Part shown: one piece after another, positions 1 through 50,732 of the stretch
How the letters are laid out: every line of letters begins with the position of its first letter
How positions within the stretch are numbered: position 1 is the stretch's first letter
From: Nitrosomonas sp.
GTDB taxonomy: Bacteria > Pseudomonadota > Gammaproteobacteria > Burkholderiales > Nitrosomonadaceae
Length of the DNA stretch: 50,732 nt
Assembly: GCA_008015565.1 (NCBI GenBank)
Contig: SSFV01000001.1
Location: forward strand, 1-50,732
Direction of reading: 5' to 3'
The notes under the pieces: model-generated
Database searches by the model: none
What the model was told of the DNA's origin: nothing
Seen by the model: only the letters and a program-made list of their open reading frames with translations
Program-made: the position numbers and the translations under genes

Positions 1-159
1 ATGATAGATAATGCATGGACATTGCTAATCATTAAACAAAACAATAGTGAAATAAAAATGGCTTTCATTAATGACTCCTTTTTGGATGCACGCAGCGAAA
101 TAATTTTATTAAATTGTAAGTATAAAGAATACAAAAAAATTAAACAGTTCATTGGGTGA
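1..159 (+). CDS. short hypothetical ORF, possibly the 3' end of a gene cut by the window edge
   Basis: An open frame begins at the first base (ATG) and stops with TGA at 157-159, giving 52 residues (start MIDNAWTLLII, end KQFIG). Because the window begins on this codon, I cannot tell whether the Met is the true start or an internal residue of a longer gene. The product is Lys/Ile/Asn-rich with no motif I recognise, and codon use is AT-rich compared with rpoH nearby. It may be a real small protein, a gene remnant or chance. Confidence 0.25.
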   Translation: MIDNAWTLLIIKQNNSEIKMAFINDSFLDARSEIILLNCKYKEYKKIKQFIG

Positions 160-263
160 GATGGCTAAGATTCTTAAATTTCCATGCTGGATTTTCTTCT
201 ACTCCATCCAATATTAGCCAACCAGAAAACTAAGCCTTGCACACGCTGAGACTTTTCATTGAC

Positions 264-300
264 CCCGCTGCACGCGAGACCTATGAGTCCTGCAGGCGGG
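264..300 (+). other. GC-rich imperfect hairpin in an otherwise empty stretch (160-426)
   Basis: CCCGCTGCA at 264-272 can pair with TGCAGGCGGG at 291-300, with one bulged base and an 18-nt loop. A T-rich stretch follows (TTTGAGATTGTTT). It could be a terminator for something transcribed rightward from before the window, or a decayed repeat. I see nothing else in 160-426. Confidence 0.3.
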
Positions 301-426
301 TTTGAGATTGTTTGGGTTGACACCGAATTGGCGGGAATAGCCCTAAACAGAGTAATTATTTATTATGGGCTTTTATGTGAGTCAGATTAAAAATAAATGT
401 GTAACTTATTGATTTTATTATATTTC

Positions 427-519
427 TGGCGGAGAGGATGGGATTCGAACCCATGTGCCAGGTTACCCTGACCAACTGATTTCGAGTCAGCGCCGTTATA
501 GCCGCTTCGGTACCTCTCC
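427..519 (-). tRNA. serU: tRNA-Ser (anticodon CGA)
   Basis: On the minus strand the 7-bp acceptor stem GGAGAGG/CCTCTCC is followed by discriminator G and an encoded CCA (427-429). The anticodon stem-loop CTGA-CTCGAAA-TCAG puts anticodon CGA at 482-484, decoding UCG. A long variable arm (GGTCAGGGTAACCTGGC) and the T-loop GGTTCGAATCC are visible. The 93-nt length and long variable arm are typical of class II serine tRNAs. It lies just downstream of rpoH on the same strand. The symbol follows E. coli usage for the CGA isoacceptor. Confidence 0.95.
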
Positions 520-569
520 TATATTGGGGTATTGCTACGTGTAACCGAATGATATTATTCGATCTTGTT

Positions 570-1415
570 TTATGCAGATACAGTCATGGTAGTGCGCATT
601 TTCTGCAGCGCCTTGGCTTCAATTTGACGAATACGTTCTGCTGATACGCCCAACTCATCTGCTAGTTCGTGTAATGTCGCAGTATCTTCTTCTCTTAACC
701 AGCGGGCTTCAATAATATAGCGGCTCCGATCGTCTAAGCAAGCTAACGATTGTTGCAAACCTTGTTCACGTAACAGTTTTCTTTGCTCGCTTTCCAGAAT
801 TTGAGAAGGTTCTTTGCCATCTGTCAGATAATTGATTGGACTTGCCGCATCCTCTTCTTCATCGGAAATGGGTTCGAGCGAAATGTCTGAACCGTTGAAA
901 CGTTTTTCCATTTCAACTACTTCTTCAGACTTAACGCCCAATTGCTTGGCCATTGTATCCACCTCATCTGGGTTCATGGTATCCAACCCTTGTTTCATGC
1001 TTCGCAAATTAAAAAATAACTTACGTTGTTGTTTAGTAGTGGCTATTTTGACTAAACGCCAGTTACGCATAATAAATTCATGGATTTCTGCTTTGATCCA
1101 ATGCACCGCAAAAGTTACCAGCCGTACCCCCCGCTCCGGATCAAAGCGCTTGACTGCTTTCATCAACCCAACATTACCTTCTTGAATTAAATCAGCTTGT
1201 GGTAGCCCATATCCTTTGTAACCGCGTGCAATAGCAATTACGAAGCGCAAATGCGACAATATTAATTTTTGAGCAGCTTCGATATCGCCGTGATTCCATA
1301 GACGCTGCGCTAAGCTCGTTTCTTCTTCTTGTGAAAGAATGGGGAAAGAATTAGCAGACTGAATATAACTTTCGAGACTTCCTCCCACTGCTGGTAGCGT
1401 TAAAGCATTCGTCAT
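570..1415 (-). CDS. rpoH: RNA polymerase heat-shock sigma factor RpoH (sigma-32)
   Basis: The 281-residue product is a full-length sigma-70-family factor that directs RNA polymerase to heat-shock promoters. Region 2 is evident (SHLRFVIAIARGYKGYGLP, then DLIQEGNVGLMKAVKRFDPERG). The RpoH box QRKLFFNLR at residues 130-138 separates RpoH from other sigma factors. The C-terminus carries the region 4 helix-turn-helix (ELADELGVSAERIRQIE). The start ATG has an AGGAG-type ribosome site (CCAGGAGATTATTATA). The gene follows ftsX on the same strand, the classical ftsY-ftsE-ftsX-rpoH order. A CIRCE operator 49-75 nt upstream of the start suggests HrcA repression as well as any read-through from ftsX. Confidence 0.97.
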   Translation of the reverse strand: MTNALTLPAVGGSLESYIQSANSFPILSQEEETSLAQRLWNHGDIEAAQKLILSHLRFVIAIARGYKGYGLPQADLIQEGNVGLMKAVKRFDPERGVRLVTFAVHWIKAEIHEFIMRNWRLVKIATTKQQRKLFFNLRSMKQGLDTMNPDEVDTMAKQLGVKSEEVVEMEKRFNGSDISLEPISDEEEDAASPINYLTDGKEPSQILESEQRKLLREQGLQQSLACLDDRSRYIIEARWLREEDTATLHELADELGVSAERIRQIEAKALQKMRTTMTVSA

Positions 1416-1463
1416 TATAATAATCTCCTGGTAATGGTTAATGGCTGCTGTTTATCAGTAATT

Positions 1464-1490
1464 TTAGCACTCTGGAAATGAGAGTGCCAA
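1464..1490. promoter_or_regulatory. CIRCE element (HrcA operator) upstream of rpoH
   Basis: TTAGCACTC (1464-1472), a 9-nt spacer, then GAGTGCCAA (1482-1490). The known CIRCE consensus is TTAGCACTC-N9-GAGTGCTAA, so 17 of 18 arm bases match, with one change in the right arm. It lies in the 112-nt gap between ftsX and rpoH. HrcA normally represses groE/dnaK operons through this site, so its presence here couples the sigma-32 regulon to HrcA. Confidence 0.9.
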
Positions 1491-1527
1491 TATTTGAAAA
1501 AGTTTCGCTAGCGGTGCTATCACTTCT

Positions 1528-2439
1528 TTATCGTGGTTCGATTTGCCAGAGATGGCTTGCGACAGATAAGCGTGCCCCTAGCCATCCAAGCAAAGCTGAG
1601 AATACAATAAGGCTAATGCTGTCATGTGGAGAGAGAGGCTGCAGATAAAAATCAATGCCAGATTGATGAATAAACGCATAAGCCTCTTCATTTATTAACG
1701 CTATCGAAAATGTGACAATGAGCCAAGCTGAAGCACCGCTTGCTAATCCTTGGAGGGTGCCAAAATAAAGAAATGGGCGGCGGATAAAGCTATCGGTTGC
1801 GCCAATTAATTTAGAGATTTCGATTTCATCGTGTTTAGTGAGAATTTGTAAGCGGATTGTATTAAACATTATGGCAATAATTGCGACGCTTAGTAGGGTT
1901 GCTAGCATGAGTACAACAAAGCGCCCTAGTTTGAGTAATGCATGCAGACGTTCCAGCCATGCGGAGTCAAACTGTACATGTTCAACTTCCGGCCAACTTT
2001 GCATTTCTGCGCGTAATTGTTCAAGCATATCGGAAGTGTTTTGCGCTGTATGAATGACAAACGCATCCGGAAGCGGATTATGTTGGAGACTGATGGTAAT
2101 ATCAGCGAGTCCGTTACTTTGCTGTAATCGCTGCAGCGCTGCATCTTTTGACACAAACTGGATGCTGACAATATTGGCGTTATGTTCTAAATTCCGCTTA
2201 ATTTTTGCGATATCTTCCTTGTTAACTTCTTTTCTGAGAAACAAGCTCATCTGCGGTGAATTTGCCGCCTGGCCTGTAACCGATTGCAGATTTTTCATAA
2301 AGACATAAATACCCGTTGGCATGCTTAGCGCGATACCCATAACGATGATACTGAGAAAGGTGGTAATGGGTGTGGAAATAAGCCGTTTAAGGGTAAGGAT
2401 TAATACAAACCCGTGCTGTGTTAGCCATGCGCGAATCAT
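1528..2439 (-). CDS. ftsX: cell division ABC transporter permease FtsX
   Basis: The 303-residue membrane protein has the FtsX layout: a cytoplasmic N-terminus, a first membrane helix near residues 20-45, a periplasmic domain of about 110 residues, and three membrane helices in the C-terminal half (around residues 170-190, 225-250 and 272-290). The conserved segment after TM2 (IMFNTIRLQI, then EIEISKLIGAT) is readable. FtsX pairs with FtsE at the divisome and transmits ATP hydrolysis to periplasmic activators of the cell-wall amidases. Its ATG overlaps the ftsE stop (ATGA, 2436-2439), implying translational coupling. Confidence 0.95.
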   Translation of the reverse strand: MIRAWLTQHGFVLILTLKRLISTPITTFLSIIVMGIALSMPTGIYVFMKNLQSVTGQAANSPQMSLFLRKEVNKEDIAKIKRNLEHNANIVSIQFVSKDAALQRLQQSNGLADITISLQHNPLPDAFVIHTAQNTSDMLEQLRAEMQSWPEVEHVQFDSAWLERLHALLKLGRFVVLMLATLLSVAIIAIMFNTIRLQILTKHDEIEISKLIGATDSFIRRPFLYFGTLQGLASGASAWLIVTFSIALINEEAYAFIHQSGIDFYLQPLSPHDSISLIVFSALLGWLGARLSVASHLWQIEPR

Positions 2440-3089
2440 ACCGCCAATTTTCCTTGTTTGAGTAATATAATGCGATGCTGTGTATCTTCTAATAGAGATG
2501 CATCATGCGTTGCGATCATTACCGTGACGCCCACCTGATTGAATGATGTGAACAACGCCATAATATCGCGTGCATACTCGACATCTAGGTTACCCGTTGG
2601 CTCATCGGCGATTAAAATGTTCGGCCGATGAACGATTGCGCGCGCAATACATAATCGCTGTCTTTCGCCTCCTGATAATGTAATAGGCATGGATTTTTCT
2701 TTTTTTAATAAACCTACTTTATCGAGTGCTGCACGAACACGGCTAGCCGCTGTTTTGCTGTCAAAGCTACTGATTTGCAACGGTAACAGCACATTATTGA
2801 AAACATTGCGATCAAATAACAATTTATGGTCTTGAAAAATAAAACCGATTTTACGCCGTAAATAGGGAATGGCGCCGAGTTTGAGCCTTGCAATATTTTG
2901 TCCGCTGATAGCGATGGTGCCGGAAGTTGGACGTTCGATTGCTGAAATTAATTTTAACAGCGTGCTTTTGCCAGCTCCAGAATGGCCAGTCAAAAATACC
3001 ATTTCACCCGGTTCTACAGTTAAATCAATATTGTTGAGCGCAACGTAGCCATCCGGATAACGCTTGGAAACATTCTTAAAAACGATCAT
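2436..3089 (-). CDS. ftsE: cell division ATP-binding protein FtsE
   Basis: This 217-residue ABC ATPase has Walker A GHSGAGKST (about residues 35-43), the signature LSGGERQRLCIARA, Walker B ILIADEPTGNLD, and the H-loop ATHD. The start MIVFKNVSKRYPDGYVALNNI is typical of FtsE. It powers FtsX in septal peptidoglycan remodelling. It lies 21 nt downstream of ftsY and overlaps ftsX by 4 nt. Length and motifs are complete. Confidence 0.97.
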   Translation of the reverse strand: MIVFKNVSKRYPDGYVALNNIDLTVEPGEMVFLTGHSGAGKSTLLKLISAIERPTSGTIAISGQNIARLKLGAIPYLRRKIGFIFQDHKLLFDRNVFNNVLLPLQISSFDSKTAASRVRAALDKVGLLKKEKSMPITLSGGERQRLCIARAIVHRPNILIADEPTGNLDVEYARDIMALFTSFNQVGVTVMIATHDASLLEDTQHRIILLKQGKLAV

Positions 3090-3110
3090 GTATTATTTAC
3101 TGGCGGCAGT

Positions 3111-4136
3111 TCAATCAAACATTGCTTCGACAAACTCATTTGCATCAAACGGTCTGAGATCATCTACGCCTTCACCCACGCCCACAAAACGCAACGCAGG
3201 GGGATTTTGCGGATATTGACCCGCAATAGCGGCAACGACGCCACCTTTGGCTGTGCCGTCCAGCTTGGTTAAAACTAACCCCGTTACGCCTAGCGCTTTA
3301 TCGAAGGCTTTAACCTGCGTAATTGCATTTTGTCCGGTATTGGCATCCAGTACCAGCATCACCTCATGAGGAGCATCGGGGATAGCTTTGGCAATGACTC
3401 GTTTTACTTTCTTTATTTCTTCCATTAAATGCAATTGCGAAGTCAAACGCCCGGCGGTATCGGCAAGTACAATATCAATGCCACGTGCTTTGGCAGAGTT
3501 AACGGCATCAAAAATTATAGCTGCGGGATCACTTTTCTTACCTGCCTCGCTATCAGGAGCAATGACGGTAACATTGTTGCGTTCGCCCCAAGCAATTAGC
3601 TGCTCTCGCGCTGCTGCGCGAAAAGTATCGCCTGCAGCCAGCAATACCGAATGCCCTTGCGTTTGAAAATACTTGGCAAGCTTACCTATAGAAGTAGTTT
3701 TTCCCACACCATTTACGCCTGTTATCATAATGATAAAGGGCTTTTGTGTGGTCGTATCCAATGGCCGGACCAACGGCTGTAATAGCGCAATCAGTTGATC
3801 CTTAAGTGCCTGCTTAAGTTGCATCGCGTCGGTTAACGCGTCACGCTTGACCTGTTTGCGCAAATTTTCAAGCAATTGATGCGTTGCATTGACACCCACA
3901 TCGGAAGTTAACAGCATGGTTTCAAGTTCTTCATAAAGCGCTTCATCAATCTTGCCGCCACCGAACAAGCCTGATAGTTGCTTACCCCAGCTTTGCCGGG
4001 TGCGCGCAAGGCCTTGTTTGAGTTTGCTTGCAAAGCTTGTTGACTGACCGGCTGGTGGATTGGAGTCATTATCGGGGGTAGCAGCTGCTTGCGCGGAATC
4101 TGCAGAATCTTTTTTGGATTTAAAAAAACTAAACAT
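3111..4136 (-). CDS. ftsY: signal recognition particle receptor FtsY
   Basis: The 341-residue SRP-receptor GTPase has an acidic/polar N-terminal A region (residues 1-45), the four-helix N domain (about 50-135), and an NG GTPase domain with G1 GVNGVGKTTSIGKLA, the DTFRAAAREQL insertion motif, DTAGR, TKLDG, and the closing GVGEGVDDLRPF. It docks ribosome-SRP complexes at the inner membrane for co-translational insertion. It is the first gene of ftsY-ftsE-ftsX and is divergent from the M16 peptidase gene, so its promoter must lie in the short gap at 4137-4216. Confidence 0.97.
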   Translation of the reverse strand: MFSFFKSKKDSADSAQAAATPDNDSNPPAGQSTSFASKLKQGLARTRQSWGKQLSGLFGGGKIDEALYEELETMLLTSDVGVNATHQLLENLRKQVKRDALTDAMQLKQALKDQLIALLQPLVRPLDTTTQKPFIIMITGVNGVGKTTSIGKLAKYFQTQGHSVLLAAGDTFRAAAREQLIAWGERNNVTVIAPDSEAGKKSDPAAIIFDAVNSAKARGIDIVLADTAGRLTSQLHLMEEIKKVKRVIAKAIPDAPHEVMLVLDANTGQNAITQVKAFDKALGVTGLVLTKLDGTAKGGVVAAIAGQYPQNPPALRFVGVGEGVDDLRPFDANEFVEAMFD

Positions 4137-4216
4137 TCTGGTAGGCTCTATGAATATACACTCAAATTTTCAAAGTTTAATTTTATTCTGTTTAGTCACT
4201 CTTAGGTTAGTAAAAA

Positions 4217-5623
4217 ATGAAGCTCGATTACTCTATTGGCAACACCTGCTTTCGTGCGATTTTATTTTCCGGTTTATTGCAAATAGGCCTGTTAATCTCG
4301 CTTCCGGCGTTTGCCAATACGCATGAGTATTGGCTTGCGAATGGCTTGAAATTGATTGTGAAGCAAGATCACCGATCACCTGTAGTTGTAACGCAAATCT
4401 GGTACAAGGCCGGCAGCATTGACGAAGTCAATGGCGTAACGGGCGTAGCGCACGTGCTTGAGCATATGATGTTCAAAGGTACGAAAACAGTTCCTAACGG
4501 TGAATTCTCAAAAAAAATCGCAGCTGCCGGCGGACGTGAGAATGCTTTTACCAGCTACGATTACACCGGTTATTATCAGCAACTGCATAAGCAGCACTTG
4601 CCGATGGCTATGGAATTGGAGTCTGACCGGATGCGCAACCTGGTTCTGACTAAAGACGAATTCGCAAAAGAAATCAGAGTGGTTATGGAGGAAAGACGGC
4701 TGCGTACTGATGATCAGGCGCGTGCATTGCTGTATGAAAAAATGATGGCGGTGGCTTATCAGTCGCATCCTTACAAAAATCCCATTATCGGTTGGATGAA
4801 CGATCTGGAAAATATGCGGGTAGAAGATGCCCAGGATTGGTATGACCATTGGTATGCACCTAACAATGCCGTATTGGTTGTTGTAGGCGATGTCGATGCC
4901 GAAGAAGTTTTTAAGCTGGCGCAGCGATACTACGGTGCTGTTGAAAAACGCCCGCTGCTTGACATAGATGCGCGTAAACCGCAGATTGAGCCGCCCCAGC
5001 TTGGCACCAAGCGGATAACGGTCAAAGCGCCGGCGGAATTGCCCTATCTCATCATGGGTTATCATGCGCCGGTGATTAGGAATGCTGCAGCGGATTGGGA
5101 GCCTTATGCGTTGGAGGTGCTTGAAAGTGTTTTGGATGGCCATTCCTCTGCGAGATTGAATAAAACGCTGGTACGTGAAAAGCAGATAGCCAATTCTGCG
5201 AGCGCTGGCTATAGCGCAGTAGCACGCGGTCCGAGCATTTTCTTTCTTAGCGCGGTTCCGGGCACAGGTAAAACGGTGGCGGAACTCGAACAAGCTTTAC
5301 GCGATGAGATCGAAAAAGTGATTAAAGAAGGTGTTACCGAAGCAGAGCTTGCGCGAGTGAAAGCGCAGGTAATTGCTGGTCATGTGTATCAGCGAGATTC
5401 TATTTTCTCTCAAGCGATGCAAATCGGAAGATTGGAAAGTATCGGGCTATCTTACCGAGACATAGACACCATGCTGGAAAAATTGAAGGCGGTTACAGCT
5501 GAGCAAATACGCGATGTGGCGAAAAAGTATTTCAACGATGACAGTCTAACGGTGGCGGTTCTCGATCCGCAACCGTTAGAGCAGAAAAAAACCGTTGCAG
5601 CACCAAGCGGCTTAAGGCACTAA
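4217..5623 (+). CDS. secreted M16 family zinc metallopeptidase
   Basis: The product has 468 residues. A signal peptide ends near residue 33 (LPAFA|NTHEYW), so the enzyme is probably periplasmic. The inverted zinc motif HxxEH is present (HVLEHMMFKG, about residues 80-89), with the further acidic ligand about 75 residues on in the EERRLRTD/EK region. The C-terminal M16 domain follows (about 190-460). Many bacterial M16 enzymes are encoded as an active/inactive pair in tandem. No partner follows: the next gene is on the other strand. It probably degrades peptides or misfolded envelope proteins, but the substrate is unknown. Confidence 0.9.
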   Translation: MKLDYSIGNTCFRAILFSGLLQIGLLISLPAFANTHEYWLANGLKLIVKQDHRSPVVVTQIWYKAGSIDEVNGVTGVAHVLEHMMFKGTKTVPNGEFSKKIAAAGGRENAFTSYDYTGYYQQLHKQHLPMAMELESDRMRNLVLTKDEFAKEIRVVMEERRLRTDDQARALLYEKMMAVAYQSHPYKNPIIGWMNDLENMRVEDAQDWYDHWYAPNNAVLVVVGDVDAEEVFKLAQRYYGAVEKRPLLDIDARKPQIEPPQLGTKRITVKAPAELPYLIMGYHAPVIRNAAADWEPYALEVLESVLDGHSSARLNKTLVREKQIANSASAGYSAVARGPSIFFLSAVPGTGKTVAELEQALRDEIEKVIKEGVTEAELARVKAQVIAGHVYQRDSIFSQAMQIGRLESIGLSYRDIDTMLEKLKAVTAEQIRDVAKKYFNDDSLTVAVLDPQPLEQKKTVAAPSGLRH

Positions 5624-5642
5624 CTTCTCTCCGGGATGTGAA

Positions 5643-6041
5643 TTATTTTTTATCGCCATGTGCATGTTCATGATCTTTTTGATGATCATGTTTTTGCATA
5701 TGGCACATCATCCGGCCCATTTCCGTTTCATCCAGGAAACCGTCGTTGTTGGTATCTTTTTTATCAAACTTGGCTTCATGATGATTGAGGAATTCTTGTT
5801 TACTGATCTTGCCGTCTTTGTTTTGATCAACGGATGACATCATATGCTCGCATTGATGTCCTGAGTGATGGTCGTGGCCACCGGACTTCCCGTCGCTATG
5901 GCTATGACTCTCCCCTTGGCTGCTTTGATGTTGATGTTCGCCTGCTTTGGCCGTACCGGTGGCAAACACAATTGTGGCATTCAATGTAAGGATAAAAACG
6001 GTTCCCGCGGCAATAGCAGCTAAAATTTTTGTTGAGAGCAT
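5643..6041 (-). CDS. exported histidine-rich EF-hand protein
   Basis: A 132-residue protein with an N-terminal signal sequence (residues 1-28, ending near TIVFA). A His/Ser/Gly-rich segment (about 36-66) leads to two EF-hand loops: DQNKDGKISKQE (about 73-84) and DTNNDGFLDETE (about 96-107). A His-rich tail follows (HMQKHDHQKDHEHAHGD). The loops keep Asp/Asn at positions 1, 3 and 5 and Glu at 12, so calcium binding is likely. The His clusters suggest transition-metal binding as well. Its 3' end converges on the M16 gene. Function unknown; a periplasmic Ca/metal buffer is an inference. Confidence 0.85.
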   Translation of the reverse strand: MLSTKILAAIAAGTVFILTLNATIVFATGTAKAGEHQHQSSQGESHSHSDGKSGGHDHHSGHQCEHMMSSVDQNKDGKISKQEFLNHHEAKFDKKDTNNDGFLDETEMGRMMCHMQKHDHQKDHEHAHGDKK

Positions 6042-6179
6042 AGTGTTTCTCCTAAATAAATAAGTGAAAGTTCGAGTTTGCTGCGACGATTAACATGAAC
6101 TCATTCCGGGGATCCGGAAATTGGTACAGCAAACGAGTATTTAATACGTACCAGTGCAGCATAAATAATAATCGCAATT

Positions 6180-6725
6180 TCAAGCAACAATAAAATGCTG
6201 GCGGTAATATTTCAATTCATTGATAGAATCATAAATATCAGCCAAGGCCTCGTGCTTGCTTTCTTTGGTCAGACCTGCTGCAATTTCGGGTTTCCAGCGT
6301 TTGACCAATTCCTTGATTGTACTCACATCCAAGTTGCGATAATGAAAATACGCTTCCAGCTGCGGCATTGAACGAACCATAAAGCGCCGATCCTGGCAGA
6401 TTGAATTGCCGCACATTGGCGATGCGCCAGAGGGTACGTGCAATTTCAGAAACTCAATCAACTGCGTTTCAACTTCATCCTCGCTGAGCGGTGAAGCCTT
6501 CACCTTGTCGATTAAACCGGATTTGGCATGGGTAGACTTGTTCCATTTGTCCATAGCATCCAATACTTCATCGGCTTGATGCACGACCAGAACCGGACCT
6601 TCAGCAATGGTATTCAGTTGCGCATCGGTAATCACTAAAGCTACTTCAATGATACGATCGGTATCTGGATTGAGTCCGGTCATTTCCATGTCAACCCAAA
6701 TGAGGTTATTGTTATCTTGTGCCAT
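6180..6725 (-). CDS. orn: oligoribonuclease (3'-5' exoribonuclease for 2-5 nt RNAs)
   Basis: The DEDDh exonuclease motifs are present: [11 protein letters not shown] (Exo I), the SICQDRRFM region (Exo II), and a C-terminal [14 protein letters not shown] containing the Exo III His/Asp. I chose the ATG at 6725, giving 181 residues ([14 protein letters not shown]), the usual Orn length. An upstream in-frame ATG at 6770 would add 15 residues not typical of the family. Orn removes nano-RNAs and linear pGpG, and is near-essential in many proteobacteria. Confidence 0.95.
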
Positions 6726-6882
6726 AATTATTACGATATTTTTTGAATGGAATGCGCTCAATTGTGTCATATTGGCACTAGTCCGTCACTTTTAAAACAA
6801 ATGAGGGGAACAGAACGCGAGCCACTGATCCAGGTTTGTTGATGTATCAGACATCGGCATTTCTCCGAGGCAGATATTATCC

Positions 6883-9800
6883 CTAGCGGATTCCCAGCTC
6901 TTCAAGTTCACGAATTCCCTGCTGCGCCGTGTCATCACTAGGTGAAAGCTTTGCTGCTTGTTGATAAGCTTTTAATGCCAAACGATATTCCACCAAAGCC
7001 TTTTTTTTCAAGCCGTCCACATCTAATGAATCGGCAAGATATTTTTGATAAAAGCCCAATAAATTTAGATGCTTAGAATTTTTCTTATCGATGCTGGTGG
7101 CATGCTTAATGTAAGCAATGCCTATCCGAATTACTTCTTCCCAGGTGGCTTTGCCTGCTTTTCGTAGAATCAGGCTTTGTCCATAATAGGTATTGCTTAG
7201 CTCTTCCAAAAGCTGCATATTTTTTTTATCCTTTTGTGTAATTGGCTCCATGACAACGATTGCCGGCGATATAGCGTCTAATGCCAGATCCAAGCGGTTG
7301 ATCTTGTAATGGTACTTGGCGATGCCTCGTTTTGCTGTCGCAACAGCGAGATTGCCGTAGTCAGGCTCAGTATGGAACAGTGCAGCAATTGATGCCATGT
7401 TTGCTTTTATATTCAGTACGTCTGCTTCCATGGGATTACCGAGTTTCTCTTGCGTCACTTGAATCCAGCAGAGAACGTTATACAGGTCTTCGTATCCTTT
7501 GAAAGCAGCGGGCTGGAGGCCTAAATATTCTTGCATGGTTGCTTTAGCTGCGTTGAACTCGCGAAGGGCAGCAGCGTAGTTCCCTTCCTCAAATAATTTG
7601 GCACCCTGATTCACACCTGTAGAGTGGGCAGTATCGAGTTTTGCGGTTTTCTGCTCATTGTACTCAGTAAGGTTGCGATAAAGGCTGGAGGCTTGTTCTT
7701 CCAGTTGCTTTTGCTCCTTATCGGCCAGATCAGCGTCTGTTTTATCTCCCGCCTTTCGCAGGAGCTTTGCTTCCTCGGTTCTGGCGTTCCGTAAATAATT
7801 TACAATGATCAAATTATCTCCTTGCGACTCAAACTCTTTCTTAAATTGTCCATACAGAGTGATCACCTTTTGTAGCGTGGCTTTGGCTTCCGGCCATTTT
7901 TTAAGGTCTGCCAGGGCCCAGGATTGGTCCGTGAGAGTAGAACCAAGCGCCCACACCCATTCCGCGTCTGAGTGATCGGGAACGGTCGTCCTATAAGATT
8001 GTTCTGATTCCTGGAGTGCTTCCAGACGCTCGGTTGGCCGGGTTTGCACCGAAAGCACTTTTGCACGAACTCGCTGGGCCCAACCGAGATCGCGTTGCCA
8101 CGATATGTTGCTTGGGTCGAGTTCAGTCAAGATCTTAAGTGTCTTTATAGCCTTCAGGCTGGTAACTTCAGCTTCAAGCAAAGATATTGCTTTACAATCC
8201 TTTCTTTTGCTCTGGTAGCAACCGGCGATACTATCAGCGATTAGTAATTGAACCGCTGCTTGTTCCCGTTCCCATAGCCGGTTGGTTGGATCGCGGCGTC
8301 GCAAAATTTCGAACTCAGCTAAAACTTCACGATAATCCTGCAATGCGTACTGGGGATTCTCGATAAGTTTACTGTTAGCTAAAGAAGCGAATGCAACGGC
8401 TTTCTGTTGTATGGGCGAGGCTGATGCCGGACTCAGCTTTCTTGCCTCATTCGCCAGTCGTACGGCTCTTTCATTATCCTCCTGAGCACCGAGGATCATT
8501 CCTCGTAGTAAAAAAGCCTCACTGAGAACTTCTAGAACCTTTGCGTCTGGATAAGCCTCCCCCCTGTTTACTACCGGTCCGTGGGGCCCAAATGGCATGG
8601 TCGTTATTATATTGAAGGCTTGATTTAAGTCTTTGTGCGCAAGAGTCGCTTGGCCCATGCGGTATTTCAATTGCGCAGCCCGTACCAGGCTGCTGGCCAG
8701 TCTGGTGCAATCACTTAACTCAATCTCAACGCTGGCAGTCACCTGACGCCAATCCTTTGCCGTAGATGTGTAGTGTTCCAGCGCCTGTGAAACATATCCT
8801 TGGTCAGCCAAAGCTTCTCCGATTCGCTCGCGGGTTCTGGCAATCTCACGTGCGCGAATCAGCGTATCTGGGCTGCTCTCGAGAGCCGCTAACGCCTCTT
8901 CAAAGAACGTAACAGATTTCGATAGAGAGCCGCGTGTTCGCTCGAGGTCACCGGCATTGCGTAATGCCAGACCTCTAATCAACGCCGGGCTTTGGGTGCT
9001 ATTATTTAAATAGGACTCTACCTCCTTTTGCACTTGTTGAAGCATCGTGCTGCGCCCCACGTCACGAATTTCTCCGAGAAACTGTTCGCCCAGAAGAAAG
9101 CCCAGCAACCCTTCCGCCTGGTGTTGCGCTGTTTCTGCTTGTTGTTGTGCTGCTTCTGCAAGTTGATTAGCTCTTTTCATCTGGATAGCTTCTGCTTGTG
9201 CTTTCCTAATTAGATGTTCCTGTTCCTCCTGATGTTGTTTAAACTTTCGTTCGTCGCGAGATTTTCGAACTACCGGAACCAATCGGTCGTGAATCAATTC
9301 TACCCGCAGGGTATCTTGATAAGGTACGATCCGCAACAAGCGATGTTTATCGGTCAGCACGGACAGTTGAGTTCTGGTAAGAAGATTCTCGTCAAGCGCT
9401 TCCTCTTCGGGATAGTTGCCGCGAAAATGATCACCCTGGATCAGGTAATCCTCAATGAAATTTGCTACCTCCGGCGGACCTTTCACTGCCGGATCGTCGA
9501 GAGCCTCCTGATAGAAACGATCAAGAATGTCCTGTCCTGCCTCTAGTACAAGCATCTCGTCGATTAGGGATCCGGGTATGCGCCGCCGGTTCAGTTGATA
9601 GCAAAATAAGCTCAGGAGTACAGGCTCGATGGTCACGTTGGTCGGATCGGTGGCACCCCCCTTTTGATCAAGTTTTCCAACAAAATCGACGATGAATGGC
9701 GCCACACCTTCGCAAAGAATTGCCTTACCGGCTTGTTCGACGACTTCAATGGCATGCTGGCGCGACATCGGTTCAAGGCGAAGATAATTGCGCAGCAGTG

Positions 9801-10482
9801 AAGGTACTTTTCGTTCCCATGTTTTTATCTGAGGCAGGAAATCTTCACGGAAGGAAAGAACAATGCGATAGCGCTGGGATAGTAGATCCAGGTTAGACCG
9901 CCTGGAACCCGATGCCGCGCTCGCGATTTCAGGTGGAATACGGTTTTCGATCAAATCCGCCAAGCTATCGGAGACTTGCTGAATGAGTTCGGCGTTATTA
10001 TTACCGCTACGCGAAAAAATCTCTTCAAACTGGTCGAATATCAGCACTGGAGTAAGGAGAAAATTTTCCTGGCTCCAGAATTCGAGATCCTTGCGGTGTA
10101 GATACTCCCATAAACTCTCATCATCGCCAGGTAAAGGATAATCCGCTTGTACACTATCAAGTTCCTCTTTGAGAAATTGCATGACTTGCTGGAGTGGTGA
10201 GTGACTGGCTGTAGCCGAGAAGTCAATTCGTAAGTGAATGGGCAAGTAGTGCTCCGCCCTCAGCAACGGATACAACCCCGCCTGCAACAATGAAGTCTTG
10301 CCCAGTCCGGATTTACTGTATATGACTGTTAATGGCGCTAGCCGAATCAGCCGCAAGGCCTCGGCAGCCTCTTCGTTGCGCCCAAAAAAGAAATCCCTGG
10401 AGTCTTCATCATAAGAATCTAAGCCAGGCCATGGGTTTTGGCTACTTAGTTTTTTTGTGAGGTTACTCGAAGATCCTTTCAT
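6883..10482 (-). CDS. STAND-family ATPase with long TPR-like C-terminus (candidate defence sensor)
   Basis: A 1199-residue protein. Residues 16-35 (NPWPGLDSYDEDSRDFFFGR) are the hallmark entry of the nSTAND1 domain. The P-loop is SKSGLGKT (56-63), with Ser where the first Gly usually is, and Walker B is LIFDQFEEIF (147-156). A winged-helix-like region follows to about 400, then a Gln/Ala/Glu-rich coiled coil (about 415-465), then about 700 residues of helical, TPR-like repeats. STAND proteins are signal-dependent switches: the repeat tail senses a trigger and the ATPase oligomerises. This one carries no effector domain. The SIR2-like/TIR gene upstream overlaps it by 4 nt (ATGA), so the pair is translationally coupled. 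The layout resembles bacterial NLR-like immunity with the effector on a separate chain, but the trigger is unknown. Confidence 0.85.
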   Translation of the reverse strand: MKGSSSNLTKKLSSQNPWPGLDSYDEDSRDFFFGRNEEAAEALRLIRLAPLTVIYSKSGLGKTSLLQAGLYPLLRAEHYLPIHLRIDFSATASHSPLQQVMQFLKEELDSVQADYPLPGDDESLWEYLHRKDLEFWSQENFLLTPVLIFDQFEEIFSRSGNNNAELIQQVSDSLADLIENRIPPEIASAASGSRRSNLDLLSQRYRIVLSFREDFLPQIKTWERKVPSLLRNYLRLEPMSRQHAIEVVEQAGKAILCEGVAPFIVDFVGKLDQKGGATDPTNVTIEPVLLSLFCYQLNRRRIPGSLIDEMLVLEAGQDILDRFYQEALDDPAVKGPPEVANFIEDYLIQGDHFRGNYPEEEALDENLLTRTQLSVLTDKHRLLRIVPYQDTLRVELIHDRLVPVVRKSRDERKFKQHQEEQEHLIRKAQAEAIQMKRANQLAEAAQQQAETAQHQAEGLLGFLLGEQFLGEIRDVGRSTMLQQVQKEVESYLNNSTQSPALIRGLALRNAGDLERTRGSLSKSVTFFEEALAALESSPDTLIRAREIARTRERIGEALADQGYVSQALEHYTSTAKDWRQVTASVEIELSDCTRLASSLVRAAQLKYRMGQATLAHKDLNQAFNIITTMPFGPHGPVVNRGEAYPDAKVLEVLSEAFLLRGMILGAQEDNERAVRLANEARKLSPASASPIQQKAVAFASLANSKLIENPQYALQDYREVLAEFEILRRRDPTNRLWEREQAAVQLLIADSIAGCYQSKRKDCKAISLLEAEVTSLKAIKTLKILTELDPSNISWQRDLGWAQRVRAKVLSVQTRPTERLEALQESEQSYRTTVPDHSDAEWVWALGSTLTDQSWALADLKKWPEAKATLQKVITLYGQFKKEFESQGDNLIIVNYLRNARTEEAKLLRKAGDKTDADLADKEQKQLEEQASSLYRNLTEYNEQKTAKLDTAHSTGVNQGAKLFEEGNYAAALREFNAAKATMQEYLGLQPAAFKGYEDLYNVLCWIQVTQEKLGNPMEADVLNIKANMASIAALFHTEPDYGNLAVATAKRGIAKYHYKINRLDLALDAISPAIVVMEPITQKDKKNMQLLEELSNTYYGQSLILRKAGKATWEEVIRIGIAYIKHATSIDKKNSKHLNLLGFYQKYLADSLDVDGLKKKALVEYRLALKAYQQAAKLSPSDDTAQQGIRELEELGIR

Positions 10483-11858
10483 GATTGCATGCTCCCTCGT
10501 CGAGCAATACGCACTAAGTCTCTCAGCTTTTTAGCAAATGCTTCATCTGGCTGTCCCTCTGGCGCGTAAGCAAAGTTCAGGTGTTCGTCGGCCCACACCC
10601 GAGCCGATTTAGCAGTGTAATTTTCTGGAACAAATTCGGAGTCGATCACAACTGGGAAAATATACTCGTAATTCATTTCTTTCAGACGTTGGGTTGCCTC
10701 ACCCCATTCGCTGAAGACAAAGGCTTGTTCACGTTGATTGCATGCTTGCGAGAGAAGTGGCAGAAAATAACGGCAATTTCGAATGCCGTCGAGAATATGG
10801 CGTTGATAGTCCTGTCCCGGCTCGAGCGTCTTGCGGTCAAACCATACCTCACTATCAGCGATGCCCAGTCCGAGTAGCGATTGATACAGCCTTTCTGCTC
10901 GAGGAAGGTCTGTTTTTCTTGAATAACTGATGAAAAACATTGTCTTGCGTGGAGGGATATCGTGAATGACATGTGCACTCTCTTGCATAGGAGTACCATA
11001 CTCCTTCAGCCAGCGCCGGTGTAGTTCAGCAACAAACTCAACGGGCGATAGATCCGAAAGAATCTCGGTTCCTCCTCCATATCTGTTCAGGAAACGAGTG
11101 AAATTTTCCTCCGGCTGCAACTGTTCAATTAACCAAGAGCGCCTGTAATTCTCAGAAAGCCGTTTCTGATTGGTTGCGCGCAAGAAAAAGCGACTCAACC
11201 ATTCTGGAAAATTACATCCGATCAATAGCAAATTGCGTTGTTGTAGTTCACCGAGAAATGTGCCAAATATCTGGCGACCGTAAGCAATCATATTATGTGC
11301 ATATTCAAGTACATCCTCGTCATGAATTGCAAACATAGGTGCAGAGCGCGATTTACCGAAAAGATACAATACGTTTACTTCTCCCGAGCGTGTCTGCCAG
11401 CCTGGAAGCAAGTCCCTCCCTTCACTGGTCGGTAGATTAGGCGAATGGATCAACTCGTTTACAGCGCAACGCTGTCTTAGGCTGCGGGCGAGCAGATCAT
11501 CTGAAGTCAGTGTTACGAAAAGGCGAAAGTGAGCGATCTCAGCTAACTGCCGAATTGGCGCCGGTACCACAAAATCTTTGGCCTCGGTTACTGCATGAAT
11601 TGCTTCATGTACTGCATCGTAAAGATCCTGCTGGCCAATGCTCCCCTTCAGCTGTGAGACTACCTCGTTGAGTTCACGGAACGGAGATAAAGGTAATTCA
11701 CCAGCATCTTTTCCACAATCCTTTAAGAGCCGCGCAGCGATCTGTGCCTGAAGGGACGTCCGTCCGTCAGCCCCCACCAGCAATCGAGACCCGATGATCG
11801 GAACGACATTGTTCTCTCCAATATTATTCATCAGTTTCTTCCACGCTGATTCGTTCAT
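10479..11858 (-). CDS. SIR2-like / TIR domain protein (candidate NAD-targeting effector)
   Basis: The protein has 459 residues. The N-terminal part (about 10-285) has a SIR2-like outline: VPIIGSRLL (19-27), TLTSDDLLAR (116-124), LYLFGKS (164-170), LLIGCNFPEW (211-220). The positions that normally carry the catalytic Asn (TTNYD-type motif) and His (LHG-type motif) read Ser and Phe, so this module is probably inactive. The C-terminal TIR domain (about 305-430) starts with FFISYSRKTD (308-317) and contains WFDRKTLEPGQDY and Glu384 in VFSEWGE, a candidate catalytic Glu. TIR enzymes in bacterial immunity hydrolyse or cyclise NAD+. A strong GGGGGA ribosome site precedes the ATG. It is the first gene of the pair with the STAND ATPase. 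Confidence 0.85.
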   Translation of the reverse strand: MNESAWKKLMNNIGENNVVPIIGSRLLVGADGRTSLQAQIAARLLKDCGKDAGELPLSPFRELNEVVSQLKGSIGQQDLYDAVHEAIHAVTEAKDFVVPAPIRQLAEIAHFRLFVTLTSDDLLARSLRQRCAVNELIHSPNLPTSEGRDLLPGWQTRSGEVNVLYLFGKSRSAPMFAIHDEDVLEYAHNMIAYGRQIFGTFLGELQQRNLLLIGCNFPEWLSRFFLRATNQKRLSENYRRSWLIEQLQPEENFTRFLNRYGGGTEILSDLSPVEFVAELHRRWLKEYGTPMQESAHVIHDIPPRKTMFFISYSRKTDLPRAERLYQSLLGLGIADSEVWFDRKTLEPGQDYQRHILDGIRNCRYFLPLLSQACNQREQAFVFSEWGEATQRLKEMNYEYIFPVVIDSEFVPENYTAKSARVWADEHLNFAYAPEGQPDEAFAKKLRDLVRIARRGSMQS

Positions 11859-12181
11859 ATCTTCCCCCAGTTATTGTCAAGCAGTTTTTTCAAACGGTAT
11901 TGTGAAGTTATGTTACTGATAAATTGTATAAATGCGAAAAGCATTATCGTAAGTCATCATTGCGTATCAGCAATAGTAGATGCTAATCGGAAACATCCTT
12001 AAAATGCGATTTAAGTTAATGATAAACAATCTTCCTTTAAAGAAAATAGTAAACCGATTCAGGGCAATTTTCTAGTTGGAAAATGAGATATGTTGATTTT
12101 TTTGAAGTCTAAAATTTAGTAGGAAAGAATATGAAATGTGCTGTCAAAAATGAAGTCCCGGGTTAAGCAGAACTGTTGTTT

Positions 12182-12420
12182 AACAGTATCACAATTCAGA
12201 ACAGTATGATCGGCAAGGGCTATTGCCTTGATAGTATTTTTGTTGAACCATTATGGCGTACAGTAAAGTATGAGTGCATGTATACTGAAGCTAAAGTATT
12301 TAGTGATTTAAAGGAGATAAGGTAGAGTTTGATTCAGTTGTTGGCAGTATAATCAGGTGCTTTCATCGATGGTTCATAACGAAATGCTGGATAAAGTGTG
12401 TTGTTATGACAAAACAATTC
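12182..12420 (+). pseudogene. IS3-family transposase (OrfB, integrase) C-terminal remnant
   Basis: Between the defence pair and the M48 gene, 11859-12601 holds no intact gene. From 12182 the plus strand translates to a run containing MIGKGYCLDSIFVEPLWRTV, which matches the conserved C-terminal block of IS3-type integrases (GKG..DN.FVERLWR.LKYE..Y..A). It hits a TAG at 12323. Shifting frame, the typical YNQ block continues from about 12349 (YNQVLSSMVHNEMLDKV), so there is at least one nonsense codon and one frameshift. I found no inverted repeats or DDE N-terminus. The element is a small fossil and supports past mobile-element activity at the edge of island 1. Confidence 0.75.
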
Positions 12421-12601
12421 GTCAGATTATTGCCGAGCTTAATTCTACTCGTCGGTTGCATAGTTGATAGGAGCCACTTCAAGGAATAAAGGATTGTGAA
12501 ATCAACTTGTTCAAAAAACTGATGTAGCACTTTATACAGAACCAATAAAATGATTTTTATGAAAATTTTAAAGGCTTTTTATTCCAAATAACCCTAATGT
12601 A

Positions 12602-13870
12602 ATGATTCTTACTATGCACACATTTACATTGATTTTTCTTACTGCATTATTGCTGACAGCAGTCACGCAAATTTGGCTGTCAATAAGGCATATTCGCCAT
12701 GTGCGCGCACATCAGGATAAAGTGCCGGAGGAGTTTTCCAGCCAAATCAGCTTAACGGATCACCAAAAAGCTGCGGATTACACTTGTGCAAAAACTCGTG
12801 CGGGATATCCGGGTATTTTGCTGCATGTTGCGCTTTTATTGGCATTCACGCTAGGCGGCGGCTTGAATTTACTCAGCGATTTTTGGTCAGCTTGGATAGA
12901 TGAGCCATTGGCACATGGCATGGCGCTGATTATCAGCACCTTTTTTTTAATGAGCGTTGCCGAAATTCCCTTAAGTTATTACCGCATTTTTGTGATCGAG
13001 GAACAGTACGGTTTTAATAAAATGACTCCGGCAATGTTTTTTGCCGATCTTTTGAAACAAGCGGCATTAGGCTTGTTGCTTGGAGCGCCTCTATTATTAT
13101 GTGTGCTCTGGCTGATGGAAAAAATGGGAGAGAGCTGGTGGCTCTATGTATGGCTAGCATGGATAGCGTTTAATTTATTCGTTCTGGCGATTTTTCCAAC
13201 CTGGATTGCGCCGCTGTTCAATAAATTCACGCCGCTTGAGGATGCGAGTCTCAAGTCTCGCATCGAGCAATTGATGAACAAGTGCGGTTTCAAAGCGAGC
13301 GGTTTATTCGTCATGGACGGTTCGCGACGCAGTAATCACGGTAATGCTTATTTCACCGGCTTTGGTAAAACCAAGCGTATTGTGTTTTTTGACACCTTAC
13401 TATCTCGTTTGAATCCGGCTGAAATCGAAGCAGTACTGGCGCATGAATTGGGGCATTTTAAGCATCGGCATGTCATTAAACGCATTGCGATATCGTTTTT
13501 AATGAGCCTGGCTTTTCTTTGGATGCTTGGCTATCTAATGGAACAACGCTGGTTTTATGAGGGGTTGGGAGTCTCGGTATCAGCCGTGCCGTCAACGGCT
13601 ATGGCATTGTTGTTGTTTTTCTTGGTGATGCCGGTATTCACATTCCTGCTGCATCCGTTATCCAGTATTTATTCACGCAAGCATGAGTTTGAGGCCGATG
13701 CTTATGCCGCGCAAAATTCATCGGCGGATGATTTGATTCATGCATTGGTTAAACTCTATCAGGACAATGCTGCGACGCTTACGCCGGATCCGTTGCATTC
13801 CGCTTTTTATGATTCACATCCGCCAGCATCGATCCGTGTGGCGCATTTACAAAGTCAGGGGCAAGCATGA
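12602..13870 (+). CDS. M48 family membrane metallopeptidase (Ste24/CAAX-protease type)
   Basis: The 422-residue product has several membrane helices (around residues 5-25, 70-90, 105-125, 150-175, 180-200, 300-320, 335-355). The zinc motif HELGHFKHRH (about 280-289) and the downstream Glu-bearing segment KHEFEADAYAAQ (about 360-371) are both present. The N-terminal half with the YRIFVIEEQYGFNKMTP signature is that of bacterial Ste24-like peptidases rather than the shorter HtpX. It probably takes part in membrane-protein quality control. The start ATG at 12602 lacks a clear ribosome site, and an ATG at 12614 is an alternative. Its stop overlaps the next gene (ATGA). Confidence 0.9.
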   Translation: MILTMHTFTLIFLTALLLTAVTQIWLSIRHIRHVRAHQDKVPEEFSSQISLTDHQKAADYTCAKTRAGYPGILLHVALLLAFTLGGGLNLLSDFWSAWIDEPLAHGMALIISTFFLMSVAEIPLSYYRIFVIEEQYGFNKMTPAMFFADLLKQAALGLLLGAPLLLCVLWLMEKMGESWWLYVWLAWIAFNLFVLAIFPTWIAPLFNKFTPLEDASLKSRIEQLMNKCGFKASGLFVMDGSRRSNHGNAYFTGFGKTKRIVFFDTLLSRLNPAEIEAVLAHELGHFKHRHVIKRIAISFLMSLAFLWMLGYLMEQRWFYEGLGVSVSAVPSTAMALLLFFLVMPVFTFLLHPLSSIYSRKHEFEADAYAAQNSSADDLIHALVKLYQDNAATLTPDPLHSAFYDSHPPASIRVAHLQSQGQA

Positions 13871-14208
13871 GCAATAACGTATGTGATTTAACCGCGAAGC
13901 AGTGTAAACCGTGCGAAGGCGGTATTCCGCCGCTTCCGGACTCTGAAGCGGTTGCTTTTTTGCAGCAACTGGAAGGCTGGCAACGGCAAGACAAGCACAT
14001 CAGCAAAACCTACGCATTTAAAAATTACTATCAAACTATGGCCTTTGTGAATGCGGTGGCATGGATTTCACATCGCGAGGATCACCATCCGGATATGCTG
14101 GTCGGTTACAATCAATGCGTGGTTACGTATACCACCCACGCGATTGGCGGGTTGTCGGAAAATGATTTTATCTGTGCGGCTAAAATCGATAAGTTTTTCA
14201 CAATTTGA
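13867..14208 (+). CDS. phhB: pterin-4a-carbinolamine dehydratase
   Basis: A 113-residue PCD/DCoH fold protein. The active-site motif EDHHPDM (about residues 72-78) and the conserved C-terminal THAIGGLSENDFICAAKID are present. It dehydrates 4a-hydroxytetrahydrobiopterin-type intermediates. No aromatic amino acid hydroxylase lies nearby, so it may serve another pterin role, for example molybdopterin-related as proposed for some bacteria. The N-terminal 25 residues are Cys-rich (CDLTAKQCKPC). It is coupled to the M48 gene upstream and rsgA downstream by 4-nt overlaps. Confidence 0.92.
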   Translation: MSNNVCDLTAKQCKPCEGGIPPLPDSEAVAFLQQLEGWQRQDKHISKTYAFKNYYQTMAFVNAVAWISHREDHHPDMLVGYNQCVVTYTTHAIGGLSENDFICAAKIDKFFTI

Positions 14209-15098
14209 GTATTTTCCGTAAAAAAGCCGGGCCGCAAACAGAGAGCCTAATCGGATTAGTAGTTGCCGCATTTGGCCGGCATTTTTCGGTTAAAACATCA
14301 AGCGGTGAAATAATTTCCTGTGTTATGCGCGGCAAGAAAGGTGGCATCGCTTGCGGCGATCGGGTGGAATACCAGCTTACTACTACCGGGCAAGGTGTGA
14401 TCGAGGCGGTTAAGCCGCGTAGTTCAAAGTTGTACCGCAGCGATGCATTCAAGGAAAAAATCATCGCTGCCAATGTAACGCAAGTGATTATCGTAATAGC
14501 GGCGATTCCGAGTTTTAGTGAGGAATTGATTAATCGCTGCTTGGTCGCGGCTGAAAGTGAGAAGATTGAAGTATTGATCGTGTTGAACAAAGCCGACTTG
14601 ATTGAACCGACACAATCGGCGATGGAAACGTTGTCGTTATACCGCAGCCTGGGTTATCGCGTACTGCCCATCAGTGCCTTACAGGATGTTTCCGCACTGC
14701 GTCCCTATTTGCAAAATCATCTAAGTGTCTTGGCCGGGCAATCCGGCATGGGAAAATCGACATTGCTGAACGCGCTGATTCCGCAAGCCCGGCGCGCTAC
14801 TGCAGAAATATCCGAAGCGCTCGATTCCGGTACTCATACCACCACGCACTCGCAGCTTTATGCATTGGATGCAAATAGCGCAATCATCGATTCTCCGGGA
14901 TTTCAGGAATTCGGACTCAATCATGTTCCAGAAGAAAACCTGGCTTGGGATTTTATCGAATTTCACCCTTATATCGGCCAGTGCAAATTCAGCAATTGCC
15001 GACATAATCAAGAGCCAGGGTGCGCAGTGGTCCAAGCAGCACAGCAAGGAAAAATCCATCCCAAAAGGCTGGATTTTTATCAACGCTTGCTGTGCTGA
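14205..15098 (+). CDS. rsgA: ribosome small subunit-dependent GTPase RsgA (TTG start)
   Basis: A 297-residue circularly permuted GTPase: an OB fold (about 15-80), then G4 NKAD, G1 GQSGMGKST and G3 DSPGFQEFG in that order, then a C-terminal zinc-binding segment (CKFSNCRHNQEPGC). RsgA matures the 30S subunit. The start is TTG at 14205, overlapping the TGA of phhB as TTGA. The first in-frame ATG lies inside the OB fold and would truncate it, so TTG is favoured. The weak start may lower expression relative to the coupled upstream genes. Confidence 0.95.
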   Translation: MSIFRKKAGPQTESLIGLVVAAFGRHFSVKTSSGEIISCVMRGKKGGIACGDRVEYQLTTTGQGVIEAVKPRSSKLYRSDAFKEKIIAANVTQVIIVIAAIPSFSEELINRCLVAAESEKIEVLIVLNKADLIEPTQSAMETLSLYRSLGYRVLPISALQDVSALRPYLQNHLSVLAGQSGMGKSTLLNALIPQARRATAEISEALDSGTHTTTHSQLYALDANSAIIDSPGFQEFGLNHVPEENLAWDFIEFHPYIGQCKFSNCRHNQEPGCAVVQAAQQGKIHPKRLDFYQRLLC

Positions 15099-15141
15099 AA
15101 ATATTCAGCTCTTAAGAACGAATCTGAAATGTCTTGGAATG

Positions 15142-15168
15142 TTACCGTATCACTGTGGGATGCGGTAA
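15142..15168. terminator. hairpin between the converging rsgA and 15.2 kb genes
   Basis: TTACCGTATC (15142-15151) and GATGCGGTAA (15159-15168) form a 10-bp stem with one T-G wobble and a 7-nt loop. It sits in the 98-nt gap between convergent genes. No clean T-run follows on either strand, so intrinsic termination is only a possibility. Confidence 0.4.
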
Positions 15169-15196
15169 GCTGATAAAATAGAGCCTGATGTAATCT

Positions 15197-15937
15197 TCAG
15201 GCAATACCGCCAACGCCTAGAAGACTCAAATCAAGGCTTCCGGTAACTTCAACTTCGCCATACCAAAATTCATTAATTAACGTTATTGTTTCATTTTTAA
15301 TCAGTTCGGCTAATTCCTGATCGCTGCGATTAGCGGGATCGTTCAATGCATCGGTTAGTAATGACCGGTATTCGTCAACGTTGCTGCCGTTATGTGCAAA
15401 ACCTTTGAGTTCATTTAATTCCGTATCATCAAGCGCTGAATATAGGTTAATCAACGTGCCATAAACCAGGGATTCAATTTTTTCATTGGTTGCAGGAACA
15501 TTATTGCCCAAATGCGGAACTCCTAGTTCGTCTGGGGTGTAGATACTATCAGCTTGTTGATAATTGAATACGGGTTCAAAAAAGAAATCGTAATCCAATG
15601 GATCAACATTTGGTTTTACCAGGTTAGCAAGGGAGGCTGCCGATAACGCATCGCTGCGCTCGTTAAACCCGACCAGACTGGCCAAGTCACCCAATTCTGA
15701 GTTAAACAAGATTTTGGTGTCTTCAAGCACTCTGCTGTCGAATCCGGAGGAGAAAAAATAATCGCTGATAATATCTGTTGAATATCCAGTGATGTCGCTG
15801 AGGTGTTGAGTAGTGATGCCGAATTCTTTGGTGGTATCCAAAATAAGCTGGGGTTGCTCAATATTCGCCAAAATAAATGCATTGGCTTCTTCAACAGTCA
15901 ATTTCAAAAATGCTAAAACTTCTTGTCCTGTGGCCAT
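15197..15937 (-). CDS. hypothetical protein, acidic, possibly secreted
   Basis: I do not recognise the family. From the ATG at 15937 (MATGQEVLAFLKLTVEEANA) the product has 246 residues. A longer reading from 16015 adds 26 hydrophobic residues, but an AAAGGTAA ribosome site favours 15937. The sequence is acidic with very few Cys or Lys. The N-terminal 60 residues look like a small helical domain (repeated short acidic/hydrophobic helices, FGITTQHLSDITGYSTDIIS). The C-terminus ends in a short aliphatic stretch (GSLDLSLLGVGGIA). The lack of a signal peptide together with such an end would fit a type I secretion substrate, but there are no RTX repeats and no transporter nearby. Gene reality is likely; function unknown. 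Confidence 0.6.
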   Translation of the reverse strand: MATGQEVLAFLKLTVEEANAFILANIEQPQLILDTTKEFGITTQHLSDITGYSTDIISDYFFSSGFDSRVLEDTKILFNSELGDLASLVGFNERSDALSAASLANLVKPNVDPLDYDFFFEPVFNYQQADSIYTPDELGVPHLGNNVPATNEKIESLVYGTLINLYSALDDTELNELKGFAHNGSNVDEYRSLLTDALNDPANRSDQELAELIKNETITLINEFWYGEVEVTGSLDLSLLGVGGIA

Positions 15938-16222
15938 TAGGTTTACCTTTAAAATAAAAAAAATTAAGTGAAAAGAATATCTATCAATTACTGATATTAT
16001 TTTTCTTTCCATCAAGGATGATTATCACAGTTTTATTAAAATGCTCTAATAAGTATAGTGTTTTGTAAGTGGCTTGCTGAAAGATAAAATTCAGCGATGA
16101 TTCTATCCTTAAACATTTATTGACGTGCGAAAAATGCTGCGGCATGATGCGCGCATCAAAAATTCAAACGGCTTTTTGTCTGTTTCCAAAGATTTTTTGT
16201 ATCCTTTAAGCTTAATCACTAC

Positions 16223-17605
16223 ATGACTATCACCCCTAATCGCCGATGGGCAATGATTGCCGGACCGCTACTGGCTGCGGCAGTGGCATTCAGCATGAAT
16301 CAATGGGGCTGGCAAACGCAAGCCTGTTGGACCGGCGCGGTGGCGGTTTTGTGTGTGGTGTGGTGGATTTTTGAGCCAATTCCTATTCCCGCCACGTCGA
16401 TCATCCCACTCGCAATTTTTCCCTTGACAGGTGTGCTGCCTCAAGAAAAAATTGCGGCGGCATATGGCAATGAATTGATTCTGTTGATGTTGGGCGGGTT
16501 TATTTTGTCAGCAGCGATGGAGCGCTCCGGGGCGCATCGCCGCATTGCATTGGGCATGGTCAATGTCATGGGTGGTCAAAGCAGCCGCCGTATTGTGCTG
16601 GGTTTTATGGTGGCGGCTGCGGCGTTGAGCATGTGGATCTCGAATACTGCGACAACGTTGATGATGCTGCCGATTGCGTTGGCGGTTATTGCGCAAAGCC
16701 CGGATAAAAAAATGGCGCTTCCGCTATTGCTGGCGATTGCTTACGGTAGTAGCATCGGCGGTTTGGGCACGCCGATCGGAACCCCGCCGAATCTGGTGTT
16801 CATGCAACAATACGAGAAATTTACAGGTACGGCCGTGAGTTTCTTGCAATGGATGAATTGGGGATTGCCGGTAGTACTGATTTTTATTCCGATAGCCGGA
16901 TTGTGGCTAACACGTAAACTCCATTACCGCGGGCTATTGACGATTCCGCCCGCAGACGCTTGGCGGCCGGAAGAACGCCGCGTGCTGATTATTTTCGCAT
17001 TGACTGCATTAGCGTGGATTACGCGCCTTGAACCCCTCGGCGGCTGGAGCGCGTGGTTAGATCTCAAAGGTGCAAACGATGCCATCGTAGCGCTAGTTGC
17101 TGTGGTTGCGTTGTTTTTGGTACCGAACGGACGCGGCGGCAGATTAATCGATTGGGAAACGGCCGAGCGCGTGCCTTGGGGGATTTTAATCCTGTTTGCG
17201 GCAGGCATTGCCATTGCGCAAGCTTTCATGGAATCCGGTTTGTCGCATGCCATCGGCGATCACTTGACAATGCTTGCCAGCTTGCATCCATTGCTGATGA
17301 TTGCCATCATCGCCTTGCTCGTCACCTTTCTCACCGAAACTACCAGCAACACCGCAACCACAATTTTATTGTTACCCATCCTCGCTTCCGCCGCGCTTGG
17401 CGCCGGGCTCGATCCAAGCCTGTTGATGGTGCCCGCCGCGATGAGCGCAAGCTGCGCTTTCATGCTGCCAGTCGCGACCGCACCCAATGCTATCGTGTTC
17501 GGTAGCGGTCACGTCACTGTCGCTAATATGGCGCGGGAAGGATTGGCATTGAATTTTATCGGCGTAGCAGTGATTACGGTGGTTTGTTATTTTTTAGTGA
17601 AGTAA
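16223..17605 (+). CDS. SLC13/DASS family anion (dicarboxylate) symporter
   Basis: A 460-residue protein with about 11-12 membrane helices. The two SNT signature motifs of the DASS family are present: WISNTATTLMMLP (about residues 133-145) and TTSNTATTILLLP (about 371-383). The sequence GTPIGTPPNLVF (about 180-191) is also typical. Members import succinate, malate, citrate or sulfate with sodium, and the exact substrate cannot be read here. It lies just before cstA in the same direction, and together they suggest an organic-acid uptake locus. Confidence 0.9.
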   Translation: MTITPNRRWAMIAGPLLAAAVAFSMNQWGWQTQACWTGAVAVLCVVWWIFEPIPIPATSIIPLAIFPLTGVLPQEKIAAAYGNELILLMLGGFILSAAMERSGAHRRIALGMVNVMGGQSSRRIVLGFMVAAAALSMWISNTATTLMMLPIALAVIAQSPDKKMALPLLLAIAYGSSIGGLGTPIGTPPNLVFMQQYEKFTGTAVSFLQWMNWGLPVVLIFIPIAGLWLTRKLHYRGLLTIPPADAWRPEERRVLIIFALTALAWITRLEPLGGWSAWLDLKGANDAIVALVAVVALFLVPNGRGGRLIDWETAERVPWGILILFAAGIAIAQAFMESGLSHAIGDHLTMLASLHPLLMIAIIALLVTFLTETTSNTATTILLLPILASAALGAGLDPSLLMVPAAMSASCAFMLPVATAPNAIVFGSGHVTVANMAREGLALNFIGVAVITVVCYFLVK

Positions 17606-17690
17606 CGAGTTAAATAAAACTAAGTGCTGGTACAAGAAATTCAATACTACAAAATTGATAAGTATTTTTCACATTTTTCGGAGAGATAAA

Positions 17691-19763
17691 ATGAACACTT
17701 TGATTAATAAATTAGGCTGGATATTGTTTTCTCTTCTAGGCGCATCCGCCTTCGCCGTCATCGCCCTCAATCGCGGCGAATCGATCGGTGCGATCTGGAT
17801 CGTGATTGCGGCGGTGTGCGTGTATTTGATTGCATTCCGTTTTTATAGCCTGTTCATAGCGAACCGGGTGCTGAAACTGGATGCAACGCGCATGACACCG
17901 GCGTATAAGCACAACGATGGTCTGGATCATGTGCCGACTAATAGATATGTGTTGTTCGGCCATCACTTTGCAGCCATTGCGGGAGCGGGGCCGTTGGTGG
18001 GGCCGATTCTGGCGGCGCAAATGGGTTATTTACCCAGTATGCTGTGGTTATTGGCTGGCGTGGTTTTTGCCGGTGCGGTGCAGGATTTCATTGTGTTGTT
18101 CATTTCCACGCGGCGCAATGGCCGCTCGCTCGGCGATTTGATCAAATCTGAACTTGGGCAATTGCCCGGTATGATTGCGATGTTCGGTACTTTCTTTATC
18201 ATGCTGATCCTGTTGGCGGTGCTGTCATTAATCGTCGTTAAAGCACTGGCGGAATCTCCGTGGGGAACGTTCACGGTGGCGGCCACCATCCCAATCGCAC
18301 TGTTTATGGGGGTTTATGCGCGCTATTTCCGCCCTTGCGCAATAGGTGAAATATCGTTGATCGGCTTTGTTTTATTGATGCTGTCCATTGTCGCCGGACA
18401 GTATATTCAGGAAGATCCCATGTGGGGAGCAGTATTTACCTTAACCGGTGAGCAGTTGACCTGGTTGCTGATTGGCTATGGCTTTATTGCCGCGGTATTG
18501 CCGGTGTGGTTGTTGCTGGCGCCACGCGATTATTTGTCGACATTCTTGAAAATCGGCACAATCGTCGGATTGGCAATCGGCGTCATCATTATTTCCCCTG
18601 AACTGAAAATGCCCGCGCTGACACAATTTATCGATGGCTCGGGTCCGGTCTGGTCGGGCGATCTGTTTCCTTTTTTGTTTGTTACCGTTGCATGTGGCGC
18701 GATTTCCGGATTCCATTCGTTGATTGCCTCGGGCACCACGCCAAAAATGATTCAAACTGAGTCCGATGCGCGTTTTATCGGATATGGCGCCATGCTGATG
18801 GAATCATTTGTCGCAATTATGGCGTTGGTTGCGGCAGCGGCATTGGAACCGGGAATTTATTTCGCCATGAACAGCCCCGCGGCTATCATCGGCACCACGG
18901 CAGAATCGGCTGCACAAACCATTGCGCAATGGGGATTTTATGTCACGCCGGAAATGATCACGCAAACCGCACAGAATGTCGGCGAACATAGCATCGTATC
19001 GCGCACCGGCGGCGCACCGACGCTGGCGGTTGGCATGGCGCAAATTCTGTCGGAGGTTATCGGCGGGACGGCCATGATGGCTTTTTGGTACCATTTTGCC
19101 ATTTTGTTTGAAGCGTTGTTCATTTTGACCGCAGTCGATGCGGGAACGCGTGCGGGACGTTTCATGTTGCAGGATTTGCTCGGTTCGTTTATTCCTGCAA
19201 TGAAACGCACCGATTCCCTGACTGCCAGCCTGGTTGCCACCGGACTTTGTGTTGCCGGTTGGGGTTATTTTTTGTACCAAGGCGTGGTAGATCCGTTGGG
19301 AGGCATTAATACGCTGTGGCCGTTATTCGGCATCGCCAATCAAATGCTGGCGGGCATTGCGCTGATTCTCGCCACCTGTGTGCTGTTTAGAATGAAACAA
19401 GATCGCTTTGCCTGGGTTACCGCCATACCGGTGGTATGGGTGAGCGTTTGTACGCTGACCGCCGCTTGGCAAAAGATTTTTCATGACAATCCGCGCATCG
19501 GTTTTTTGGCACACGCGGAACAATATCAGGAAGCGGTTGCGCAAGGCATCGTACTGGCGCCTGCCAAGTCAATTGAGCAAATGCAGCAAGTCATTTTTAA
19601 CGACTATGTCAATACATCGCTAGCTGCCTTGTTCATGATGGTGCTGATCAGCATGCTGTTTTTCGGTATCCGGACCGTGTTGCAAGCACGAAGCATTCAT
19701 CACCCGACTGTCCAAGAAGCGCCTTTTGAATTGCTACCCGCTTATGCGGCAATCGATAAATAA
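17691..19763 (+). CDS. cstA: carbon starvation protein CstA (pyruvate/peptide transporter family)
   Basis: I chose the ATG at 17691, which follows a clear GGAGAG ribosome site and gives 690 residues (MNTLINKLGWILFS). An in-frame start at 17655 lacks a site. About 16-18 membrane helices are visible, with CstA landmarks such as HFAAIAGAGPLVGPILAAQ, the FISTRRNGRSLGDLIK loop, FHSLIASGTTPKMI and DAGTRAGRFMLQDLLG. Characterised homologues (CstA, BtsT) import pyruvate or peptides. The small partner YbdD follows 17 nt downstream. In E. coli cstA responds to carbon starvation; no CRP-like site is evident here. Confidence 0.95.
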   Translation: MNTLINKLGWILFSLLGASAFAVIALNRGESIGAIWIVIAAVCVYLIAFRFYSLFIANRVLKLDATRMTPAYKHNDGLDHVPTNRYVLFGHHFAAIAGAGPLVGPILAAQMGYLPSMLWLLAGVVFAGAVQDFIVLFISTRRNGRSLGDLIKSELGQLPGMIAMFGTFFIMLILLAVLSLIVVKALAESPWGTFTVAATIPIALFMGVYARYFRPCAIGEISLIGFVLLMLSIVAGQYIQEDPMWGAVFTLTGEQLTWLLIGYGFIAAVLPVWLLLAPRDYLSTFLKIGTIVGLAIGVIIISPELKMPALTQFIDGSGPVWSGDLFPFLFVTVACGAISGFHSLIASGTTPKMIQTESDARFIGYGAMLMESFVAIMALVAAAALEPGIYFAMNSPAAIIGTTAESAAQTIAQWGFYVTPEMITQTAQNVGEHSIVSRTGGAPTLAVGMAQILSEVIGGTAMMAFWYHFAILFEALFILTAVDAGTRAGRFMLQDLLGSFIPAMKRTDSLTASLVATGLCVAGWGYFLYQGVVDPLGGINTLWPLFGIANQMLAGIALILATCVLFRMKQDRFAWVTAIPVVWVSVCTLTAAWQKIFHDNPRIGFLAHAEQYQEAVAQGIVLAPAKSIEQMQQVIFNDYVNTSLAALFMMVLISMLFFGIRTVLQARSIHHPTVQEAPFELLPAYAAIDK

Positions 19764-19780
19764 TTTTGGAGAAAAAACAA

Positions 19781-19981
19781 ATGATCAAGACTATTACTCA
19801 AACTATTCAATATATTGCACAAAGCATGCGATTGATGGTCGGCGTTCCGGACTATGGCACGTATGTTGAGCACATGCGGGCCGCGCACCCGGATCGATCC
19901 ATCATGTCTTATGAAGAATTTTTCCGCGAACGCCAGGAAGCGCGTTATGGCGGAAAAGGCCGAATGAGCCGTTGTTGTTAA
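19781..19981 (+). CDS. ybdD: YbdD/YjiX family small protein, CstA partner
   Basis: A 66-residue protein starting at the ATG at 19781 after a TTTTGGAGAA ribosome site. A TTG at 19766 is possible but lies upstream of the site. The family landmarks are VGVPDYGTYVEHM, the HPD motif and the MSYEEFFRERQEARYGG block. YbdD-type proteins are nearly always encoded directly after cstA/btsT and are needed for transport by some members. The tail MSRCC is typical. Confidence 0.93.
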   Translation: MIKTITQTIQYIAQSMRLMVGVPDYGTYVEHMRAAHPDRSIMSYEEFFRERQEARYGGKGRMSRCC

Positions 19982-19995
19982 TGGGATTACTGGCG

Positions 19996-20550
19996 CTAGT
20001 CAAGAAAATAACCTTGTGTCAGTATCCAAGCTTTCCATGCGGATAGGCACAAAAGTGTAAAGAAGGCTGCCAGTAAATCGTCGAACATCACGCCAAATCC
20101 TCCTTTGAGCCGGTCGTCAAAATATCGAATCGGTTGGGGTTTGGCGATATCGAAAAAGCGGAACAAAATAAACGCAGCCAACTGCCATGCCCAATTAACC
20201 GGTGTAAAGTATAGAACCAGCAAAAATGCCACCGTTTCATCCCACACCATACTGCCGTGATCCGGCGCACCGAGCGCTTTGCCGCTCAGCCCGCATGCCC
20301 AAATACCGGCAATGAACATGATATCGAGCAGCAATAAAAAATACAGCGGACTGAGATAATAATTAATAACCCAAAATAACGGAAAAGCCGCAAGCGTTCC
20401 CATGGTGCCAGGCGCCACGGGAATCAATCCGATACCGCCGGAAAATGAGATGAAATAAGCGGGGTGACTGTAAACCAGGCTTAAGCCGGGTTTAAAAGGA
20501 ACCGGCGAGTTGCCATGCAAATCATCAGCCTCGGGTGCTGAAGTGTTCAT
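19996..20550 (-). CDS. pgpA: phosphatidylglycerophosphatase A
   Basis: The ATG at 20550 follows a GGAGAACTCAGG ribosome site and gives 184 residues. A longer reading from 20589 is unlikely. The family motif for metal/phosphate binding (SGGIGLIPVAPGTMGTLAA, about 36-54) is present, along with the conserved VWDETVAF segment and a C-terminal FRFFDIAKPQPIRYFDDRLKGGFGVMFDD block. The last gives Mg-dependent dephosphorylation of PGP to phosphatidylglycerol. Four membrane helices. The start lies 26 nt inside the 3' end of thiL, so it is coupled to the rib/nusB/thiL operon. Confidence 0.93.
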   Translation of the reverse strand: MNTSAPEADDLHGNSPVPFKPGLSLVYSHPAYFISFSGGIGLIPVAPGTMGTLAAFPLFWVINYYLSPLYFLLLLDIMFIAGIWACGLSGKALGAPDHGSMVWDETVAFLLVLYFTPVNWAWQLAAFILFRFFDIAKPQPIRYFDDRLKGGFGVMFDDLLAAFFTLLCLSAWKAWILTQGYFLD

Positions 20551-21499
20551 ATCCTGAGTTCTCCAATGTAATGATTTTTCCCTGACCATCCTTCACAATT
20601 ACGCCATCACCAAAACAAACTTCACCGATCCGGGTGAGGTGAATATCCAGTTTTTCAGCAAGGCCGGCAATTTTATTGCGGTTGTTTGGAGATGCCGTGA
20701 AACATAATTCATAATCATCTCCACCCGCCAGCAGGCATTCGAGTGCAAGTGGCATGGATAGATATTTTTTTAATATCGCAGAGCATGGAATCTTATCCAT
20801 TGCAATACAGGCTGCTTTTTCCGAAGCGGTCAGAATATGGCCTAAGTCAGCGAGTAAACCATCTGAAATATCGATTGCGCTATGCGCTAACCCAATCAAA
20901 CGTTGTCCCAGCTCAACGCGCGCTGTGGGCATTAACAGTGATTGCAAGCATTGCGAAATCTCATCTGCTGCAAGAGATATGTTCTTTAACTCGTGATTGA
21001 GCGCTAAAGCCGCATCGCCTAAGCGGCCGGAAATCCAGATATCATCGCCCAATTGCGCGCCGCTGCGCCGTAATGCCTTGCCGGTAGTTACTTCTCCGAT
21101 AATTTGAACACAAATGTTAAGCGGTCCGGCTGTAGTATCGCCGCCAACCAATGTAACCTGATACTGATCGGCGAGCTTAAAAAAGCCTGCGCTGAATTCA
21201 CTCAACCATGTATTTTTACTTGCCAATTCATCGGGCAGCGTCAATGCTAGTAACACCCAGCGAGGAGTGGCTCCCATGGCGGCCATGTCGGAAAGATTGA
21301 CTGCAAGAGATTTATAACCGAGTCTGTAGGGATCGGTATCCGGGAAAAAATGTTTGCCAGAAACTAAAGTGTCGGTGGAGACGGCTAATTCGCTATTGAC
21401 AGCAGTTGCGATCAGCGCGGCATCATCGCCGATTCCAAGCACAGTATTGCGCGCAGGCCGTTTGAAGTAACGGTTAATGATATCGAACTCAGAATTCAC
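20525..21499 (-). CDS. thiL: thiamine-monophosphate kinase
   Basis: A 324-residue AIR-synthase/PurM-fold kinase. Landmarks are FDIINRYF, GIGDDAAL (about residues 22-29), STDTLVSGKHF, KSLAVNLSDMAAMGA, LVGGDTTAGP, AIDISDGLLADLGHI and LAGGDDYELCFT. It phosphorylates thiamine monophosphate to the diphosphate cofactor. The gene follows nusB by 19 nt, the common nusB-thiL-pgpA order in proteobacteria. Complete. Confidence 0.96.
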   Translation of the reverse strand: MNSEFDIINRYFKRPARNTVLGIGDDAALIATAVNSELAVSTDTLVSGKHFFPDTDPYRLGYKSLAVNLSDMAAMGATPRWVLLALTLPDELASKNTWLSEFSAGFFKLADQYQVTLVGGDTTAGPLNICVQIIGEVTTGKALRRSGAQLGDDIWISGRLGDAALALNHELKNISLAADEISQCLQSLLMPTARVELGQRLIGLAHSAIDISDGLLADLGHILTASEKAACIAMDKIPCSAILKKYLSMPLALECLLAGGDDYELCFTASPNNRNKIAGLAEKLDIHLTRIGEVCFGDGVIVKDGQGKIITLENSGYEHFSTRG

Positions 21500-21518
21500 G
21501 CGGAAAAGTTAAATGAAA

Positions 21519-22010
21519 TTAATTGCCCGGCTTCTGCGCTTCTATTTCGGCAGAACGTATTTGTGCGGCAATTTTGTCCAAGACGCCGTTTACATATTTG
21601 TAGCCGTCGCTACCGCCATAAGATCTGGCTAATTCGATGGCTTCGTTGATAATTGCCCGATAGGGAATTTCCGCGTGGTAGGCTAATTCATAAGTACTTA
21701 ATAATAAAATAGCCATTTCAACCGGACTCAGTTCATTAAGCGGGCGGTCCAAGCTGGGTTGAATATGTTTCTCGAGTTCTTCAACATGCTCCAATACGCC
21801 ATGCAAGACTTGAGAAAAATGTTTAGCATCGGCATGCTTAAATCCATCCGACTCACGTATCTGTTTCTCAATAAAGTCTGCAGTACCGCCAGCAACTTTC
21901 CATTGATAAATGCCTTGCAATAAAAATTCACGAGCAAAGCGCCGCCGGCTTTTGGGCTTATTGGTTTTTTTATTGGTGTTGGCTTCGGTTTTTGCGAGTG
22001 CGCTCATCAT
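21519..22010 (-). CDS. nusB: transcription antitermination factor NusB
   Basis: A 163-residue all-helical protein. A Lys-rich head (residues 1-25) leads into [21 protein letters not shown], followed by the conserved [33 protein letters not shown] and [11 protein letters not shown] segments. NusB with NusE (S10) binds boxA RNA in rRNA antitermination. The ATG overlaps the ribH stop (ATGA, 22007-22010). The C-terminal tail after the fold is a little longer than in E. coli. Confidence 0.96.
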
Positions 22011-22489
22011 AACTCGATTTCATCAATTTTAATTTGTAAGTTGGCCATTTCCACCGCTGCCCGGGCAGCTTCAATCCCTTTTTGACTCATGCGGGCAATG
22101 GCTTGATCATCGTTGTCAGTCGTCAAGATGCCATTTGCAATCGGCGTTTCCATATCGATTTGTACCGTCATCAAGCCGCGTGCCGACTCGTTCGCAACCA
22201 CTTCAAAATGATAGGTGTCGCCGCGGATTACCGCACCCAGAGCAATGAGTGCATCGAATTGATCGGCTAATGCCATTCGGCTTAGAGTCATTGGAATTTC
22301 TAAAGCGCCGGGTACGGTTATAAGTAGAATATTGGAATCTTGCACCCCTAATTTTCCGAGTTCGGCGGTACATGCACCGAGCAATCCTTCTCCGATATCG
22401 ATATTGAATCGGCTCATGACAATACCGATGCGCAGATCAGTGCCATCCAGATTGGGTTCAAATTCGAGTATATTGTCATAGTAGGGCAT
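22007..22489 (-). CDS. ribH: 6,7-dimethyl-8-ribityllumazine synthase
   Basis: A 160-residue lumazine synthase. The readable motifs are [16 protein letters not shown] (binds the pyrimidine substrate), [27 protein letters not shown] with the catalytic His, and [17 protein letters not shown]. It condenses 5-amino-6-ribitylaminouracil with 3,4-dihydroxybutanone phosphate, the product of the upstream ribB domain. It lies 64 nt after that gene. Confidence 0.96.
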
Positions 22490-22553
22490 TGTTGACTCCT
22501 GTTAATTTAATAATTGAAATAGACCTGCTCATTGTATTAACGGAAGTTAAATT

Positions 22554-23654
22554 TTAGCGTGAATGAGTGTCTACGTAACGGGCTACTTCCAAACCAAACC
22601 CGGTTACGCTTGGCATTTTTCTGGGCGTGGCCATCAAACACATTTTTCCTACGTGAAGGTCTTTTAGAATTTGCGCGCCAATGCCATGATGACGCAAATC
22701 CGCTTTGATTGGATTAGGAAAGTGAGACTCTTTGGATTCAATGCGTTCAATTAATTTAAATGCGCTTTCTTTGCGATGTAATAAAACAATTACACCTTTT
22801 CCCGCGTCTGCAATCAGTTTCATGGCTTCGTGGATATTCCAGGAATGACTGCCGTCTTGAATGTCCAGCAAGTCGATAACGGATAATGGCTCATGGACAC
22901 GAACCAATGTTTCGCTCGCCGGGTCGATGTCGCCTTTTACGAGAGCTAAATGGATGGTATTGGCTATCTCGTCACGATACGCTACCAATAGAAATTCACC
23001 GTATAATGTTTTAATTGGGCGTTGTGCTACACGTGTTATCAAACTTTCCGTTTGATTCCGGTATTGAATGAGATCCGCTATGGTGCCGATTTTGAGCTGG
23101 TGTTTGCGGGCAAAGTCCATTAAGTCTGGCAATCGTGCCATGCTACCGTCTTCTTTTAGAATCTCACAAATTACTGAGGCTGGTGTTAAACCGGCTAGTC
23201 TGGCTAAATCGCATCCTGCTTCGGTGTGTCCGGCGCGCACTAACACGCCTCCTTTTTGTGCCATCAATGGGAAAATATGGCCTGGCTGCACAAGGTCTTG
23301 CGGTTTAGCGTCTGCTTTGACGGCAACTTGAATGGTACGTGCGCGATCCGCTGCGGAGATTCCAGTAGTAACGCCGCTGGCTGCTTCAATCGATAATGTG
23401 AAATTGGTACCTAAAGGGGCGCGATTGGCGGATACCATGAGCGGTAGATCCAATTGATGACACCTTTCTTCGGTCAAGGTTAGGCAGATTAGGCCACGGC
23501 CATACGTTGCCATGAAATTGATTGCTTCTGCAGTCACAAAATCGGCCGCTAAAATCAGATCGCCTTCATTTTCGCGATCTTCTTCATCGACAAGAATAAC
23601 CATTTTGCCATGCTTAAGTTCGGCAATAATGTTTTCAATGGCACTGATTTTCAT
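22554..23654 (-). CDS. ribB: 3,4-dihydroxy-2-butanone-4-phosphate synthase with degenerate GTP cyclohydrolase II domain (RibBX type)
   Basis: A 366-residue two-domain protein. Residues 1-200 are an intact DHBP synthase: [11 protein letters not shown] (23-33), the substrate loop around [18 protein letters not shown], and the GSMARLPDL segment. Residues 205-366 align with GTP cyclohydrolase II but lack its zinc cysteines. The stretch that should read VRVHSEC...CDCG is [20 protein letters not shown], and the EGRGIGL motif is gone. So only the RibB reaction is expected, and GTP cyclohydrolase II must be encoded elsewhere. Such degenerate fusions are known in other proteobacteria. It overlaps ribE by 20 nt. 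Confidence 0.92.
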
Positions 23655-24273
23655 GACTATTATCTTTTAGATATTGAATATTCAACAATCTTGCCACATA
23701 ACGTGCCAGCATGTCGGTTTCCAAATTTACGCGCATACCTGGTGAAAGTTTATGCAAAGTCGTGTTTGCCAAAGTGTGAGGAATTAAATTGATAGAAAAC
23801 CGGTCACCCTCGATTGCATTAATTGTTAAACTGACACCATTGACAGCAATGGAGCCCTTGCAAGCGAGGTAGGGCAACACCGGCTGCGGTGCCTGGATGG
23901 TTAATTGAAAACATTCACCAGCGGGTTCGAATTTAACTACAGTTCCGGTTGCATCGACATGCCCGCTTACCAGATGGCCACCTAACCGGTCCGACAGGCG
24001 CATGGCTTTCTCAAGATTGACGGCAGCACCGGCGTGATCCAATCCATACGTACAGTTCAACGTTTCTTGTGAAACATCCACAATGAAATGACTGGCGTGC
24101 AACGCCGTAACAGTCAGGCAAATACCGTTGATCGCAATACTATCACCGATTTTGACATCGCCGAAATCTAAGCTGCCAGCTTTGATGCTCAGATGCATAC
24201 CATGCATGGTACTGTTTTCTATAGGTTTGATCTGATATATTTCACCGATTGCTTCTATGATTCCAGTAAACAC
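23635..24273 (-). CDS. ribE: riboflavin synthase (alpha subunit)
   Basis: A 212-residue tandem lumazine-binding protein. It starts [12 protein letters not shown], the invariant riboflavin synthase N-terminus, and has two barrels (about 1-95 and 96-200) with [13 protein letters not shown] and the matching [14 protein letters not shown]. The conserved VSQETLNCT and [11 protein letters not shown] segments are present. It converts two lumazines to riboflavin. It is the first gene of ribE-ribB-ribH-nusB-thiL-pgpA. I looked for an FMN riboswitch in 24274-24508 and found none of its conserved blocks. The C-terminus runs past the fold because of the overlap with ribB. Confidence 0.96.
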
Positions 24274-24508
24274 AGCAAATTTCCTAATCTTATTGAATAC
24301 GTTGGATCATAGTGGAGGTATTATTACCCGGAATTAACAATGTATGACTTCGCTGATCCATTCTGTGTACACGATATCGTATCCTCATGAGTATATCCTG
24401 ATTGCAAGCCAGTCAGATGTGTTTCCGAGTATCGATTGTTTCGATAGTATAGCTGTTAACAGTTAGCTCGTGCTCATATGAACGATATAATGATAGTGTT
24501 TCAATATG

Positions 24509-27409
24509 CTAAATCGCTATGATTACCCTCGCGGCATCAAGGCGCAAATTGCTTGCTTTCAATGCGCTGGTTAAATGTTGCAGTTGCTGTTCAAAGTACT
24601 GAATTTCTTCGTCGCGCACGTTCGGGTTAATTTTATGCAACGATTTCAGGCGTTCGATTTCGGGTGCCAAAGTTTGCTGGATGCGCGCTTCAGCCTGGGT
24701 GATGAGTTGCGGGGCTTGCGCGCTGGCTTGTTGTTCACTGACGGTTAACAGCTCGCGGATCACGTCCTCTTTCATTTGGATTACTTGCTTGGCGATGCCG
24801 GTCGCAACCGATTGTAAGCACTGATTGATCGATTCATGATCGAGGTACGGATAATCGCTGTTGCCTTGCTCGTCAAGCAAAATGCGAATCACCGCGGGCG
24901 GCAGGTAGCGGTTGCTTTGCTGCACATTGTGTCCAGTCTTTTCCAATACGTACAGGCTTTCCAGTAATAAAGTGCCCGGTTCAACCCTTTTGTGTTTCAT
25001 TGCAACGACCACCGCATTGCCGTTTTCTTGGCTCAGAATCCGTTCCATTGCATGCGTGACCATCGGGTGTTCCCACGTAAGGAAGTGCATATCCTCGTTA
25101 CTCAGCGCCACGCCGCGCGAGTAGGTGATGACCGAGCCTTCATCGTCCAACCCGGGAAACGGCATGCTCATGTGTTCGCTCGGTTCGATCAAGAAGCTGC
25201 CGGTGCGGTGTTCTTCGATGTGCACGCCGCAGCAGTCGAATACCGTGTCCATATATTGCGGTAAAGCGGGATCGTCATCCTGCGCTTGTGCTTGCTGGTA
25301 AAGCTGTTCGGCAATGGCAGGACGGAAAGAATTGTATTCCAGTAACTTATCGCGTCCGCGATCTAATGCATCGTTAAGGATTTGGTTGGCGGATTGCGTA
25401 GTGCTGATCAAGTCTGCGAGCACATTGATATCAGTCTGACGTTGGTGCAGCGCAGTGACAAGCGTGTCTTCCACTTGTACAAAGACGGTTTGACCGGCCG
25501 GACAGGTTTTTTCGAATGCATTTAAGCCTTCGTGATACCAATGAAACATCACCGCCAGCGCGCTGTTTTCCAGATAAGGCACATGAACTTGGATGGTTTC
25601 GGTCTGGCCGATGCGATCGAGGCGTCCGATGCGTTGTTCGAGCAGATCAGGATTGAGCGGTAGATCGAATAGCGCCAGATGATGCGCAAACTGGAAATTG
25701 CGGCCTTCGCTGCCGATTTCCGAGCACACCAGCACTTGGCCGCCGGTTTCGCGGTCGGCAAAGAATGCCGCGGCGCGGTCGCGTTCGACCAGGCTCATGC
25801 TCTCGTGAAATACCGGAATGAATTGCCCGGTTTTTTCTTTTAGTGCTTGCGCCAAATCGCGTGCGGTTTGGGCGTTAGCGGCGATGACCAGCACTTTTTC
25901 CGGTTTCACCCGCTTAAGCGTGGCGATCAGCCAATTCACGCGCGGATCGATTTCGGTCCAGTAAGGCTGCTCAGGTTCGGCTCTGACCTGGTAGAGCAGT
26001 TCAGGACATAGCAATAATTGCGGCTTGGATAATTGTGTGGTTTCAAACGTTTCTAAGCATTGCTGATATTCCTTCGGTAATATCTGCGGAGCCGGGTTGA
26101 GCTTGCGTTCAGGAAATCCTTTTACCGCTGCACGCGTGTTGCGAAACAAAATGCGTCCAGTACCGTGCCGATCCAGCAATAAATCAGCCAGCATTTTCCT
26201 TGCTTGCCGGTTTTGTTGTTCATTGGCTTGCTTATCTTGTAATTGTGCCAGCAATGCTTGGGATTGAGCGGCATTGGTGGTTGACTGGATAGTTTGTTTA
26301 ACTGCATTGCTCAAATCCTGGTTTTCGAGCAATGCTTCCACTGCTTTCGCAATGGGTTCATATGATTGTTCCTCGGCTATAAACGCCGCAAAGCTGTTGA
26401 AGCGATGCGGATCCAACAGGCGTAAACGGGCAAAATGGCTGGCTTTACCTAATTGCTCCGGAGTGGCTGTCAATAACAATACGCCCTTAGTACAACCTGC
26501 CAGTTGTTCGATCATGACATACTCCGGACTGGCTGCTTGTTCGGACCAGTGCAAATGATGCGCTTCATCGACCACGAGCAAATCCCAGTTGCCCTGCAGC
26601 GCAGCTTTGAATCGTTTGGGATATTGATGTAGAAAATTCAGGCTGCACAACACCAGTTGTTCGCTATGAAATGGATTTTCCCATTCTTTGCTTTCTTCAA
26701 GCGACAAGCAGCGTTCTTCATCAAAGATACTGAATTTCAGGTTGAAGCGTCGCAACATTTCAACTAGCCACTGGTGGATCAAGGTTTCTGGAACCACAAT
26801 CAGTACGCGCCCGGCGCGCTCCGTCAATAATTGTTGATGCAGGATGAGTCCCGCTTCAATCGTTTTTCCCAAACCGACTTCGTCGGCTAACAGAACTCGC
26901 GGTGCATAACGCCGTGCGACTTCATGGGCAATATAGAGTTGATGCGGTATTAGGCTGGTACGTGTGCCAACCAGTCCAAACAGCGGGGCGCTAACCAAGC
27001 GATTGCGTATTTGCAGTGTTTTATAGCGGATTCTGAACCACTTGTCTTGGTCGAATTGACCGGCAAACAAACGTTCCGTTGGACGATTTAACTGTAAGTA
27101 ATGTGCTAACTGTTCTTCAGCAAGTTCAAGTTTTTCTCCGCTTTCGTTTATCCCTGAATAAACGATTAAAGCATTACGTTCATGGACTCCGGTGACTTTT
27201 AACGTAATATCGTCATGACTGATGATGACATCGCCTGCTTTGAAAATTACACGTGTCAGAGGTGCCGAATGTTTGGCGTACGAGCGAGTTTCTCCCGCTG
27301 CGTTGAAAGCAATAGTAACAATTCTGTGCTCAACGGTTTGAACCGTACCCAGCCCCAATTGTAAATCGACATCGCAAATCCAACGTTGCCCTGGCTTAAA
27401 ATCATGCAT
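24509..27409 (-). CDS. rapA: RNA polymerase-associated Swi2/Snf2 ATPase RapA
   Basis: A 966-residue protein, the full length of the family. It has N-terminal Tudor-like domains (about 1-110), then helicase motifs I LADEVGLGKTIEAGL (about 174-188), II DEAHHLHW, III LLTATPEQLG, and in the C-terminal RecA domain VCSEIGSEGRNFQFAHHLALFDLPLNP and QRIGRLDRIGQ. The RapA-specific C-terminal region follows. RapA recycles stalled or post-termination RNA polymerase. It is monocistronic by its setting: 235 nt separate it from ribE, and a hairpin lies upstream. Confidence 0.96.
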   Translation of the reverse strand: MHDFKPGQRWICDVDLQLGLGTVQTVEHRIVTIAFNAAGETRSYAKHSAPLTRVIFKAGDVIISHDDITLKVTGVHERNALIVYSGINESGEKLELAEEQLAHYLQLNRPTERLFAGQFDQDKWFRIRYKTLQIRNRLVSAPLFGLVGTRTSLIPHQLYIAHEVARRYAPRVLLADEVGLGKTIEAGLILHQQLLTERAGRVLIVVPETLIHQWLVEMLRRFNLKFSIFDEERCLSLEESKEWENPFHSEQLVLCSLNFLHQYPKRFKAALQGNWDLLVVDEAHHLHWSEQAASPEYVMIEQLAGCTKGVLLLTATPEQLGKASHFARLRLLDPHRFNSFAAFIAEEQSYEPIAKAVEALLENQDLSNAVKQTIQSTTNAAQSQALLAQLQDKQANEQQNRQARKMLADLLLDRHGTGRILFRNTRAAVKGFPERKLNPAPQILPKEYQQCLETFETTQLSKPQLLLCPELLYQVRAEPEQPYWTEIDPRVNWLIATLKRVKPEKVLVIAANAQTARDLAQALKEKTGQFIPVFHESMSLVERDRAAAFFADRETGGQVLVCSEIGSEGRNFQFAHHLALFDLPLNPDLLEQRIGRLDRIGQTETIQVHVPYLENSALAVMFHWYHEGLNAFEKTCPAGQTVFVQVEDTLVTALHQRQTDINVLADLISTTQSANQILNDALDRGRDKLLEYNSFRPAIAEQLYQQAQAQDDDPALPQYMDTVFDCCGVHIEEHRTGSFLIEPSEHMSMPFPGLDDEGSVITYSRGVALSNEDMHFLTWEHPMVTHAMERILSQENGNAVVVAMKHKRVEPGTLLLESLYVLEKTGHNVQQSNRYLPPAVIRILLDEQGNSDYPYLDHESINQCLQSVATGIAKQVIQMKEDVIRELLTVSEQQASAQAPQLITQAEARIQQTLAPEIERLKSLHKINPNVRDEEIQYFEQQLQHLTSALKASNLRLDAARVIIAI

Positions 27410-27570
27410 GAATTACTTTCTGATTAATGAGAAGGAGCAGTATGGTAATGGAAAGTCAGGAGAAATATTACTATTTGTTCTACTCGTTGAAATTATATGA
27501 TGAAAAACAACGGTGAGAAGTCGATTTGATAGTTGCTTAACAATGGATTAGGGTGGTTATATAGAAAATT

Positions 27571-27609
27571 AGCCGGTTAATCATCTTCTTAGAGATCCAT
27601 TAACCGGCT
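27571..27609 (-). terminator. intrinsic terminator downstream of the 27.7-kb outer-membrane protein gene
   Basis: AGCCGGTTAAT (27571-27581) and ATTAACCGGCT (27599-27609) form an 11-bp perfect stem with a 17-nt loop, 50 nt beyond the stop codon at 27660. On the minus strand it is followed by AATTTTCTAT, a short T-rich tract. Position and shape fit a factor-independent terminator. Confidence 0.75.
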
Positions 27610-27659
27610 TAGAACAATCGCATGTGTACTTTTGTTAGTACAGTATGCATATTATTTTG

Positions 27660-28412
27660 CTAAAAGTTTAAAAACAAATTGGCTATAAAGTTATGCATCA
27701 TTTGATCGGGACGAGCGCTGTGCGGTCGGTTGATAAATTGGTTCATATAACCTAATTCGACCGTCGCATACTGATTGACTTTGTAACCTAACCCCACGAA
27801 TGCGCGGTTCTGATCGTAACCACGAGAGATAAAAGCAGGGTTATCAACGGTATTCATCGCAATAAACAATTCGCTTTGGACAATGAAACTTAGATTTGGA
27901 TCAATTGCTGGCATTGGAACGGCTAGTTTAACCAGTTGACGGAATCGATGGCCCACATCATCACTACCAGCAATGGGTGCATTATGATCGAAGAATCGTT
28001 GCTCGAAACGGCTACGTGCGGACAATCTACCAAATGAAAAACTATCAGCCCAGGTTACTTGTTGCCAGATACGATGTTCATTAAATGGCTGTGACGCCAG
28101 AGGTTCAGCTGTGGGTGCCCAGGCATAACCTGCCCACACAACGATTTTATCGGTTATCGCATAACCTAAGCCAGGACGTATCAAGGATTGCGTGAATTGC
28201 GTAGCGTCATTACCGAAACGCCCTTGGCCTTCCATCCACCAACTGAATTTCTTCAAATCGGGATTTTGAGGATTCACGAAACCGAAGTTACCCAGTGCTG
28301 TAATATTTCCCCATACTTGAAAATCTTCAACAGTTCTGTCTGCCTTAGCAGGGTTGCTTAATATCAAACCCAGTGCAGCCATTAAAACAAAAAAATTTGT
28401 CTTCTTAAACAT
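27660..28412 (-). CDS. DUF2490-type outer-membrane beta-barrel protein
   Basis: A 250-residue protein with a signal peptide (residues 1-24, ending NPAKA|DRT). The rest alternates short amphipathic strands: VWGNITALGNFGF, FSWWMEGQGRFG, IVVWAGYAWAP, LSARSRFEQRFF, YATVELGYMNQF. It ends in a terminal Phe (NLFLNF), the classic Bam signal. This matches the DUF2490 family, whose role is unknown. A clear intrinsic terminator follows. The 428-nt region upstream (28413-28840) holds no gene I can support, only AT-rich sequence that probably carries its promoter. Confidence 0.85.
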   Translation of the reverse strand: MFKKTNFFVLMAALGLILSNPAKADRTVEDFQVWGNITALGNFGFVNPQNPDLKKFSWWMEGQGRFGNDATQFTQSLIRPGLGYAITDKIVVWAGYAWAPTAEPLASQPFNEHRIWQQVTWADSFSFGRLSARSRFEQRFFDHNAPIAGSDDVGHRFRQLVKLAVPMPAIDPNLSFIVQSELFIAMNTVDNPAFISRGYDQNRAFVGLGYKVNQYATVELGYMNQFINRPHSARPDQMMHNFIANLFLNF

Positions 28413-28840
28413 GCAATCTCCTTAAAACAATATGATTCAGTAAAACTGTAAGTTAAAGCCAGCTATCAATCTAACAACCTATAGCATGTAACAGTTCACT
28501 TTGTCAGGTAATCACTTACCTGGTCCTTTCAAACAATTTTTTCTTTTAGCAAGAAGAGTGACAATTATTATTACTTCCTTATAATGCCGTCACGCACATT
28601 AACATAATAAATGTAAAGAAAATGTTAAGAAAAACAACTGTTGCAAACAATGGTATTAGCATTGATTACAATTAAAATTTAACGGCCTAAGTCGGTCGCG
28701 TAAAAAAAATTAATTCAACTATTAGTGATGTTACGGTGAAATGAGCATGGCAAATGTCAAGAAAGTGTTAAGGACAAAGTCGCTAAGATCGATGCCTGGC
28801 GGTAGGTTCATAGCGTAGATAAGACATGCCGAAGAACTCT

Positions 28841-29041
28841 TTACTTATTGTCTTCTTTATCCACGCCAGACATTAAAAATTTGACCAATAAGGCAAAAAT
28901 AAAAGGAATTGTGCTGAGCCCAGTAACCATATAATGCTCTGAAGTGAATTGATCGCCTTCGTCCATGATGATGTAGCCAAAAAAAATTACAACCGGGGTA
29001 ATAATTGATAGTGTTATGACCAAATTAAATAATCCTCTCAT
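28841..29041 (-). CDS. small two-helix membrane protein, function unknown
   Basis: A 66-residue product with two predicted membrane helices (about residues 5-26 and 41-60), a short acidic connection (MDEGDQFTSEHY), and a charged end (SGVDKEDNK). The start has a GGAGGAAT ribosome site (reverse of 29045-29055). No family recognised. It lies divergent from cutA, and the gap 29042-29200 has no other feature. Confidence 0.65.
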   Translation of the reverse strand: MRGLFNLVITLSIITPVVIFFGYIIMDEGDQFTSEHYMVTGLSTIPFIFALLVKFLMSGVDKEDNK

Positions 29042-29200
29042 CTGTTTTATTCCTCCACAAAATTATTTACCTAAAGTATATGCCTATTTGGGAAGGTATG
29101 CCCATGCTATCAAGCTTGATATAACCTCTGTTCATTACAACAGTAAGCAGAGTAAAATTAAAAAATTACGTATTTACAAAAAATACAGATTCACAGATAG

Positions 29201-29521
29201 ATGGAATCAATATTGATCATCACCAATTTTCCTGATAGAAAGACTGCCTCAGCTTTAGCTGAAGCACTGCTCGGTCAGCAATTGGCTGCATGCATCAACA
29301 TCCTTGGTCCTTGCACTGCACTCTATCGTTGGCAGGGAAATATCGAATCGGCAGAAGAAATTCCAGTGCTCGTCAAAACCCGGCGGCAGAATTATGATCG
29401 GGTTGAACAGGTAATTAAGTTGATGCATCCTTATGAACTTCCAGAAGTGATTGTTGTTCCTATTACAGGAGGTTTGCCGGCATATTTGCAGTGGATCGCC
29501 GACGAAACAATCCCGCTGTGA
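29201..29521 (+). CDS. cutA: divalent-cation tolerance protein CutA
   Basis: A 106-residue CutA1 protein of the trimeric ferredoxin-like fold. Family landmarks: LLGQQLAACINILGPCTALYRWQG (about 24-47), EEIPVLVKTR (about 52-61), HPYELPEVIVVPI (about 75-87), and YLQWIADET near the end. In E. coli CutA1 is linked to copper tolerance and stands just before dsbD, as here (25 nt gap). That supports the call and a shared transcript. Confidence 0.95.
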   Translation: MESILIITNFPDRKTASALAEALLGQQLAACINILGPCTALYRWQGNIESAEEIPVLVKTRRQNYDRVEQVIKLMHPYELPEVIVVPITGGLPAYLQWIADETIPL

Positions 29522-29545
29522 CTTAAATTACTACTTTAAATAGCA

Positions 29546-31477
29546 ATGCGAATAATCCAATATTTATTACTGATGTTATGCTTGACTGTTGTCAATGCTT
29601 CCGCTCAGGAGAGTGGATCTTTTAGTCTGTTGCACAAGTTGCAAGGACTGGGTATCAATCTTGGCCAAAGCAATCAACAAGAACTTTTGCCGCCTGATGA
29701 GGCATTTAAGATCTCACTAGAGGTGCGAGATGGTAATACCGTGATTGCCAATTTGACGCCCGCAAAAGATTATTATCTTTATCGCGACAAGATTGCTTTT
29801 GAACCTAAGCAGAATGGAGCGACCATTGATAAAATCACATTGCCGCAGGGAAAAATGAAAGATGACCAAACATTTGGTCAAATGGAAGTTTACTATAATC
29901 CGGTACAAGCCGTAATTTCGCTAAAACGCGAAGATTCAGCAAGCGAACTACCTCTAACCTTATCAGCAACTTATCAAGGGTGTAATGAGCCGGTCGGCGT
30001 ATGTTATGCGCCAATTAATAAAGTCATTGATTTGACGTTACCTGCAGTACAAGCTGTCATTGGAACAGTTGCAGAAGCTGTGAGCAGCCAAGCCACGGCA
30101 GCTGGAGTTGATACAACGGCTGAACTGTTTCAATTGCCATCCAAGGCGCCTGCGATTGAAACGGAAGCTTACAAAATTGACCGGATGTTTCAATCGGGTG
30201 ATTATTGGCTGATATTAACCGGATTTTTCGGCGTTGGTTTGTTACTTGCGTTTACACCGTGCGTCTTTCCGATGTTTCCGATTCTGTCCGGAATTATCGC
30301 TAATCGTGGCAAACATGTCACCAAAAAACACGGTTTTATTCTAGCGTTGGCCTATGTGCTGGGGATGGCGATCACCTACGCTATTGCTGGGGTGGCAGCG
30401 GGGTTGTCCGGTGCCATGCTATCTGCAGCGTTGCAAAATGCTTGGGTATTAGGCACGTTCGCAATTATATTCGTGTTATTGTCTTTCTCAATGTTTGGTT
30501 TTTACGAGTTGCAATTACCTGGAGCGCTGCAAACCAAATTATCTCAAGAAGCTGGACAATTGAAAGGCGGTCATTTAACCGGCGTTTTTGGAATGGGAGC
30601 ATTATCCGCACTAATTGTCGGTCCATGCGTTGCTGCTCCATTAGCAGGGGCCTTGTTGTACATCAGCCAGACCCGGGATGTGATCCTAGGTGGTTCGGCG
30701 TTGTTTGTTATGGCGCTGGGCATGGGCGTGCCTTTGTTGTTGCTAGGTACCTCAGCAGGGGCATTATTGCCAAAAACAGGACCCTGGATGGAGTCGATTA
30801 AGCGATTTTTTGGAGTATTGTTGCTTGGCGTTGCAATTTGGCTGATTTCTCCGGTAATCAACGAAGTGGTTTATATGTTGTTATGGGCGGCGTTGCTGAT
30901 TATTTCGGCGATTTATCTGCATGCGATTGATCCATTACCGGAAAGAGCTTCGGGAATGCAGAAATTTCTCAAAGGAATTGGTGTGATCGCATTGCTCATG
31001 GGCATTGCTTTGCTCATTGGTGTTTTGTCAGGTAGCAGGGATGTCTTGCAGCCACTTTCGAAAATTGGTGTGGCAGGGGCGGTAAATTCTGGAGAAACTA
31101 TCCCCGCAAGTTATGCCGTGTTACCTTTCCAACGGGTGAAAACAGTTGCCGAACTGGATGAGCGCATTCACCAGTCTAATGGTAAGTACATTATGGTGAA
31201 GTTTTATGCAGATTGGTGTGTGTCATGCAAGGAAATGGAACGTTTCACCCTTTCCGATAGCGCAGTGCAGGCTCGTCTACAAGATACGGTTCTATTGCAG
31301 ATTGACGTGACTGCTGGTACTGCCGATGATGCCGCATTACTTAAACGCTTTAAGCTTTTTGGTCCGCCGGGGATTTTATTCATTGATCGTCAAGGCAATG
31401 ACGTTCCTGACATCAAGATCATTGGTTTTCTTAATAAGAATGATTTTTTGACCGTGCTGAACGCGGTACTGATTTAA
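29546..31477 (+). CDS. dsbD: thiol:disulfide interchange protein DsbD
   Basis: A 643-residue three-domain protein. The signal peptide ends near NASA|QESG. The periplasmic alpha domain (about 40-185) has the Cys pair in GCNEPVGVCYAP. The membrane beta domain has eight helices (about 225-480) with FTPCVFPMFPILSG and VGPCVAAPLAGALLY. The C-terminal gamma domain is thioredoxin-like with FYADWCVSCKEME (about 552-564). DsbD carries electrons from cytoplasmic thioredoxin to periplasmic reductants such as DsbC and CcmG. The downstream TlpA-like gene (10 nt on) is a plausible client, and both are relevant to cytochrome c assembly. Confidence 0.96.
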   Translation: MRIIQYLLLMLCLTVVNASAQESGSFSLLHKLQGLGINLGQSNQQELLPPDEAFKISLEVRDGNTVIANLTPAKDYYLYRDKIAFEPKQNGATIDKITLPQGKMKDDQTFGQMEVYYNPVQAVISLKREDSASELPLTLSATYQGCNEPVGVCYAPINKVIDLTLPAVQAVIGTVAEAVSSQATAAGVDTTAELFQLPSKAPAIETEAYKIDRMFQSGDYWLILTGFFGVGLLLAFTPCVFPMFPILSGIIANRGKHVTKKHGFILALAYVLGMAITYAIAGVAAGLSGAMLSAALQNAWVLGTFAIIFVLLSFSMFGFYELQLPGALQTKLSQEAGQLKGGHLTGVFGMGALSALIVGPCVAAPLAGALLYISQTRDVILGGSALFVMALGMGVPLLLLGTSAGALLPKTGPWMESIKRFFGVLLLGVAIWLISPVINEVVYMLLWAALLIISAIYLHAIDPLPERASGMQKFLKGIGVIALLMGIALLIGVLSGSRDVLQPLSKIGVAGAVNSGETIPASYAVLPFQRVKTVAELDERIHQSNGKYIMVKFYADWCVSCKEMERFTLSDSAVQARLQDTVLLQIDVTAGTADDAALLKRFKLFGPPGILFIDRQGNDVPDIKIIGFLNKNDFLTVLNAVLI

Positions 31478-31487
31478 AAGGATTATC

Positions 31488-32084
31488 ATGATGGCAAAAT
31501 TAAAACAACTATTAATCTATGCTGGATTAGCAATGCTAGCAATTACCGCGGGTTTTATGTTGCGGTCGCAACTCATGGGTGGTTCGCAATCCGCGCTTTC
31601 AGCAGAGGCTAGTCAACAAGGTGCAAAAGCAATTTTTGAAACACAATTGCCTAATGTTGAAGGAGAAATTCAAACGATTTCACAGTGGTCGGGAAATGTC
31701 GTGGTGGTAAATTTCTGGGCTACCTGGTGTACGCCATGCCGTGAGGAAATCCCTGAGTTTATAGAGGCACAGAAGAAATTTAGGGATCAGGGATTGATAT
31801 TTGTAGGTATCGCTATTGATCAAGAGGATAAAGTAAAGATGTTTAGTAAGGAGGTTGGTATCAATTACCCAGTCTTAATTGGTAGCTTAAGTACCTGGTC
31901 GCTTTTGGAGGCGGCTGGAAATCGCCATTCTGCACTTCCGTATACTGTTGTGATTAATCGTTCAGGGGAAATTGTTGAAACCTTTTTGGGACGCGTTAAT
32001 CTCAATAAGCTCGAGAAACGGGTGATACCACTATTAAAAGAACAACTACAAACCCAAACCCCGTACACTATCCAACCTAGTTAA
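31488..32084 (+). CDS. membrane-anchored TlpA/ResA-like thioredoxin
   Basis: A 198-residue protein with an N-terminal hydrophobic anchor (about residues 8-26) and a periplasmic thioredoxin fold. The active site is FWATWCTPCREEIPEF (about 75-90), and the cis-Pro segment SALPYTVVI is present. The EGEIQTISQWSG entry is typical of the AhpC/TSA-TlpA group, which reduces apocytochromes or other periplasmic thiols. It lies 10 nt after dsbD, its probable electron source. The start is ATGATG, either codon possible. Confidence 0.9.
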   Translation: MMAKLKQLLIYAGLAMLAITAGFMLRSQLMGGSQSALSAEASQQGAKAIFETQLPNVEGEIQTISQWSGNVVVVNFWATWCTPCREEIPEFIEAQKKFRDQGLIFVGIAIDQEDKVKMFSKEVGINYPVLIGSLSTWSLLEAAGNRHSALPYTVVINRSGEIVETFLGRVNLNKLEKRVIPLLKEQLQTQTPYTIQPS

Positions 32085-33133
32085 CGGTATTCGTATCGCT
32101 GGTCTATCATTGCAATAGATGGTGATTTGCTGATTTTATTCATTGCACTTGTTTTTATCCCGCTAACAATTTCACAAAAATCATTTAAATATTGAGCGAG
32201 TGATTGAGTGGAACACACTCAAGTAGTTATGCTTTTGAGTAAGAATTATTAATGTCTATCCAATTGGTATGGCCGGTAGCTATAACAGTTTTTTTATTCT
32301 TGCTCAGATTGATATGATTAAATCATTAAATTAAAACGAAACTCATATGATTTTTTTGTATGTAGTCAGAGTAACTAATATGTATCATCCGAATGAATGA
32401 AATTTCGGTTAACAAGTAATATATTCCCAGCTTAAGCGATAGGTGGGTTTATTAAAAGGATTTACGCTCAACATTGCAATATTAAGACCCTGGTCTACAA
32501 CGTGGGGTAAGTGCCGGAGGTGTAAGCTGTAGCAAAATAAAATGGGAAGCGGTATTTAGCGGAAGTTTCCCGAAAAAATTGATAATGTCATAAATATCCA
32601 TTATGAGCAGTTATCAAGTCATGATTTATGCGAAGTCTATTCCAGTTCACATCTATATTGTATACATTAAGAAACTGGCTTTAGCGGTAGATGATTTCTA
32701 GCATCTTCAATCTGAAATTTGCGTGGCGGAAAAATTGTTTTTTCAGGAACGCTTAGCATAAAAAAATGGCTCTTTGTTTAAAAGTTTCTCTCCTTTAAAT
32801 GAGTCAATAAAATGGAATACCATTTTATAAGCAGGGGAATATTGCTATAAAAATCATGATTTTTCCTTGTTTGAGCTGCATCAGCATGCTAGAATTTCGA
32901 CTCGATTAATTAGCATATGGAAGATATCTATAACTAAGAAAATCTAAGTTACGGATAATAAGGAAAATCGACCAAGGAAATGCAATTATCGTCAATCATG
33001 GTGTGGTTTTAACAAAACAGGATTCTGACGTATGACTTCAGTAAACTAGGTGAGTATGGTTAACGTTAAGATTTCTATCGTTCCTAGTCGTACCTGAGAT
33101 CTGTAAAATTAGTAATATCATGTGGGGGGAAAT
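32085..33133. other. about 1 kb AT-rich gene-free region upstream of the cytochrome oxidase operon
   Basis: No reading frame above about 60 codons and no RNA gene that I recognise. It contains small inverted repeats (TTGAGTG/CACTCAA at 32204-32222, a 16-nt palindrome at 32849-32864) and probably the coxB promoter. Its length is unusual in this otherwise compact segment. It may be a decayed gene or an unrecognised RNA or regulatory region. Confidence 0.5.
32849..32864. repeat. 16-nt perfect palindrome (AAAAATCATGATTTTT)
   Basis: A perfect 8+8 palindrome about 270 nt upstream of coxB. The half-site AAAAATCA could be a dimeric regulator operator. The setting is AT-rich, so chance cannot be excluded. 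It does not match the FNR consensus TTGAT-N4-ATCAA. Confidence 0.4.
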
Positions 33134-33955
33134 ATGAGAAGTAAATCAGTTGTAACCTGGGCTGGAGTATTCGCTCTCGCCTTGTATTCGAGCATGGCGG
33201 TAGGATCTAAATATAATTTACCCGAGCCGCAGAGTGTAATTGCGAAAGATATTTATGATCAGCATATTGTGCTTTTGTGGATTTGCTTGGTAATTTTTAT
33301 TGGTGTATTTGGTGTTATGTTCTATTCTGTGCTTAAACACCGCAAATCTTTGGGCTATAAGGCTGCGAATTTTCATCACAGCACTGCAGTGGAAATTGTG
33401 TGGACGATAATACCTTGTCTTATTCTTGTTGTAATGGCCTGGCCTGCTACAAAAACCGTTATCGCAATGAAAGATACTTCAAGTCCAGATATGACAATTA
33501 AGGCCACAGGTTATCAATGGATGTGGGAATACGATTATCTTCAAGGAGAAGGTGAGGGAATTAGCTTTTTTAGTAAATTATCCACTCCAAAGGCGCAGAT
33601 TGTAAATAAAGAACCTAAAGGTGAGAATTACTTGCTAGAAGTTGATAATCGAGTAGTGGTTCCGGTTGGAAAAAAAGTCCGTGTGATTTTGACTGCGAAT
33701 GATGTGATTCATGCTTGGTGGGTGCCTGCGCTGGGTATAAAACAAGATGCTATTCCTGGTTTTATTCGTGATACATGGTTTACGGCGGATAAACCCGGAA
33801 TTTATCGTGGCCAATGCGCAGAATTGTGTGGCAAGGATCACGGGTTTATGCCGATTGTTGTAGAAGTGATGGAAGCAGATGAGTATACCAAATGGGTAAC
33901 TGCTCAAATGAATGCATCAGCAGTTAAAACATCAATGCATGTTGAAAATAAGTAA
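33134..33955 (+). CDS. coxB: cytochrome c oxidase subunit II
   Basis: A 273-residue protein from the ATG at 33134, placed after a strong GGGGGGA ribosome site. A GTG at 33122 overlaps that site and is unlikely. It has a signal sequence, two membrane helices (about 40-65 and 85-105), and a CuA cupredoxin domain with CAELCGKDHGFM holding the CuA Cys, His and Met ligands, plus the first His near DVIHAWWVPALG. There is no C-terminal cytochrome c domain. It accepts electrons from cytochrome c and opens the cox cluster. Confidence 0.96.
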   Translation: MRSKSVVTWAGVFALALYSSMAVGSKYNLPEPQSVIAKDIYDQHIVLLWICLVIFIGVFGVMFYSVLKHRKSLGYKAANFHHSTAVEIVWTIIPCLILVVMAWPATKTVIAMKDTSSPDMTIKATGYQWMWEYDYLQGEGEGISFFSKLSTPKAQIVNKEPKGENYLLEVDNRVVVPVGKKVRVILTANDVIHAWWVPALGIKQDAIPGFIRDTWFTADKPGIYRGQCAELCGKDHGFMPIVVEVMEADEYTKWVTAQMNASAVKTSMHVENK

Positions 33956-33967
33956 AAGGAGATAGCT

Positions 33968-35554
33968 ATGGCAGCAATACATGGTGACGCACATGGTCAC
34001 GGGCATGATGATCATCATCCAAGCGGAATAATGCGTTGGATCACAACGACCAATCACAAAGACATTGGGACAATGTATTTGTGGTTCAGTTTTGCGATGT
34101 TTTTAGTGGGTGGAACATTGGCAATGGGTATCCGTGCCGAATTGTTTCAGCCTGGAATTCAAATTTTAGAACCGGAATTATTTAACCAATTTACTACATT
34201 ACATGGCCTGATTATGGTTTTTGGTGCCATCATGCCAGCTTTTGTGGGTTTTGCTAACTGGCAAGTTCCATTGATGATCGGCGCGCCAGATATGGCCTTT
34301 GCAAGAATGAATAATTGGAGTTTTTGGCTTTTGCCGGTGGCGGCAACGTTACTAGTGAGCTCATTTTTTGTGCCGGGCGGTGCGGCAGCGGGAGGCTGGA
34401 CATTTTATCCGCCACTTTCAACGCAAGGCGGTTTGGGTGTGGATCTGATGATTTTTGCAGTTCACATTCTGGGGGCATCGTCAATTATGGGATCGATTAA
34501 TATCATAACGACCATCTTGAATATGCGGGCTCCAGGTATGACGCTCATGAAAATGCCAATGTTTGTATGGACATGGTTGATAACTGCATATCTGTTGGTT
34601 TTGGTTATGCCTGTTTTGGCTGGTGTAGTGACAATGTTGTTGACAGACCGTCATTTTGGAACAAGTTTCTTTAACGCTGCAGGTGGTGGTGATCCGGTAA
34701 TGTTTCAACATATTTTCTGGTTTTTTGGACACCCAGAAGTTTATATTATGATTCTGCCATCTTTTGGTATTGTTTCAGAAGTTATTCCGACCTTCTCACG
34801 TAAACCGTTGTTTGGCTACTCCTCAATGGTTTATGCAACCGCTTCAATCGCAATTTTATCCTGTGTGGTATGGGCTCATCACATGTTTACTGCTGGCATG
34901 CCAACCGTAGGCCAATTGTTCTTTATGTATGCAACTATGCTAATTGCTGTTCCAACGGGTGTGAAGGTATTTAACTGGACGGCAACCATGTGGCGTGGCT
35001 CGATGTCATTTGAGACTCCAATGCTATTTTCAATTGGATTTATATTCTTGTTTGTCATTGGCGGTTTCAGTGGTGTTATTTGTGCAATTGTGCCAATTGA
35101 TATACAAGTACAAGATACTTATTATGTGATTGCGCATTTCCATTATGTTTTGGTATCAGGTTCACTTTTTGCCTTGTTTGCAGGAGCGTATTACTGGATT
35201 CCAAAATGGACTGGTCGTATGTACAACGAGACTCTAGGTAAATGGCATTTCTGGTTGTCAATGTTTTTCTTTAACCTGACATTCTTTGTTCAGCATTTCT
35301 TAGGATTGGCAGGTATGCCACGTAGAATTCCCGATTATAATTTGCAATTTGCGGATTTCAATATGATTTCTAGTATCGGTGCATTCGGATTTGGATTAAC
35401 TCAACTTCTTTTCCTTTACATAATGATTAGTTGTATTCGTAGTGGAGAAAAAGCACCAGAGAAACCTTGGGATGGCGCTACAACGTTGGAATGGACACAT
35501 TTACCAACGCCGGCTCCATATCATAGTTTTGAGAAGCCACCAATAGTTAAGTAA
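33968..35554 (+). CDS. coxA: cytochrome c oxidase subunit I (aa3 type)
   Basis: A 528-residue, 12-helix heme-copper oxidase. Landmarks: WITTTNHKDIGTMYLWF at the start, the heme a His in FTTLHGLIMVF, the CuB/Tyr cross-link motif FGHPEVYIMILP (about 257-268), the CuB histidine pair VWAHHMFTAGMP, and the heme pair in VIAHFHYVLVSG (His ligands for hemes a3 and a). The glutamate and tyrosine arrangement matches type A enzymes. It reduces oxygen to water and pumps protons. It lies 12 nt after coxB. Confidence 0.97.
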   Translation: MAAIHGDAHGHGHDDHHPSGIMRWITTTNHKDIGTMYLWFSFAMFLVGGTLAMGIRAELFQPGIQILEPELFNQFTTLHGLIMVFGAIMPAFVGFANWQVPLMIGAPDMAFARMNNWSFWLLPVAATLLVSSFFVPGGAAAGGWTFYPPLSTQGGLGVDLMIFAVHILGASSIMGSINIITTILNMRAPGMTLMKMPMFVWTWLITAYLLVLVMPVLAGVVTMLLTDRHFGTSFFNAAGGGDPVMFQHIFWFFGHPEVYIMILPSFGIVSEVIPTFSRKPLFGYSSMVYATASIAILSCVVWAHHMFTAGMPTVGQLFFMYATMLIAVPTGVKVFNWTATMWRGSMSFETPMLFSIGFIFLFVIGGFSGVICAIVPIDIQVQDTYYVIAHFHYVLVSGSLFALFAGAYYWIPKWTGRMYNETLGKWHFWLSMFFFNLTFFVQHFLGLAGMPRRIPDYNLQFADFNMISSIGAFGFGLTQLLFLYIMISCIRSGEKAPEKPWDGATTLEWTHLPTPAPYHSFEKPPIVK

Positions 35555-35569
35555 CAACAAGAGAAACGT

Positions 35570-35680
35570 ATGTCACAAGAATCAGATTTGAAGCGTAAAA
35601 AACTAAGAACAGCAATATTTTTACTAATTACAGTTGTAGCGCTTTACATTACGGTTATTTTAAAACAATGGGAATGGTGA
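35570..35680 (+). CDS. 36-residue single-helix membrane protein in the cox cluster
   Basis: Short gene: ATG at 35570 and TGA at 35678. The product is MSQESDLKRKKLRTAIF followed by one membrane helix (about residues 14-31) and KQWEW. Similar tiny proteins between coxA and cox11 are common in betaproteobacteria and are sometimes annotated as a cytochrome oxidase small assembly protein. It is 15 nt after coxA and overlaps the cox11 start by 13 nt. That tight coupling argues it is translated. Confidence 0.75.
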   Translation: MSQESDLKRKKLRTAIFLLITVVALYITVILKQWEW

Positions 35681-36219
35681 ATAACAATTCCAAGGCAAAT
35701 GCCTTAATGATGAAAAAGTTGTTGGTTTTCACATTGGTTATGTTTGTTTTCGGTTATGCATTAGTCCCGTTTTATGAGAAATTTTGTGAAGTAACTGGAA
35801 TTAATAATCTGTTACGTCCTGATGTTCGCGCAAAAGAAAACTGGGTGGATGAAGAGCGTTGGATAACAATTGAGTTTGATGCTAATACACGTGGATTACC
35901 ATGGCAGTTCAAGCCCCTTCAAACCAGTGCTCGTATACACCCAGGTGAATCTGTAAATGTGATGTACGAAATTACGAATGATTCAGACCGGGAAGTGGTT
36001 GGACAGGCAATACCTAGTTATAGTCCGCGCTATCTGGATAAGCATTTGAAGAAATTTGAATGTTTTTGTTTCACGAAACAGGTTCTGAAACCAAAAGAGA
36101 CTAGACAAATGCCAGTACAATTTGTGATCGAACCTGGTTTGCCGGCGGATATACATACTGTAACCATTTCATACACTTTTTTTGAATTACCAGAAGGTGT
36201 AAATGCAGTTAAAAACTGA
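35668..36219 (+). CDS. ctaG: cytochrome c oxidase assembly protein CtaG/Cox11 (CuB insertion)
   Basis: A 183-residue protein with one N-terminal membrane helix (about 16-38) and a periplasmic Ig-like domain. The copper-binding motif KKFECFCFTKQ (about residues 129-139) and the conserved FYEKFCEVTGI after the helix are present. The C-terminus carries ISYTFFEL. It delivers copper to the CuB site of CoxA. The ATG at 35668 lies inside the 3' end of the 36-residue gene; a second ATG at 35674 is possible. Confidence 0.95.
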   Translation: MGMVNNNSKANALMMKKLLVFTLVMFVFGYALVPFYEKFCEVTGINNLLRPDVRAKENWVDEERWITIEFDANTRGLPWQFKPLQTSARIHPGESVNVMYEITNDSDREVVGQAIPSYSPRYLDKHLKKFECFCFTKQVLKPKETRQMPVQFVIEPGLPADIHTVTISYTFFELPEGVNAVKN

Positions 36220-36238
36220 TAATACATAGGTTCATTAG

Positions 36239-36439
36239 ATGTCTGAAAAATCAAATAAAGCAACCATTGGGCAAATTGCAAAAGCAGTGATGTTTGCTTT
36301 CATTGGTATTCGTAAGAAAAGTGATCTTGAAAATGATGCAGCAACATTAACGCCGGCTCAAGTAATCGTGGGTGGAATAATTGGAGCTATTTTATTCGTA
36401 CTTAGCATAATCTTAGTAGTTAGGTTGGTAATTAGTTAA
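36239..36439 (+). CDS. DUF2970 family small membrane protein
   Basis: A 66-residue product. The N-terminal half has the family pattern KAVMFAFIGIRKKSDLENDA, followed by LTPAQVIVGG and one membrane helix (about 43-64). DUF2970 genes occur in betaproteobacterial cox clusters between cox11 and coxC, exactly as here. A role in oxidase assembly is inferred from position only. Confidence 0.9.
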   Translation: MSEKSNKATIGQIAKAVMFAFIGIRKKSDLENDAATLTPAQVIVGGIIGAILFVLSIILVVRLVIS

Positions 36440-36477
36440 AAATCGAATAAATTAAACATACGTAAGAGGAGAAAAGA

Positions 36478-37335
36478 ATGAGTCAAGAATCAGGGCATTA
36501 TTACGTACCGGCCCCATCGGCTTATCCGATAATAGGGTCAACGGCAATATTGTTTATGGGATCGGGAGCAGCATTAACCATGAACAAAATTGAACTGGGT
36601 TATGGGTTGTTAGCGATAGGTTTCGCTATTCTGATATATATGCTATTTGGTTGGTTCGGAACAGTAGCCAGAGAAAGTGAAAGTGGTAAATATGGTGAAC
36701 AAGTAGACCGTTCATTTCGATGGGGAATGAGCTGGTTCATTTTTACCGAAGTGATGTTTTTCTGCGCATTTTTTGGCGCATTATGGTACATGCGTAACTT
36801 ATCAATACCATGGCTAGCTGAAGAAAGTACTGTGTTAGGCAATTCATTTTGGTCAGCTTATGATGGAGCCTGGCCCACGACTGGTCCTGGTACACACGAG
36901 CCGTTTACACCAATGGGAGCTTGGGGATTACCTGCATTTAATACGTTATTACTTTTAACTTCAGGTGTTACGGTGACCATCGCTCACTGGAGACTTAAAG
37001 AAAATAGACGTGACGGCTTAAAACTGTGGTTGTTGGCAACCATTGCATTAGGTGCAACTTTTATTGCTTGCCAAGCATATGAATATGTTCATGCTTATAA
37101 TGATTTGAATTTAAAGTTAACAACAGGTGCATATGGTGCGACATTCTTTATGCTAACGGGTTTTCATGGCTTTCATGTAACGATTGGTACCATTATGTTA
37201 ATTGTGATTTATTTCCGTAGTGCTGCGGGTCATTTCACCCCTGAACATCATTTCGGATTTGAAGGGGTTGCATGGTACTGGCACTTTGTAGACGTAGTAT
37301 GGCTAGGATTATTTATCTTCGTATATTTAATGTGA
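36478..37335 (+). CDS. coxC: cytochrome c oxidase subunit III
   Basis: A 285-residue, seven-helix subunit. Landmarks: SWFIFTEVMFFCAFFGALWY (about 85-104), the LLLLTSGVTVTIAHWRL segment, EYVHAYNDL, FHGFHVTIGTIML, and the end GVAWYWHFVDVVWLGLFIFVYL. It stabilises proton uptake by CoxA. A strong AGAGGAGA ribosome site precedes the ATG. A large hairpin follows 10 nt after the stop. Confidence 0.97.
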   Translation: MSQESGHYYVPAPSAYPIIGSTAILFMGSGAALTMNKIELGYGLLAIGFAILIYMLFGWFGTVARESESGKYGEQVDRSFRWGMSWFIFTEVMFFCAFFGALWYMRNLSIPWLAEESTVLGNSFWSAYDGAWPTTGPGTHEPFTPMGAWGLPAFNTLLLLTSGVTVTIAHWRLKENRRDGLKLWLLATIALGATFIACQAYEYVHAYNDLNLKLTTGAYGATFFMLTGFHGFHVTIGTIMLIVIYFRSAAGHFTPEHHFGFEGVAWYWHFVDVVWLGLFIFVYLM

Positions 37336-37344
37336 CAGGGTAAT

Positions 37345-37405
37345 AAGCAGATTCCAGTACTTGAAAGCTAATAGTTAGAGCGTGAAAGACTGGAATCTTC
37401 TGCTT
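37345..37405 (+). terminator. large stem-loop after coxC
   Basis: AAGCAGATTCCAGT (37345-37358) pairs with ACTGGAATCTTCTGCTT (37389-37405). This gives a 9-bp upper and a 5-bp lower helix with a small bulge, 30-nt loop. It begins 10 nt after the coxC stop. There is no T-run, so it may act as an RNA-stabilising or partial termination hairpin that sets the ratio of structural to assembly gene expression. Confidence 0.5.
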
Positions 37406-37510
37406 AAATATAGAAAAGCAGAAATGTAAAATTTATGGTCTCCTAAGAAAAAGTGTGAATGGAGGCTTATCTAAAACAGCTAAGCTCGTTAATTCAAATT
37501 GGTATATCAA

Positions 37511-38239
37511 ATGATAATGTTAAGATACCGTTTTGAACCTAAACTATGGGCAATAGTACTTACCATAGTTGCAACAGCAGTTTTTTTTAAGCTTGGTCAG
37601 TGGCAATTATCTCGTGCGCATGAAAAAGAAATGCAGCATGAGCAAATAGCGCAATTCGCTAAGCAGCCCTCAGTATCACTGCCTGGCTCAATAGTAAAAT
37701 TTGAAGATTTTCAATATCGTGAAGTCGAAGTGAGTGGTGAATTTATTTCTAAACACAGCATATATCTTGATAACAAAACTTATAAAGGTCATGCAGGTTA
37801 TCACGTCATCACACCATTAAAAATATCGAACAGCATGCTTCATGTTGCAGTTAATAGAGGTTGGATTGCAACTGGAAATGATAGGTCAGTTTTGCCTTCG
37901 ATCGCGGAAATTGAGGGTGAAGTGAAAATTATGGGTATGGTCACCTCGGCCGACACAAAAAATTTGATTCTTTCAGATACAGTAAAAGAAGGACAAGTTT
38001 GGAACAATTTCAATATTCAACGATTTCAAGAAGTCACTGGCTTAATGATGCAACCTTTGATGATACTTCAAAGTAGTGAAGAGAATGATGGATTAAAAAG
38101 GAGTTGGACAAGGCCAGATTCGGGGGGATCTAAAAACATTGGTTATGCTGTGCAATGGTTTTCTTTAGCAGCTACAACCGTAATTATTTTTATCGTACTG
38201 AATGTCAAACGAAAATTTAAAAAAAACGAACAGGCGTAA
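37511..38239 (+). CDS. SURF1 family oxidase assembly protein
   Basis: A 242-residue protein from the ATG at 37511 (MIMLRYRFEP). Two flanking membrane helices (about 14-31 and 217-235) enclose a periplasmic domain with the family motifs FKLGQWQLSRAHEKE, the YREVEVSGEF block, GYHVITPL, and VNRGWI. SURF1 helps insert heme a into CoxA. The last 38 nt overlap the following SCO-like gene. A TTG at 37499 could extend it by four residues. Confidence 0.92.
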   Translation: MIMLRYRFEPKLWAIVLTIVATAVFFKLGQWQLSRAHEKEMQHEQIAQFAKQPSVSLPGSIVKFEDFQYREVEVSGEFISKHSIYLDNKTYKGHAGYHVITPLKISNSMLHVAVNRGWIATGNDRSVLPSIAEIEGEVKIMGMVTSADTKNLILSDTVKEGQVWNNFNIQRFQEVTGLMMQPLMILQSSEENDGLKRSWTRPDSGGSKNIGYAVQWFSLAATTVIIFIVLNVKRKFKKNEQA

Positions 38240-38786
38240 GTTTTTATTTCTATTGACTTTAATGTGTTTGCCGGTTGTAGTTTCATATGGGTTATATTTT
38301 TTTGAATATAGGCCTGAAAGTACAAATTATGGAGATTTAATGCCTATAGTTAAGGTTACGGGAAAAGGTACGAATCTCACTGACAATACAATACTGCGCA
38401 TGAAGGACTTACATGGTAAGTGGGTATTAGTTCCCGTTGATTCAGCTGAGCGCTGCGATGAATTTTGTAAACAGAAACTTTACTTTATGCGTCAGGTTCG
38501 GTTAGTTCAAGGTAAAGAAAAGCATCGCATTGAGCGACTCTGGTTAATTAACGATAATGGCAAACCCAGTGATGAATTAATGACAGAGTATGACGGCACT
38601 TATTTTGTAAGTGCGAAAGAAAGCGAAATACTCAGTTTTATTGATACGCATGAGACGCAAACAAGGCATATTTATTTAATTGACCCTATTGGCAATATTA
38701 TGATGCGTTTTCCTGAAAATGTTGACGCTACAAAAATGGGACGCGATTTAAAACGATTACTTCATGTGTCGCAAATTGAACACTAA
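38202..38786 (+). CDS. SCO-like thioredoxin-fold protein of the cox cluster
   Basis: A 194-residue protein with an N-terminal membrane anchor (about 14-33) and a thioredoxin-like domain. The CxxxC site ERCDEFCKQKL (about residues 83-93) resembles the copper-binding CxxxC of Sco1, while the rest is divergent from true Sco1. Proteins of this type lie between SURF1 and ctaA/ctaB in betaproteobacteria. It probably reduces or metallates the CuA site of CoxB; copper binding is not shown by sequence alone. The start lies 38 nt inside SURF1. Confidence 0.8.
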   Translation: MSNENLKKTNRRKFLFLLTLMCLPVVVSYGLYFFEYRPESTNYGDLMPIVKVTGKGTNLTDNTILRMKDLHGKWVLVPVDSAERCDEFCKQKLYFMRQVRLVQGKEKHRIERLWLINDNGKPSDELMTEYDGTYFVSAKESEILSFIDTHETQTRHIYLIDPIGNIMMRFPENVDATKMGRDLKRLLHVSQIEH

Positions 38787-38885
38787 ATTGTCAATGGCAA
38801 TTTAAAAAAGAAATTGTTTCATAAAAATGTTATGAAACAATAAGACGAATAGATTTGATTAATCTGAATAGAGGAGATTAATAAT

Positions 38886-39779
38886 ATGGCTTCCAGTATG
38901 GCGTGGCATGAAACAGCATCACGTATCAATCAGTTTTATCGTTTAACTAAACCACGTGTTGTATCGCTAATTGTTTTTACAGCGGTAATCGGAATGTTTT
39001 TAGCAGTACCCGGAGCGGTACCTTTGGATACTTTGGTTTTATCAACAGTTGGTATTGCACTTGTAGCTGGAGCAGCAGCGGCTTTAAATTGTTTAGTAGA
39101 ATACAAGTTAGACGTGGTAATGGCTAGAACTAAAGGAAGACCTCTGCCGCAAGGAAAAGTTAGTGTCCCTGAAACTTTATTCTTTTTGATATTAGTCGGT
39201 GGATTGGGATTGTTTATTCTGTACAATTGGATAAATGAGTTGACGATGTGGTTGACGTTAGCTACCTTTGTAGGTTATGCCATTATTTATACGGTTATAT
39301 TAAAACCACTCACACCTCAAAATATAGTTATTGGCGGTGCTTCAGGTGCTATGCCGCCAGTATTGGGATGGACAGCAGTTACTGGAGAAATCGCAAGTGA
39401 TGCATTGTTACTTTTTTTAATAATCTTTGCGTGGACACCTCCTCATTTTTGGGCGCTGGCACTTTACAGAAAAAATGAATATGCTTCAATTGGAATGCCT
39501 ATGCTACCAGTTACTCATGGAGATCAATTTACAAAATTACATGTATTGCTTTATACAGTAATTTTATGTGTTGTCACGATTCTTCCTTACGTGACTCAAA
39601 TGAGCGGGTTAATATATTTGGTAAGCTCTTTGGTGCTCAATAGTATTTTTATGTACTATGCCATAGAAATTTATCGCAACTATAGTGATCAATTGGCACG
39701 AGAAGCGTTTCGTTACTCCATCTTATATCTAGCATTGTTATTTGTAGCATTACTGGTCGACCACTATTTCTATTTTTAG
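38886..39779 (+). CDS. ctaB: protoheme IX farnesyltransferase (heme O synthase)
   Basis: A 297-residue UbiA-type prenyltransferase with nine helices. Landmarks: [17 protein letters not shown], the first Asp-rich motif [66 protein letters not shown]. It farnesylates heme b to heme O. The next enzyme, heme A synthase (ctaA/cox15), often sits just upstream in related clusters, but only a 99-nt gap is found here. A GAGGAG ribosome site precedes the ATG. Confidence 0.96.
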
Positions 39780-39814
39780 GAAATATCTCGTTCATTCTCT
39801 AAGCAAATTCTGTG

Positions 39815-39851
39815 CGTTTGAAGTATTGTTTCCTTACAGATACTTCAAACG
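39815..39851. terminator. bidirectional hairpin between ctaB and the FAD oxidase gene
   Basis: CGTTTGAAGTAT (39815-39826) and ATACTTCAAACG (39840-39851) form a 12-bp perfect stem with a 13-nt loop, in the 90-nt gap between convergent genes. T-runs are weak on both sides. Position suggests a shared terminator. Confidence 0.7.
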
Positions 39852-39869
39852 TACATAAAATTTGCATTC

Positions 39870-41243
39870 TCAAATTTTAGGAAATAATTTACCAGGATTT
39901 AGTATATTATTTGGATCAAACAGGCGTTTGATATTTCTCATTAAATCAAGTGTAGTGCTGTCAATTTCTTTGGTTACAAAAGGTCGCTTTTCACTACCTA
40001 TTCCATGTTCTCCGGATAACGTTCCACGATATTTAATAACCAAGTCAAATATATCATTCAAACATCGCTCGGCTCTAAGGACTTCATCCGCGTCATCTGG
40101 ATTGATTAGTAGATTGACGTGAATATTACCGTTACCTGCGTGGCCAAAATTTACATTGTGCAAACAGTAGTAAGTACTTAATAGAGCAAGTTCATTAAGA
40201 AATTGTGGTAAAGCACTAATAGGTACTACGACGTCTTCATTGATCTTTTTGGGTGCAATCTCTCGTAATATTGGTGATAATGCTTTTCGCGCTTTCCATA
40301 ACGAAGTGGTATCGTTTTCCTGTTTAGCTACGATTAACCCAGCTGTTTGACATGCTTTAAGGATAGAAGAAACTGCACTGCAAAGGTCATCGCTCGGTCC
40401 GTCAACTTCGATTATCAACATGGCATTGGTCTCAGCTGGAAGCATGTCAGGATAACGAGTGCGTATGAGGTTGAGTGAGCCGGAGTCGAGAAATTCTAGC
40501 GCGCTGGGCAGTTGTGGCAAAGCCATAATTTGCACTATAGCTGCTGCGCAACTCGATAAATCGCTATAATGCCCAGTAATGCCAGCCGTTGCACCCGGTA
40601 AAGCGGTCAGTTTCAGCGTTGCTTCTGTAATGACTGCAAGTGTACCCTCTGAACCAATCAGTAGCCGGGTAAGGTCATAACCGACGACCCCTTTTGTGGT
40701 ATAACAACCTGTAGTAATTAAATCACCGCCTCCCGTAATCGCTTTCAAGCCAAGCACATGTTCCCGTGTTGTACCATATTTGACGGCATGCGGGCCACCT
40801 GCACAAGTGGCGATATTGCCCCCGATACTAGAGAACTGAGCACTGGAGGGATCCGGTGGCCAGAAGAAACCATGAGGCTCGGCAGCATCCTGAATGGTTT
40901 GATTCAGCACGCCAGGCTCTGCGATGATAACCCGATTTGCGGGATCGACTAAAATGATATTGAGCATACGCTCCATCGATAAAGCAATACCTCCTTGCTC
41001 AGGCAGACTTCCACCAGCAGTTCCAGTACCTCGTCCGCGCGGTATGAGCGGAATTTTGTATTGGTTGCAAAGCAATATAGTACATTGAATTTCTTGAGAA
41101 GTTAGCGGGAAAAGTACCGCATCAGGCGGAAAAATCTTGCGGCTATTATCGTAAGCGTAGGAATAACAATCTACCGGATCAGTATAAATGCGATCAGAAG
41201 GAAATATCTTCTGCAAATTTGACAGCATATCAGCTGGTAGCAT
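39870..41243 (-). CDS. FAD-linked oxidase, GlcD / D-lactate dehydrogenase type
   Basis: A 457-residue flavoprotein. The N-terminal PCMH FAD domain (about 35-215) has IPRGRGTGTAGGSLP and the GGNIATCAGGPHAVKYGTTREHVLGL stretch, plus GYDLTRLLIGSEGTLAVIT. The C-terminal cap ends with NFGHAGNGNIHVNLL (metal/substrate His) and SGEHGIGSEKR. Family members oxidise glycolate or D-2-hydroxyacids. No glcE/glcF partners are next to it, so a single-subunit D-lactate or D-2-hydroxyacid dehydrogenase is as likely as glycolate oxidase. 16 nt after the BON lipoprotein gene. Confidence 0.9.
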   Translation of the reverse strand: MLPADMLSNLQKIFPSDRIYTDPVDCYSYAYDNSRKIFPPDAVLFPLTSQEIQCTILLCNQYKIPLIPRGRGTGTAGGSLPEQGGIALSMERMLNIILVDPANRVIIAEPGVLNQTIQDAAEPHGFFWPPDPSSAQFSSIGGNIATCAGGPHAVKYGTTREHVLGLKAITGGGDLITTGCYTTKGVVGYDLTRLLIGSEGTLAVITEATLKLTALPGATAGITGHYSDLSSCAAAIVQIMALPQLPSALEFLDSGSLNLIRTRYPDMLPAETNAMLIIEVDGPSDDLCSAVSSILKACQTAGLIVAKQENDTTSLWKARKALSPILREIAPKKINEDVVVPISALPQFLNELALLSTYYCLHNVNFGHAGNGNIHVNLLINPDDADEVLRAERCLNDIFDLVIKYRGTLSGEHGIGSEKRPFVTKEIDSTTLDLMRNIKRLFDPNNILNPGKLFPKI

Positions 41244-41259
41244 TATTATAACTAACTGT

Positions 41260-41838
41260 TCAGTTGAAGTATTCGAATACTTTTACAACTTTTTTTACAC
41301 CTGAAGTGGAGCTTGCTATTTGTGCAGCATTTTCGCCTTCTTGGTGTGTCACGACACCAAGCAAATAAACGATGCTGTTCTCTGTCACAATTTTGATGTG
41401 ATTAATTTGAAATTTACGTTCTGCCAGAAATCGTGCCTTGACTTTGGATGTTATTAGCGCGTCATTGCTGCGAGATGCGAGCGATGTTTTATCTGCAACA
41501 GCGAGTTCATTGTAAATCTTGCGTACGTTATCGACCCCCATAATCAGCCGGGATACTTCGGATTTAATCGCATCCGTTGGCACTTCTCCCGTTAGTAGAA
41601 CAATGCGGTTGTAACTCGTGACATTAACATGCACGTTATCACCATATTGTTGATGGATACGGCGTGCGCTTTTTAATTCGATGCCCTCATCTTCGATAAA
41701 CATACCGCTTGTTCTTCGATCTTCCGAAATATAGGCGCCAGTCCCGGCGGCGGTCCCGACTGCATACATGGGTGCACAGCCGTTTAGAACAGATAAAGGA
41801 AGCAGCAGCAATAACCACAATTGCTTGGTATTTTTCAT
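41260..41838 (-). CDS. BON-domain outer-membrane lipoprotein (DolP/YraP-like)
   Basis: A 192-residue protein with a lipoprotein signal (LSVLNGC at about 15-21, mature Cys21). Two BON domains follow (about 48-115 and 123-190), each with the NVTSYNRIVLLTGEV / IVTENSIVYLLGVV core strand pair and Gly. E. coli DolP (YraP) has the same layout and supports outer-membrane integrity and Bam function. The gene is the first of a two-gene unit with the FAD oxidase. Confidence 0.88.
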   Translation of the reverse strand: MKNTKQLWLLLLLPLSVLNGCAPMYAVGTAAGTGAYISEDRRTSGMFIEDEGIELKSARRIHQQYGDNVHVNVTSYNRIVLLTGEVPTDAIKSEVSRLIMGVDNVRKIYNELAVADKTSLASRSNDALITSKVKARFLAERKFQINHIKIVTENSIVYLLGVVTHQEGENAAQIASSTSGVKKVVKVFEYFN

Positions 41839-41954
41839 ACAATTAACTCCCCAGAATTCAAAAACGATGCCCGATAATACAGTAAAATAACGAGATTACG
41901 AATATTCGGTTCGCTAAAAAATTTCAAAACTTAACGATTCGGTGTGAAATTAGG

Positions 41955-42449
41955 ATGAACAAGGAAAAAAAACAATCCACACATACTAATCAGACGCAAG
42001 AAGAATCTTCAATTGCAGTGTTAGGAGTATCTGCAGGAGAAGATCGTTATTTAATTCCTATGTACGAAGTGAGCGAAGTCATATCGGCCCCTAAGTTGGC
42101 GCATGTGCCGTTGACGCAACCGTGGTTTCTCGGATTAGCGAGTGTACGGGGAAATCTCTATGGAATTACAGACTTGGGTGTTTATTTGGGCGGCAGTTCA
42201 TTGCCATTCAACTTGAAATCACGAATTTTGCTGGCTGCGGCGAGCAGCGTACTAAGCGGATTCATAGTTAATAATATGCTGGGCATAAGGAGTTTGGCCG
42301 AATTTACTCCCATGAAATTACCAAAAAAAACCAAACTTCCGCGAGGAATTATTGCACACTATAAAGACACAGACGGACGGGAATGGCGTGAACTGAGTCT
42401 GCTTGAATTGATTCAAGACGAGAAATTCTTGCAAATTGCTCGCGACTAA
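41955..42449 (+). CDS. CheW-like adaptor (PilI type)
   Basis: A 164-residue protein with a CheW fold (about 25-155): YLIPMYEVSEVISAP, PWFLGLASVRGNLYGITDLGVYLG, and GFIVNNMLGIRSLAEF. CheW proteins link receptors to a CheA kinase. The divergent form resembles PilI of twitching-motility chemosensory clusters. No pilG, pilH, pilJ or chpA gene is nearby, so this copy is orphaned from its usual operon. It lies 47 nt before argB and may be cotranscribed with it. Confidence 0.82.
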   Translation: MNKEKKQSTHTNQTQEESSIAVLGVSAGEDRYLIPMYEVSEVISAPKLAHVPLTQPWFLGLASVRGNLYGITDLGVYLGGSSLPFNLKSRILLAAASSVLSGFIVNNMLGIRSLAEFTPMKLPKKTKLPRGIIAHYKDTDGREWRELSLLELIQDEKFLQIARD

Positions 42450-42484
42450 TGCTATTGCGCAGTCTTCAATCAACCATCTGATAA

Positions 42485-43387
<903 letters not shown>

Positions 43388-43398
43388 TGGTATAGTAT

Positions 43399-44133
43399 TC
43401 ACCAGCGTTTGCCCAATGCCGCCAGAATACCGCGCAAAATCTGCACTTCCTCCTTCTCCAGGCGCGCTCGTGCGAATAACCGCCGGATGCGCGGCATCAG
43501 CCGTTTAGGTTGTTGCGGATTTAAAAATCCGCTGGTAATCATCAATTCCTCAAGATGCGCATACAGTGATTCCAGCTCGTTAAAACTGGCGAGCGGACAA
43601 GCCTCTGCAGCCGTGGCAGGCATCGCCTGCTCAAGTAGCGCCATGCGCAGTTCGTATGCCATCACTTGCACTGCGCTTGCGAGATTCAGCGAAGGGTAAT
43701 CCGGATTGGCGGGGATATGAATGATAATCTGGCACTTGCTGACTTCCGCAGCCGTCAGACCCGAACTCTCACGCCCGAATAACAATGCAACGGGTTGCAG
43801 TTGCGCGGCGCGTACTAATTCCTGCGCGCCCTGCCGGGCATCGAAAACCTTGTGTGACAAATCGCGTGGGCGTGCCGTCACGGCAGCCACCAATGCGGTC
43901 CGGTCGAGTGCTTGATGCAATTCAGTGCAAACGTGCGCTTGCTGCAAAATATCGGTTGCATGCGAAGCCAGGGCTTGTGCCTCGGCATCGGGAAAAATTT
44001 TTGGATCGACCAGATACAGCGCGCTTAAACCCATTGTTTTCATCGCCCGCGCTGCTGCGCCTATATTGCCGGGATGGCTGGTGTGACTTAGCACGATGCG
44101 GATGTGATCGAGCGGGCAAGGGCTATTCATCAT
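43399..44133 (-). CDS. trmJ: tRNA (cytidine/uridine-2'-O-)-methyltransferase TrmJ
   Basis: A 244-residue SPOUT enzyme. Motifs: VLSHTSHPGNIGAAARAMKTMG (motif 1), LLFGRESSGLT (motif 2) and IPANPDYPSLNLASAVQVMAYEL (motif 3 knot). The C-terminal extension with RLFARARLEKEEVQILRGIL is the TrmJ-specific dimer tail. It methylates position 32 of several tRNAs. It converges on argB with an 11-nt gap. Confidence 0.94.
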   Translation of the reverse strand: MMNSPCPLDHIRIVLSHTSHPGNIGAAARAMKTMGLSALYLVDPKIFPDAEAQALASHATDILQQAHVCTELHQALDRTALVAAVTARPRDLSHKVFDARQGAQELVRAAQLQPVALLFGRESSGLTAAEVSKCQIIIHIPANPDYPSLNLASAVQVMAYELRMALLEQAMPATAAEACPLASFNELESLYAHLEELMITSGFLNPQQPKRLMPRIRRLFARARLEKEEVQILRGILAALGKRW

Positions 44134-44399
44134 GAAAGCGTATTAAGGTAGAGAAATTCATCGGATGATTCTAACAGAGGAGAAAAGCATCCGGTACATG
44201 GCACCGGATAAGCCAGGTTGATCAATGAACGCTATAATGGAAACATTACATCGCAATTTTCGAACCCGCCAACAATTTCAATAGCGCAATAGGTAAGGCG
44301 AAGAATCAATGAGCGGTCAGAACAGTACATGAGCATAAATATAGTGTCCGGTATTTTAATGAAGCGGTTATACGATTACTTTTTTACGGGAGCTTGCCA

Positions 44400-44966
44400 A
44401 TGGCTAAACCCTCAGCAGCAAAATCTTTACGATCCATTTATCAATTGAAAGTTACTTTGAACCATATCCGTCCGCCGGTATGGCGCAGATTTTTGATCGC
44501 CAGCACGGATACCTTGGCTGATCTGCATCTTGTCGTACAAATCGTGATGGGCTGGACCGACTCCCATCTGCATGAATTTGTAAAAGATGGAGAGCGCTAT
44601 GGCATACCCGATGAGGATTTTCCTTCGGATGTTCACGATGAATCTAAATTCCGCATCGAACAGGTGTTGAAACAGGAAAAAGCTAAGATGCGCTATACCT
44701 ACGATTTCGGCGATGGCTGGGATCATGACGTCGTTCTGGAAAAAATCCTGCCATTTGAAACGCAGACCAAATTACCAACATGCCTTAAAGGCAGCCGCGC
44801 TTGTCCACCGGAGGATATCGGCGGGCCACCGGGGTATGAAATGTTCCTGGAAGCGATCGCCGATCCCGATCACCCAGAGCATGCCGACATACTGGAATGG
44901 CTCGGCGAACCGTTTGACCCCGAACAATTTGATCTGGCGGAAGTGAACGATTTGTTGCACAACTGA
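44400..44966 (+). CDS. plasmid pRiA4b ORF-3-like protein
   Basis: A 188-residue protein starting at the ATG at 44400 after GGGAG. The pRiA4b ORF-3 domain (about 13-165) is clear: IYQLKVTLNHIRPPVWRRF, LADLHLVVQIVMGWTDSHLHEF, TYDFGDGWDHDVVLE, and CLKGSRACPPEDIGGPPGYE. Family members turn up on plasmids, transposons and in genomic islands. Function is unknown. It marks the left edge of island 2. The 266 nt upstream (44134-44399) hold no other gene. Confidence 0.9.
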   Translation: MAKPSAAKSLRSIYQLKVTLNHIRPPVWRRFLIASTDTLADLHLVVQIVMGWTDSHLHEFVKDGERYGIPDEDFPSDVHDESKFRIEQVLKQEKAKMRYTYDFGDGWDHDVVLEKILPFETQTKLPTCLKGSRACPPEDIGGPPGYEMFLEAIADPDHPEHADILEWLGEPFDPEQFDLAEVNDLLHN

Positions 44967-45024
44967 TACTTAGTAAAGCGAGGACGGCACTTGAATCAAT
45001 GTTTCTGTGACAAAGAATCCTGCG

Positions 45025-45405
45025 ATGACGACAAACGATAACAAAACGAACCCTCCCAGCGACAACCGGGAATCACGGCAGGAGATGCTGCTGGATGATG
45101 AATTCGGTCTTGAATCGCAACCGGGTGCTGGAATACCAAAAAAAGAATCTGCTAGTGCCAAGCGTGCAGTGGAGTCCGGAAAAAACAAGAATCAACCATC
45201 CGAAGTACTGAGTTACCGCCACGACGACAAACGCACCAACAATCCGCATGTCGGCATGGTCGACACGCATTCCGACGGTGTCGAGGGTAAAACCGTGTGG
45301 CGCTATGATCCGCATATCGATCCGGCGCTGCAATTCGACAGCCAGCGCGCCACCATCGAAAACCTGATCGACGACTACGATGCATTGGCATCCGGCATAA
45401 TTTAA
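45025..45405 (+). pseudogene. N-terminal fragment of a type III-like DNA methyltransferase (mod)
   Basis: A 126-residue frame (GTG at 45007 or ATG at 45025). After a polar, low-complexity head, the block from about residue 62 (VLSYRHDDKRTNNPHVGMV, KTVWRYDPHIDPALQFDSQ, IENLIDDYDALASG) is what I recognise as the start of site-specific DNA methyltransferases of this class. In intact proteins this leads into several hundred residues of methyltransferase. Here the frame ends two codons later (II, stop). The DPPY and FxGxG motifs are therefore missing. It is cut at about 45396-45399, where AT-rich retron sequence begins. Confidence 0.7.
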
Positions 45406-45529
45406 GTGTGTGGATGAGTTCTAAAAAGGCAGCTTGGATATTGGTAATGTAATTATGAGTATGCATAAAAGAGTGATTATATGAATAACAACAAGTCTGT
45501 ATTCATAGCTCTATACCTTAAAAGATGAA

Positions 45530-46099
45530 ATGACAAAGAAAGAAATTAAAGACTCTATAAAGCAATTTGGAAAAGATCTTAAAAAGGCATTTGGGAAGAA
45601 AAAATATATTGTTTTTCTTTGTGGACCGACATTAGATAGTGCAAATGTAGATGAGGCAGCCAAATTGAGACTGCGACTTAAGACTGAACTTGAAAGTGAA
45701 GATTTTGAGGTTGTGTTAGGAGAAGATGATGGACTTGAAAATCTGAGGAAACGCTACGCTGGAATGGCACATGAAAATGAGCTGGAATTCATTAATAAGT
45801 TCAGTAACTCAGTACTTTTGATTGCATCAAGTGTGGGGTCATTTTGTGAGCTTGGATTGTTCTCGTATCATCATGTACGGCAAAATGCGCGTCATACGGA
45901 TTTTATATTGATTTTAGATGAAAAATATAAGGATGATGTTTCTTACTTAAATGAAGGACCAGCGAAAGCAATAGAAAACTTCGGGAAATTGATACATGGG
46001 AATTTTTCTAATTTTGATACACAACCAATAATAGATCGCCTTCGAACAAGGCGGACTGTTTGGTTTACAGATCCTGCAGGAAAAACAGAAAGCTTATGA
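45530..46099 (+). CDS. retron effector, nucleoside deoxyribosyltransferase-like
   Basis: A 189-residue protein. It has a Rossmann-like layout: IVFLCGPTLDSANV (27-40), FEVVLGED (59-66), and VLLIASSVGSFCELGLFSY (95-113). Glu107 in GSFCELG occupies the place of the catalytic nucleophile Glu of N-deoxyribosyltransferases. In known type II retrons such as Ec86, an NDT-like protein with a winged helix is the toxin held by msDNA and reverse transcriptase. Here the NDT part is alone and the winged-helix part seems to start the next frame, which overlaps by 4 nt (ATGA). Visibly more AT-rich than the flanks. Confidence 0.85.
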   Translation: MTKKEIKDSIKQFGKDLKKAFGKKKYIVFLCGPTLDSANVDEAAKLRLRLKTELESEDFEVVLGEDDGLENLRKRYAGMAHENELEFINKFSNSVLLIASSVGSFCELGLFSYHHVRQNARHTDFILILDEKYKDDVSYLNEGPAKAIENFGKLIHGNFSNFDTQPIIDRLRTRRTVWFTDPAGKTESL

Positions 46100-47604
46100 G
46101 CATCAAGTTTAATGTTCAATTGTTGCTCTACGGACTGGGGGTGATCCAACCTGCGACACCTTTTGAAGTTATCGAATTTCTCCGTCTAATTTATCCCGAT
46201 ATTACGCAATGGCCAGATGAAGAAATGCTTAATCAGATATTCTCTGAGTGGTTAAGATTACGTTACGTAATTATATTAAATAAAGAATACCATCTTCTTT
46301 CGTTGACCTCAGTGGCAAATCTAAGAATGGATTGGAAATTGCGAAAACTTCGCGATAAAGCTAGGCTTACCTTGCTTAGAGAGTTATATGATGCTAGCCT
46401 AAATAGGTCGGAAGTAGCGAAACAGGATTTGGATGGCGATTCGCCATCTTCAGAAAGTAGCACAATTTCACAAGAAGGCACGCGGCCAGTAAATTCTGGC
46501 TCTGCGCCTTCGCGACTAACGTCGACTTGTCACAGCACCAGAATTTACTGGCCGCGAGTCGTTGAGCAACTGAATTCTAAAGTTGGCCTTGGTTCCCAAA
46601 CTTCCGACATTCCTTTTTATCGCTTCAGATATTGTTCCTTTCCAAATCTTAGATTACTTCAAGAAGCAAGCTCAGATTCTCCACTTGAACGAGACATGAG
46701 CCTGTCGCAACTTGCGCTTGCGATTGGCATTTCTCCACGATTATTAACATCATTTACTCACAGGCCCGAAAATCATTACAGATTTTTTGATATTAGTAAG
46801 AAAGGTGGAGGGAAACGTCAAATAGCATCACCACGCTTTTTCCTAAAAACAGTTCAATACTGGATTAAGTCGTATATTTTGTGTCATTTAAAAATTCATG
46901 ATTCTTGTCATGCATATTTGGTTAATAAGTCAATAATTACTAATGCAGAAAAGCATGCCAGAAAGGAATTTGTAGCGAATATTGATATTGAAGATTTCTT
47001 TGGAAGCATAAAAACGGATCATGTTTTTCAACTTCTCAAAAAGAATGGAATAGGCGAAAAGCTCTCAAAAGCCGTCGCACACTTGGTAACCCTCGATGGA
47101 AAGTTGCCACAAGGTGCACCAACTAGTCCTACCATATCAAATGCCTTTTTGTACGAATTCGATAATTCGTTATCAAAAATATCGAATGAAGCAGGTTTAG
47201 AATATTCGAGATATGCTGATGATATTACTATAAGTGGAAGTTCTCGTTCAGCTATAGAGTCGGTAATTTTTGGATGCAGAAACCATCTTTGGAGCAACGG
47301 GTTAAAATTAAATGAAAATAAAACGAGAATTGCAACCTCTCATTCCAGCCAGCGTGTTACAGGATTAGTTGTAAATGAAAAAATACAACCTCCCCGTGAA
47401 TTTCAACGGAGAATCAGAGCAATTTTCCACATAGTCAATAAAAACCCAGAGAGCTATATCGAAAGAATTAGTGAGTTACGCGGATACTATAACTATCTGT
47501 TATCGTTTGATGCAATAAAAAATAGTAGACACCTTCAGAGGTATAGAATGGTAATCAATAAACTTAAGGCGGCAGCAAGGAATAATTCGAGTTCTTTGAT
47601 ATAA
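46096..47604 (+). CDS. retron reverse transcriptase with N-terminal winged-helix region and embedded ncRNA
   Basis: The frame has 502 residues from the ATG overlapping the effector stop. Residues 1-103 look like a winged-helix domain (TPFEVIEFLRLIYPDIT, then a wing RLRYVIILNKEYHLLSL). Residues 104-171 are Ser/Thr-rich and coincide with the retron RNA. Residues 201-502 are a complete retron reverse transcriptase: NAEKH (NAxxH, 283-287), ANIDIEDFFG with Asp297, LPQGAPTSP (337-345), YADD (373-376) and the retron VTG (421-423). The in-frame ATG at 46696 (Met201, MSLSQLALAIG) would give a 302-residue protein, the normal size of such enzymes, though without a clear ribosome site. So it is either a fusion or two proteins. 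Ends 87 nt before the type III res fragment. Confidence 0.9.
   Translation: MSIKFNVQLLLYGLGVIQPATPFEVIEFLRLIYPDITQWPDEEMLNQIFSEWLRLRYVIILNKEYHLLSLTSVANLRMDWKLRKLRDKARLTLLRELYDASLNRSEVAKQDLDGDSPSSESSTISQEGTRPVNSGSAPSRLTSTCHSTRIYWPRVVEQLNSKVGLGSQTSDIPFYRFRYCSFPNLRLLQEASSDSPLERDMSLSQLALAIGISPRLLTSFTHRPENHYRFFDISKKGGGKRQIASPRFFLKTVQYWIKSYILCHLKIHDSCHAYLVNKSIITNAEKHARKEFVANIDIEDFFGSIKTDHVFQLLKKNGIGEKLSKAVAHLVTLDGKLPQGAPTSPTISNAFLYEFDNSLSKISNEAGLEYSRYADDITISGSSRSAIESVIFGCRNHLWSNGLKLNENKTRIATSHSSQRVTGLVVNEKIQPPREFQRRIRAIFHIVNKNPESYIERISELRGYYNYLLSFDAIKNSRHLQRYRMVINKLKAAARNNSSSLI
46407..46608 (+). ncRNA. candidate retron msr-msd RNA, inside the reverse transcriptase reading frame
   Basis: All retron RNA parts can be placed in the right order: a1 GTCGGAAGT (46407-46415), immediately AGC with the candidate branching G at 46417, an msr hairpin GATGGCG-ATT-CGCCATC (46432-46448), a perfect 19-bp msd stem (46481-46499 with 46538-46556), and a2 ACTTCCGAC (46600-46608), exactly complementary to a1. 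About 202 nt in all. Known retrons have this a1-AGC-msr-msd-a2 order, with the msDNA primed from the 2'-OH of the branching G. I see no such structure in 45406-45529, the common position upstream of the effector. Confidence 0.75.
46481..46556. repeat. msd inverted repeat (19-bp perfect stem)
   Basis: CGCGGCCAGTAAATTCTGG (46481-46499) and its exact reverse complement at 46538-46556, separated by 38 nt that contain a small CGAC-TAAC-GTCG hairpin (513-524 offset). A stem this long inside a protein-coding frame is unexpected. It forces the encoded peptide to mirror itself (RPVNSG ... RIYWPR). It fits the reverse-transcribed stem of an msDNA. Confidence 0.95.
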
Positions 47605-47668
47605 GAATTTTTTTCTGAGTGGTATCAGATAACTGTGTAGTTATAGTGCGTAGGAAGTTTTATTTTAA

Positions 47669-48376
47669 ACCTCAGATATCTTCTCAGCATTCAAGCTGTA
47701 CCTGCAAAACGCAGATAGATTCGGCGCCGACAAAGCATTTCTCGCCGTTCAACTGATCCGCATCGTCGAACAATTCCTCAGTAGCGACAAGTTGAACATT
47801 CCGAGCTTGTGGCATCAAGATCCGGTGCGCAGGCAGATTTTATTTGCGTTGAATATGGATACCGTGGTCGGGCATGTGAACCGGTTTGTGGCTTTGCATA
47901 ATACCGAGAAGCTGGAAGCTGTGTTCGATGAGTTGCAGCCGATCGGCTCGACCGCGCGCAGGCGGTCATGGGTAACGACCCGGCCGTGCCAGGCAACGGT
48001 GCGTTCGCAGATCAGCCATGTGGTGTACGACAGTACGTGGGAAACGGTGGTGGCCAATTTGTGTGAAAAAGAACCGCACGTGCTGGCGTGGGCTAAGAAC
48101 GATCATCTGGATTTTGTCATTCGCTATTTGTGGCGCGGTTCTTCGCGCAATTTCGTGCCGGATTATTTGATCCGGTTGAGTAACGGCAAAACGCTGGTGC
48201 TGGAAGTAAAAGGCGTTGACGATGAGCGTAACCGGGTCAAGCGCGCCGCAATGGAGGTCTGGATCAAGACGGTCAACGAACAGGGCGGTTTCGGGCAGTG
48301 GTGCTTCGATGTGGTATTTGAACCAGCGAGAACGCGTGATGCGTTGCTGAGCCATGCAGGATTATCAGGTGTATAA
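47669..48376 (+). pseudogene. C-terminal fragment of a type III-like restriction endonuclease (res)
   Basis: Open from after a stop at 47666-47668 to the TAA at 48374, with no good start codon at its left end (a TTG at 47792 lies inside the homologous part). The product reads KLYLQNADRFGADKAFLAVQ, then LIRIVEQFLSSDKLNIPS, SHVVYDSTWETVVANL, VLAWAKNDHLDFVI, and FVPDYLIRLSNGKTLVLEVKG, the last a PD-(D/E)xK nuclease motif. This matches the end of type III-like helicase-nuclease Res proteins. The helicase part (about 600-700 residues) is missing. It is GC-rich, like the mod fragment and unlike the retron between them. Confidence 0.8.
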
Positions 48377-48440
48377 AGTCTCTTTGTAAGAATTCATGCA
48401 CGAAGCGTGCAAGCCAGAGATATTCAATGCGATTATTTTC

Positions 48441-49142
48441 TTATGCAATGGCGGTGTTTCTGGTTTGCTGCAGCCGATAGCCGTAGCCATAAATTGTCGA
48501 GACGTCCCACTCATTCTGTGAAGAGAAGCTGAGTTTGTGGCGAATACGGCTGATATGCGTGTCAACTGTGCGCGTATCGATTTCAGCAGCCAATCCCCAG
48601 ATTTTTTCCAGTAAATGTACCCTTGATAGGAGTTTATTTTGGTTCTGGAATAGATAGCAGGTTAAAGCAAATTCTTTTTGCGTGAGTTCAACCTGCTTAC
48701 CTGCAATGATGATTGCTTGATTTTCATGATCAATTTCATAAGATCCGAATTGCAGATTGGTGACAGCTTGTTTTTCCTGACTGCGTCGAGCCAGCGACTC
48801 GATTCTGGCAAGTAGTTCAAAATACCGGGATGATTTGACGAAGTAATCGTCCGCACCCATGTGTAATACGTTTACAACATCGGATTCGCTATTGCATGCC
48901 GTGACGCAAATAACGGGAATATGCCATTTTAGTGAATCCCGTACCCATTTTAATACTTCTCCAGCAGTACCGTCGGGTAGTATCCAATCGATGATGAGCA
49001 GGTCAAACTTTTCTTGTTTGAGTGCACACAAAAAAGATGCAATCGTTCCAAAAAATTGGTATTGGTATTTTGCTGTAGATGAAAATAAAAGCTCATAAAT
49101 AGATATCTGAGTGGCATCGTCTTCTAATATTCCTAAACGCAT
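48441..49142 (-). CDS. orphan OmpR/PhoB-type response regulator
   Basis: A 233-residue protein. The receiver domain (about 1-120) has ILEDDA, the phospho-acceptor Asp in LLIIDWILPDG (about residue 52), VICVTA and the Lys in DYFVKSS. The winged-helix DNA-binding domain (about 130-230) has ELTQKEFALTCYLFQNQNKLLSR and TRTVDTHISRIRHKLSF with IYGYGYRL. No histidine kinase is encoded on either side, so the signal is unknown. The gap on its 5' side (49143-49358) before mnmE has no gene I can support. Confidence 0.92.
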   Translation of the reverse strand: MRLGILEDDATQISIYELLFSSTAKYQYQFFGTIASFLCALKQEKFDLLIIDWILPDGTAGEVLKWVRDSLKWHIPVICVTACNSESDVVNVLHMGADDYFVKSSRYFELLARIESLARRSQEKQAVTNLQFGSYEIDHENQAIIIAGKQVELTQKEFALTCYLFQNQNKLLSRVHLLEKIWGLAAEIDTRTVDTHISRIRHKLSFSSQNEWDVSTIYGYGYRLQQTRNTAIA

Positions 49143-49358
49143 AGTAAAAAAATCCCATTAATTCAGTGTGGAGATATTGTTAGCGGCATTCGCTTGATTG
49201 GCCTTTAAAGAATTGTGGAAGTAGATTCGTCTTGTCGCGGTAATGCCGGACACAGGCTTAGAATGCAGGTTTATGATGAAATGTTAGGCTTGGTTGCGCA
49301 ATTCCATTTCATAATGATTCATGAGGAACGTGTTAATCAGCGCTTTATTAGGGAATTT

Positions 49359-50711
49359 TCATTTGCCAATGCAAAAGTGCGAAAAGATTTCTCCCAGCAA
49401 ATCATCTGCTGTAAATTTTCCGGTTATTGAAGACAGCGCCGATTGTGCTAGCCTGAGTTCTTCTGCCAGAAGTTCCAATTGGTAGTCATTTGACATGAAT
49501 TTTTGTGCATTTCCCAGGTGTTTCCTGGACTCTGTAAGTGCTTCCAGATGGCGTTGTCTAGCCATGAATATCCCTTCCCCGGCGCGATTGAATTGCCAGC
49601 CTGCAATTTCCAGTATTTTCCGGTGCAGCAATTTAATGCCTGCACCCGTTTTGGCGGAAAGGTGAATTTTAATGTTATTTTCTCCATCTTCTATACGCGG
49701 ATCTTCATTCAGCAAGTCAATTTTGTTAAATACGGTGATTTGCGGTTTGTCAGATGGAATGTAAGGAAGTTTTTGATTTCCAGTATCAGGCCGCAGGCTG
49801 CTATCGATCAGCCAGATCACCATATGAGCGTTTTGTATGGCCGCATGGGTGCGCTCAATCCCTTTTTGCTCGACGATATCACTAGTATGTCTCAAACCTG
49901 CTGTGTCGATAATATGGATAGGTATGCCTTCGAGAGCGATGGTGCGCTGGATGGGGTCGCGTGTGGTACCCGGAATATCTGTGACGATGGCTGCGTCGTC
50001 TTGAACCAATTGATTTAATAAGCTGGATTTGCCCACGTTAGGTGCACCGGCGAGTACAATTCTGATGCCTTCCTGCAATATCCTTCCTTGCCGGGCAGAA
50101 GCGAAGATTCGCTCAAGCTGCGTATGGATATGATCCAGTCTTTCTTTGATGTGTAATGTTTGCACGTGATCGATTTCTTCTTCAGGAAAATCGAGTGTGG
50201 CTTCTATGAGCATGCGCAGCGTAGTCAATAAACCTACAAGCGCTTCAATTTTGGCGGAAAAATGTCCTTGTAAAGAATCAACGGCGCAGCGGGCAGCTTC
50301 TGCTGTGTTGGCCGCAATGAGATCAGCGACGCTTTCAGCCTGAATCAGATCGATTTTGTTATTCAGATAAGCGCGCAGCGTGAATTCACCAGGTTGTGCC
50401 AGTCGAGCACCCACAGCAAGGCAGCGGTTAAGCAATAAATTCATTATGGCTGGACCGCCATGTCCTTGCAATTCGAGCACGTCTTCGCCGGTGTATGAGT
50501 TGGGTGCAGGGAAATAAAGCGCGATACCCTGGTCAATGACTCGATTATCGCTATCCAGGAATTGACTTAAGTGAGCATGACGTGGTTTAAGTTGCTTGCC
50601 GAGTATTGCTTCGATTAGTTTTACCAGATTCTTTCCGGAGATGCGGATTACGCCGACCCCGCCACGACCTGGCGGGGTAGCTATGGCTACGATAGTATCA
50701 GGGCTCACCAT
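49359..50711 (-). CDS. mnmE: tRNA uridine-5-carboxymethylaminomethyl GTPase MnmE
   Basis: A 450-residue protein, complete. It starts with DTIVAIATPPGRGGVGVIRISG (tetrahydrofolate-binding N domain to about 120). A helical domain carries the inserted G domain (about 215-375) with G1 GAPNVGKSSLLN, G2 TRDPIQ, G3 DTAGLRHTSD and G4 NKIDL. The C-terminus ends in the invariant FCIGK with the catalytic Cys. With MnmG it modifies U34 of tRNAs. The window ends 21 nt upstream, so its promoter is not seen. Confidence 0.97.
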   Translation of the reverse strand: MVSPDTIVAIATPPGRGGVGVIRISGKNLVKLIEAILGKQLKPRHAHLSQFLDSDNRVIDQGIALYFPAPNSYTGEDVLELQGHGGPAIMNLLLNRCLAVGARLAQPGEFTLRAYLNNKIDLIQAESVADLIAANTAEAARCAVDSLQGHFSAKIEALVGLLTTLRMLIEATLDFPEEEIDHVQTLHIKERLDHIHTQLERIFASARQGRILQEGIRIVLAGAPNVGKSSLLNQLVQDDAAIVTDIPGTTRDPIQRTIALEGIPIHIIDTAGLRHTSDIVEQKGIERTHAAIQNAHMVIWLIDSSLRPDTGNQKLPYIPSDKPQITVFNKIDLLNEDPRIEDGENNIKIHLSAKTGAGIKLLHRKILEIAGWQFNRAGEGIFMARQRHLEALTESRKHLGNAQKFMSNDYQLELLAEELRLAQSALSSITGKFTADDLLGEIFSHFCIGK

Positions 50712-50732
50712 AAGAAAATTCGATGGTCGCCA

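Follow-up and report, generated by a model that had tools for sequence, protein, structure and literature searches.

The window, a 50.7-kb stretch of Nitrosomonas sp. DNA analysed here as a whole, carries on its plus strand an NDT-like effector gene (45530..46099, 189 aa), whose product matched the PADLOC profile NDT_II-A (PDLC02929) with an E value of 3.7e-55 and had the Ec86 effector (7v9x_C, E 1.7e-4) as a relative in the PDB. The TGA stop of this gene and the ATG of the following one form an ATGA overlap. The following gene, also on the plus strand (46096..47604), is one open frame of 502 codons that joins a winged-helix (wHTH) domain, a linker encoded by the msr-msd RNA and a retron reverse transcriptase (RT); in the mechanical ORF list, this 46096-47604 frame is started at an earlier TTG, at 46060. 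Residues 1-493 of the fused protein matched the PADLOC profile RT_II-A (PDLC02940, 477 positions) with an E value of 6.4e-184, the next best model giving 8.3e-79. The winged-helix-like domain occupies residues 1-103 (46096..46404), for which AlphaFold gave a confident model with secondary structure elements in the order H-H-H-E-E-H-H, and the RT domain (46621..47601; RVT_1, E 3.6e-25) contains the motifs NAxxH, YADD and VTG, the first and last of which are motifs of retron-type RTs. Alignment of 49 RT sequences revealed that N283, H287 and V421-T422-G423 were invariant and A284 nearly so. Among solved structures, the RT of Retron-Kva2 ranked first and that of Ec86 second by sequence match to the window RT, and the best fold match was the Ec86 RT (7v9x/7v9u). 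AlphaFold was confident for the RT as well, and pLDDT fell below 50 at residues 104-148 and 161-175, which make up most of the linker. A protein search of the source genome showed that only one place matched the fused protein. The features of type II-A, i.e. an NDT gene adjoining the RT gene and a type II-A model as the best one for the RT, are present in the window, and, judged by its sequence, the system is a type II-A retron consisting of NDT effector, wHTH and RT; by analogy with known retrons, it would serve in anti-phage defence through the NDT effector.

The whole msr-msd is located at 46405..46608 on the plus strand, corresponding to about codons 104-170, and pLDDT indicates that the peptide it encodes is a linker that is largely disordered. 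Its inverted-repeat arms, a1 (46407..46415) and a2 (46600..46608), are complementary at 9 of 9 positions, and between them lie the msr hairpin (46432..46448; GATGGCGA/TCGCCATC, arms 46432-46439/46441-46448) and the msd stem-loop (46481..46556), the arms of which (46481-46504/46533-46556) are 24 nt long and 92% complementary, with a perfect 19-bp core stem at 46481-46499/46538-46556. The layout of a retron RNA, with a1/a2 repeats, msr hairpin and msd stem, is thus present in the window, and our analysis confirmed all of these elements as the initial annotation had placed them, at 46407-46608 inside the open frame. Its description of them as the full set was correct for those it listed, but a third hairpin, CAACT/AGTTG, had been overlooked between msd and a2 (46567..46585, arms 46567-46571/46581-46585). 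Folding of the 216-nt RNA gave a z score of -6.25, with none of 200 shuffled sequences folding equally well.

A covariance model built from the window and seven relatives found a single full-length match in the 50.7-kb window, at 46405-46608 with 166.5 bits; since the window is one of the training sequences, this match demonstrates uniqueness rather than independent detection. A second copy of the window RNA, which the initial annotation had named as evidence that would speak against its proposal, was absent from the 50.7-kb window, a result that covers RNAs of the same type. The minus-strand matches of the model were found to sit on the palindromic msd stem and were taken as its reflection. 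Two flanking regions were inspected as candidate sites of another msr-msd and rejected: 44960-45560, upstream of the NDT gene, contained no more than one arm pair of 14 nt (79%) and another of 8 nt, and 47560-47900, downstream of the RT, gave one 8-nt pair. Searching Rfam at the gathering threshold over the whole window detected one tRNA only, and at E values up to 10 no retron family matched within 46300-46720.

Fused relatives were collected by scans of genome contigs (L004 and L005), of the family (L086 and L087), of the phylum (L171) and of E. coli (L172-L175), and from viral contigs by an alignment-based scan (L088, L089, L090 and the partial L091). L170 was not counted again because its protein is that of L005, and neither were L088 and L173, whose RNAs are those of L174 and L172, respectively. 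The loci are not independent: the window is closely related to L087, as are L089, L172 and L174 to one another, and a 39-nt deletion is almost the sole difference between L172 and L174. In all of the first eight fused loci (the window and seven relatives), the linker region folded into a1/a2, msr hairpin and msd stem within the open frame, and the linkers of L171, L172, L174 and L175 folded to the same architecture. RNAalifold predicted 31 base pairs from the eight MAFFT-aligned RNAs, 22 of them with double compensatory changes. The same ratio, 22/31, was obtained from a model-fitted alignment of 11 loci including the window; the latter was fitted to the structure of the model and its pair counts therefore lean towards that structure. 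In the 11-locus alignment, 95.0% of the cells were paired versus 34-48% when the partners were slid by 1-3 columns, and the covariation score was 0.636 versus 0.235 after shuffling (0 of 500 shuffles reached it). By helix, double changes were seen at 4/4 modelled pairs of a1/a2 (helix 1) and at 12/15 modelled pairs of the msd stem (helix 3), and all cells (100%) were paired in the msr hairpin (helix 2) and in the third hairpin (helix 4), whose four modelled pairs, present in 11/11 loci, are among the best-conserved parts of the RNA. The covariance model also found the held-out L171 among 11 sources (63.6 bits, E 5.9e-17), as well as L172 and L175, both of which are relatives of training members. 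When arms of different loci were combined, 3 of 106 cross-locus pairs (mean score 16.3, maximum 32.5) reached the weakest native helix, which is the 9-bp arm of the window with a score of 23. An NDT_II-A gene was located upstream in 10/10 relatives examined (7 fused and 3 split) and in L171 in addition.

The AGC branch-G context following a1 is conserved in retrons. An AGC directly after a1, to which the initial annotation had drawn attention, is indeed present in the window; it is not a conserved mark, being found at that position only in the window and the closely related L087 (2/11 loci), while in L004 and L175 it lies within the arm. It therefore carries little weight, and was discarded as a hallmark of msr-msd for these loci. 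Its lack of conservation favours the explanation that the RNA acts within the mRNA as a structured element for regulation or processing, instead of being a template for reverse transcription. Against this stand the layout of a1/a2, msr hairpin and msd stem, which is that of retron RNA, a position equal to that of the structured RNA in the split relatives described below, and the finding of no other candidate nearby in the window; we regard this explanation as quite improbable.

In canonical retrons, the ncRNA lies outside coding sequence. This layout was not followed in the window and 10 fused relatives, in which the RNA was wholly contained in a frame without a single stop. An alignment of homologous loci had been suggested in the initial annotation, and it revealed that the frame between the two domains stays open in the fused relatives while the stems are constrained. 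In eight loci, the other plus-strand frames held 1-7 stops each, and the chance of an open frame in shuffled sequences was 0.02-0.10 per locus; the product for the eight loci, about 1e-10, assumes independence and is an overstatement. The initial annotation also described a complete 302-residue RT from Met201 (46696). As the start of a separate RT, Met201 was rejected because S181, which precedes it, was invariant in 49/49 sequences and because no ATG, GTG or TTG occurred between a2 and the conserved N-terminal motif of the RT in 7/8 loci, an in-frame TTG before the motif being found in L089; Met201 is thus a non-conserved start with conserved RT residues ahead of it. Each of the four fetched E. 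coli copies is annotated as a single CDS (1500, 1500, 1461 and 1485 bases with stop). Translation straight through the RNA would be the simplest reading of these sequences. With compensatory changes at 22/31 pairs and the frame open in the fused relatives, the proposal that the msr-msd resides within a translated wHTH-RT frame is supported as far as sequence allows, and the initial interpretation as a whole is supported in part.

A protein search returned 3,014 matches, the best 120 of which were listed. Of these 120, 110 were at least 460 aa long and had an uninterrupted frame, with a linker of 58-77 aa when aligned with the window, and SPS and YWPR recurred as linker motifs in the protein alignment. 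Among the 10 shorter ones, P0010 was an internal ORF of the window itself, P0034 and P0112 had no starting Met, P0096 was named partial, and P0088, P0091 and P0115 were short yet retained the linker; the remaining three (P0064, P0067 and P0114) have an internal methionine as their first residue, and could be genuine exceptions that consist of the RT only, or artefacts of their contigs. Complementarity of the arms was examined at the codon level in 91 representatives of 111 proteins (under 80% RT identity), with the register taken from the pairing of the window and offsets tolerated; column-by-column residue tables lost register and were left out. Three-codon complementarity between a1 and a2 (first two bases) was possible in 65/91 (shuffled mean 21.8, maximum 32) and five-codon pairing of the msd in 83/91 (shuffled mean 44.3, maximum 54), and in both cases 0 of 1000 shuffles reached the observed mean score. 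The three-codon version for the msd did not discriminate, as 470 of 1000 shuffles scored as high. Codon complementarity above that of the shuffles indicates that the RNA helix can be read from the proteins without the DNA in hand. Other RTs with long N-terminal extensions were considered as independent embeddings and set aside, as many of them resemble, by eye, the N-terminal domains of other retron types.

These data bear on the alternative that the msr-msd is functional but translation of the RT begins internally, past the msr-msd, with the open frame as a mere by-product. Met201 is available for this purpose in the window, the three matches among the 120 listed that begin at internal methionines do so at equivalent positions, and L089 has its TTG just before the RT motif. 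Nevertheless, the invariant S181 lies before Met201, 7/8 loci offer no start codon between a2 and the motif, the fused frame is stop-free in 11 loci whereas the other plus-strand frames, in eight loci, have stops, and the length difference between L172 and L174, 39 nt, is a multiple of three. Internal initiation is therefore considered unlikely.

Comparison of third bases at codons for shared amino acids revealed a higher identity in the RNA segment than in the coding flanks for close pairs: 60/62 versus 74/88 (wHTH) and 243/297 (RT) for window-L087, 56/56 versus 60/90 and 178/278 for L089-L172, and 40/48 (83%) versus 23/51 and 77/166 (45-46%) for L172-L175. Between the window and L087, 2 synonymous and 5 non-synonymous changes made up the 7 differences in the 201 nt of the RNA segment, and the flanks differed by 0.084 and 0.094 per nt, with synonymous/other ratios of 15/11 and 60/34. 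For distant pairs, third-base identity in the RNA was raised in window-L086 (13/19), window-L004 (10/16), L086-L004 (13/20) and window-L171 (8/20), but without a clear rise in window-L005 (8/17), window-L089 (11/22) and window-L090 (9/20), a mixed excess as expected if stems change by compensation. When the L175 operon was compared by megablast with five other E. coli copies, only 190 nt aligned (query 1053-1242, i.e. L175 3042-3231), matching the stretch at 3043-3230 where the covariance model places the L175 RNA. The third-base, window-L087 and megablast results together suggest that it is chiefly the RNA that is under constraint, while an open frame is maintained. Coding-type conservation, which the initial annotation regarded as contrary to its proposal, was not what we found, synonymous sites being suppressed and not free in close pairs. 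L172 and L174 differ essentially by one in-frame loss of 39 nt at the msd tip. The structure prediction fits a peptide that would be no more than a floppy linker.

One may argue conversely that the segment is conserved solely as a protein linker and that its codon composition happens to make the RNA fold, in line with the frame being open in 110 of the 120 homologues listed and with the recurring SPS and YWPR. This explanation is strongly disfavoured, and the least probable of those weighed here, by the compensatory changes at 22/31 pairs, the conserved third bases in close pairs, the low-confidence linker in the AlphaFold model and an intergenic counterpart of the RNA in split relatives.

Three such split loci, L006 (Salipiger), L018 (Pararhizobium) and L007 (Sphingomonas), have the order NDT, wHTH ORF, structured RNA and RT ORF as in the window, but with wHTH and RT as separate ORFs and the RNA between the genes. 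The separate wHTH ORFs were identified by an HMM of the window's wHTH (E 2.3e-8 in L006, 2e-7 in L018 and 2.1e-4 in L007), and the RNA region has stops in all three plus-strand frames in each locus; in L006, a2 overlaps the start region of the RT, and in L007, a1 overlaps the end of the wHTH ORF. The covariance model of the fused RNAs gave no match in L006, L018 and L007, so that the identity of their RNAs as msr-msd-like is based on folding and position. When 155 fetched RTs were placed in a midpoint-rooted tree, all 12 from fused genes (counting L091) formed one clade with a support of 0.962, and these together with L006, L018, L007, L023 and L165 formed the next clade with a support of 0.715. 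In L023, a small ORF and arm-like repeats are followed by an RT ORF, and no such layout was recognised in L165. Judged by the sequences, the fused form probably arose once, when the stop and the start around an intergenic RNA were lost, the direction presumably being from split to fused.

Among known systems, the type II-A retrons defined by PADLOC RT_II-A (PDLC02940) and NDT_II-A (PDLC02929) share the effector family, the RT family and the fusion with the window, which is a member of them. As PDLC02940 spans residues 1-493 of the window protein, the wHTH-RT fusion itself is already known; the PADLOC type II-A profiles are silent on the position of the RNA, which in the window is inside the RT gene as a linker. 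Retron-Eco1 (Ec86, type II-A) has an RT and an effector that are both related to those of the window, but its DNA-binding part is in the effector, according to the PDB molecule name, whereas the wHTH of the window is fused to the RT. The ncRNA of Ec86 lies outside coding sequences. It is conceivable that the window belongs to a known type II-A subtype with an RT-fused DNA-binding domain, for which specialists have already recorded the ncRNA position, since PADLOC has models of both the fused RT (PDLC02940) and the short form of NDT (PDLC02929). We consider this somewhat unlikely, given the Rfam search of 46300-46720 without a retron match and a partial literature search, comprising portions of PMC12548924, PMC8989520, PMC12405507 and PMC12483538 among others and leaving the main classification and census works outside its scope, in which no msr-msd placed inside an RT frame was found.

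Built on the observed RNA structure, open frame, synonymous-site constraint, single clade and split sister forms, the main reading, to which we assign a probability of about 0.82, is that of a type II-A retron with the msr-msd wholly in the wHTH-RT frame, in which one transcript is translated through and the same RNA is folded and copied. Because RNA structure and open frame are both kept, one transcript is probably both the mRNA of the RT and the template of msDNA. A ribosome reading through the msr-msd would produce the wHTH domain, a floppy linker and the RT, while msr-msd RNA free of ribosomes would fold and be copied into msDNA by the RT. By analogy with Ec86, which has the closest RT by fold, the RT would prime on msr and copy msd. 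In known retrons, host RNase H1 strips the template during synthesis, as described in PMC8989520, and a complex of RT, RNA and RT-DNA restrains the effector until phage attack, as described in PMC12548924. Priming, copying and removal of the template by RNase H would proceed likewise in the window system. Since the ribosome needs the stems open and the RT needs them folded, translation and reverse transcription would compete, and a used template could no longer encode RT, by which msDNA output would be tied to, and limited by, RT expression. Such self-limiting control would follow logically from a template located within the RT mRNA. A more far-reaching version, that of a self-consuming dual-use gene, is held tentatively, at slightly less than an even chance: every msDNA would be derived from an RNA that encodes the RT as well, RNase H would sever this mRNA where the wHTH half joins the RT half, translation and copying would be mutually exclusive on each molecule, the levels of msDNA and RT would set each other without a separate regulator, and the retron RNA would be written in codons with the peptide as a neutral spacer.

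Retron RNA is called non-coding, and searches may look for it outside genes, by which an embedded msr-msd can be missed. A clade with msr-msd in the RT frame would offer a natural example of an RNA that is used both as mRNA and as template for reverse transcription, and its occurrence in E. coli brings it within reach of laboratory tests. The in-frame shortening of the msd by 39 nt suggests that msd length can be changed if the frame is kept, which is relevant to retron engineering.

The element has a scattered distribution, being present in 3/125 genomes of the family, 1/369 sampled from the class and 3/398 sampled from the phylum, with the own genome counted each time; a scan of the order at 1e-60 gave 2/200 (the own genome and one RT-only match), and a further scan of the order gave 1/399. 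These taxonomic sets overlap, and the own genome is in every one. In tblastn searches, 55 plasmid records and 21 phage records matched, none having a place that covered 80% of the query. The first viral scan returned two distant RTs; with P0120 as the query no relative was found, and with L089 only L089 and L088 were found again. In E. coli, the element was detected in 8/5,426 genomes. The copies L172-L175 are like that of the window in having a fused RT (486-499 aa) with an embedded RNA, and in L172, L174 and L175 the NDT effector is present as well. Unlike the window system, they are on integrase-bearing, P4-like elements and their msd stems are longer or shortened. All four fetched loci sit between an integrase gene and psu/ogr-like genes; psu, ogr/Delta and Icd-like genes are presumably marks of P4-like satellites, and the host elements are read as such satellites.

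Comparison with L087, a relative from a genome of the same genus that also carries the fused wHTH-RT gene with embedded RNA, revealed that positions 45200-48341 of the window correspond to L087 614-3745, a block of about 3.1 kb with 88% identity that includes the retron, and more matching DNA was found upstream of this common block. The gene upstream of the retron (44394-44966) encodes a pRiA4b ORF-3-like protein (PF07929, E 3.1e-69), and for the downstream gene (47702-48376) the similarities to models of type III restriction enzymes were all weak (E 0.0043) and lay close to the C-termini of the models.

Three 6-bp palindromes were located at 46510-46577 within the predicted msr-msd RNA: TCGCGA (46510) and GTCGAC (46521), both in the msd loop region, and GAATTC (46572). 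According to PMC12548924, a phage adenine methyltransferase is the trigger of two type II-A retrons that contain GATC in their ncRNA. Inspection of the window's retron RNA sequence revealed no GATC.

Effector variants were observed in two other fused relatives. In L171 (89-1501), the retron effector is chimeric: an NDT_II-A domain is preceded in the same protein by an esterase-like N-terminal part (DUF676; DUF626_VIII in PADLOC). In L005 (1721-3001), the NDT effector has an N-terminal extension, in which trypsin-like and LmuA matches, both weak, were found.

Four E. coli copies of the fused element, L172, L173, L174 and L175, lie in satellite-like elements, with an integrase on one side and psu on the other; L173 and L175 are adjoined by tRNA-Sec. 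Because L172 and L174, otherwise near-identical, are separated by a 39-nt in-frame deletion at the msd tip, their RNAs may, judging from sequence, give rise to two natural msDNA lengths.
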